A stretch of DNA of 35,729 nucleotides from a bacterium (GTDB lineage: Bacteria > ARS69), in NCBI GenBank assembly GCA_025774805.1, contig JALGZR010000028.1, positions 1-35,729 on the forward strand. The letters run 5' to 3'. The translations under genes were made by a program, and so were the position numbers. The notes beneath the pieces are model-generated. The model was not told the origin of the DNA and did no database searches. It worked only from the letters and a program-made list of their open reading frames with translations. The first letter of the stretch is position 1, and the number at the start of each line of letters is the position of its first letter. Positions 1 through 35,729 of this stretch are shown in pieces.

Positions 1-1
1 A

Positions 2-367
2 GTGGCCGCACCGGTCGGGGACGTGCTTCGGCGCTACGCGGGCTGGCTTGACCACGCTGCGGTCTGCGTCGTCCGTTTCGAGGATCTCATCGGTGAGAGA
101 GGGGGAGGGGACGTCGAGCGCCAGATTGCCGCGATTCAGCGGATCGCCGATCATCTCGATCTCGACCTGTCGAAGGAACGGTGCCGGGGGATCGCCGACC
201 GGGTATTCTCGACGCGCACGCCCACTTTTCGTCGCGGTGGTTCCGGAGGATGGAAGAAGCACTTCAAGCCGGTCCACCTCGAAGCCTTTGCTGAACAAGC
301 GGGTGACCTCCTCGAGAGGTACGGCTATGCCTCCCACGCCGACCCGGGATCCTCTCCCTCCCCGTAG
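2..367 (+). CDS. sulfotransferase, C-terminal fragment (cut by window edge)
   Basis: This is the C-terminal part of a PAPS-dependent sulfotransferase, which moves sulfate from PAPS to a hydroxyl of a sugar or other acceptor. About 120 residues are visible. They contain the strand and motif VVRFEDLIG, a helical region, and the C-terminal signature TFRRGGSGGWKKHF followed by a helix ending LLERYGY; this matches the family's cofactor-binding 'FRKG..G.W' loop. The reading frame is open to the left edge, so the GTG at position 2 is probably not the true start and the PAPS P-loop lies outside the window. It precedes another sulfotransferase on the same strand, which fits a role in sulfating the polysaccharide made by this locus. 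The acceptor cannot be told from the sequence. Confidence 0.8.
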   Translation: MAAPVGDVLRRYAGWLDHAAVCVVRFEDLIGERGGGDVERQIAAIQRIADHLDLDLSKERCRGIADRVFSTRTPTFRRGGSGGWKKHFKPVHLEAFAEQAGDLLERYGYASHADPGSSPSP

Positions 368-928
368 ATGCGCGCTCATCTCTCGTCGAGAGTCTTGACC
401 GTCGGTTGTGCGGAGCGATCGTGTGCCAAATGGCCATTGCCCGTTCCGCCAGTACCACTGAGAGCTAGAGGAGCCCCGCTTTCCATTGCCTCGCAATCGT
501 CCCCGAGGGTTCACCTTGATCTTCCGAAAGATCCCGGCGGAAACCGCTGGTGCTGGCACGAGAGCACACCCTTCGAGACCGTGCCCGCCCTCGCCATTCC
601 TCACCTATCGTGAGATAAGCTCCGGTTGGCTCGGGCTGTGCTCGGCCCTGACTGGCGCACTCTCGGGCGTTTCCACTCGATGCTATTCGGAAGACCAAGG
701 TTCAGCGAGCAAGGATCAAGAACGATTTCCGATCTTCCGATAGGTACTGGGTGCCCCCACTTCGTTCGCGGACTTCGATTAGGCCGGTTTCGAAAGGAAG
801 CATCTGACTGGAGAGACTTCGGCAATCCTCTCCTGTCGGGATCGCCGGAAGTACGGGAGTTCCCGAACTGGAGAATGGTGCCGGAAGCGGTTCGAAGGCT
901 CCGAATCCCAGGCAGAGGCGTGTCTTCC
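368..928. other. 561-base gap with no convincing gene
   Basis: No reading frame here looks like protein on either strand. An in-frame extension of the next gene runs up to a TTG at 626, but its translation is low-complexity and unlike the family. The only structure seen is a short perfect hairpin at 518-533 (GATCTT, loop CCGA, AAGATC), whose core GATCTTCCGA recurs at 731-740. It may hold the promoter of the downstream sulfotransferase, but no clear -35/-10 pair was found. Confidence 0.5.
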
Positions 929-1879
929 GTGAGAAAGCCGAACCTCCTCATCATCGGCGTTGCCCGTGCCGGGACATCCTCCCTCTTCGCCCATCTTGCC
1001 GGACACCCGGAGATCGGGCCCTCGCGTGTCAAGGAGCCCTACTACTTCTATCCGGACGGCGGGCAATCCCGGGCCGACACGTTGGAGCGCTATCTTCGGA
1101 TCCTCCCTCAAAGATCGTCCTGTCGCTACCTCATGGAGGCGAGTGCAGGCCATTTCACGTGCGGGGACCAGGTCGCTTCGAGGGTTCGTGATGAGTTGGG
1201 GGAACCCCGACTGATCGTGATCTTCAGGGATCCGATCGAGAGAGTACTGTCGGCTTTCAAGGGGGAAATGAACCGTGGCCTGATCGAGCCGGGAATTGGA
1301 TTTGAGACCTACATCGACATGTGCGAGGAGCGGGCCCGTCTCGGTCCGAGACCCGGAGTTCCGAGCTACACGGGGGTCCGGGGAAGTCTCTATGCGGAAA
1401 CGCTCGAGCACTGGTTCCAGCTCTTTCCGCTGACACTTCGCGTGGTTATGTTTGAGGACTTCTCCTCTCGTCCAACCGCGGTCATGAACGACCTTTGCAC
1501 TTGGCTGGAGATTCCCGCCTATCCTCCCGACACCGCCTGGGAGAAGCACAACGTCAGTGTGGCCCACAAGAGCGGACTCGTTCAAGAAGTGGTGTTCGCC
1601 TTGAACCGACACGCCGAACCGTTCTTGGGCGGTCATCCCCGAGTGAAGAAAGCACTTCGAACCGCCTATCTACGGTTGAATGCTCGTCCGATCGAAGACC
1701 GATTGCCCGAATCGATCAGGGCCCGACTTCGGGACCTATTTGCCGCTTCGAATGCCCGGGTTCGGATGGTGCTCACGTCCCGAGGCCATCGTGATCTTCC
1801 CGCGTGGCTCAGGGATGATCCCATAACCGCGACCGCTGGCGAATCGACCTGGCGAAGTCTCGCGGGTCGGGGGGAGTAA
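929..1879 (+). CDS. sulfotransferase family protein
   Basis: A complete PAPS-dependent sulfotransferase of about 316 residues. The protein opens with NLLIIGVARAGTSSLFAHLA, the 5'-phosphosulfate-binding loop, followed by HPEIGPSRVKEPYYF, the typical substrate-lysine region. The 3'-phosphate-binding motif is seen in VIFRDPIERVLSAF about 90 residues later. The layout is that of heparan-sulfate-type or Stf0-like bacterial carbohydrate sulfotransferases. The start is uncertain: GTG 929 has AGAGG about 10 bases upstream; GTG 920 and ATG 875 are in-frame alternatives. It converges on the minus-strand methyltransferase with only 9 bases between the stops. It probably sulfates the exopolysaccharide; the acceptor is unknown. 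Confidence 0.85.
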   Translation: MRKPNLLIIGVARAGTSSLFAHLAGHPEIGPSRVKEPYYFYPDGGQSRADTLERYLRILPQRSSCRYLMEASAGHFTCGDQVASRVRDELGEPRLIVIFRDPIERVLSAFKGEMNRGLIEPGIGFETYIDMCEERARLGPRPGVPSYTGVRGSLYAETLEHWFQLFPLTLRVVMFEDFSSRPTAVMNDLCTWLEIPAYPPDTAWEKHNVSVAHKSGLVQEVVFALNRHAEPFLGGHPRVKKALRTAYLRLNARPIEDRLPESIRARLRDLFAASNARVRMVLTSRGHRDLPAWLRDDPITATAGESTWRSLAGRGE

Positions 1880-1888
1880 GGCAGACCG

Positions 1889-2602
1889 CTACTTCTGCAG
1901 CAACAAATAGAAGCGGTTTGCCGTCGGGTACGGACGAGTGCGTAGGCGGATGGGGTGGAAGATGGCTGAGCCCCACAAACGCTGCCAGGTTCGCCACCAA
2001 AGTGATGATCGCGAACCACCGGCCTGGGCCCGAACGGTCTGCGCAAAATGCTTTGCCTGCCAGACGAAGTCTCCGGCGTAGTACAACCGAAAGGAGCGAA
2101 CCTGCGCCTTCGTCGCCAACTCCTCGATTTCATCCTCCGTGGGCAGACCATACTGAATATGCTCACTCAGATAGACATGGGGTTGCCCCGTAACGCGGCG
2201 GTGAAGATCGTCGAGCGCTCTCTCCTGCTCGATGTGTCGTGGAGTCCCCATGGGGGCGGCAACGATCACTAGATTCCGGGCTACGCGTACACATTCCCTC
2301 ACAAACCGAAACCGCTGTTCGGCCGGCACGTGCTCCAGGGTGTCGATATTGATGACCGCGGTGAAGGAGTTCTCCGCAAACGGAATGGTCTGTCCGTCAT
2401 AGGGAAGATCGGCGCTGCCGTCGACGTTGATGGTCGTCACTGGATAGGACGTGAATCGAACCAACAAGTCAGTGCGCCCGCCGACATCGAGGATGCGCGT
2501 ATCGGAGGCGGTCGGATCCAACTGTTCACTGAGCAGACGGCTGACCACCGTATGTCGTTCATAGATGTCGTAGGGCATCAATCGGTTGCGCCACCAGCTC
2601 AT
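1889..2602 (-). CDS. class I SAM-dependent methyltransferase
   Basis: A 237-residue protein with a Rossmann-type SAM-binding fold. Motif I is ILDVGGRTDLL (residues 37-47), an acidic residue follows the second strand (INVDGSADLP), and motif IV reads VINIDTLEHVP (around 84-93), typical of methyltransferase domain 11/23 proteins. The C-terminal third has aromatic and basic residues and no recognised domain. The ATG start has GAGG five bases upstream. It lies downstream of a GT4 gene on the same strand, 88 bases apart, so it may methylate a sugar or lipid carrier of the polysaccharide. Base composition here is visibly lower in G+C than in the right half of the window. Confidence 0.8.
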   Translation of the reverse strand: MSWWRNRLMPYDIYERHTVVSRLLSEQLDPTASDTRILDVGGRTDLLVRFTSYPVTTINVDGSADLPYDGQTIPFAENSFTAVINIDTLEHVPAEQRFRFVRECVRVARNLVIVAAPMGTPRHIEQERALDDLHRRVTGQPHVYLSEHIQYGLPTEDEIEELATKAQVRSFRLYYAGDFVWQAKHFAQTVRAQAGGSRSSLWWRTWQRLWGSAIFHPIRLRTRPYPTANRFYLLLQK

Positions 2603-2690
2603 AGGATCCTCTTCGTCAGACCTGACCTGATTCTAGCCTTGAACTGGTCCGAGGTAAAATGGGGCATCGCCATGTCGATCGGCATTCTCC

Positions 2691-3872
2691 TCAATGAGGC
2701 CCGCCTCGGCCCGGGGCAGGTTGGATGAGCGAGCGATAGATCTCGATCGTCTTCGCGGCGGTGTCCATCCACGAGAACCGATCGGGCAGACCGGTCTGCT
2801 GCGCCTGAATCCTCCGGTACCGGTCCGGATCGTCGAGGACATCGAGAATCTTCTCGGCGATGATCTCGGGGCGAAGGGGGTCGAAGAGGGCGTCCGGAAC
2901 CGGACAGACCTCTTCCAGGGAGCTGCCCCGGCTCGTCAGCGCGATCGCGCCGCAGCTGATGGCCTCGACGACGGGAAGACCGAAACCCTCGTACAGCGAC
3001 GGGTAGACGAAGAGCCGGCAGAGATTGTACAGAGCGACCAGCTCGTCTTCGTCCACGTAATCGGTGAACACGATGCGGTCGCGGCTTCGACATTCCATCT
3101 TCCTGAGAATGTCATCGTATCTCCAGGCACGTCGTCCGGTGATCACGAGCCGAATGTCGTCACGGCGGTCGGAAACCCGATCGAACGCGAGCAGGAGTCG
3201 TTCCAGATTCTTGCGTGGCTGGAGGTTTCCGACGGTCAGAACGAACTCGTCAGGGATCTTCTTGTCGATCTTGCTCTCCAGGGCCTCGAGTCGCGACCGG
3301 GGGTCGGCGATCTTCTTGAAGACCTCGGGGTCGCTCGCGTCGTGGGTGACCGTCACATCGGACTCCCGGAGAAACGGGTAGAAGTGCAGGATCTCCGCCT
3401 TGGAAAAATCGGAAACCGTCAGGATCCGGTCCGCCCGGCGTGAGGAGCGATCGATGAATCGATGAATGACGTGTTGTTTGCGTGTGTAGTGGGAAGGGAA
3501 TCTTCGAAAGGACATGTCGTGAACGACACTGACGAATCGTGTCGCACCCAGTCCGAAGAACGGGAGAACGTATTGGAAGTGGGCGATATCGAAGCGCTCC
3601 CGCGACATCAGGCGCGGGAACGACCAACTGAGCCTTCGAAGGGAGCTGTTCGTGTGAAGAAGAGTGTAGTCGAAATCCTCCTTCCTCCGCGTACCGCTGT
3701 AGGCTTCGAAATGACGGAGATCCTTTTCATGTCCGAACGCGAGGTGGAAGCGCATGTCGGGGGGAGCTTGACGAAACAAATGCTTTCCCAGGTTCTTCAC
3801 GTACATCTCGTTGCCGGAGAGATTCTCCCCCACGGCGTGCATGTCGATGAGAACTCGGGCGCGTTGCGTCAA
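2691..3872 (-). CDS. glycosyltransferase family 4 protein
   Basis: A 393-residue GT-B fold glycosyltransferase. The N-terminal domain begins RVLIDMHAVGENLSGNEMY, with the donor-side glycine motif. The C-terminal domain starts near FVLTVGNLQPRKNLERLL (210-227) and carries the EX7E retaining motif in YEGFGLPVVEA (Glu295, Glu303). The start codon is TTG, supported by a strong GAGGAG five bases upstream; no better ATG or GTG exists before the conserved N-terminus. It is transcribed away from the wecA-like gene and probably forms an operon with the methyltransferase downstream. It is expected to add a sugar from a nucleotide donor to the lipid-linked repeat unit on the inner face of the membrane. 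Donor and linkage are unknown. Confidence 0.9.
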   Translation of the reverse strand: MTQRARVLIDMHAVGENLSGNEMYVKNLGKHLFRQAPPDMRFHLAFGHEKDLRHFEAYSGTRRKEDFDYTLLHTNSSLRRLSWSFPRLMSRERFDIAHFQYVLPFFGLGATRFVSVVHDMSFRRFPSHYTRKQHVIHRFIDRSSRRADRILTVSDFSKAEILHFYPFLRESDVTVTHDASDPEVFKKIADPRSRLEALESKIDKKIPDEFVLTVGNLQPRKNLERLLLAFDRVSDRRDDIRLVITGRRAWRYDDILRKMECRSRDRIVFTDYVDEDELVALYNLCRLFVYPSLYEGFGLPVVEAISCGAIALTSRGSSLEEVCPVPDALFDPLRPEIIAEKILDVLDDPDRYRRIQAQQTGLPDRFSWMDTAAKTIEIYRSLIQPAPGRGGPH

Positions 3873-4147
3873 GCCGGCTCCTCGGCACCCTGATTCGATG
3901 CCTCGGTCGGAGGTGCCCGTACTCTTCCGGCCGCCGGGGATCGCGTCAAGTCTTCCCCTCCCGCCGCCGGGTCCCGCGTTTTCCCTTGACTTCTGGTGGT
4001 GTTTCTTTCACCATGCCGCAAGCATTCTAGCTAACTCCTGAAGTTCCGGGCGCGGTCGAATTCAAACTCGAATTCGAACGAGTCCTGCCCCGGGGCTCGG
4101 CGGAAATCCTCGGGCCCGAAAGATGCCCGACGCGCCGGAGTCGTGCC
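3873..4147. promoter_or_regulatory. divergent promoter region with direct repeats
   Basis: A 275-base gap between divergent genes. On the minus strand a TTGACG -35-like hexamer (3944-3949) sits 17 bases from a weak -10-like site (3921-3926) ahead of the GT4 gene. On the plus strand TTGACT at 3986-3991 has only a poor -10 at 17 bases (4009-4014). The octamer TCGAATTC occurs twice in direct orientation at 4056-4063 and 4068-4075, a 12-base period, upstream of the WecA-like gene, and could be an operator. All are pattern matches only. Confidence 0.3.
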
Positions 4148-5326
4148 GTGGATCTGCTTGGGCTCCAAGGGCTTCTGGCCCTCTCTGTCCTGGTCTCGGG
4201 AGCGGCGATTCCGATCGTCCGTCAGGCGGCGGACCGGATGGGCCTGATGGACCGCCCCTCGGGTAGAAAGGTCCATTGCTCTCCGGTGCCAATCGTGGGC
4301 GGCGTGGGCGTCTTCCTCGCGCTCGTCTGCGGAGCGGTCGTTGTCGCCGTGGCGAATCCCGACCGCGTTTTCCCCGCGTCTCGACCGATCATCGCCCTGG
4401 CCGGTGCGGCCCTCTTTCTCTTCCTGCTCGGCCTCTGGGACGACCGAAGAGACTTGAGCGCTCGCCGAAAATTCGCCGGTCAGATCGGGGCTTGTTCGAT
4501 TGCGGTCCTCGGCGGGGTCGTTCTCACCCGGGTGAGCTTTCCGGGCGGGCCGACGATCGAGCTCGGCTGGCTGGGTTATCCCCTGACACTCTTCTGGCTG
4601 CTGGGAGCGATCAACGCGATGAACCTCATCGACGGCCTGGACGGGTTGGCGGCGGGGATCGTCGCCCAAGCCGCCGCCGCGCTCTCCGCGCTCTCGATCG
4701 CGCAGGGCTTCGTGTTTCTGGCCGTACCCTCGATGCTCGTCTTGGGGAGTACTCTCGGTTTCCTACCGTACAACCTGTCGCGGTGGAAGACCTACCTGGG
4801 CGACGGAGGAAGCACCCTACTCGGGTTCCTCCTGGCGGGAACGGTCGTCCTGGCGGCGAACTGGGGGATGGGCGCCGGACCGGTGATCATCTGCGTCGCC
4901 TTCTTGACCATCCCCATTCTGGACGTGGTGACGACCATCGCCCGCCGCCTGCGTACCGGGCGGCCGGTCCTCGAGGCCGACTCGTGGCATCTGCACCATC
5001 GTCTGCTCCGTTTGGGCATCTCTCCTCGAAAGACGCTCGTTCTTCTCCTTACTCTCAATGGGCTCTTCGGGAGCCTGGGAATAGCGTTCGCCCTCGACTT
5101 CCTGGCGGTGCCGCTCATCATGATACCGGGGGCGGTGGCCGTCATCCTCGCCGAGATCCACCGCTACTGTCGCGCGAGCTCTCCCTATCGGCGGGTCACG
5201 GTCCGCGACACGCTCGCGTTCCTCCTGCTCGGTGACCATCGTGGTATCCCGTCGTTCGCGCGACCCACCTTCGAGGCAATGGGCCGAATTCCCAGCCAGC
5301 AGGAAGCCTCCGAGTACTCCCTTTAG
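4148..5326 (+). CDS. wecA: WecA/MraY-like undecaprenyl-phosphate sugar-1-phosphate transferase
   Basis: A 392-residue multi-pass membrane enzyme of the polyprenyl-phosphate N-acetylhexosamine-1-phosphate transferase family. It would start the glycan by moving HexNAc-1-P from a UDP-sugar to undecaprenyl phosphate on the cytoplasmic side. Family landmarks are all present: DRPSGRKVH..PVPIVGG (35-52), the LGLWDDRRDLSAR aspartate pair (98-99), NAMNLIDGLDGLA (156-168), YLGDGGSTLLGF (216-227), PILDVVTTIARR (256-267) and the HLHHRLLRLG loop (281-290). About ten or eleven hydrophobic segments are seen. The start is GTG. It is the only plus-strand gene between two minus-strand blocks and faces the next gene, with a 93-base convergent gap. 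It resembles WecA/TagO rather than MraY because of the HLHHR loop; the exact sugar is inferred. Confidence 0.9.
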   Translation: MDLLGLQGLLALSVLVSGAAIPIVRQAADRMGLMDRPSGRKVHCSPVPIVGGVGVFLALVCGAVVVAVANPDRVFPASRPIIALAGAALFLFLLGLWDDRRDLSARRKFAGQIGACSIAVLGGVVLTRVSFPGGPTIELGWLGYPLTLFWLLGAINAMNLIDGLDGLAAGIVAQAAAALSALSIAQGFVFLAVPSMLVLGSTLGFLPYNLSRWKTYLGDGGSTLLGFLLAGTVVLAANWGMGAGPVIICVAFLTIPILDVVTTIARRLRTGRPVLEADSWHLHHRLLRLGISPRKTLVLLLTLNGLFGSLGIAFALDFLAVPLIMIPGAVAVILAEIHRYCRASSPYRRVTVRDTLAFLLLGDHRGIPSFARPTFEAMGRIPSQQEASEYSL

Positions 5327-5419
5327 CCGACGGCCCGACCGAAGGATCCGTGTCCGTCGAGGCACGACTCGGGTCGGGCGGACGGGCCTCGGTCGCCCCT
5401 CGCCGGCGCGCGATCGATC

Positions 5420-7423
5420 TCAGTCGACGTAGCCGAGCGCTCGGAGCCGGGCTTCGACCTCGGGAGAGAGCTCGCCCTCGGTCTCCGATCCGAATTCCAG
5501 GTCGAGGGTGGGGAGAAGGCCGAGAAGCCGCTCGACATCGTCGGGATGCGATTCGGAGAGGTCTACGCGCTCTTCGGGATCCTCGTCGAGCGCGTACAGC
5601 TCCCTGCGATCGGGATAGACGATCAGCTTCAGGCGCCCCGCCATGACGGCGCGGGCCGGTGTCGTGGGCAGTGGACTCTGATCCGCCGTGGCGTCCCACC
5701 GGGGATGAAACTCGGCCAGCACGGCGGGGTCGTTCGAGGGGGTCTCCCGCAAGTCCCTGCCGATCCCGAGTGTCTCGCCCGTCGCCAGTGCCGCCAAGGT
5801 CGCCGTCGCGTCGATCAGACCCACGGCCCCGTCGTCGGGCGCCAGGCTCTCTCCCACCGGCGGCTTGACGATCAAGGGGATGCGGATCTCCTCGTTGTAG
5901 ATGGAAGTCCAGTGTCCGACGACGCCGTGCTCGCCGAACGCCTCCCCGTGATCGGAGGTCACGACGACCCAGGCCCGATCGAGGAAACCGCGGGCCTCGA
6001 GGGCATGGAACAGCTCACCCAGCGCGCCGTCCGTCGCCAGAATCTCCTCGTCGTAGCGCATCTCCGCGTGGCGCAGACGGCCGGTGGACGCACCCGACTC
6101 GGTCACGATCGGCGGTGGCCCGGACACTCCCTCGGAGAACGCTCCGGCGTACGGACGCACGGGGGCGTAGGGGGCATGCGCGTCCATATAGTTCGCGAAG
6201 ACGAACCAGGGCCGGTCGCCGCAACCGTCGATGAACCGCAACAACTCTCGGTTCACGTCGAGGGAGGACGAGTAGGGTTTGACGTGCTCGGCCACCAACC
6301 ACTCGGCGTGACGCTTCCGCACTCCCTCGCCGATGAGAAACAGGGGGCGTGGCGGGGGGGGTTGGTAAAAAAAGTCGAACCCTCTGGCCAGACCCTCGAA
6401 CATGCCGAGGGACGTGTTCGCGATGACGGCTCCCACGCAATAGCCCCGTTCGGCCACTACCTCGGCCAGCGTACGATCCGCCTCGAGCCTCTGCGTGCCC
6501 GCGAGAAGTCGGAAGACGTTTCGTCCCTCACCGCCGCAAACACCGTGCGACGAGGGAAGCAGGCCGGTGAAGAGCGATGCGTGACTCGGGAGAGTCCAGG
6601 TCTCCGGGGAGAACGCCAACGGGTAGAGGACGGCCTGCGGGTTCTCCTCCAAGAGGCGCCGGAGCGAGGGAGTGGTGTCCCGATGATAGCCGTAGACGGA
6701 CATGTGATCGGCGCGGACCGTGTCGAGCAGGATCACCAGGATCGAAGGCAGGGCCGCGCCATCCTCTGCGGCCGCGGTCGGCGCCGGCTCGCTCGGCTGC
6801 GGGCCGCGCCCCGCCTGCTGGACCGCCGGTCCCACTGCGACCGCCATGATCAGCAGAGCGACGGCCACCGCCGCTTCGGGGGGAGCCTGGCGCCTCGACC
6901 GGCGAAGTCGCGAGTAGAGGGAATACAGGAAGAGAATCCCGCCGAAGGCCCCAACGTGCATCAAATCACCCCAGACATCGTCGGGGATTCGGGTACGCAT
7001 CGCGAGTCGGACGAGATGACGCAGGAAAATCGCCGTCACGACGACCGTCGCTCCGACGCCGACCCCCACGCTCATCGCGGACGGCCGGACACTTCGCGTC
7101 CATCGGAGACACGCCCAGGTCACCAGCCCGAAACCGATGGCCATGACGAATCGCAGATGACCCCCGTCGTCGAAGTCGTAGAAACCGTTGAGAGTGGCCC
7201 ATACCGCGAGTGCCACCTCGGTCCGCCCGCCCCACCAGGACGTGATCCCCCCGACCAGCACGGCGATCCCGAAGGTGATGACGGCGCACAGCGCCAGGTA
7301 GGCGGGATGTACGGATGCTCCGCCCCAGAGAACGAGAGCGCTCTCGGCGGCGAATCCCAGGGCAGCGGCGATGAGCGTCGCGAGGAGCGGAGGCCAATTC
7401 ACGGGTGAGCGAGCAGTCCGCAC
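5420..7423 (-). CDS. membrane-anchored sulfatase-superfamily hydrolase/transferase
   Basis: A 667-residue protein with about six N-terminal hydrophobic segments (residues ~10-205), followed by an alkaline-phosphatase-superfamily domain. The domain opens at ILVILLDTVRADH (228-240) and carries SPETWTLPSHASLFTG, where the sulfatase nucleophile motif CXPSR is replaced by TLPSH (Thr277). VVTSDHGEAFGEHG near residue 490 supplies late metal ligands. With Thr in the formylglycine position it is more like LtaS/EptA phosphotransferases than true sulfatases, so phospho-group transfer or hydrolysis outside the cytoplasm is as likely as desulfation. The GTG start at 7423 is chosen because AAGGAG lies six bases upstream; longer frames to 7531 read through the gene boundary. 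It follows the SGNH gene by 34 bases and is likely co-transcribed. Confidence 0.85.
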   Translation of the reverse strand: MRTARSPVNWPPLLATLIAAALGFAAESALVLWGGASVHPAYLALCAVITFGIAVLVGGITSWWGGRTEVALAVWATLNGFYDFDDGGHLRFVMAIGFGLVTWACLRWTRSVRPSAMSVGVGVGATVVVTAIFLRHLVRLAMRTRIPDDVWGDLMHVGAFGGILFLYSLYSRLRRSRRQAPPEAAVAVALLIMAVAVGPAVQQAGRGPQPSEPAPTAAAEDGAALPSILVILLDTVRADHMSVYGYHRDTTPSLRRLLEENPQAVLYPLAFSPETWTLPSHASLFTGLLPSSHGVCGGEGRNVFRLLAGTQRLEADRTLAEVVAERGYCVGAVIANTSLGMFEGLARGFDFFYQPPPPRPLFLIGEGVRKRHAEWLVAEHVKPYSSSLDVNRELLRFIDGCGDRPWFVFANYMDAHAPYAPVRPYAGAFSEGVSGPPPIVTESGASTGRLRHAEMRYDEEILATDGALGELFHALEARGFLDRAWVVVTSDHGEAFGEHGVVGHWTSIYNEEIRIPLIVKPPVGESLAPDDGAVGLIDATATLAALATGETLGIGRDLRETPSNDPAVLAEFHPRWDATADQSPLPTTPARAVMAGRLKLIVYPDRRELYALDEDPEERVDLSESHPDDVERLLGLLPTLDLEFGSETEGELSPEVEARLRALGYVD

Positions 7424-7457
7424 GGGATTCTCCTTGCAGGTTGAATTCGCGTCCGAC

Positions 7458-8492
7458 CTATTCACAGCCGCACGGCGCCGCCCCTCGACCTCCGACACTC
7501 GGACTGTCAAGACACCCGATCGCCTCGGCAATCACGGTCCCCAGTATGGTCTTTCCCCGAGGGGTCATGTGGCACATGTCGATGAAGTGCTCCGCGTCCG
7601 CCGGCAAGGAGCCCTGGACTCGAGCCAGCGAAAGACCGTGCTCGGACGCCAGTTCCTCCATGACCTCGTTGTGTCTCTCGACCGCATGAACGGTGGACGG
7701 GATATTGCCCCAGAAATGTTTCATGTTGTCCTCGCGGTCCTCGATGATCTTGCGCAGCGTTTCGTCGTCGGTAGGATACGAAATCGCAAACGTGGCCAAG
7801 ACTACACCGATGTCGTTGGCGCCAGCGATTCGGATAATCTCCGACAGGTTCTTCCTGAGGATGTCGGTGCTGCGGATCTCTCCTTCCGAGAAGTCGGACT
7901 CGGCTCTCAGACGTCGATCGATCAAATAGTATTTGATCATCTTGTAGAACATTGACGCCTCGAGTGATCGCCAGTTGAACCGGCCGACATCGGGCACCGT
8001 ATCGATCCAATGGAAAGAGTTGTAGATCGAGTCGTTGATGCCCAGGTAGCAGACGATCACATCGGGCGAGTGCTGGAGGAGGTTCTCTCGAAAGTTCGCG
8101 AGATTAGTGTAGGAGGTGTACCGCGGCCGCCCACAGGACACGACCTTGACCGCGCACTGCGGATTGCTTCGCGACAGAGCGGCGGCGGTGGCGTCTACGT
8201 ATTCCCGCGAGAACGACGTCGACCCCCCCAGCAGGAAGACCCTTCTCTCTTCCGGCGGCTTGGGGGTGAGAACGTCGGGGCCGATGCATCCGATATCGTT
8301 GAGAGTCTGACCGAAGACCGTACTGAAGGGTTTGCATGTATAGATCAATTCATCGTCGAAAACCAGGGCATCGGGTGTCTTGCGATAGAGGACGAAGCGG
8401 CAGGCACCTTCGGCGAGGAGGAGGGCGAGCAGAGTGGCGGAGACGAGCAGAAGCGCATCTCCGAATCGACGAACCCTACCGGGACGGGTCAT
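7458..8492 (-). CDS. membrane-anchored SGNH/GDSL hydrolase
   Basis: A 344-residue protein with one N-terminal membrane segment (about 12-31) and an SGNH hydrolase domain. The blocks are visible in order: LLGGSTS with nucleophile Ser91, the SCGRPRYTS glycine block (Gly121), GIND with Asn153, and HFIDMCHMTPRG with Asp305 and His308. Such proteins remove or transfer acyl groups on sugars; in polysaccharide loci they often act as esterases or O-acetyl-editing enzymes in the periplasm. The ATG overlaps the stop of the upstream sulfotransferase (ATGA), so the two are translationally coupled. G+C is lower than in the flanking sulfatase-like gene. The substrate is not deducible. Confidence 0.85.
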   Translation of the reverse strand: MTRPGRVRRFGDALLLVSATLLALLLAEGACRFVLYRKTPDALVFDDELIYTCKPFSTVFGQTLNDIGCIGPDVLTPKPPEERRVFLLGGSTSFSREYVDATAAALSRSNPQCAVKVVSCGRPRYTSYTNLANFRENLLQHSPDVIVCYLGINDSIYNSFHWIDTVPDVGRFNWRSLEASMFYKMIKYYLIDRRLRAESDFSEGEIRSTDILRKNLSEIIRIAGANDIGVVLATFAISYPTDDETLRKIIEDREDNMKHFWGNIPSTVHAVERHNEVMEELASEHGLSLARVQGSLPADAEHFIDMCHMTPRGKTILGTVIAEAIGCLDSPSVGGRGAAPCGCE

Positions 8493-9127
8493 GACTCCAC
8501 CTCTTCGCCGAGTGCGTAGCCATGTCGCGTCAGCCAGCGTCCGTACTTCCGTTCGATGTCGAGCAATTGAGATCGTTCGAGAGTCTCGTGGAAGGAGCCG
8601 ATCCGGCCGTCGGTGATGTGGCCGGTCCAGAGGAGGTTCTGTCGGTCCGGATCGGTCTTTTCGACGGGAGGCTTGATCCGTTCGAGCTTCTCGAGCACCG
8701 GGTCGAGATCGAGGTGTCCCAACCCCAGGACGTCGGCGATCTGCCGGAGCGGTTCGAGGGGGCGCTGGACCATGGTCTCGTAGGGCATGTCGTAGTCCGA
8801 AATGGCGGCCCAGGCCCGGTAGTGTCGAAAGGAACGATCGAAGACCTCCCCAGGCGACGGTTTTCGGTTCGGGTCGAACCGGACGAGGGAGGCGAAGGCA
8901 TCACGGACATCTCGGTGCGAGGTCAAGACGTGATCCGCGATGCGGTTCAGCGCCGGGAGGTACACGTGGGTCTTGATCGCGAGGTGACGGTGATGGAGGA
9001 CGTCGTCCAAGTCGTTGACGAAACCGGTGCCCACGTCCTCCAGACCCGCGGCCTCCATGATGAGCCGGAGGGCATTGAACTGCCACGTGCTTCCGGAGCG
9101 CATGAGGCCGGCGGCGACGACGATCAT
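8489..9127 (-). CDS. small sulfotransferase-like protein
   Basis: A compact 212-residue sulfotransferase-fold protein. The start VVAAGLMRSGSTWQFNALR (3-21) is the PAPS phosphosulfate-binding loop, and HVLTSHRDVRDAFASLVRF (about 66-84) is the 3'-phosphate region with its Arg and Ser. IKTHVY between them is also typical. The acceptor-binding part is short compared with the usual 250-320 residues. It ends four bases into the SGNH gene and starts eight bases after the upstream GT-like gene, so it is inside one operon. It is the third sulfotransferase in the window, supporting sulfation of the exported glycan. The acceptor is unknown. Confidence 0.8.
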   Translation of the reverse strand: MIVVAAGLMRSGSTWQFNALRLIMEAAGLEDVGTGFVNDLDDVLHHRHLAIKTHVYLPALNRIADHVLTSHRDVRDAFASLVRFDPNRKPSPGEVFDRSFRHYRAWAAISDYDMPYETMVQRPLEPLRQIADVLGLGHLDLDPVLEKLERIKPPVEKTDPDRQNLLWTGHITDGRIGSFHETLERSQLLDIERKYGRWLTRHGYALGEEVES

Positions 9128-9134
9128 CGATGCC

Positions 9135-10649
9135 TCAGCTCAAGAGGGACCGGTAGATCGAAGTCTCGGTCAGAGTCTTCAGGAACCGGTCTCCGGACAG
9201 GGCCATCGGATCGGACCGAGCCAGGTGAAGGTGAGCCGCCCGGATCTGATTCTCATCGGCGACGCGCTTCGCCGCGTCCTCGAGATCTTCGTAAAACAGA
9301 GGATAGTCGGAACCGAGGTAGTCGACCGCAGCAGGGAGCTTCGGCAGGAGCACCGGGGTGTGGCGAACGATGCACTCGACCAGGGTATTGCAGCCGGACA
9401 CGTCGTTCAGCGGAAGAAACACGACACTCTCCGTCAGAAGCCGGTCGTAGGCGGGGGCGTCCTGCCATCCGAAGAGGTCCACGCCGCCCCTTCGAGCGTC
9501 GAGCTCCAGGAGCGCGGGGTCGGGACGCGGAGCGAGCAAGCACTTGCGCAGAGCCACACGGTTCGGGTCGAGCTCGTAGATGTGACGAAGATCGCGGTGC
9601 CGGTATCCGATCATGATGAGCTTTCGGTCTGGATTCTCGAGGAATCGGCCCCAGGTGAAGTACGAGCGCGGAGGCGCGGTGGGGAGTCGGATCCAATCCA
9701 CGGGTGCGCGGCAGAGGGAGCGGGTCACGTCGGCCGAGCGGGAGCTCAGGCAGAAGATGCCGCGGCACGTCGGCTCGAGCCGTCGAAACGTCGGGGCGGC
9801 GAGCACGCTCTCGACGGAAGACGCCCGATCGTCTTCCGCAAACGGGCTGGCGGCGGCGTGGAGGAATCCGATCCACCCGTGCTCGGCAGCGCGGGCAGTG
9901 ATGGCCTCGTCATCGCGACACTCCCCCGGTCGCAGCGCAAGTTCGTCGAGGCAGTGTAGGAGCGTCGTCGGAGCCGCGCGGTCGTGAAGCTTCGACAATT
10001 GCAGCGCCGCGTAACGCCATCCGCTCCGGTGATGGGGCCAGAGTTCCGGATCGACACCCGGCACGAAGATCCTGCGAACGGGCTGAACCGACGAAAGTCC
10101 GAGATCGCGGCCGAGCTTGGCCAGCTCTCGATCCATGAGTCCCGCAGTACTCCTCCGATACTGCATCCGGAAGGACCGCGGAAGACTCTCCCGGGTGTAC
10201 TCATCCCGCCGCGAAGCAGCCGTATCGCGCGGGTGAGCCAATTCGATCCGAGTCTTCGCCAGCCATCGACGGGCAAACTGCAAGACCGGTTCGTCGGATC
10301 CAAGTCCGGTAGCGCCGCCGTTCGTCTGATCGCGAACGAAGCCCGCTTCCGACGACAACTTGTGCTGGCTCACCAGACGCCAGGTTCGACGGACGGCGCG
10401 GCCGCGGGCGGCCCATCGGCCGGCCCAGGTTCTGGCCTTCCCGTCTCGGCCTCCCACCTTCGCCGCCACCGCGAGGGCGCGCATTTGCCTCTTCCAGCGG
10501 CGGAAGGTTCCCATCGGACCCGGAATCCGATGAGCGAGTCCGGCCGTCCGGGAACCGATCACGACGGTGGCCAACCTGCGTGCCAGGATCCGAACGCCAA
10601 GATCCGTGGCGACGGACAATCGGTTGATCTGGACCGACCAGGGCTTCAC
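9135..10649 (-). CDS. GT-B-like glycosyltransferase with unrecognised N-terminal region
   Basis: A 504-residue soluble protein. The last ~180 residues look like the donor-binding half of a GT-B glycosyltransferase: KLIMIGYRHRDLRHIYEL, then VDLFGWQDAPAYDRLL, then VVFLPLNDVSGCNTLVECI with a Glu in the place usual for nucleotide-sugar binding, and TPVLLPKLPAAVDYLG. The first ~110 residues are rich in Arg and Trp and match no domain I recognise; a middle segment (RRIFVPGVDPELWPHH) could be the start of the acceptor domain. GTG 10649 is preferred over longer starts because GGAGGA lies nine bases upstream. It sits in the polysaccharide operon just upstream of the small sulfotransferase. Function as a glycosyltransferase is inferred. 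Confidence 0.7.
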   Translation of the reverse strand: MKPWSVQINRLSVATDLGVRILARRLATVVIGSRTAGLAHRIPGPMGTFRRWKRQMRALAVAAKVGGRDGKARTWAGRWAARGRAVRRTWRLVSQHKLSSEAGFVRDQTNGGATGLGSDEPVLQFARRWLAKTRIELAHPRDTAASRRDEYTRESLPRSFRMQYRRSTAGLMDRELAKLGRDLGLSSVQPVRRIFVPGVDPELWPHHRSGWRYAALQLSKLHDRAAPTTLLHCLDELALRPGECRDDEAITARAAEHGWIGFLHAAASPFAEDDRASSVESVLAAPTFRRLEPTCRGIFCLSSRSADVTRSLCRAPVDWIRLPTAPPRSYFTWGRFLENPDRKLIMIGYRHRDLRHIYELDPNRVALRKCLLAPRPDPALLELDARRGGVDLFGWQDAPAYDRLLTESVVFLPLNDVSGCNTLVECIVRHTPVLLPKLPAAVDYLGSDYPLFYEDLEDAAKRVADENQIRAAHLHLARSDPMALSGDRFLKTLTETSIYRSLLS

Positions 10650-10800
10650 CTCGACGTCTCCTCCCCGCGCAGTCCGCGTTCGAGTCCTTTCCGGTCGTGG
10701 AAAGCACAAGAGACATCGTCGATCTTACCAACCTCCACGCGCCACTGGGAAGCGGTAGGTTGTGCTTCGTAACGTGTGTTCTTGTCGCACCGGTCCTCGC

Positions 10801-10824
10801 CGTTCCCTGCCGAGGCGGGGAACG
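10801..10824. promoter_or_regulatory. 24-base dyad in an intergenic gap
   Basis: A near-perfect inverted repeat with arms CGTTCCC (10801-10807) and GGGAACG (10818-10824), plus a further GCC/GGC pairing inside the loop. It lies in the 227-base gap between the SGNH remnant and the GT-like gene. No T-run follows on either strand, so it may be an operator, or a Rho-independent-like hairpin lacking its U tract. Confidence 0.4.
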
Positions 10825-10876
10825 CTCCTCAATCGGCGCAGGCGGGCCGGGCAATCTGGCCCGGGGAGGAACCGCG

Positions 10877-11299
10877 TCAGGGGGCAAGACGCGAGGGCTC
10901 GAAATCGGACAGGAACCGCTCGGCAATCACCCGGTGTCCGGATTCGTCCCGGTGAGTGTCTCCGACGATGAAGTACCGACGGATCATTTCCGTTTTTGAC
11001 TGCTTGCTCCGGCCTCCGTCGAAAAGCGGGAAGAAGTCCGAAAAGGGGATCCCTTGACTCGAACACCAGTCACTCCGGAATCGAACCCAGATGGAGTCCA
11101 GGTCGCCATGGTAGACGTGGTTCGGGTGAGGGAACACGGTAACGGTCAATCGAATGCCGTGCTCTCTCGGTAAGTCGTGGAGCATGGTCATGTGCCGAAC
11201 CAAGAGTTCCTCCGGTTCGACGAGTCGACAGGCAACGTCCCATTCCTCCGCCTCGCATCGGGTCAGGGGAGAAACGCGGATCGCGGGGCATTCTCGATC
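10877..11299 (-). pseudogene. 5'-truncated SGNH-hydrolase remnant
   Basis: This frame encodes the last ~140 residues of an SGNH/AlgX-like hydrolase: RLTVTVFPHPNHVYHGD, then SQGIPFSDFFPLF, then RRYFIVGDTHRDESGHRVIAERFL, which holds the Asp/His catalytic pair of the final block. The nucleophile block (GxS) and the Gly and Asn blocks are absent. The homologous part begins right at the stop codon of the upstream GT2 gene (11299), and no ATG or GTG lies in frame there; the first ATGs are internal, near 11181-11189. I read it as a gene that lost its 5' half, perhaps by deletion or recombination beside the GT2 gene. A short translated fragment from an internal start cannot be excluded. Confidence 0.6.
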
Positions 11300-12264
11300 T
11301 AGCTGGCCTCTCCATACTCTCTCAAGCTCGGGCCGAGAACCAGCCGGCGACCGAGGTTCAGAATGGCTCGGGCCTGGGCGCTCCGCGATCGCCACCAGGG
11401 GCAGGCGGAAGCGAGTCGAAGGAGGATTCCCTCGACCAGGAATACGATGCCGAGGGCAAGGCCGAAGCGCTTTGCGATTCGGGGACCCCGGTGCTTCCTC
11501 AGATAGATGTCGTAGCTCTGAGCGGTCCATCGAAGGGCACGCTCGTCGACATGGGCTTGTCCGGATCGTTCGGCGTGCACGGCATGGGTCGAGGGAGAGA
11601 ATCCTACGAGATAGCCCGCATCCCGGGCTCGGCGACAGTAGTCGACGTCTTCGAGATACATGAAATAGGCGGAGTCCATTCCGCCGAGCTCCTCCCAGAC
11701 CGTTCGACGAGAGAGGAAGAAAGCCCCCGAGACCCAGGGGATGTCGCGCCTTTCCCGTTCATAATCCCCGGTTCGCGTCTCCACTCGGGCACAGAGTTTT
11801 CCTAGCCATGGTATCCCTATCGGGACGATCCACGACAGCAGCAGGCGGAGGGGCGTGACTTCGCGCCCGATGGTGTACTGCAGGCCACCGCCCGGATACG
11901 AGACCCTCCCCCCGAGCACCGCGACCTCGGGGTCTCTCTCCAGGTTCCGAACGAGCGGTGAAAGCGGGCCTCGAACGACGGCATCCTGGTTCAGAAGGAG
12001 GAAGTACTCCCGATCCGAGGCGGCCACTCCGAGCCGACACCCTCCCCCGAAACCGCGGTTCCCGTCCGCGGTGATGAGCTTCACGCTCGGGAATCGGTCA
12101 TAGATGATCCGCACCGTGTCATCGGTGGAGGCGTTGTCCACCACGATGACCTCGAGATCCTCTCCCTGGTCGAAGATCGAGTCGAGACAGGCCTCGATGA
12201 CTCCGGCACCATCGTAGGTCACTATGATGACGGTCAGGTCCGAGGAATGGTCTCCGGGAGTCAC
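11299..12264 (-). CDS. glycosyltransferase family 2 protein (rhamnosyltransferase-like)
   Basis: A 321-residue GT-A inverting glycosyltransferase. The opening LTVIIVTYDGAGVIEACLDS and EVIVVDNASTDDT (38-50) are the GT2 nucleotide-binding start; GNRGFGGGCRLG and LLLNQDAVV (Asp94) give the metal-binding region, and GGMDSAYFMYLEDVDYCRR (Glu205, Asp206, Asp208) the acceptor/catalytic region. This set is typical of WbbL-type dTDP-rhamnosyltransferases. A hydrophobic stretch near 270-285 may touch the membrane. The GTG start has GGAGG five bases upstream. It lies 37 bases after the ligase gene in the minus-strand operon. Its stop codon abuts the SGNH remnant. Rhamnose as donor is a family-level guess. 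Confidence 0.9.
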   Translation of the reverse strand: MTPGDHSSDLTVIIVTYDGAGVIEACLDSIFDQGEDLEVIVVDNASTDDTVRIIYDRFPSVKLITADGNRGFGGGCRLGVAASDREYFLLLNQDAVVRGPLSPLVRNLERDPEVAVLGGRVSYPGGGLQYTIGREVTPLRLLLSWIVPIGIPWLGKLCARVETRTGDYERERRDIPWVSGAFFLSRRTVWEELGGMDSAYFMYLEDVDYCRRARDAGYLVGFSPSTHAVHAERSGQAHVDERALRWTAQSYDIYLRKHRGPRIAKRFGLALGIVFLVEGILLRLASACPWWRSRSAQARAILNLGRRLVLGPSLREYGEAS

Positions 12265-12301
12265 GGTACCCTCCGCCCCCGTTCTCGTTCGCGGGTCGGG
12301 A

Positions 12302-13600
12302 TCACGTGACCGCGACCGGCTGTCCCGGGGATCCGCGAGGGATCCGTCGGTCGGAGATCGGACGGTCGAGATGGGCCAAGAGAGCGCCCATCAGCACGGT
12401 TGCCGGGAACAGGCCTTGCTTGGAGAACAGGCCCGAGACGAACCATGTGACGAAGAGGAGGTTGAGCACCAGGAGGATCAGGAGCATCGCGGCGAAGCGG
12501 CGCTCGGGGTCACCGGCGTTGACGTTTCGGAGACCGACATTCACGAATAGTCCGAGGAAGATCGCGTGGAGGAGCAATCCGACGAGACCGGTTTTCACGA
12601 GAATGTACAGATACCCGTTGTGAAGCTTCGGAATGTATCGATACTTGAGACCCTTGAAGTTCATCATTCCCCCGATGTCGATCAGCGCGCCGAATCCACG
12701 CCCGATGAGCCTCTCATGAGATTGCCCCTGGAGATAGAAGCTCCAGGTCATTGCCGTCTCGTGAGCTCGCCAAAAATGGCCGATGTCTTCGGCCTCACGG
12801 TGAGTCTTGGGGGTGAGCTCTTGGACGGAGATGGCCGTTCGACTTACCAAGCTGCCCCACTCCGCGGTCGCCGCCTGGCGGACGACCCACTGTGTGATGA
12901 AGAGGGCCGAGAGGACGGACAGACCCAGAAAGAGCACCTTCGCTTGCCGGGTCAATCGATGGAAGAACAGGCCGGCGAGCAGGATGAGAGTCGACACGAT
13001 GAGAGTTCGGGACCCCGCGAGAGTGAGACACAGTATGCTGAAGAGTAAGATCAGCATTCGGATTCCGAATCGGAGATCGCGGAGCTGAAAACGGTAGAGC
13101 CCCACCGTGGGGATGATGGCGGCTCCTAGAATCGCGGCACTGGGGCCCCGGCCGTACTGCGCCGTCAGCGGTCCCAACGAGACGTGAAGCGGATCCTGTC
13201 CGCTCAAGACGGCGGCAAGGTAGATCGCGCTCGCCACCCCCGTGACCACCATGAATCCCCGCAGAGTCTGACGGATCGACGGGGATCCTCGGGCCCACAG
13301 ATATCCGAATCCGATGACGAGGGGATACTTGCTGAAGTACCAGACGTCTTTCATCACCTCCCTCGACTGGTTGTTCAAGAAGCCGGAAATCCCGAGCAGG
13401 ACCAGCAGCCCAGGAATCCAGACGAGCCGTAGCATGGGACGGGGGATGAAGAGACGGCTCTCGAGGAGATACCAGGCGACGAGGGCGACCAGGAGGAGGG
13501 TCGTGAACGGCATGGGCACGTAGTCGGCGAAGAGGACCACGAACACGAGAGTGCCGAATCGAGCCGGAGAGACGGTCGGGGTTTGCGAGGGAAACAACAT
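12302..13600 (-). CDS. O-antigen ligase / Wzy-like polymerase
   Basis: A 432-residue integral membrane protein with about 11-12 hydrophobic segments. After the eighth segment comes a hydrophilic periplasmic loop (around residues 245-325) ending in PKLHNGYLYILVKTGLVGLLLH, where the His-Asn and the following helix match the O-antigen ligase/Wzy family signature. An Arg in LAGSRT is also typical. It would join repeat units, or ligate the finished chain, in the periplasm. ATG 13600 is chosen because an AGGA lies ten bases upstream and the longer frame up to 13813 overlaps the chain-length gene with non-membrane sequence. Its place next to the Wzz-like gene favours the polymerase (Wzy) role. Confidence 0.85.
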   Translation of the reverse strand: MLFPSQTPTVSPARFGTLVFVVLFADYVPMPFTTLLLVALVAWYLLESRLFIPRPMLRLVWIPGLLVLLGISGFLNNQSREVMKDVWYFSKYPLVIGFGYLWARGSPSIRQTLRGFMVVTGVASAIYLAAVLSGQDPLHVSLGPLTAQYGRGPSAAILGAAIIPTVGLYRFQLRDLRFGIRMLILLFSILCLTLAGSRTLIVSTLILLAGLFFHRLTRQAKVLFLGLSVLSALFITQWVVRQAATAEWGSLVSRTAISVQELTPKTHREAEDIGHFWRAHETAMTWSFYLQGQSHERLIGRGFGALIDIGGMMNFKGLKYRYIPKLHNGYLYILVKTGLVGLLLHAIFLGLFVNVGLRNVNAGDPERRFAAMLLILLVLNLLFVTWFVSGLFSKQGLFPATVLMGALLAHLDRPISDRRIPRGSPGQPVAVT

Positions 13601-13640
13601 CCTCTCCCGTTCCTGGGTCAACACGGTGTTCGGTCGGCGA

Positions 13641-14615
13641 TCAGGACTGGGCGAGAATCCTCGTGTCCACCATTCTGTTCCGGAAGAGGGAGAGGAAACA
13701 CCCGACCACGATCGAGAAGCAGAACGCCCCCACGACGATGAGTCTTCGCTTGGGTCGCGACGGTCCGACCGGGATCTCCGGAGCGTCCAGGATGTTGATG
13801 ACGGGTGTCTCACGGATCTCGCCGATTTTCGCGATCTCGTTCTGTTGCCGGAGCGTAATGAAGACTTCCTGTCGGACTTCCACCTCCCGGGTCAGACGCC
13901 CGTACGCCAATTGCAGCTCCGGCGAGTCCTCGATCCGCCGGTTGGTCTCGAGGAATTCCTTGAGTGACTCCTCCGCCTCACGGAGATCTTCGCGGGTCTC
14001 GATGAGCCTCTCCTCGATGAACTTCTGGTTGAGCGAGGCGACGGTCCGATACTCCGTCTGGACATAGTCCTGGACGTCGCCGAGGAGCCTCACCGCGACG
14101 TCCCGGGCCATCTCCCGCTCCGGCATCTCGACGGAGACCCGGACGAGCCCGGTGGTCTCCTCGGTGACCCGGATGAGCCGAGCGAGCTTGCGGATCGCTT
14201 TGTCGAGACCCACCTCGGGGCTCCGGCGGTCCCATTTCCAGTACGTGACGAGATTCACGGGATCCGGATACTTCTTCGTCTTCCACTCGGTCTCCGCGAT
14301 GCCCTTCCGGAGCCGACGGCTCCTCAACACGTCGGGCACGTTGATCTGGGAGGAAGATGCGGGAAGGGTCAGGCCGATGCTCGACGCAATCCCCTGCAGT
14401 TGACCCAAAGGTGAGTCCTCGCCCGCTCCGGCGGGGTAGAGCGCCATCTTGGAAGCGAAGTAGCGAGGGGCCAACAGCACGTACGCGACCGCAAGAATGG
14501 TCACGACGGCCACGATCACCGAGATGAACTTCCAATCCCGCCTCAACGCCACCAGGGCCGCGAGAAGGCTCACCTCCTGCAACGGTTCGTCGAGCCGCGT
14601 CGTATCCCGTTCCAT
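13641..14615 (-). CDS. Wzz-type polysaccharide chain-length determinant (no kinase domain)
   Basis: A 324-residue polysaccharide co-polymerase. It has a cytoplasmic N-tail, a first membrane helix (about 29-48), a long periplasmic part with a coiled coil (about 198-235, KFIEERLIETREDLREAEESL) and a second helix near 288-310 preceded by the Pro-rich APEIPVGPSRPKRR motif that marks this family. No Walker motifs or tyrosine cluster follow, so it is a PCP-1-like protein rather than a Wzc kinase. It sets chain length with the Wzy-like protein encoded 40 bases downstream. The ATG has GGGGAG six bases upstream. No separate kinase is visible in the window. Confidence 0.9.
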   Translation of the reverse strand: MERDTTRLDEPLQEVSLLAALVALRRDWKFISVIVAVVTILAVAYVLLAPRYFASKMALYPAGAGEDSPLGQLQGIASSIGLTLPASSSQINVPDVLRSRRLRKGIAETEWKTKKYPDPVNLVTYWKWDRRSPEVGLDKAIRKLARLIRVTEETTGLVRVSVEMPEREMARDVAVRLLGDVQDYVQTEYRTVASLNQKFIEERLIETREDLREAEESLKEFLETNRRIEDSPELQLAYGRLTREVEVRQEVFITLRQQNEIAKIGEIRETPVINILDAPEIPVGPSRPKRRLIVVGAFCFSIVVGCFLSLFRNRMVDTRILAQS

Positions 14616-14634
14616 CGGTACTCCCCGGCGGCGG

Positions 14635-16248
14635 TCAGAACCGCCAGAAGAAGGACGTCTCCACTACGACGGTCCCGTCGTCGTCTTCCGGCACACCCCG
14701 CGCATTGCGCGACCAGCGATAGCCGACTCCCGACGAGGCACGAATCGTATCACGAGGAACCCACTCGGCGGTGGCCAGGACGGTAACGACGTGCTCCACC
14801 GGCTCATCCAGATCGAGCGTGGACCAGGGGTCCACCGGTACCTCGGGAGACCAGGCCTCTCCGAGAAATCCCCGCCCCCGGCGAGTCCAATCGAGGGTCA
14901 AGGTCGCCGACCAGTCGACGGCCGGATCGGCACGCGCCTCCGCACGAAGCCTCTCTGTATCCGGCCCCGCGACGTAGCCGAGTGGATCCCCGCTCAAAAG
15001 GAAGTCACGATCGTAGTAGGTCGCATACACGTAGCGGAGCACCTTGGTGAGCTCGAGCAACACGGAGGCCGGATGCCCCCGAACCGTCCTCGCGTGATGC
15101 AGACCGATCTGCCCGGCCATACGATTGGGCATCTTGGCGGTCTCGAAAGCGAGATCGTCGATCAGGACCTCGGCGTACATCCGCCAGCCCGTTCGGATCC
15201 TCCAATCGAGATCGCCTCCCACCATCACGTTGTTCCGGATCTCGATCGTCTCTTCCCGGTCCCCGTCCATCGCCTGAATCTTGTGAACGATCGTGTAGGG
15301 GATGAGATTGACCAGGTAGAGGAATCCGGGTGCTTCGGAATCGTAGCGAACGGCCTCGGAAAAACCGATCGAGAGATCCGGAGTGACGCGCCAGGTCACA
15401 CGGTGGGCCGCGAGGTAGTGGTTGTCGGGCTGAGAAAGCGGGGCCGAAAGCGCGGTCAGCTTCAGCCGCCCGCCGACCGACCCGGCAACTCGCAGAACGC
15501 CGTAGGCGGGGGCGATGTCCGAAAGCAGGAGCGTGCCCGAACGGCCGGGGCCCCATCGCGTCTTCGTGTAGCCGAGAAGAACTTCGACGTACCGGGTGGA
15601 CAGCGAGAAGTAGCTCTCGTCCGTGTCGACCAGAAGATTCTCGTTCTTGATGAGCGTGTCCTCGACCAATCGATCGGGACGCACACGCTGCACCCGGATC
15701 TCCGTCGTGGCGTAGAGACGGGGCTCCATCATCACCTCGAACTGGACGAAGCCTCCGCTGCCCGGGTCGAATCCCAGGTCGTCGAATCCCCCTCCGGAAG
15801 CGGAGAACCCGGCGCCGGGCAGAATGCGCACGGTCGACTCGGGACCCTCGAACTTCAACCGCGGCGGCGTCTCTCGAAAGGGGGTTCCCTCGTCGAGCCG
15901 CGTGGCTTCCAAGGCGAACTCCCGAAGCATTCGCCGAAAGACCGGATCGTTCCGGCAGGATAGACATGCCTTCGAGGCGCGAACCAGGGCAGACGCGATC
16001 TCGTGCCGGCTCCACGGTCGGGAAGCCAGGTCGAGCGAGTCGAGAATGTCTCGTGCCCAGAGGTTCTCCAGATCCACATAGGCGGGATGATCGGGAGGGA
16101 GGTACTCGAGCGGCACCGCCACCGAGCTCGCGACAGGGGCGCATTCGACCGCGGCGACGGCAAGTGCGGATACGAACAGACTTCGGAGGCAGCCCGTCCC
16201 TCTCCGGGGCCGGGCCCTCGTCGACGCGACTTCCGCACGCCGACCCAT
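14635..16248 (-). CDS. Wzi-like capsule assembly outer-membrane protein
   Basis: A 537-residue exported protein with an N-terminal signal segment (LRSLFVSALAVAAVECAPVASS) and a helical start YLPPDHPAYVDLENL. A predicted beta-rich body follows, with many alternating hydrophobic strands and a C-terminal aromatic residue (FFWRF), as in outer-membrane barrels. The stretch GYTKTRWGPGRSGTLLLS is the best mark of the Wzi capsule-assembly family. Wzi anchors or organises surface polysaccharide after export. The ATG is four bases after the Wza-type gene's stop, and the GGAGTGA overlapping that stop can serve as its ribosome site. It supports a capsule-like, cell-attached product. The family call is from motifs only. 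Confidence 0.8.
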   Translation of the reverse strand: MGRRAEVASTRARPRRGTGCLRSLFVSALAVAAVECAPVASSVAVPLEYLPPDHPAYVDLENLWARDILDSLDLASRPWSRHEIASALVRASKACLSCRNDPVFRRMLREFALEATRLDEGTPFRETPPRLKFEGPESTVRILPGAGFSASGGGFDDLGFDPGSGGFVQFEVMMEPRLYATTEIRVQRVRPDRLVEDTLIKNENLLVDTDESYFSLSTRYVEVLLGYTKTRWGPGRSGTLLLSDIAPAYGVLRVAGSVGGRLKLTALSAPLSQPDNHYLAAHRVTWRVTPDLSIGFSEAVRYDSEAPGFLYLVNLIPYTIVHKIQAMDGDREETIEIRNNVMVGGDLDWRIRTGWRMYAEVLIDDLAFETAKMPNRMAGQIGLHHARTVRGHPASVLLELTKVLRYVYATYYDRDFLLSGDPLGYVAGPDTERLRAEARADPAVDWSATLTLDWTRRGRGFLGEAWSPEVPVDPWSTLDLDEPVEHVVTVLATAEWVPRDTIRASSGVGYRWSRNARGVPEDDDGTVVVETSFFWRF

Positions 16249-16252
16249 CGTC

Positions 16253-18595
16253 TCACTCCGCGATTCGGTCGATGACGAGATACGTCGTGGCGAGGCTGGC
16301 CAGGATCGTGGTCACATCCTTGATCGTCTCTCCCCAATTCACTCCCTCGTCCTCGCCGCGCGCCGGAACGACGATCTCCGCCCCGGGCTTGACGCCGGGA
16401 TCAAACCAGAACCGCCGCACCTTGGCCGCCCGCCCGGTGGGGTAAATGATCGCCACGTCGCCCTTCTTGGCGGCGTCTCGGTACCCGCCGGCGCTGTCCA
16501 CGTAATAGCTGATTCCCTTTCCGCGCCGGTAGACGAGGTTCGTGGGGAAGTTGACGGCGCCGGAGACCTTCACGGTCGTCGGGCGTGGAGGAACCCGGAG
16601 GATGTCACCCTCCACCAGGACCACGTTGTCGTTGTCGTCACGGTCACGGAGGGCACGATCGAGATCGACCGAGATTTGACCGACGTCGTCCTTGGTTCTT
16701 ATGAGCTGGAAGCCCTCCGGGGTGGCGGTGTCAAGGAGACCGCCGGCGCGGTCGATCAGGTCCGCCAGCGTCTCCGTGGAGCTCCGCAGCGAGTACGTTC
16801 CCGGGAAGAGGACCTCTCCCTCGATCCGGACGTTCCGTTGGAGCCCCCAGTACGGCTTCGTCCGAACGAAGACGATGTCGTGGTTCTCCAGCTCGAAGGA
16901 GGGCAAGATGCCCGGGCGCGAGGGGAACTCGTCGGCGAACTCGACGTGGAAGGTCTCGGCGATTCGAGTGACGTTCGGGTTGTCGGGATGGGGCCGAGAG
17001 ACCTCTACCTCCGCGGTGTGGGCGTTCTCGAGGAACCCGCCGGCCTTCAGGAGCAGGTCCCCGAGGAGCATCCCCTCCGTGAGCTCGTACTGTCCCGGCT
17101 CTCGCACCGCGCCCTGGATCGCGACGGTCTCTCGCTCCCGGAGATCCCAGATCGAGAGAATCCTGATCTCGTCCCGGGGCCGCAGCAAGAGGTCGGCCTC
17201 CGGAATCCCCTCGAGCGCCCGATCCAGATCGAAGGTGATCGTCTCGCGGGAGAGGTCGGGGTGAGTACGGGAGAGCACCGCCCGATCGAGGAAGGCATCG
17301 TCCCGCGGGCCGTCGGCCCGGCGGACGACGTCCGAAACGCGCATCCCCTCGGTGAGCTCGTAAGTCCCGGGCCTCCGAACTTGACCGCTCACCTCGACGT
17401 AGTTGGTCCTGGAGTCGGTGATCGCTTGGACCCGGAGGTCATCGAGATCTTCCAGCTCGAACCGTCGGCCCTCCCGGAGAACCTCCAGGAGGCCGACGTC
17501 GATGACCATTCGGTCGTCCTCGATCGCATCTCTCTCCTCGGGGGGGACGATTCGCTCAATGGAGACGCGATCGAGGTACGCGGTCGCCGTGAGACCCCCC
17601 GCCATTCGAATGACGTCCCCGAGATCCTCCTCGGCGGTGAGCTCGTAAACCCCGGGGCGGACCACCTCACCCCGAACCGAGACGCTTCGTCCGAGCACCG
17701 GAACGAAGATCGTGTCGTCGTTCTCGAGACGGATGTCCCCCTCCTTGGTTCCCCGAAGGAGATAGTCATAGACGTCCAGAGCCGCGACCTGCCGGTTGCC
17801 CCGGATCACCCGGACGTCGCGCATGCTGCCGTTCGCGGCGGGTCCTCCCGCGTAGTAGAGAGCGTGGAACACCGTCGACGCGGCGGAAAGATCGTAGCCG
17901 CCGGGCCGACGGACCTCACCGACGACGAAGACCTTGATCGGGCGGAGCTTGCCGAGGGAGACGTCGAGAAATGTCGTCGGGGGACTGTTGGTGAATCCGG
18001 AGAACGCCTTTGACAGGCGGCCGCGCAGGCGGTCCTTGGCCTGAGTCAGGGTGAGACCCATGAGGCTCACCTGCCCCACGTCCGGCAGGAGGACGTTTCC
18101 CTCCCGGTTCACGACCTTCTCGAGGCGGAAGACGGCGTCGCCCCACACGTCGACGACGACGTCGTCCCCGGGTCCGATTCTGTAGTCGGGATCGATGGGA
18201 CCATAGAGGGGCGGAGCGAAGGACTCCGGGGCGAGCGCGAAGAGCTCCTGTCCGAACCGCGGAAGAACCGCCTCCCCGTCTTGCTCCGCGTCCTCAGGCC
18301 CCTCCGGATCCTCCAGAGGCGGCGGCGGCGGAGGCAGCGGTGGCTCCTCACCCGCCTCCAGAATCTCTCTCGCGGGCTCGGGGATCGGGGCGTTCTCGGA
18401 GATGGGAGCGGGGGCGATCTCGCCCGAGCTCCGGGCTCTCTCCAGGACCTCCGCGATCTGCTCCTCGCTCAGGCCCTGCTCCCGGAGTCGCCGTCGAACC
18501 GCCTCCTCACCGGGCTCGACGGCAGCCGCCGCGGCGCTGACAGCGAGAACCGCACCGAGGGCCGGGCCGATGAGTCTGCGAATCGGGGTTCTCAT
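16253..18595 (-). CDS. Wza-type polysaccharide export protein with six SLBB domains
   Basis: A 780-residue periplasmic/outer-membrane export protein, about twice the length of E. coli Wza. It starts with a signal peptide (RRLIGPALGAVLAVSAAAAA), a short helical segment LSEEQIAEVLERARSSG, and a proline-rich acidic linker. The export (PES) domain follows with YRIGPGDDVVVDVWGDAVF. Six SLBB repeats then follow, each recognised by a 'G.V..PG.Y.L' core: GEVRRPGGYDL, GEVVRPGVYEL, GQVRRPGTYEL, GAVREPGQYEL, GEVLFPGTYSL and a last divergent GAVNFPTNLVY. A hydrophobic helix near the C-terminus (TTILASLATTYLVI) may cross the outer membrane. There is no lipobox cysteine. ATG 18595 is the first start before a sensible signal peptide. 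It forms the channel for the glycan. Confidence 0.9.
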   Translation of the reverse strand: MRTPIRRLIGPALGAVLAVSAAAAAVEPGEEAVRRRLREQGLSEEQIAEVLERARSSGEIAPAPISENAPIPEPAREILEAGEEPPLPPPPPPLEDPEGPEDAEQDGEAVLPRFGQELFALAPESFAPPLYGPIDPDYRIGPGDDVVVDVWGDAVFRLEKVVNREGNVLLPDVGQVSLMGLTLTQAKDRLRGRLSKAFSGFTNSPPTTFLDVSLGKLRPIKVFVVGEVRRPGGYDLSAASTVFHALYYAGGPAANGSMRDVRVIRGNRQVAALDVYDYLLRGTKEGDIRLENDDTIFVPVLGRSVSVRGEVVRPGVYELTAEEDLGDVIRMAGGLTATAYLDRVSIERIVPPEERDAIEDDRMVIDVGLLEVLREGRRFELEDLDDLRVQAITDSRTNYVEVSGQVRRPGTYELTEGMRVSDVVRRADGPRDDAFLDRAVLSRTHPDLSRETITFDLDRALEGIPEADLLLRPRDEIRILSIWDLRERETVAIQGAVREPGQYELTEGMLLGDLLLKAGGFLENAHTAEVEVSRPHPDNPNVTRIAETFHVEFADEFPSRPGILPSFELENHDIVFVRTKPYWGLQRNVRIEGEVLFPGTYSLRSSTETLADLIDRAGGLLDTATPEGFQLIRTKDDVGQISVDLDRALRDRDDNDNVVLVEGDILRVPPRPTTVKVSGAVNFPTNLVYRRGKGISYYVDSAGGYRDAAKKGDVAIIYPTGRAAKVRRFWFDPGVKPGAEIVVPARGEDEGVNWGETIKDVTTILASLATTYLVIDRIAE

Positions 18596-18770
18596 GCCGC
18601 TCCGATCCCGGTTCCGGTGGGTCGTTGCCGCGCGTTCCTCGACATCCGGGCCCGGGAGCCGGTGCCCCGGGTGGCGCAGAATCCTCGCAAGGAAGCCCCG
18701 GATCCGCAACCATAGATCGGTATTTGCCAAGGAGGCCTGAACCCAAAACGGCCTCGAGCCGCTCCGGGTA

Positions 18771-18838
18771 CCCCCAAGGGGGCCTTGCGGGGGATGTGTG
18801 TGTGGGCCGGCCCCGAAGGCCGGGTTCGGGGACCCGGC
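18771..18838. terminator. GC-rich hairpin cluster, possible terminator
   Basis: In the 283-base gap between the DUF1972-type GT gene and the Wza-type gene there are stacked dyads: CCCCCAAGG (18771-18779) with CCTTGCGGGGG (18783-18793, two-base bulge), the 10-base palindrome GGGCCGGCCC (18804-18813), and GCCGGGT/ACCCGGC (18819-18825 and 18832-18838, 6-base loop). No T-run follows on the minus strand, so termination is only suggested by position after the stop at 18879. Confidence 0.35.
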
Positions 18839-18878
18839 TCCGACAGCCGGGACCGGGGAGTCGGTCGGCCGCCTCGCC

Positions 18879-20000
18879 TTACCCTCGTACGATCTCGTCA
18901 ATGATCTTCACGTAGTCGTCTACCACCCGGGTCCAGGTGAAACGGCCGAGAGCGACCTTCTGAATCGTCTCGCGCTCATCGACGGACCGAGCGCCCGATT
19001 CGAGCTCGCGGAGGATCCGAGCGAGGTCCTCCGGCGACCGGAAGTAGTGCCCGCGATCGCCCAGGACCTCCCGGTTGAACGGGTTGTCGTGGCTGATGAC
19101 GACGTTGCCGCAGCCGAGCGCCTCGAGGAGGGAGGGGTTGGTCCCTCCCACGCTGTGCCCGTGCAGATAGGCGGCACCGTGGTAGCGCAGGGCGAGGAGC
19201 TCCTCCGTATCGAAGAGCGGACCGATGAAGCACAGACGGGAGTCGCCGATCTCGGTCAGCTGCCGGCCGTAGGCGCTCACGTTGTGATCACCGACGATGA
19301 CGAGCCTTCTCCGGGAGCCCGACTCCAGGAAACCGCGGATGATCTCTTCGATGTGGTTCTCCGGCTCGATCCGACACACCACGGTGTAGTAGTCGCCGGG
19401 CTCGAGACTCCGGCGGGTCAGGGGATCGATCGGGGGCGGGGACTCGGCGACGTAGGTTCCGTACGGCACCGTCCAGCAGTGACGAATCCTCCCGTGGCGG
19501 GACTCCAGGTCGCGGCGGATCGCCTCCGCGTCGGCGATGACCCCGCTCGCGGTCACGAGGGCCCAGCTCTCCATGGTCTTCAGATAGGTCCGGCCGAGCC
19601 AGGACCACTTCGATCGTCTCCACTCGAGGCCGTCCATGTTCGCCAGAACGGGCGTGCCGAACAGTCGCGGGAGGAAGAAGGCCCAAGCCGTCCCGTATCC
19701 GAGCATGTACACGAGATCGTAACCCCGGAGGCAGCGCAGGAGGCTCCGGAGGTCGAACCAGACGGTGGTGAGCGGTCCGAGGGACGGCGACGCAAGGCGC
19801 CGAAGGGTCATGCCGCGGTAGGTCTCGACCGCGGACTGGCCCGGATCCCGATTGCAGATCACGGTGACGTCGATCCCCCGCGTGGCGAGACCGGCCCCCA
19901 CCTCCTCGGCGAATCGCTCGAAGCCGCCGTAGCGTGCCGGCACGCCGCGAGTCCCGAGGATGGCGAGCCGGATCGGGTCCGACGGATTGTTAGCCTGCAT
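18879..20000 (-). CDS. DUF1972/GT4 rhamnosyltransferase-like glycosyltransferase
   Basis: A 373-residue GT-B protein. The N-terminal domain LAILGTRGVPARYGGFERFAEE (12-33) and GYGTAWAFFLPRLFGTPVLANMDGLEWRRSKW (101-132 region) are the hallmark of the DUF1972 N-terminal domain joined to a GT4 domain, as in rhamnosyltransferases of capsule loci. The C-terminal domain has YLHGHSVGGTNPSLLEALGCGNVV (278-301), where the first Glu of EX7E is replaced (HSVGGTNPSLLEA keeps the second). The start ATG, with GGTGA four bases upstream, lies inside one arm of a perfect 23-base inverted repeat; no other start exists before the conserved core. It is 319 bases from the radical SAM gene, so it probably has its own promoter. 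Confidence 0.9.
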   Translation of the reverse strand: MQANNPSDPIRLAILGTRGVPARYGGFERFAEEVGAGLATRGIDVTVICNRDPGQSAVETYRGMTLRRLASPSLGPLTTVWFDLRSLLRCLRGYDLVYMLGYGTAWAFFLPRLFGTPVLANMDGLEWRRSKWSWLGRTYLKTMESWALVTASGVIADAEAIRRDLESRHGRIRHCWTVPYGTYVAESPPPIDPLTRRSLEPGDYYTVVCRIEPENHIEEIIRGFLESGSRRRLVIVGDHNVSAYGRQLTEIGDSRLCFIGPLFDTEELLALRYHGAAYLHGHSVGGTNPSLLEALGCGNVVISHDNPFNREVLGDRGHYFRSPEDLARILRELESGARSVDERETIQKVALGRFTWTRVVDDYVKIIDEIVRG

Positions 20001-20169
20001 ATCTCACCAGACTCGTCGCGAGGCCGCGGATAGGCGTGTCTGGCGAGGAGATGGGGCGCTTTCGCCCGAGGCGGGGCTGTAGCCCCGTCGCAGGGCGGAA
20101 GTGCCACAACGACGAAGCCAGGCGCGGCTTCGCCGCTGCCGCAGCAGAGTCTGGTGAGATATGCAGGCT
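19992..20169. repeat. 178-base inverted-repeat element with internal hairpins
   Basis: Two perfect 23-base arms in opposite orientation lie at 19992-20014 and 20147-20169. Between them are further hairpins: GGGCG/CGCCC (20054-20067), CGGGGCT/AGCCCCG (20072-20087) and GCGGC/GCCGC (20124-20136). This nested structure is like REP/MITE elements. Each arm holds GGTGAGAT followed by ATGCAGGCT pointing outward: the left arm supplies the ribosome site and start of the DUF1972-type GT gene, the right arm opens a 39-codon frame on the plus strand ending at 20280. No transposase is present. Whether it is multi-copy cannot be told from one window. Confidence 0.6.
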
Positions 20170-20319
20170 CGGCCTCACGCGTCCTGTCTCCTCCGGGCCG
20201 ACGCCTTCGGGCCCGAGTCGCTCCCGGCCCGGGATATCGGTCCAACCGATATCATCCACGGCCGGTACAGGGGAATCTAGCTCGGATCTCCCGAAGCGTC
20301 GCGCCGAGACGGGACGGGA
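20001..20319. other. 319-base gap: inverted-repeat element plus palindrome
   Basis: This gap holds most of the inverted-repeat element and, to its right, a 21-base palindrome at 20233-20253. No credible conserved protein is encoded; the 39-codon plus-strand frame from 20161 is unlike any family I know. The promoter of the GT gene at 18879-20000 should lie here, but no clear -35/-10 pair was found on the minus strand. Confidence 0.45.
20233..20253. promoter_or_regulatory. perfect 21-base palindrome, operator-like
   Basis: Arms GATATCGGT and ACCGATATC are separated by CCA. It lies between the stop of the radical SAM gene (20320) and the start of the next minus-strand gene (20000). It lacks a T-run on either side, so an operator bound by a dimeric regulator is more likely than a terminator. 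Confidence 0.4.
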
Positions 20320-21822
20320 CTACGCTCCGCTCTCCAGCCTCCGTGTGGGCCGCAACGGGTCCGCGCCCCCGACCGGCCGTTCCGTGGGACCCCGGATGAT
20401 CTGCAGCGCGACACGCGTCGAGGCCCCCAGACGGCGCTGCCGGAGCAGCCGCGCCCCCTGTCGCAGAAGGTAGCCCGGACGTGAGTAGAAGCGCCGATAT
20501 GCCCTCCGTACATACCGGTCGACCGTATCCCATTCCAGGGTGGGATGGTCATAGAGATTCCGGGCCGGGTTGTGAAAGTTGTAGTCGGCCCAATTCGTCG
20601 TTTTCAGCCGGTCCTTCCAGACGTGATAGAGCTCGGTCCCCGGCAGAGGAATCGTGATGTCGAACTTGGCGTAGTCGAGGGGGAGCGAGCACGCGAAGTC
20701 GATCGTGTCCTGCATCGACCGCTCGGTCTCTCCGGGGAGGGCCACCATGAAATACCCCATCACCGTGATTCCGGCCTCCTTCGCCCACCGCACCGCCTCG
20801 CGTCCGCGCTCCAGCGTCGCCCCTTTCTTCATCCGGATGAGAACGTCCCGGTTCCCCGTCTCGAGGCCGAATGCGACGAGGTGGAGACCCGCCCGGCGCG
20901 CGATGCGGAAGAACTCGGGAGAGACGTTCGCCACCCGAAGCCCGTTGCGACAGCACCACGGGAACCGCAACCCACGCTTCAGGATCTCCTCGCAGATGGC
21001 GATCGCGCGGTCCCCGTCGGTGGTGAAGCTGTCGTCCACGATCTCGATCTCCCGGAATCCGAGATCGAGGAGGTGCTCCATCTCGTCCACGACGCGCTTC
21101 GGGCTCTTTCCGCGCCACGTGATCCCGAACACTCCCTTCGTGCAGAAGACGCACCGGGCCAGACATCCCCGACTCGTCTCCATGAACCCCACCGGCGCTT
21201 CTTCGTAGAAGAGGCGGGAGATGCCTGCGTACTCCTCGAGGTCGTAGAGATCGTACGCGGGGAAGGGGAGACGATCGAGATCTCCGGCGGTGAGGTAGCC
21301 CTCGAACCGGGTCTTTCCGCCCCGTTTCTGTCTTCGGTGGACTGTGATCTCTCCGGTCCGCCGGTTCTTGTGCGCGACGTCCGGAATCTCGTCGAGGGGA
21401 ACCCCATCGGCGACGCGGACGACCGAGTCGTCGGCCTCTCCGATGCAGATGACGTCCATCTCGCTTTCGGCGAGGCACTCCTCCGGATAGCTCGTGGCGT
21501 GGACGCCCCCGCCGACGATCAGGGTCTCCGGAGCGAGTGCGCGCACCCGACCCGCGATTCGGAGCGCTTCGAAGTAGAGGGGCGTCTTGAAACCGAGCCC
21601 GATCAGCTCCGGATGGAACTCCCGAATCGCCTGCTCCACGGCGCGATCGTCATCGTCGGCCACCTGGAGGTCGAGGATCCGCACCTCGTGACCGCCCTGG
21701 CGGAGCGCGGCGCCGACCACGGCGAGGTTCAGCGGCGGGACGCACTCCTCGGTCTTCTTGAACTCGAACCTCGTGCCCCGGTACACGGACATCTCGGAGG
21801 GGTTGATGAGCAAGGATCTCAA
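20320..21822 (-). CDS. B12-binding-domain radical SAM protein
   Basis: A 500-residue protein with an N-terminal cobalamin-binding-like Rossmann domain (about 1-140: NLAVVGAALRQGGHEVRILDL, LIVGGGVHATSYPEE, ICIGEADDSVV) and a radical SAM core. The 4Fe-4S cluster motif CX3CX2C is Cys220, Cys224 and Cys227 in TSRGCLARCVFCTKG; the SAM-binding and barrel parts follow (EIEIVDDSFT, GLETGNRDVLIRMKKG, GYFMVALPGETERSM). The DXHXXG B12 histidine motif is not seen, so cobalamin may bind base-off or not at all. The start is TTG; GAGG lies 11 bases upstream. It could methylate or rearrange a sugar, lipid or cofactor; proximity to the polysaccharide locus is only suggestive. Confidence 0.85.
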   Translation of the reverse strand: MRSLLINPSEMSVYRGTRFEFKKTEECVPPLNLAVVGAALRQGGHEVRILDLQVADDDDRAVEQAIREFHPELIGLGFKTPLYFEALRIAGRVRALAPETLIVGGGVHATSYPEECLAESEMDVICIGEADDSVVRVADGVPLDEIPDVAHKNRRTGEITVHRRQKRGGKTRFEGYLTAGDLDRLPFPAYDLYDLEEYAGISRLFYEEAPVGFMETSRGCLARCVFCTKGVFGITWRGKSPKRVVDEMEHLLDLGFREIEIVDDSFTTDGDRAIAICEEILKRGLRFPWCCRNGLRVANVSPEFFRIARRAGLHLVAFGLETGNRDVLIRMKKGATLERGREAVRWAKEAGITVMGYFMVALPGETERSMQDTIDFACSLPLDYAKFDITIPLPGTELYHVWKDRLKTTNWADYNFHNPARNLYDHPTLEWDTVDRYVRRAYRRFYSRPGYLLRQGARLLRQRRLGASTRVALQIIRGPTERPVGGADPLRPTRRLESGA

Positions 21823-21925
21823 AGTCCGATGTTCCTCGAGGGGAAGGGAGTCGAAGGAGAGGACGGGTTCTCCGGACCGTTCGGGAGCTCCACCGGGCCC
21901 GCGGCGGGGCCGTGGCGAAAAGCGA

Positions 21926-21944
21926 GGAGCGGTACGACCGCTCC
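21926..21944. promoter_or_regulatory. perfect 19-base palindrome in divergent gap
   Basis: GGAGCGGT and ACCGCTCC with a 3-base spacer (ACG), in the 274-base gap between the divergent radical SAM and small-membrane-protein genes. Position and symmetry fit an operator; a hairpin in the leader of either transcript is also possible. Confidence 0.4.
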
Positions 21945-22005
21945 CCGATTAGCCTACCAAATCCGGAGGGTGAAGCTCAATCCGGCCGCCCGCCCGCTTC
22001 CCCCA

Positions 22006-22034
22006 TTGCCCGATCGGCGCCCTTCGACCAGAAT
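22006..22034 (+). promoter_or_regulatory. possible sigma70-type promoter of the murI operon
   Basis: TTGCCC (22006-22011), a 17-base spacer and CAGAAT (22029-22034) match the -35 and -10 consensus at four of six positions each. The predicted transcript would begin near 22041, about 56 bases before the ATG at 22097, which has AGGAG six bases upstream. In DNA this GC-rich such matches occur by chance, so support is modest. Confidence 0.35.
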
Positions 22035-22096
22035 CCCCTCACCTCGGGCGGAGAGGACGAACCGGCCGCCCCACCTCGCCGAGACAGGAGAATCGT

Positions 22097-22546
22097 ATGT
22101 CGTTCCTGATGCTCCTCCTGGTCACCCTCGCGACCGCGACGCTCGTGTCCTGGGGCGTGGTCCGGCTGTTCGCACGCTCGATCGCCGCGATCCTCCACCG
22201 TATCGTCGCCGACGAGATCGCGGGGGCCTGGACCCGTTATCTCCGGTTCGCGATCTTCGTCGTCGGCATCTCGGGGGGCGTGCGAATCCGCTCGCTCGAG
22301 AGATACATCACCGGCTTCGGTGAGGATCAGCCGATCGTCCTCACTCGAGAGCGGTGGGTGCTGGAGCTGTACCGCACCGTGATCGAGTCCCTGCAGGCGA
22401 TCGCGTGGATGCTCCTCGTCTTCTTCGTGTTCGCACTGATCGCCTACGTGATCCTGCGCGCGTTCGATGCCCGTCGCGAGCCACGGCGCGTCCGGCTCCC
22501 CGAGGGCGGCGGGAGCGCGAGCGGTCCCGAATCCGAGGGGTCTTGA
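22097..22546 (+). CDS. small membrane protein of unknown function
   Basis: A 149-residue protein that I do not recognise. It has an N-terminal hydrophobic helix (MSFLMLLLVTLATATLVSWGVV), a second weaker segment (YLRFAIFVVGISGGV, about 48-62) and a strong C-terminal helix (AIAWMLLVFFVFALIAYVIL, about 101-120), then a charged tail ending in Gly/Ser. ATG 22097 with AGGAG six bases upstream is a clear start. Its stop overlaps the TTG start of murI (TTGA), so the two are translationally coupled and probably share a transcript. A role near the membrane in envelope maintenance is possible but only from context. Confidence 0.75.
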   Translation: MSFLMLLLVTLATATLVSWGVVRLFARSIAAILHRIVADEIAGAWTRYLRFAIFVVGISGGVRIRSLERYITGFGEDQPIVLTRERWVLELYRTVIESLQAIAWMLLVFFVFALIAYVILRAFDARREPRRVRLPEGGGSASGPESEGS

Positions 22547-23397
22547 GCGGGCCCCCGGCTGAATCCCCCCCGCCGGCCGGCCCGCGGGAGCTTCCGATCG
22601 GGATCTTCGATTCCGGGGTCGGCGGGCTGACCGTGCTGCGCGCGATTCGCCGGGATCTGCCCGGGGAGTCCCTTCTCTATCTGGGGGACACGGCGCGACT
22701 GCCCTACGGGACGAAGAGTCCTCGGACCGTCACGCGGTACGCGATCCAGACGACGCGAAGACTCGTGAAGAAGGGGATCAAGCTTCTGGTCGTGGCATGC
22801 AACACCGCCTCGGCGGTGGCCCTCGAGGCGGTGCGGGAGGAGCTCGACGGACTTCCGGTGATCGGCGTGGTTCGGCCCGGGGCGGAGGCCGCCGCCCACG
22901 CCTCGCGCTCGGGACGGATCGCGGTTCTCTCCACCGAGAGCACCGCGGCCTATGGCGCCTACGAAAGGGAGATCCGGGCGATCCGACCCGACGCTCGCGT
23001 GCTCTCCCGCGGCTGCCCGCTCTTCGTGGCCCTGGCGGAGGAGGGTTGGTCGAGCGGGCCCATCGTGCAGGCGGTCGCGCGGGAGTACCTCGCCCCGATT
23101 CTCGAGGAGCACGATCCCGACACCATCGTCCTCGGGTGCACGCACTTCCCCGTGCTCACCCCCACGATCCGTGAGGTCGTGGGGCCGAACGTGGCCATCG
23201 TCGACTCCGCCGCGACCACGGCCCGCGCCGTCCGCGCCGAGCTCGATTCCCGCGGACTGCGAGGGACGGAGCGGCCGGAGGGAACGATCCGGCTCTTCGC
23301 CACCGACGCTCCCGAGCGGTTCGACCGCGTCGCGGCGCGCTTTCTTCCCCCCGATCTCATCCCCCGTGAGATCGAGCTCGTGGACCTCCTGCCGTGA
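22543..23397 (+). CDS. murI: glutamate racemase
   Basis: A 284-residue cofactor-independent Asp/Glu racemase, which makes D-glutamate for peptidoglycan in the cytoplasm. IGIFDSGVGGLTVL (Asp23, Ser24), LPYGTKS, VVACNTASA with catalytic Cys86 and VLGCTHFPVL with catalytic Cys199 are all present and spaced as in MurI. Length is normal for the family. The start is TTG 22543, overlapping the preceding stop by four bases; GAGGGG lies just upstream. The longer open frame would run inside the previous gene and lacks family sequence. The GTG of the next gene overlaps this stop (GTGA). The run of proline and glycine before residue 15 is not conserved in the family. Confidence 0.95.
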   Translation: MSGPPAESPPPAGPRELPIGIFDSGVGGLTVLRAIRRDLPGESLLYLGDTARLPYGTKSPRTVTRYAIQTTRRLVKKGIKLLVVACNTASAVALEAVREELDGLPVIGVVRPGAEAAAHASRSGRIAVLSTESTAAYGAYEREIRAIRPDARVLSRGCPLFVALAEEGWSSGPIVQAVAREYLAPILEEHDPDTIVLGCTHFPVLTPTIREVVGPNVAIVDSAATTARAVRAELDSRGLRGTERPEGTIRLFATDAPERFDRVAARFLPPDLIPREIELVDLLP

Positions 23398-24050
23398 ACC
23401 ATCTGGCACACGCGCTGGTAGCCGATCGCAGCGGGACGTCTCTCGTCGGAAACCTCCTCGGCGATTTCGTCAAGGGATCGCCCGAGACGCGCTACGAGGG
23501 GGAGCTCCTCCGGGGGATCCGGCTCCACCGTCGCATCGACGTGCTCACCGACGGCCACCGTCTGTTCCGAAGAAGCCGTGCGCGCATCCGGAACGATCTG
23601 CGCCGGTACTCCGGGATCCTCGTCGATCTCTTCTACGACCACCTGCTCGCGCGGCGGTGGGAGGAGTACTCGGAGGTGCCGCTGCCGGCGTTCGCCGATC
23701 GGGTGTACTCGGAGCTGGAAGCGGCTCGCGACGAGCTCCCCGACCGCATGCAGCGATTCGTTTCCTTCATGATCCGCACCGATCTCCTCGTCTCCTACCG
23801 TGATCAGGAGGGAATCGGGACGGCGCTGACCGGGATCTCCCGGAGGATGCGGCGGAGGAACCCCCTGGCCGGCGCCGGAACGGAGCTGACGCGAATCGAG
23901 AACGGTTTGGGCGAGGACTTCCGAGGGTTTTTCCCCGATCTGCTCCGGGAGGTCGAGGGGGGGTGGGGATCGAGAACAAACGCCCCCCGCCCGGGTTCGA
24001 GCCCTGGGGAGGGACCTCGCACCCTCCCCCGCGAGAGGAGAGTACGATGA
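23394..24050 (+). CDS. acpH: ACP phosphodiesterase-like protein (AcpH)
   Basis: A 218-residue all-helical protein. The N-terminus NHLAHALVADRSGTSLVGNLLGDFVKG (2-28) with its His and Asp residues, RGIRLHRRIDVLTD, and YSGILVDLFYDHLLARRW match acyl-carrier-protein phosphodiesterase, a metal-dependent HD-like hydrolase that removes 4'-phosphopantetheine from ACP. The GTG start overlaps murI's stop, and the stop overlaps the ATG of the next gene (ATGA). The last ~25 residues (Gly/Pro/Arg-rich) lie outside the conserved domain and may be read-through-like tail sequence. The link to lipid metabolism is from the family; the biological role of AcpH itself is not settled. Confidence 0.85.
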   Translation: MNHLAHALVADRSGTSLVGNLLGDFVKGSPETRYEGELLRGIRLHRRIDVLTDGHRLFRRSRARIRNDLRRYSGILVDLFYDHLLARRWEEYSEVPLPAFADRVYSELEAARDELPDRMQRFVSFMIRTDLLVSYRDQEGIGTALTGISRRMRRRNPLAGAGTELTRIENGLGEDFRGFFPDLLREVEGGWGSRTNAPRPGSSPGEGPRTLPRERRVR

Positions 24051-24349
24051 GAGTGATCGCCGACCTGTGTGTGGTCCCCCTCGGGGTGGGGGTCTCGGTG
24101 TCGAAGTACGTCGCCGCCTGCGAAAGGGTGCTGCGCGAGGCGGGGCTCGAGATCCGGCTTCACGCCTACGGGACGAACATCGAAGGCGAGTGGGACGCCG
24201 TGTTCGCGGCGATCCGGCGCTGCCACGAGGTCGTCCACGAGCTCGGGGCGCCTCGAATCTCCACGACGCTGAAGTTCGGCACGCGCACCGATCGCGCTCA
24301 GACGATGGACGACAAGGTCCGCAGCGTCGAAGAGAAGATGTGCGATTGA
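24047..24349 (+). CDS. MTH1187/YqgV-type thiamine-binding family protein
   Basis: A 100-residue small alpha/beta protein of the DUF77 family. Recognisable features are VIADLCVVPLGVGVSVSKYVAACERVL, LHAYGTNIEGEWDAVFAAIRRCHEVVHELGAPRI and STTLKFGTRTDR, the last being the family's signature. Related proteins bind thiamine or its precursors as small oligomers in the cytoplasm. ATG 24047 is preferred: AGGAG lies just upstream and the start overlaps the acpH stop (ATGA). The longer frame from 23963 only reads the tail of acpH in another frame. It is the fourth gene in a coupled string, but no functional link to murI is known to me. Confidence 0.85.
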   Translation: MRVIADLCVVPLGVGVSVSKYVAACERVLREAGLEIRLHAYGTNIEGEWDAVFAAIRRCHEVVHELGAPRISTTLKFGTRTDRAQTMDDKVRSVEEKMCD

Positions 24350-24409
24350 GAGCGCCGCGGTGAGGGACCGCCCCCCGAGGGATCTCATCCGGTCGGAGCG
24401 CCGGTTCTC

Positions 24410-25069
24410 GTGATCGACCTCCCCGACGACGATCTCCTCCGTTACTACGGTGCCCGCGCCCCCGAGTACGAGAGCATCTACGACCGGTCGGAGCGTCAGG
24501 CCGATCTCTCCGCGCTCCGTCGACACGTGGCCGGCTGGGCCGAGGGACGTCGAGTTCTCGAGATCGCCTGCGGGACCGGCTACTGGACGGAGGTGATGGC
24601 CGGGGTCGCCCGCTCCGTGCTCGCGACGGACGCGGTCGAGGACGTCCTGGCGATCGCGTGGAGGCGGGGTCTTCCCTCGCCCCGGGTGGAGTTTCGACGC
24701 GCGGACGCGTTCGCGCTCGAGGGCGTCCCCCGTCGATTCGATGCGCTCTTCGCCGGGTTCTGGATCTCCCATGTGGCCCGGGAGGACCTGTCCGCCCACC
24801 TTCAATCTCTCGAGAGCCGCCTCGAATCGGGCGGCCGTCTTCTGCTGCTCGACAACCGATACGTTCCGGGAAGCAGCACGCCGGTCTCCCGCCGGACCGG
24901 TTCGGGTGACACCTTCCAGCGACGCCGACTCGCCGCAGGCGGCGAGTACGAGATCCGCAAGAACTTCCTCACCGAGGGCGAGTTGCGACAGTTCGTGGGC
25001 CCCCGTGCCCGCCGGGTCGAGTACCGTGAGTGGCCCCACTACTGGGCGATTTCCTGGGTCCGAGGCTGA
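24410..25069 (+). CDS. class I SAM-dependent methyltransferase
   Basis: A 219-residue methyltransferase. It has YYGARAPEYESIYDRSERQ near the start, motif I VLEIACGTGYWTEVM (about 49-63), the acidic end of strand 2 (VLATDAVEDVL), an acidic motif FRRADAFAL, and LFAGFWISHV as motif IV. GGRLLLLDNRYVP follows as a post-core strand. It looks like a small-molecule methyltransferase of the methyltransf_25/11 type; substrate unknown. The GTG start is 60 bases after the previous gene, on the same strand, with only a poorly spaced GGAG. A hairpin follows 27 bases after the stop, so it probably ends the transcript. Confidence 0.8.
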   Translation: MIDLPDDDLLRYYGARAPEYESIYDRSERQADLSALRRHVAGWAEGRRVLEIACGTGYWTEVMAGVARSVLATDAVEDVLAIAWRRGLPSPRVEFRRADAFALEGVPRRFDALFAGFWISHVAREDLSAHLQSLESRLESGGRLLLLDNRYVPGSSTPVSRRTGSGDTFQRRRLAAGGEYEIRKNFLTEGELRQFVGPRARRVEYREWPHYWAISWVRG

Positions 25070-25096
25070 GAAGCCGATGTCGGGGTGCGGCGTAGA

Positions 25097-25128
25097 AAGG
25101 CCGGCCTCCCTTCGGAGAGGCCGACCTT
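25097..25128 (+). terminator. terminator-like hairpin after the methyltransferase gene
   Basis: Arms AAGGCCGGCCTC (25097-25108) and GAGGCCGACCTT (25117-25128) pair at 11 of 12 positions around an 8-base loop. The T-run after it is short (two T's inside the arm), so termination may be weak. It is placed 27 bases after the stop at 25069 and before the efflux operon. Confidence 0.5.
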
Positions 25129-25334
25129 CGCGCCAGACACCAGCCCTGGCGATCGGAGGCGCCAGCCCACGATCGACCCTCCAGTTTGGCACACCGCGCG
25201 CAGAATCGTCCACCGGTTCGGCCGGGTCTTCCGGGTCTGCTCCGGCCCGCATGCGCCGGCCCCCTCCCCGGGCCGGATCGACCCCCGGCGCGTCGGATCC
25301 GCCCCGACGGGAGGCCGGACGGCGGCGGAAGTTG

Positions 25335-25387
25335 TAGAATGCGGGTTCCTTCCCTCTGGGCGAACCCCCACGGGAATCGGGGGTTTT
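25335..25387 (+). promoter_or_regulatory. possible -10 element and attenuator-like leader of the RND operon
   Basis: TAGAAT at 25335-25340 matches a -10 hexamer at five of six positions, though no good -35 is seen. Downstream, AACCCCC (25363-25369) pairs with GGGGGTT (25379-25385), followed by T's (25384-25387), forming a Rho-independent terminator. The segment GGGTTC (25343-25348) can instead pair with GAACCC (25362-25367), which would prevent the terminator from forming. It lies about 80 bases before the adaptor ATG. It could be a regulated attenuator or simply a terminator of upstream transcription. Confidence 0.4.
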
Positions 25388-25468
25388 CCTTCCTGCCGGG
25401 GCCGGCTCCGGGCCCGCTTCCGTCCCCGGTCGAGGCTTGTCCCTTTCCTTCGGGCCGGGTGAGCTCAC

Positions 25469-26728
25469 ATGCCCCGAACCAGCGCGACCCCTCGCCGGAA
25501 AGTCTCCCTTCCCGCGCCGCTCTCTCCTCTCCTCCTCGCCGCTCTGCTCTCCTCCTGCGGCGGCGACCCCGATTCCGCCGCGGGCGGTCCCCCGGGGGGC
25601 CGGGGACGGGGGCCGGGAGGGGGCTCCGGTGCTCCCGGTCAGGCCTCGATCCCCGTCGCGGTCGCCGAGGTCGAGATCGGCAGCGCGTCGTCCTACTACA
25701 CCTCCACCGCGGTCCTCGAGGCGGAGAGCCATGCGCAGATCCTTGCCCGCACCACCGGTGTGGTCCGGGAGATCCTGAGGGAGGAGGGGGACCGGGTCGA
25801 CGCGGGTCAGATCCTCCTCCGTCTCGAGGATGACGAGGCCCGCCATCGGACCCGGCAGGCCGAGGCCAATCTCCGGACCGCCCGCGCCGAGCACGAGCGA
25901 CGCGCGCGCATGCTGGAGAGCGGCCTTCTCTCGGAGGAGGAGTTCGGGACGACCGAGAACACGCTCAGTGTCCGGGAGGCGGAACTCGAGCTCGCGAACC
26001 TCGACGTCTCGTACACCCGCGTGAGGGCGCCCTTCCACGGGAAGGTCGTGCGGCGCCTCGTCGACCTGGGAGCCAACGTGAATCCCGGGACCCCGCTCTT
26101 CGAGGTGATGGACGTGGAGCCGCTGCTCGCGCGCGTCCACATTCCCGCGAAGAGAATGGGCTTCGTGGACGTCGGTCAGGCGATGGAGATCTCGCTCGAG
26201 AGCACGGGAGCGGTGCTGACCGGGAAGGTCAGCCTGGTCAGTCCGATCGTGGATCCCGCGACGGGAACCGTGAAGGTGACCGCGGAGGTCCACGACTATC
26301 CCCCCGAGACCCGGCCCGGGGACTTCGCGCAGGCGCGCATCGTCACCGATCGCCACAAGCAAACGAAGCTCGTTCCGAGCACGGCGGTCTTCGAGGAGCA
26401 GGGACAGAGCGTTCTCTACGTCGTCGAGGAGAACAGGGCGGTCCGGCGCGTCGTGGAGACCGGCTTCATCGACGGAGAGCGGACCGAAGTGGTCTCGGGT
26501 CTCACGCCCGACGAGCTGGTGGTCGTGAAGGGACAGCGCCAGCTCCGTGACGGCATCGGTGTCGAGATCCTCGAGGGTCCGCCCCACGTACTGGCGGCTC
26601 TGGCCGAGGCCGAATCGGAGTCGCTCTCCGCGGACGCGTCGAACGGCGAGGAGCGGGACACGGCCGAGGCGGACGGCGGGCCCCCCGGGCAGGGGAAACG
26701 GCGCGGCGGACGAAAGCGGGGCACCTGA
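25469..26728 (+). CDS. RND efflux periplasmic adaptor lipoprotein (HlyD family)
   Basis: A 419-residue membrane fusion protein that links an inner-membrane RND pump to an outer-membrane channel. It has a lipoprotein signal (LLLAALLSSC, Cys30), a Gly/Pro-rich linker, then barrel-sandwich strands (TGVVREILREEGDRVDAGQILLRLED), an alpha-helical hairpin (about 130-175, with the TRQAEANLRTARAEHERRARML helix), the second sandwich half (DVSYTRVRAPFHGKVVRRLVDLG) and a beta-barrel (LLARVHIPAKRMGFVDVGQ). The Gly/Lys/Arg-rich end is not conserved. The stop TGA shares one base with the ATG of the first permease (TGATG). No TolC-like channel gene is in the window. Confidence 0.9.
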   Translation: MPRTSATPRRKVSLPAPLSPLLLAALLSSCGGDPDSAAGGPPGGRGRGPGGGSGAPGQASIPVAVAEVEIGSASSYYTSTAVLEAESHAQILARTTGVVREILREEGDRVDAGQILLRLEDDEARHRTRQAEANLRTARAEHERRARMLESGLLSEEEFGTTENTLSVREAELELANLDVSYTRVRAPFHGKVVRRLVDLGANVNPGTPLFEVMDVEPLLARVHIPAKRMGFVDVGQAMEISLESTGAVLTGKVSLVSPIVDPATGTVKVTAEVHDYPPETRPGDFAQARIVTDRHKQTKLVPSTAVFEEQGQSVLYVVEENRAVRRVVETGFIDGERTEVVSGLTPDELVVVKGQRQLRDGIGVEILEGPPHVLAALAEAESESLSADASNGEERDTAEADGGPPGQGKRRGGRKRGT

Positions 26729-29700
26729 TGGTTCGCGGTCTCGTCGAGACCGCCGTCCGGCGGCGGGTGAGCGTCCTCATGGTCGCGCTCGCCGTCGTGG
26801 CCTTCGGCGCCGTCGGCTTCTCCCGGCTCGCGCTCGATCTGCTTCCCGACATCAGCTACCCCTCCCTCACCGTTCGCACCGAGTTCCCCGACACCGCCCC
26901 CGGCGAGGTGGAGAACCTCGTCACCCGTCCCGTGGAAGAGGCGGTGGGCGTGCTGCGCGGTCTTCAGGAGATTCACTCCGTGTCGAGAGCGGGCGTGTCC
27001 GAGGTGACCCTGGAGTTCACGTGGGGCGCGGACATGGACGACCTCGCCATGGAGGTGAGGGAGAAGCTCGATCGCCTCGTACTCCCCGACGAGACCGAGG
27101 ACCCCGTCGTCCTTCGCTACGATCCCGCCCTCGATCCCATCCTCCGTCTCGCGCTCACCGGGTCCGACGAGCTCACGCTTCTCCGTCGGGTCGCGGAGAA
27201 GGAAGTGAAGCAGGCACTCGAGACCCGGGACGGCGTGGCCGCCGCGATCGTGAAGGGGGGCGAGGAGGAGGAGATCCAAATCGAGATCGATCAGGGGAAG
27301 CTCACGCGGCTCGGGATCTCTCCGGAGCAGCTCGCCCAGGTGCTGGCGGCGTCGAACGTGAATCGTCCCGGCGGGTCCCTCGAGTCGGTCGAAAGCCAGT
27401 ACCTCGTCCGGACCCTGAACGAGTTCGACACGCTCGAGGAGATCGAGGAGCTGGCCGTCAATCCGGTGGGGTTCGCTCCCGTGCGCCTCCGGGACGTGGC
27501 GAGGGTGTACTGGGGAGCGAAGGAGCGCGAGGAAATCACCCGCGTCGGCGGCGAGGAGTCGGTCGAGATCGCGATCTACAAGGAGGGGGACGGCAACACG
27601 GTCGCCGTGGTCGACGAGGTGATGGAGGCCCTGGAGTTCATTCCCGACGACCTCCCCCCGGGAATGGAGCTGCAGGTGCTCTTCGACCAGTCCCGGTTCA
27701 TCCGGCAGGCGATCGACGAGGTGCGCAATGCCCTTCTGGTCGGCGGGGTGCTCGCGATTCTCGTGCTCTGGGCGTTCCTGCGCGACGTGAGGCCCACCCT
27801 CATCATCGCGCTCTCCATTCCGCTCTCGATCGTCGCGACGTTCCTCCTGATGGACCAGCTCGACGTCTCGATGAACATCATGTCCCTGGGAGGGCTCACG
27901 CTCGGGATCGGAATGCTCGTGGACGGCTCCATCGTCGTGCTCGAGGCGATCCACCGTCGCTGGCGGCACGGCCTCGACCGGACGAGCGCCGCCATCGTGG
28001 GGACCTCGGAGGTCGGAGGGGCCGTGGTCGCCTCGGTCCTGACCACGATCGCGGTCTTCTTCCCGATCGTGTTCGTGGAGGGAATCGCGGGCCAGCTCTT
28101 CCGGGACCAGGCGATGACCGTGACCTTCAGCCTGCTCGCCTCGTTGATCGTGGCGATCACGGTGATTCCGATGCTCTCGTCCCTGGGCCGCGGCGGCTCG
28201 CCGGGGAAAGGCGGTCCCGCTCTCGAGGATCGGGAGGATCTCTCCGCGCCTCCCGAGGCGACGCTCGGAGCACTCTCGCGCGCGTACGATCGCCTGGTCC
28301 GGGCGGCGCTGCGCCGTCGCGCGCTCACGCTGGGCGTCGCCGCGGCGCTGTTCGTGAGCGCACTGGCCCTCCTCCCCGGAATCGGTCGCGAGCTGATCCC
28401 CACGGTGTCCGAAGGGGAGTTCCACTTCGAGGTGATCCTCCCGGAGGGGACCCCGCTCGCGGCCACGGACCGCGTGATCGGAAGGATGGAGGAGCTCGCG
28501 GCGGCGGAGCCCGCCGTCGCGACCACGTTCTCGACGGTCGGGAGCCGTCTGGTGTCGGGGGGCCTCTCCCTCAAGACCCGGGACGAGAACCTCGGTCAGC
28601 TCAACGTCGTGATGACCGACCGCTCCGACGAGGAGAGCGAGCGCACGGTCTCGGAGCACCTGCGCCGGCGGTACGAGCGGATCCCGAACCTGTTGACGAA
28701 GCTCGGCCGCCCCTCGTTCTTCAGCCTGAAGACGCCGGTGGAGCTCGTCTTCTACGGAGAGAATCTCGACGAGCTCCGCGACTACTCGCTCACGCTCCTG
28801 CCGCGCATGGCGGTCGTGCCCGGGCTCGTCGACGCGCGGGCCTCGCTCGAGGCGGGCAACCCCGAGCTGACGGTGCACTTCGACCGCGATCGGCTCGCCG
28901 CCTTCGGCTTCTCGATTCGCGACGTCTCGTCCCGGCTCCACGATCGGGTGCAGGGCGCGATCGTCTCCCGCTTCCGGGAGGAGGACCGCCTCATCGACAT
29001 CCGCGTCCGGAACCGGGAGGAGGATCGGGACTCGATCGGCGATATCGAGAACCTGGTCGTCGGTGAGCGCAACGGCATCCCCGTGACGCTGTCCGCGGTG
29101 GCCGGAATCACGCCCGCCCGCGGACCGGCCGAGATCCACCGGATCCAGCAGAGCCGCGCCGCCATCTTGGCGGGCGACGTGTCGGGACGAAGCCTCGGTG
29201 CCGTGATCGACGATCTCGCGCGCCTCGTCGCGCAGAACCCGCCTCCCGCCGGCGTGACGTTCCAGCTTGCCGGGCAGAACCGCGAGATGGAGCGATCCTT
29301 CGCGAGCCTCGCGTTCGCGCTCGCACTGGCGGTGTTCCTCGTCTACCTGGTGATGGCGGGGACGTTCGAGAACCTCGTCCACCCGTTCATCATCCTGTTC
29401 ACGATTCCCCTCGCGATCGTCGGGGTGCTGCTCGGGCTTCTTCTCGGAGGTCACACCTTCAACGTGATCTCCCTCATCGGCACCATCTTCCTGGCCGGCG
29501 TCGTCGTGAACAACGCGATCGTGCTCGTCGACGCGATCAACCGCTACCGCCGGCTCGGTCTCGAGAAGACCGAGGCCGTCGTCCGCGCGGGCAATCTCCG
29601 GCTTCGTCCGATCCTGATGACAACCCTGACGACCGTCCTCGGGCTCCTGCCGTTGGCGATCGGCTTCGGCGAGGGCGCGGAGCTGCGCGCGCCCCTCGCG

Positions 29701-29892
29701 GTCGTCGTGAGCGCGGGATTGATCGTGAGCACGGCGCTCACCCTGCTCGTCGTGCCGGCGGCCTACTCGGTCGTCCCCTCGACCGTACGGACCCGGGCCG
29801 AGGAGGAGGAGCTTCGAGCCGCCCTGGCGGAGGCCGAGCGCGTCGCGGCCGCGCCGTCCTCCGTGCCCTCGACCTCGGAGGGACCCTCGTGA
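26728..29892 (+). CDS. RND efflux permease 1
   Basis: A 1054-residue proton-driven RND transporter subunit of normal length for the HAE1/AcrB family. It has an N-terminal helix (VSVLMVALAVVAFGAV), a first large periplasmic loop, a block of membrane helices from about 335 on, the second periplasmic loop (about 555-860) and a final helix block. In TM4 the motif reads GMLVDGSIVV: Asp399 corresponds to AcrB Asp407, but the second aspartate (Asp408) is replaced by Gly400. It begins with ATG at the adaptor's stop and its own TGA overlaps the next GTG (GTGA). It probably pairs with the second permease as in MdtBC. The cargo is unknown. Confidence 0.92.
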   Translation: MVRGLVETAVRRRVSVLMVALAVVAFGAVGFSRLALDLLPDISYPSLTVRTEFPDTAPGEVENLVTRPVEEAVGVLRGLQEIHSVSRAGVSEVTLEFTWGADMDDLAMEVREKLDRLVLPDETEDPVVLRYDPALDPILRLALTGSDELTLLRRVAEKEVKQALETRDGVAAAIVKGGEEEEIQIEIDQGKLTRLGISPEQLAQVLAASNVNRPGGSLESVESQYLVRTLNEFDTLEEIEELAVNPVGFAPVRLRDVARVYWGAKEREEITRVGGEESVEIAIYKEGDGNTVAVVDEVMEALEFIPDDLPPGMELQVLFDQSRFIRQAIDEVRNALLVGGVLAILVLWAFLRDVRPTLIIALSIPLSIVATFLLMDQLDVSMNIMSLGGLTLGIGMLVDGSIVVLEAIHRRWRHGLDRTSAAIVGTSEVGGAVVASVLTTIAVFFPIVFVEGIAGQLFRDQAMTVTFSLLASLIVAITVIPMLSSLGRGGSPGKGGPALEDREDLSAPPEATLGALSRAYDRLVRAALRRRALTLGVAAALFVSALALLPGIGRELIPTVSEGEFHFEVILPEGTPLAATDRVIGRMEELAAAEPAVATTFSTVGSRLVSGGLSLKTRDENLGQLNVVMTDRSDEESERTVSEHLRRRYERIPNLLTKLGRPSFFSLKTPVELVFYGENLDELRDYSLTLLPRMAVVPGLVDARASLEAGNPELTVHFDRDRLAAFGFSIRDVSSRLHDRVQGAIVSRFREEDRLIDIRVRNREEDRDSIGDIENLVVGERNGIPVTLSAVAGITPARGPAEIHRIQQSRAAILAGDVSGRSLGAVIDDLARLVAQNPPPAGVTFQLAGQNREMERSFASLAFALALAVFLVYLVMAGTFENLVHPFIILFTIPLAIVGVLLGLLLGGHTFNVISLIGTIFLAGVVVNNAIVLVDAINRYRRLGLEKTEAVVRAGNLRLRPILMTTLTTVLGLLPLAIGFGEGAELRAPLAVVVSAGLIVSTALTLLVVPAAYSVVPSTVRTRAEEEELRAALAEAERVAAAPSSVPSTSEGPS

Positions 29893-32800
29893 CGCTTCCC
29901 GAGCTCGCGATCCGGCGGCCGGTCACCACGCTGATGATCCTGGTGTCGCTCTTCGTGGTCGGCGCGATCGCCCTCACGAAGCTTCCGCTCGCCTTCATGC
30001 CCGAGCACGAGGAGCCGCAGATCTGGGTCGTCGTGCCCTACGAGAACGCGTCGCCCAAGACGATCGAGCGGTCGGTCCTGCGTCCGCTCGAGGACGCCCT
30101 CGGGTCGGTCAGCGAGCTCAACCACATGTGGTCGACCTGCGACGAGTCGGGGGCCCGCGTCAGCCTCTTCTTCGACTGGGACACGAACATGGGGGTGAAG
30201 CGGGTCGAGGTCCGGGAGCGGATCGATCGGGCCCGCGCCGACCTCCCCGACGACGTCGACGACATCTTCATTTCGCGGCACTGGGATCCGGGACGCACCG
30301 GCGAGACGATCCTGGATGCCCGGATCGCCTCCGGGCGCGACCTGAGCCACGGGTACGATCTGATCTACGACAAGATCGTGAAACCGATCGAACGGATTCC
30401 CGGCGTGGCGAGCGTCGATTTCGACGGACTGAACCCGCGCGAGGTGAGAATCAACCTTCGTCCCGTCGATCTCCAGCGGCACGGGGTCGACGTGCGGGAC
30501 GTGCTGTCCGCCCTCCGCGAGAACCACGAGGATCGCTCCCTGGGGATGATCCGGACGGACAGTCGCAATCTCCTCCTCCGGGCGGTCGGATCCTTCGAGG
30601 AGGTCGAGGAGATCCGCCAGCTCGTGGTGTCTCCAGTGGGTGTGCGACTGCGGGACGTCGCCGACGTCCGCTACGAGGAGCCGCCCCTCGAGTACGGCCG
30701 TCACCTGGACGGGGACTTCGCCCTGGGGATCGGCGTGGCGAAGGAGTCGAGCGCGAACACGGTCGCGGTGACCGACGAGATCAAGCGGCGGGTGACGGAG
30801 ATCGCCCGGGATCCCGAGCTCGAGGGAATCAACTTCCTCATTTGGGAGGATCAGGGCAGAGAGATCCGGAACACGATCCACGATCTGCGGAACACCGGGG
30901 TCATCGGCGCGATCCTCGCATCCCTCGTCCTGTTCCTGTTCCTCAAACGGCTCTCCTCCACGCTGTTCGCGGTGATGAGCATTCCGTTCTCCCTGATCGT
31001 GGCGTGCGGAGTGGTCTGGGCCAAGGGGGGAACGCTCAACACGATCACCCTGCTCGGTCTGATCGTGGGCATCGGAATGCTCGTGGACAACGCGGTCGTG
31101 GTGATGGAGAACATCAACCGCTACCGGGAAAAGGGAGTCGGGGCACGCGCGGCCGCGCTCCTCGGCGCGCGCGAGGTCTCCGTCGCCGTGATCGCGGCGA
31201 CCATGACCTCGGTGATCGTGTTCCTGCCGATCATCTTCTCCCGGGGGAGCGAGATGAACCTCATCCTCCGGGAGCTCGGCCTCACCGTCTGCTTCACGCT
31301 GCTCGCCTCGCTCTTCATCAGTCAGACCCTGATTCCTCTCGCGACCGCCGGCTTCCGGCGGTCCGATCGGCCGCGAAAGCCGGGCCGGATCATGCAGAGA
31401 GCCCAGGAGCGGTACCGCCGGTTGCTCGGCTTCACGCTCCGGCACCGGTGGATCGCCCCGCTCGTCGGGCTCTCGCTCATCGGGTCCGCGGTCTACCCGT
31501 TCCTCTCGATCGACAAGAGCCTCGAGCCGAAGCCCGCCGAGATGTACGTGGGCATCCGCTACCACTTCTCCGAGCCGCTCTCCCTCGAGCGGAAGGAGGA
31601 GCTCGTCACCCGGGTGGAGACGGCGCTCGAGCCGCACAAGGAGGAGCTGAAGATCCGCTCGATCTACAGCTTTTGGAGCAACCGGTGGACGCTGACGCGC
31701 GCCTACATGCGGGAGGGACACACGAACGAGGGGCAGATGAATCTCGTGAGGGCCCGGTTGAAGGAGCTCGTGCCGCGGATTCCCGGAGTGCGGCTCGAGG
31801 TGCGCGACAACGTGCCGTTCTGGCAGCGGAACCGGGGGAAGCGGGTCGGCTTCCGGATCTCGGGAGTGGACACCGAGGTCCTGACCGAGCTGGCCGCCGA
31901 AGCGAAGCTCCTCCTCGAGGAGGTCGAGGGTCTGCACAGCCTGTACTCGACCGCCGAGGGCGGGAAGTTCGAGGTGCAGACGCGCGTGAATCGCGATCTG
32001 GCCCGCGAGTACGGCGTCGGCATCGAACAGGCGGCGAGCGTGGTCGAGCTCACGTTCCGGGGACGACGCCTGCCCCGGTTCATCGACGACGACCGGGAGA
32101 TCGAGATGCGCCTGACCCTGGACGAGAGGGAGCACGAGAGTCTCGAGCAGCTCAAGGGACTTCCCCTCCTCCAGGCGGGAGGCGGGGGGAACCGTCAGAT
32201 TCCCCTGGCGACGGTGGCGGACTTCCGGGTGGTTCGGGGTCCCGAGGACATCTCCCGCGACGACCGCGTCACGGGGGTGTGGGTCGGCGGCCGCTACGAC
32301 GAAGGGCAGAAGGAGGACTACGTGCGCCGGTGCGAGGAGGTCCTCGACACGATGGAGCTCCCCTTCGGGTACGCCTGGGAGCACCGGCAGTTCCGCCGGG
32401 ACGTCCGGGAGAGCCAGATCGAGTTCCTCATGAGCCTGGGTCTCGCCCTTCTCCTCATCTTCGCCGTGATGGCCGGTCTGTTCGAGTCGGTACGGCAGGC
32501 CGTCTCCCTCATGGTCGCGCTGCCGTTCGCCGCGGTCGGGGCGGCGTGGACCCTCTGGTTCACCGGAACGGACTTCGACCAGCCGGCCGCGGTCGGCCTA
32601 CTGCTCCTGCTCGGGATCGTCGTGAACAACGGGATCGTGATGATCGAGCACATCAACAAGTACCGGCGCGAGGGAATGGAACGCAGGTCGGCCATGCTTC
32701 TCGGCGGCCAGGAGCGGCTGCGCCCCATCGTGATGACCGCGGTGACGACGTTGCTCGGGCTGCTTCCGATCGCGATCCAGAAGCCGAGTCTCGCGGGCGT

Positions 32801-32984
32801 CTACTACTACTCCATGGCGCTCGTGATCATGGGCGGTCTCATGGTCTCGACCGTCCTCACCACCGTTCTTCTCCCGACGACGGTCTGCCTCACCGAGGAC
32901 GCTCTGGGGTGGACGGGACGCGGCATCCGGCGGATCGGGGGCTTCGTGCTGCGTCCCCTCAGACGACGGAACACGGCCGCATAG
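29889..32984 (+). CDS. RND efflux permease 2
   Basis: A 1031-residue RND transporter subunit paired with the preceding one. It begins TLPELAIRRPVTTLMILVSLFVVGAIALTKLPLAFMPEHEEPQ, a typical N-terminal helix and loop start. The TM4 motif is GMLVDNAVVVMENINRYR: Asp400 equals AcrB Asp407 and Asn401 replaces the second aspartate. The two periplasmic loops (about 35-335 and 560-860) and twelve helices are evident. GTG 29889 overlaps the previous stop by four bases. The first periplasmic loop, with its HWDPGRTGETILDARIAS region, differs from the first permease and may line a distinct substrate pocket. A heteromeric pump is inferred from the pairing. Confidence 0.92.
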   Translation: MTLPELAIRRPVTTLMILVSLFVVGAIALTKLPLAFMPEHEEPQIWVVVPYENASPKTIERSVLRPLEDALGSVSELNHMWSTCDESGARVSLFFDWDTNMGVKRVEVRERIDRARADLPDDVDDIFISRHWDPGRTGETILDARIASGRDLSHGYDLIYDKIVKPIERIPGVASVDFDGLNPREVRINLRPVDLQRHGVDVRDVLSALRENHEDRSLGMIRTDSRNLLLRAVGSFEEVEEIRQLVVSPVGVRLRDVADVRYEEPPLEYGRHLDGDFALGIGVAKESSANTVAVTDEIKRRVTEIARDPELEGINFLIWEDQGREIRNTIHDLRNTGVIGAILASLVLFLFLKRLSSTLFAVMSIPFSLIVACGVVWAKGGTLNTITLLGLIVGIGMLVDNAVVVMENINRYREKGVGARAAALLGAREVSVAVIAATMTSVIVFLPIIFSRGSEMNLILRELGLTVCFTLLASLFISQTLIPLATAGFRRSDRPRKPGRIMQRAQERYRRLLGFTLRHRWIAPLVGLSLIGSAVYPFLSIDKSLEPKPAEMYVGIRYHFSEPLSLERKEELVTRVETALEPHKEELKIRSIYSFWSNRWTLTRAYMREGHTNEGQMNLVRARLKELVPRIPGVRLEVRDNVPFWQRNRGKRVGFRISGVDTEVLTELAAEAKLLLEEVEGLHSLYSTAEGGKFEVQTRVNRDLAREYGVGIEQAASVVELTFRGRRLPRFIDDDREIEMRLTLDEREHESLEQLKGLPLLQAGGGGNRQIPLATVADFRVVRGPEDISRDDRVTGVWVGGRYDEGQKEDYVRRCEEVLDTMELPFGYAWEHRQFRRDVRESQIEFLMSLGLALLLIFAVMAGLFESVRQAVSLMVALPFAAVGAAWTLWFTGTDFDQPAAVGLLLLLGIVVNNGIVMIEHINKYRREGMERRSAMLLGGQERLRPIVMTAVTTLLGLLPIAIQKPSLAGVYYYSMALVIMGGLMVSTVLTTVLLPTTVCLTEDALGWTGRGIRRIGGFVLRPLRRRNTAA

Positions 32985-33093
32985 CCTGACGCATCGGCGA
33001 TATCAGGCCCTCCACGGATCCTGTATGGTCACGGAGATCGGCGGCCGGCGGCGCCCCGCGGGCGGGCCGGACCGACGGAGCGGGAGATCCCCC

Positions 33094-33696
33094 ATGGCGC
33101 GACACGGTTTCGCGACGGTCTTCTTCCTCGGACTCCTCGCTTTCGGCTGCGCCGGAGTGAGGGAGAGGGCGGAGAGTCGCGATCCCCGGGTTCGCATCCG
33201 CACGGAGCTCGGTGATCTCGTCGTCGAGGTCTACGCCGAACGGGCGCCCATCACCGCGGCCAACTTCCTCCGGTACGTGGACGAGAACCGCTTCGAGTCC
33301 GCCTCCTTCTACCGCGTCGTGACGATGGAAAACCAGCCGAACGACAGCATTCGGATCGAAGTGGTCCAGGGGGGGATCGGATTCGTCGAGAGCGATCTGC
33401 GGCTGCCTCCCATCCCGCACGAGACGACGGACCGGACCGGCGTGCGTCATCGGGACGGGACGATCTCGATGGCACGACTCGAGCCGGGGACCGCGAGCTC
33501 CGAGTTCTTCGTCTGCTTCGGAGAGCAGCCGGAGCTCGACTTCGGCGGCCGGAGGAATCCCGACGGGCAGGGCTTCGCCGCGTTCGGCCGGGTGCGGGAG
33601 GGAATGGACACCGTTCGGAAGATCCACGGGAGAGGTGGGCGCGATCAGATGCTCGACTCCCCCGTCCGAATTCTCGAGGTGGCGAGGGTTCCTTAG
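33094..33696 (+). CDS. lipoprotein cyclophilin-type peptidyl-prolyl isomerase
   Basis: A 200-residue exported protein with a lipoprotein-like signal (VFFLGLLAFGC, Cys19; the lipobox is not ideal) followed by a cyclophilin domain. The domain shows VRIRTELGDLVVEVYAERAPITAANFLRYVD, SFYRVVTMENQ with the catalytic Arg, VVQGG, GTISMARLEPGTASSEFFVCFGEQPELD, and FAAFGRVREGMDTVRKIH. It catalyses cis-trans isomerisation at prolines and would act in the periplasm. ATG 33094 is chosen for its GGGAG site and the signal peptide; a longer start at 33025 adds unconserved residues. It sits 109 bases after the efflux genes and 15 before the YfhO-like gene. Confidence 0.9.
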   Translation: MARHGFATVFFLGLLAFGCAGVRERAESRDPRVRIRTELGDLVVEVYAERAPITAANFLRYVDENRFESASFYRVVTMENQPNDSIRIEVVQGGIGFVESDLRLPPIPHETTDRTGVRHRDGTISMARLEPGTASSEFFVCFGEQPELDFGGRRNPDGQGFAAFGRVREGMDTVRKIHGRGGRDQMLDSPVRILEVARVP

Positions 33697-33711
33697 AACG
33701 AGGCGAGGCCG

Positions 33712-35729
33712 ATGTCGAAGTCGTTCGGGACCCGGGGGGAGACCTTCGCGCTCGTCTTCCTCCTCCTGGTCTGCGTGGCCGAGTTCGCCAACCCGATCCG
33801 CGATCCTCTGCGCACGGTGCAGGAGGACATCGCCTTCTACTGGGAGGGAGTGCACGCCGCCGTCAACGAACAGCTCGCCGAAGGGCGTTTCCCCCACTGG
33901 AACCCCTACGGCCTCGGGGGAGGACGGCTCTTCGCGGACGTGCAGGTCGCCCTTCTGCACCCGGGCACGCTCCCGTTCAGGATCCTGCCGTTCCCGATCG
34001 CCTGCCTCCTCACCTGGATCCTGCACTACGCGGCTCTCGCAGTTGGGACCTACGCGCTCGCCCGCAGGGCGCTCGGCGTCGACCCGCCGTCGGCCTTTCT
34101 GGCCGGAATCGTGTTCGCTCTCGGCGGCTTCTCGTTGGGCCACTCGAACCACCTGAGCTGGGTGCTCGCGCTGCCCGCCTTGCCGGCCGCCCTGCTGGCC
34201 GGATACGAGCTCCACCGCGCTCGGGGAAGGGCGGCGGGGAAGTGGTGGGTCCTCGGGTGTGCGAGCCTTTGCCTGCTGATTCTCTCCGGCGGAGTCCCCG
34301 TTCTGGCCCTGACGATCCTCGCGCTCGGCTGGTGGACGCTCGGGATCGTCCTCGTCGATCCGCCTTCCGGCCGGCTGCGGGCGGCGGGGCGGGCGCTCGC
34401 GGGTTGGGTGAGCATGGGGGTGGCCGCCGCCGGGCTCACCGCCGTCCAGTGGCTCCCGACGCTCGATCTCTACGCGGGATCCGCGCGCGGACAGTGGATC
34501 CGCCAGGAGATCCTCGCCGGGGGGATTCCGTGGCGTTCGGTCCTCGTGCAGCTCTTCGCTCCCGGAACCCTGGGGGAGGCGACCACGGGAGGGCTCCATC
34601 CGTTCCAGCACGAGCTCGCTCTGTTCGTCGGCGGCGTTGCCCTGGTCTTCGGCCTGGCGGGGATCGCGGCCGCGCGAAGACATCCCTGGGCGCTCCCCAC
34701 CGGCCTCCTGCTGGCGGTCTCTCTGGCGCTCGCGATCGAGGACTCCCCCGTGCTCCGGGGACTCACGCCGGTCGCGGAGGCCGTCGGTCTGCGACGTCCC
34801 TCCCGTTTCGTGGCGCTGACCCATCTGGCCCTCGCTCTCCTGGCCGCGATCGGATTCCACGAGTGGCGGGGGAAGGGGATCGCGAAGGACCGATCGACGT
34901 CGCGCCTCCTCGTCCCGCTGATCGGAGGTGCCGTCTTCCTGGCGATGACCGCGGGCACGGTCGGCATGCTCCGGTGGTTGGACGGAGCAGGAAGCAGCCC
35001 GGAGAGCGTGCAGGCGTGGCTGGCCGCGCTGCCCGAGGGAGTCCGCTCGTGGTTGGGCGATCCCCCGCTGCCCGCCTTTCTCGGCGTCACGGCCGAAAGG
35101 AGCTCCGTGCTGACCGCGTCGTTCCTCGTGTGGTGCGGCAGCGGACTCGTCGTGGCGATCGCGTCGGGGTGGCGCGCACGAGCCCCCGCGGTCGCGACCG
35201 GGATCGTGTGTGTCTGGTGTGCGGCCGAGATGGTCCTCTTCGGGCGGGGGACGTGGGCCGGACAAGATCGCTTTCCCGGCATCGCCGAATCGGATCCGCC
35301 CGTCGTGCGGTTCCTGAAGGAGAACCTCGGCGACGACCGCTACTTCAACGCCGCCGGCTACGGTCCCCTCTGGGAGAACCGCGGGGCCGTTCATCGGCTC
35401 GCCAACGTGGACGCCTACGTCGGAAACCGACTGAACCTGACCCGCGAGCACGAGCGGTTGCTCGACGGGTTGCAGCACTCGAAGCCCTGGTTGGATCTGT
35501 ACTCGACCCGTTACGTCCTGCGTCGGGAGGGGCACCCGGCGGGGCCCCTGCGTCCGGTGTTCCGGGACGAGGGCGTCGTCGTCTACGAGAACCCGGATCC
35601 CCTTCCCCGAGCCCGCTTTCTCACCGACGTCCGTTCGGTGACCGATGTAGAGACCGCGATCGCCGAGATGCGGAGGCGCGGCTTCGACCCCCGACGCACC
35701 GGGCTGGTCACCGGCGCGGCGAGCCCGAT
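33712..35729 (+). CDS. YfhO-like multi-pass membrane protein (cut by right edge)
   Basis: About 672 residues are visible and the frame is still open at the window end. It starts ATG at 33712 and has an N-terminal helix followed by the segment EGRFPHWNPYGLGGGRLFADVQ, which is the early loop typical of YfhO/PMT-related bacterial membrane proteins. Some eleven or twelve hydrophobic segments follow, then a soluble C-terminal part with RYFNAAGYGPLWENRGAVHRL, LLDGLQHSKPWLDLYSTRYVL and VYENPDPLPRARFL, matching the YfhO C-terminal pattern. Relatives add or process sugars on cell-wall or lipid glycans, so a glycosyltransferase-like role is likely but not shown. Its frame was confirmed by translating the first ~85 codons. 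Confidence 0.8.
   Translation, partial: MSKSFGTRGETFALVFLLLVCVAEFANPIRDPLRTVQEDIAFYWEGVHAAVNEQLAEGRFPHWNPYGLGGGRLFADVQVALLHPGTLPFRILPFPIACLLTWILHYAALAVGTYALARRALGVDPPSAFLAGIVFALGGFSLGHSNHLSWVLALPALPAALLAGYELHRARGRAAGKWWVLGCASLCLLILSGGVPVLALTILALGWWTLGIVLVDPPSGRLRAAGRALAGWVSMGVAAAGLTAVQWLPTLDLYAGSARGQWIRQEILAGGIPWRSVLVQLFAPGTLGEATTGGLHPFQHELALFVGGVALVFGLAGIAAARRHPWALPTGLLLAVSLALAIEDSPVLRGLTPVAEAVGLRRPSRFVALTHLALALLAAIGFHEWRGKGIAKDRSTSRLLVPLIGGAVFLAMTAGTVGMLRWLDGAGSSPESVQAWLAALPEGVRSWLGDPPLPAFLGVTAERSSVLTASFLVWCGSGLVVAIASGWRARAPAVATGIVCVWCAAEMVLFGRGTWAGQDRFPGIAESDPPVVRFLKENLGDDRYFNAAGYGPLWENRGAVHRLANVDAYVGNRLNLTREHERLLDGLQHSKPWLDLYSTRYVLRREGHPAGPLRPVFRDEGVVVYENPDPLPRARFLTDVRSVTDVETAIAEMRRRGFDPRRTGLVTGAASP

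Follow-up and report, generated by a model that had tools for sequence, protein, structure and literature searches.

A short inverted-repeat element with IS1380-type ends that probably replaces gene starts in frame

Why should the first possible start codon of a bacterial glycosyltransferase gene lie inside the arm of a perfect inverted repeat? The question arises in the window (the whole stretch of DNA that was analyzed, 35,729 nucleotides), for which an initial annotation had described 23-base inverted arms around a hairpin-rich core at 19992-20169, each arm with an outward-facing ribosome site and ATG. The left arm was said to provide the start of the glycosyltransferase gene. Two readings were offered: either the element has become part of a gene, or it can invert and swap the downstream reading frame.

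The arms are 23 nt each, 100% complementary and separated by 132 nt. The left terminal inverted repeat (19992..20014, minus strand) reads outward as GAGTCTGGTGAGATATGCAGGCT and has the same 21-nt end as an IS1380-family insertion sequence (IS). The right one (20147..20169) reads outward on the plus strand. GGTGAG-AT-ATG faces outward on both arms. On the left, a Shine-Dalgarno-like GGTGAG (20003..20008, minus strand) overlaps an in-frame TGA (20004-20006) and precedes the ATG of the glycosyltransferase (19998..20000, minus strand); on the right, GGTGAG and ATG span 20153..20163 on the plus strand. Next to the arms lie the conserved motifs CGTCGCGAGG (20014..20023) and CCGCAGCAGA (20139..20148), both common to several phyla. 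The core has an apical hairpin at 20071..20089, a place where elements of other phyla carry GGCGTA...TACGTCG. Folding of the 178-nt stretch gave z = -14.4 for the plus strand and -9.2 for the minus strand, and none of 200 shuffles folded as well. The arms, the hairpin-rich core and the outward signals thus stand as first described, while the limits were refined: alignment of 30 copies, together with paired copies elsewhere, places the whole element with its terminal 4-mers at 19990..20171 (182-bp class). These 4-mers (TTAG and CTCG) now differ and appear to have decayed from CTAG/CTAA, so that the putative duplication is no longer intact there. The right ATG does open the 39-codon frame noted earlier (20161..20280, plus strand, ending at 20278-20280), which shows no sign of being a gene. 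A scan of the element found no sigma-70 promoter or terminator. At 182 bp, with 23-bp arms and no long ORF inside, it has the size and coding content of a MITE.

A chance dyad was ruled out by the multiple copies in the host and by shuffling: the 22-nt arm pattern, with up to 3 mismatches allowed, did not occur in any of 100 shuffles of the window. The search of the host genome for further copies, which the initial annotation had proposed, returned many. In this genome (5.1 Mb, 284 contigs, 96% complete) we found 162+176 (338) arm matches with at most 3 mismatches, versus 1+2 (3) for a reversed-pattern control, and at least 40 near-full copies of the element at 89-100% identity. Counting over 144 stretches around arm matches (0.45 Mb of host sequence) gave 119 paired elements, of which 53 measure ~182 bp and 64 no more than 110 bp; sizes among other copies range from 50 to 290 bp. 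The outward consensus end in the host is CTGGTGAGANATGCAGGCTAG. Copies occur in either orientation beside unrelated genes, and an all-against-all BLASTP of the element loci revealed no recurrent neighbor gene. Short, bounded by terminal inverted repeats and multicopy at unrelated sites, the element has the MITE-like nature first suspected. Eight arm pairs stand head to head on a single common CTAG, an arrangement that fits CTAG as the target. The search between distant host arm pairs found no autonomous copy (contigs C154 and C143 hold only unrelated genes between solo arms), and the search for an empty paralogous site among the element loci gave only self matches or matches from one repeat copy to another. 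A class of 50-90 bp, consisting of nearly nothing but the two arms, matches the 182-bp class in frequency; an example is the 55-bp pair on contig C8 at about 95092-95146.

The ends themselves point to the family of transposons involved. In a Bryobacterales genome we found an intact IS of ~1.73 kb with the ends of the element, CTAGCCTGCATTTCTCACCAG on the left and CTGGTGAGATATCCGGGCTAG on the right. Its arms, at positions 1252 and 2966 of the locus, flank an ORF (1477-2940, 487 aa) that matches NF033539 transpos_IS1380 (E 3e-115) and DDE_Tnp_1_4 (E 8e-147). The first 21 nt of this IS are identical to the element ends in several phyla. Its right end lacks the ATG (ATATCC), so an ATG is not required at all such ends. 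The two IS copies in that genome are ~97% identical inside and unrelated outside. One is bounded by CTAG/CTAG and the other by CTAA/CTAA, the latter being a non-palindromic direct repeat of 4 bp. Among paired copies of all genomes pooled, 62 of 107 have CTAG on both sides, a count in which few ends are informative, since CTAG is its own reverse complement and only non-CTAG ends can tell. The direct repeats of the IS, together with the restoration of reading frames when flanks are joined (below), support a 4-bp duplication; two published IS1380 elements were captured with 4- and 5-bp repeats (PMC4133298). We searched 18 genomes, of which 16 bear the element, and found IS1380-type transposases (PF13701) in 9. 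In the host genome we found no intact IS1380 transposase, only a 113-codon IS1380 fragment, and present mobility of the element there is conjectural. Judged by its sequence, the element is a MITE that has IS1380-type ends and targets CTAR, and its ends and copies suggest that an IS1380 transposase moves it.

These ends bear directly on two other ways of explaining the repeat. If the arms recombined, the core would flip and the downstream frame would alternate, and perfect inverted arms are what such a switch would need. Identical arms, however, would present the same outward Shine-Dalgarno sequence and ATG to either neighbor in both states; moreover, there is no associated recombinase gene, hundreds of copies have unrelated flanks, and the ends fit a cut-and-paste IS1380-family (DDE) transposon rather than a site-specific invertase. 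The inversion first proposed is thus unsupported, and we regard it as extremely improbable. We assign an equally small probability to a repeat of the REP/REPIN type mobilized by a Y1 (RAYT) transposase, which would account for high-copy palindromes with no autonomous copy in the host. No Y1_Tnp (PF01797) was found in the 96%-complete host although control genomes give matches, and the ends fit an IS1380 transposon with 4-bp duplications. Y1 elements are not known to make such duplications.

The glycosyltransferase (18879..20000, minus strand, 373 aa) has profile matches to DUF1972 and Glyco_trans_4_4; its best NCBIfam model, Cps2T-like, scores below its cut-off. Because the arm carries an in-frame TGA two codons upstream of the ATG (GG-TGA-GAT-ATG), this ATG is indeed the first possible start of the gene, and the next start codon of the ORF is GTG20, within the conserved N-terminal fold. 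Several homologs have their own Met at the position of window residue 10, so residues 1-9 (MQANNPSDP) would be arm-derived and junction sequence. When the flanks of the element are joined, they read GGAGGAG-9 nt-GTGAGGC|CTAA|CAATCC, and the GTG shares the frame of the glycosyltransferase. This reconstruction provides a likely original GTG start, severed by the insertion (20176..20178, minus strand), with GGAGGAG (20188-20194) 9 nt upstream of it. The element was thus probably inserted ~7 nt beyond this putative native GTG, on its downstream side, and replaced the start of the gene. The surrounding region (14638-21660) also encodes a Wzi-like capsule assembly protein and an SLBB/Poly_export protein, which with the glycosyltransferase make it a surface-polysaccharide region; a radical SAM/B12-binding gene lies upstream of the glycosyltransferase on the same strand.

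To place this case among the other loci, we considered the genes that lead away from arms in the host. Their frame agrees with that of the arm ATG in 28 cases, versus 10 and 7 for the other two frames (p = 7e-5). The frame calls come from a codon model based on codon bias and starting 30 nt beyond the ATG. Elsewhere, the outward frames are 6:0:2 in the other genomes pooled and 4:3:5 in the VGTG genome, which shows no excess; the evidence on starts comes mostly from one genome, the host. Nearly all arm starts have an in-frame stop two codons upstream. When the flanks are joined with a single 4-mer, an in-frame ATG or GTG lies at most 9 codons upstream at 11 of 17 loci, including the glycosyltransferase of the window; the remaining two frames, taken as controls, have one in 2 of 34 cases (p = 1.5e-5). 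For instance, a glycosyltransferase on contig C105 is preceded at the joined site by ATGAAGC|CTAG, and an arginine-decarboxylase-like gene on contig C170 by GTGAGTGAGC|CTAG. Since joining restores an in-frame start, the native start appears to have been cut off and the arm ATG to stand in its place. Many arm-started proteins begin with MQA or MRA followed directly by a conserved domain, such as HMA (residues 8-67), OB_YrrC (18-90) or BPD_transp_1_N (12-112).

Random ORFs are long at 68% GC, and the coincidence of arms and starts could then be a by-product of gene calling in frames that are open by chance. We find this improbable: the 28:10:7 bias derives from codon usage that begins 30 nt past the ATG, native starts are restored at joined sites in the gene frame only, and the HMA, OB_YrrC and permease N-terminal domains start within ~20 residues of the arm ATG. 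These observations suggest actual initiation at the arm ATG. Start donation also shows in the statistics of further host loci, and the earlier proposal that the element is now part of a gene is supported. A RecD2-like helicase gene begins at a decayed arm, TGGGTGAGAGATGCCGGCC (position 3991 of locus L162, host C154:5990), so that arm-derived starts would outlast degeneration of the repeat.

The arms also coincide with the ends of genes. Among 116 genes that converge on a host arm, 75 have as their stop codon precisely the TAG within that arm's CTAG. The coding phase of converging genes is biased in the host (80:20:10, p = 4e-17) and in the VGTG genome (30:5:6, that is 30/41, p = 2e-7). CTAG beside coding sequence is a stop in 57 of 67 cases at arms versus 22 of 37 away from arms (p = 0.004). 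Because non-arm CTAG sites are also mostly stops, the stop bias is probably due mainly to target choice and selection against damaging insertions, rather than to the creation of new stops. A sigma-54-activator-like gene takes its TAG stop from the CTAG of a solo arm at about 2309-2330 of locus L162 (host C154:4314).

Taken together, we consider it highly probable that the element is a non-autonomous MITE with IS1380-family terminal inverted repeats, moved in trans into CTAG/CTAA and replacing gene starts in frame. In published work, IS1380 elements are over-represented in the spaces between co-directional genes (PMC9208149). A transposase acting in trans would insert the element at CTAR (CTAG/CTAA) and duplicate 4 bp. 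Inward, CTAG would give a TAG stop, and landing at a CTAG stop codon would keep the stop. Outward, the end would supply a Shine-Dalgarno sequence that overlaps TGA (GGTGA) and an ATG, 7 nt before the target tetranucleotide. An insertion landing in the first few codons in phase nCT-AGn would bring the new Shine-Dalgarno sequence and ATG in frame, and the gene would survive, its product altered at the N-terminus. Where a transcript spans both arms, these signals would lie inside a 23-bp duplex, and expression could be low unless there is an internal promoter; any effect of the element on expression is conjectural. A more tentative extension, which we think possible but doubtful, is that the ends were selected as a translation-neutral landing kit (stop inward; stop, Shine-Dalgarno and ATG outward), with the hairpin also hiding or exposing the Shine-Dalgarno sequence and ATG in read-through transcripts. 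If so, insertions at gene edges would be tolerated, which would lead to high copy number and to the resetting of many host starts.

The core raises a further question. Cores of six lineages are only ~50% identical, and yet a single column-consistent hairpin runs through them, with 90% of the cells paired and 32 of 59 pairs compensated on seven sequences. None of 500 shuffles reached the hairpin score, and slid controls gave 33-45%. The motifs CGTNGCGAGG and CCGCAGYAGA beside the arms are common to the lineages. Such a covarying hairpin in divergent cores, with common subterminal motifs, is what one may expect if the core and not only the ends were under selection, that is, if the element were a structured RNA, regulatory or otherwise non-coding, or a DNA hairpin that serves the host, spread by transposition. 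We consider this unlikely because the copies lie in either orientation at unrelated genes and most of the core is missing from the 64 short copies (≤110 bp), while correction of the palindrome by template switching could also yield compensated changes. Rfam gave nothing at the gathering threshold in the window, and two weak, unrelated matches in related loci. The conservation of the core may thus mean either that the element depends on the fold, whether in transposition or as RNA, or that the fold is renewed by palindrome correction.

The MITE with IS1380-type ends is not confined to the host. An exact scan of bacterial and archaeal genome contigs found the identical 21-nt end in genomes whose labels cover at least eight bacterial groups. 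Among the matches listed, the MAG labels, taken as deposited, are Deltaproteobacteria, Eisenbacteria, Gamma- and Alphaproteobacteria, Verrucomicrobiia, Nitrospira, Acidobacteria (including Bryobacterales) and Gemmatimonadetes. The number of exact arms per genome ranges from 2 to 235 in 15 end-bearing genomes. Four relatives from the host's own family all lack the end; outside that family, 4 of some 285 genomes have it. Viral contigs gave no exact match to it. This patchy distribution points to horizontal spread. Elements from Gammaproteobacteria (L092, L099, L063, L108 and L147) have the same ends and are 248-291 bp long, with a different, longer core that holds a CCGTAGCTA..GCTACG hairpin. 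In the Deltaproteobacteria MAG VGTG01, many contigs (L064-L158) begin or end inside a 186-bp element, and the repeat seems to break the assembly. The copies in this MAG are nearly identical, which suggests recent activity.

For about a dozen loci of one genome, the analysis documents how a transposon appears to have replaced native start codons in frame, and it describes one family of palindromic elements with a covarying core across distant phyla. The element would explain odd MQA/MRA N-termini and TAG stops near such repeats, and it warns against trusting homology-free start calls in their vicinity. In the open-access literature, to which the search extended, we found no description of IS1380-derived MITEs or of this end, a weak sign of novelty.

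Among known systems, IS1380-family insertion sequences (NF033539, PF13701) share with the element the 21-nt terminal repeat and the CTAR target, together with a 4-bp duplication that in the element is putative, whereas the element has no transposase gene, spans 50-290 bp and has an ATG at both ends (the intact IS has none at its right end). Rickettsia palindromic elements are palindromic repeats within protein-coding genes, inserted inside reading frames as an extra peptide. They likewise become part of genes, but the element described here gives start and stop signals at gene edges instead. piggyBac transposons also use a 4-bp palindromic target, but they are eukaryotic and use TTAA; IS1380 transposases serve as a distant prokaryotic outgroup of piggyBac (PMC10813416). 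Bacterial MITEs such as Correia/CREE, the TIMEs (PMC4133298) and MITEPye1 (PMC11578231) are likewise short, with terminal inverted repeats of a known IS or transposon family and a hairpin at the RNA level. Compared with those, the element has IS1380-type ends, is distributed far more widely among taxa, its core covarying, and shows a repeated, apparent replacement of start codons.
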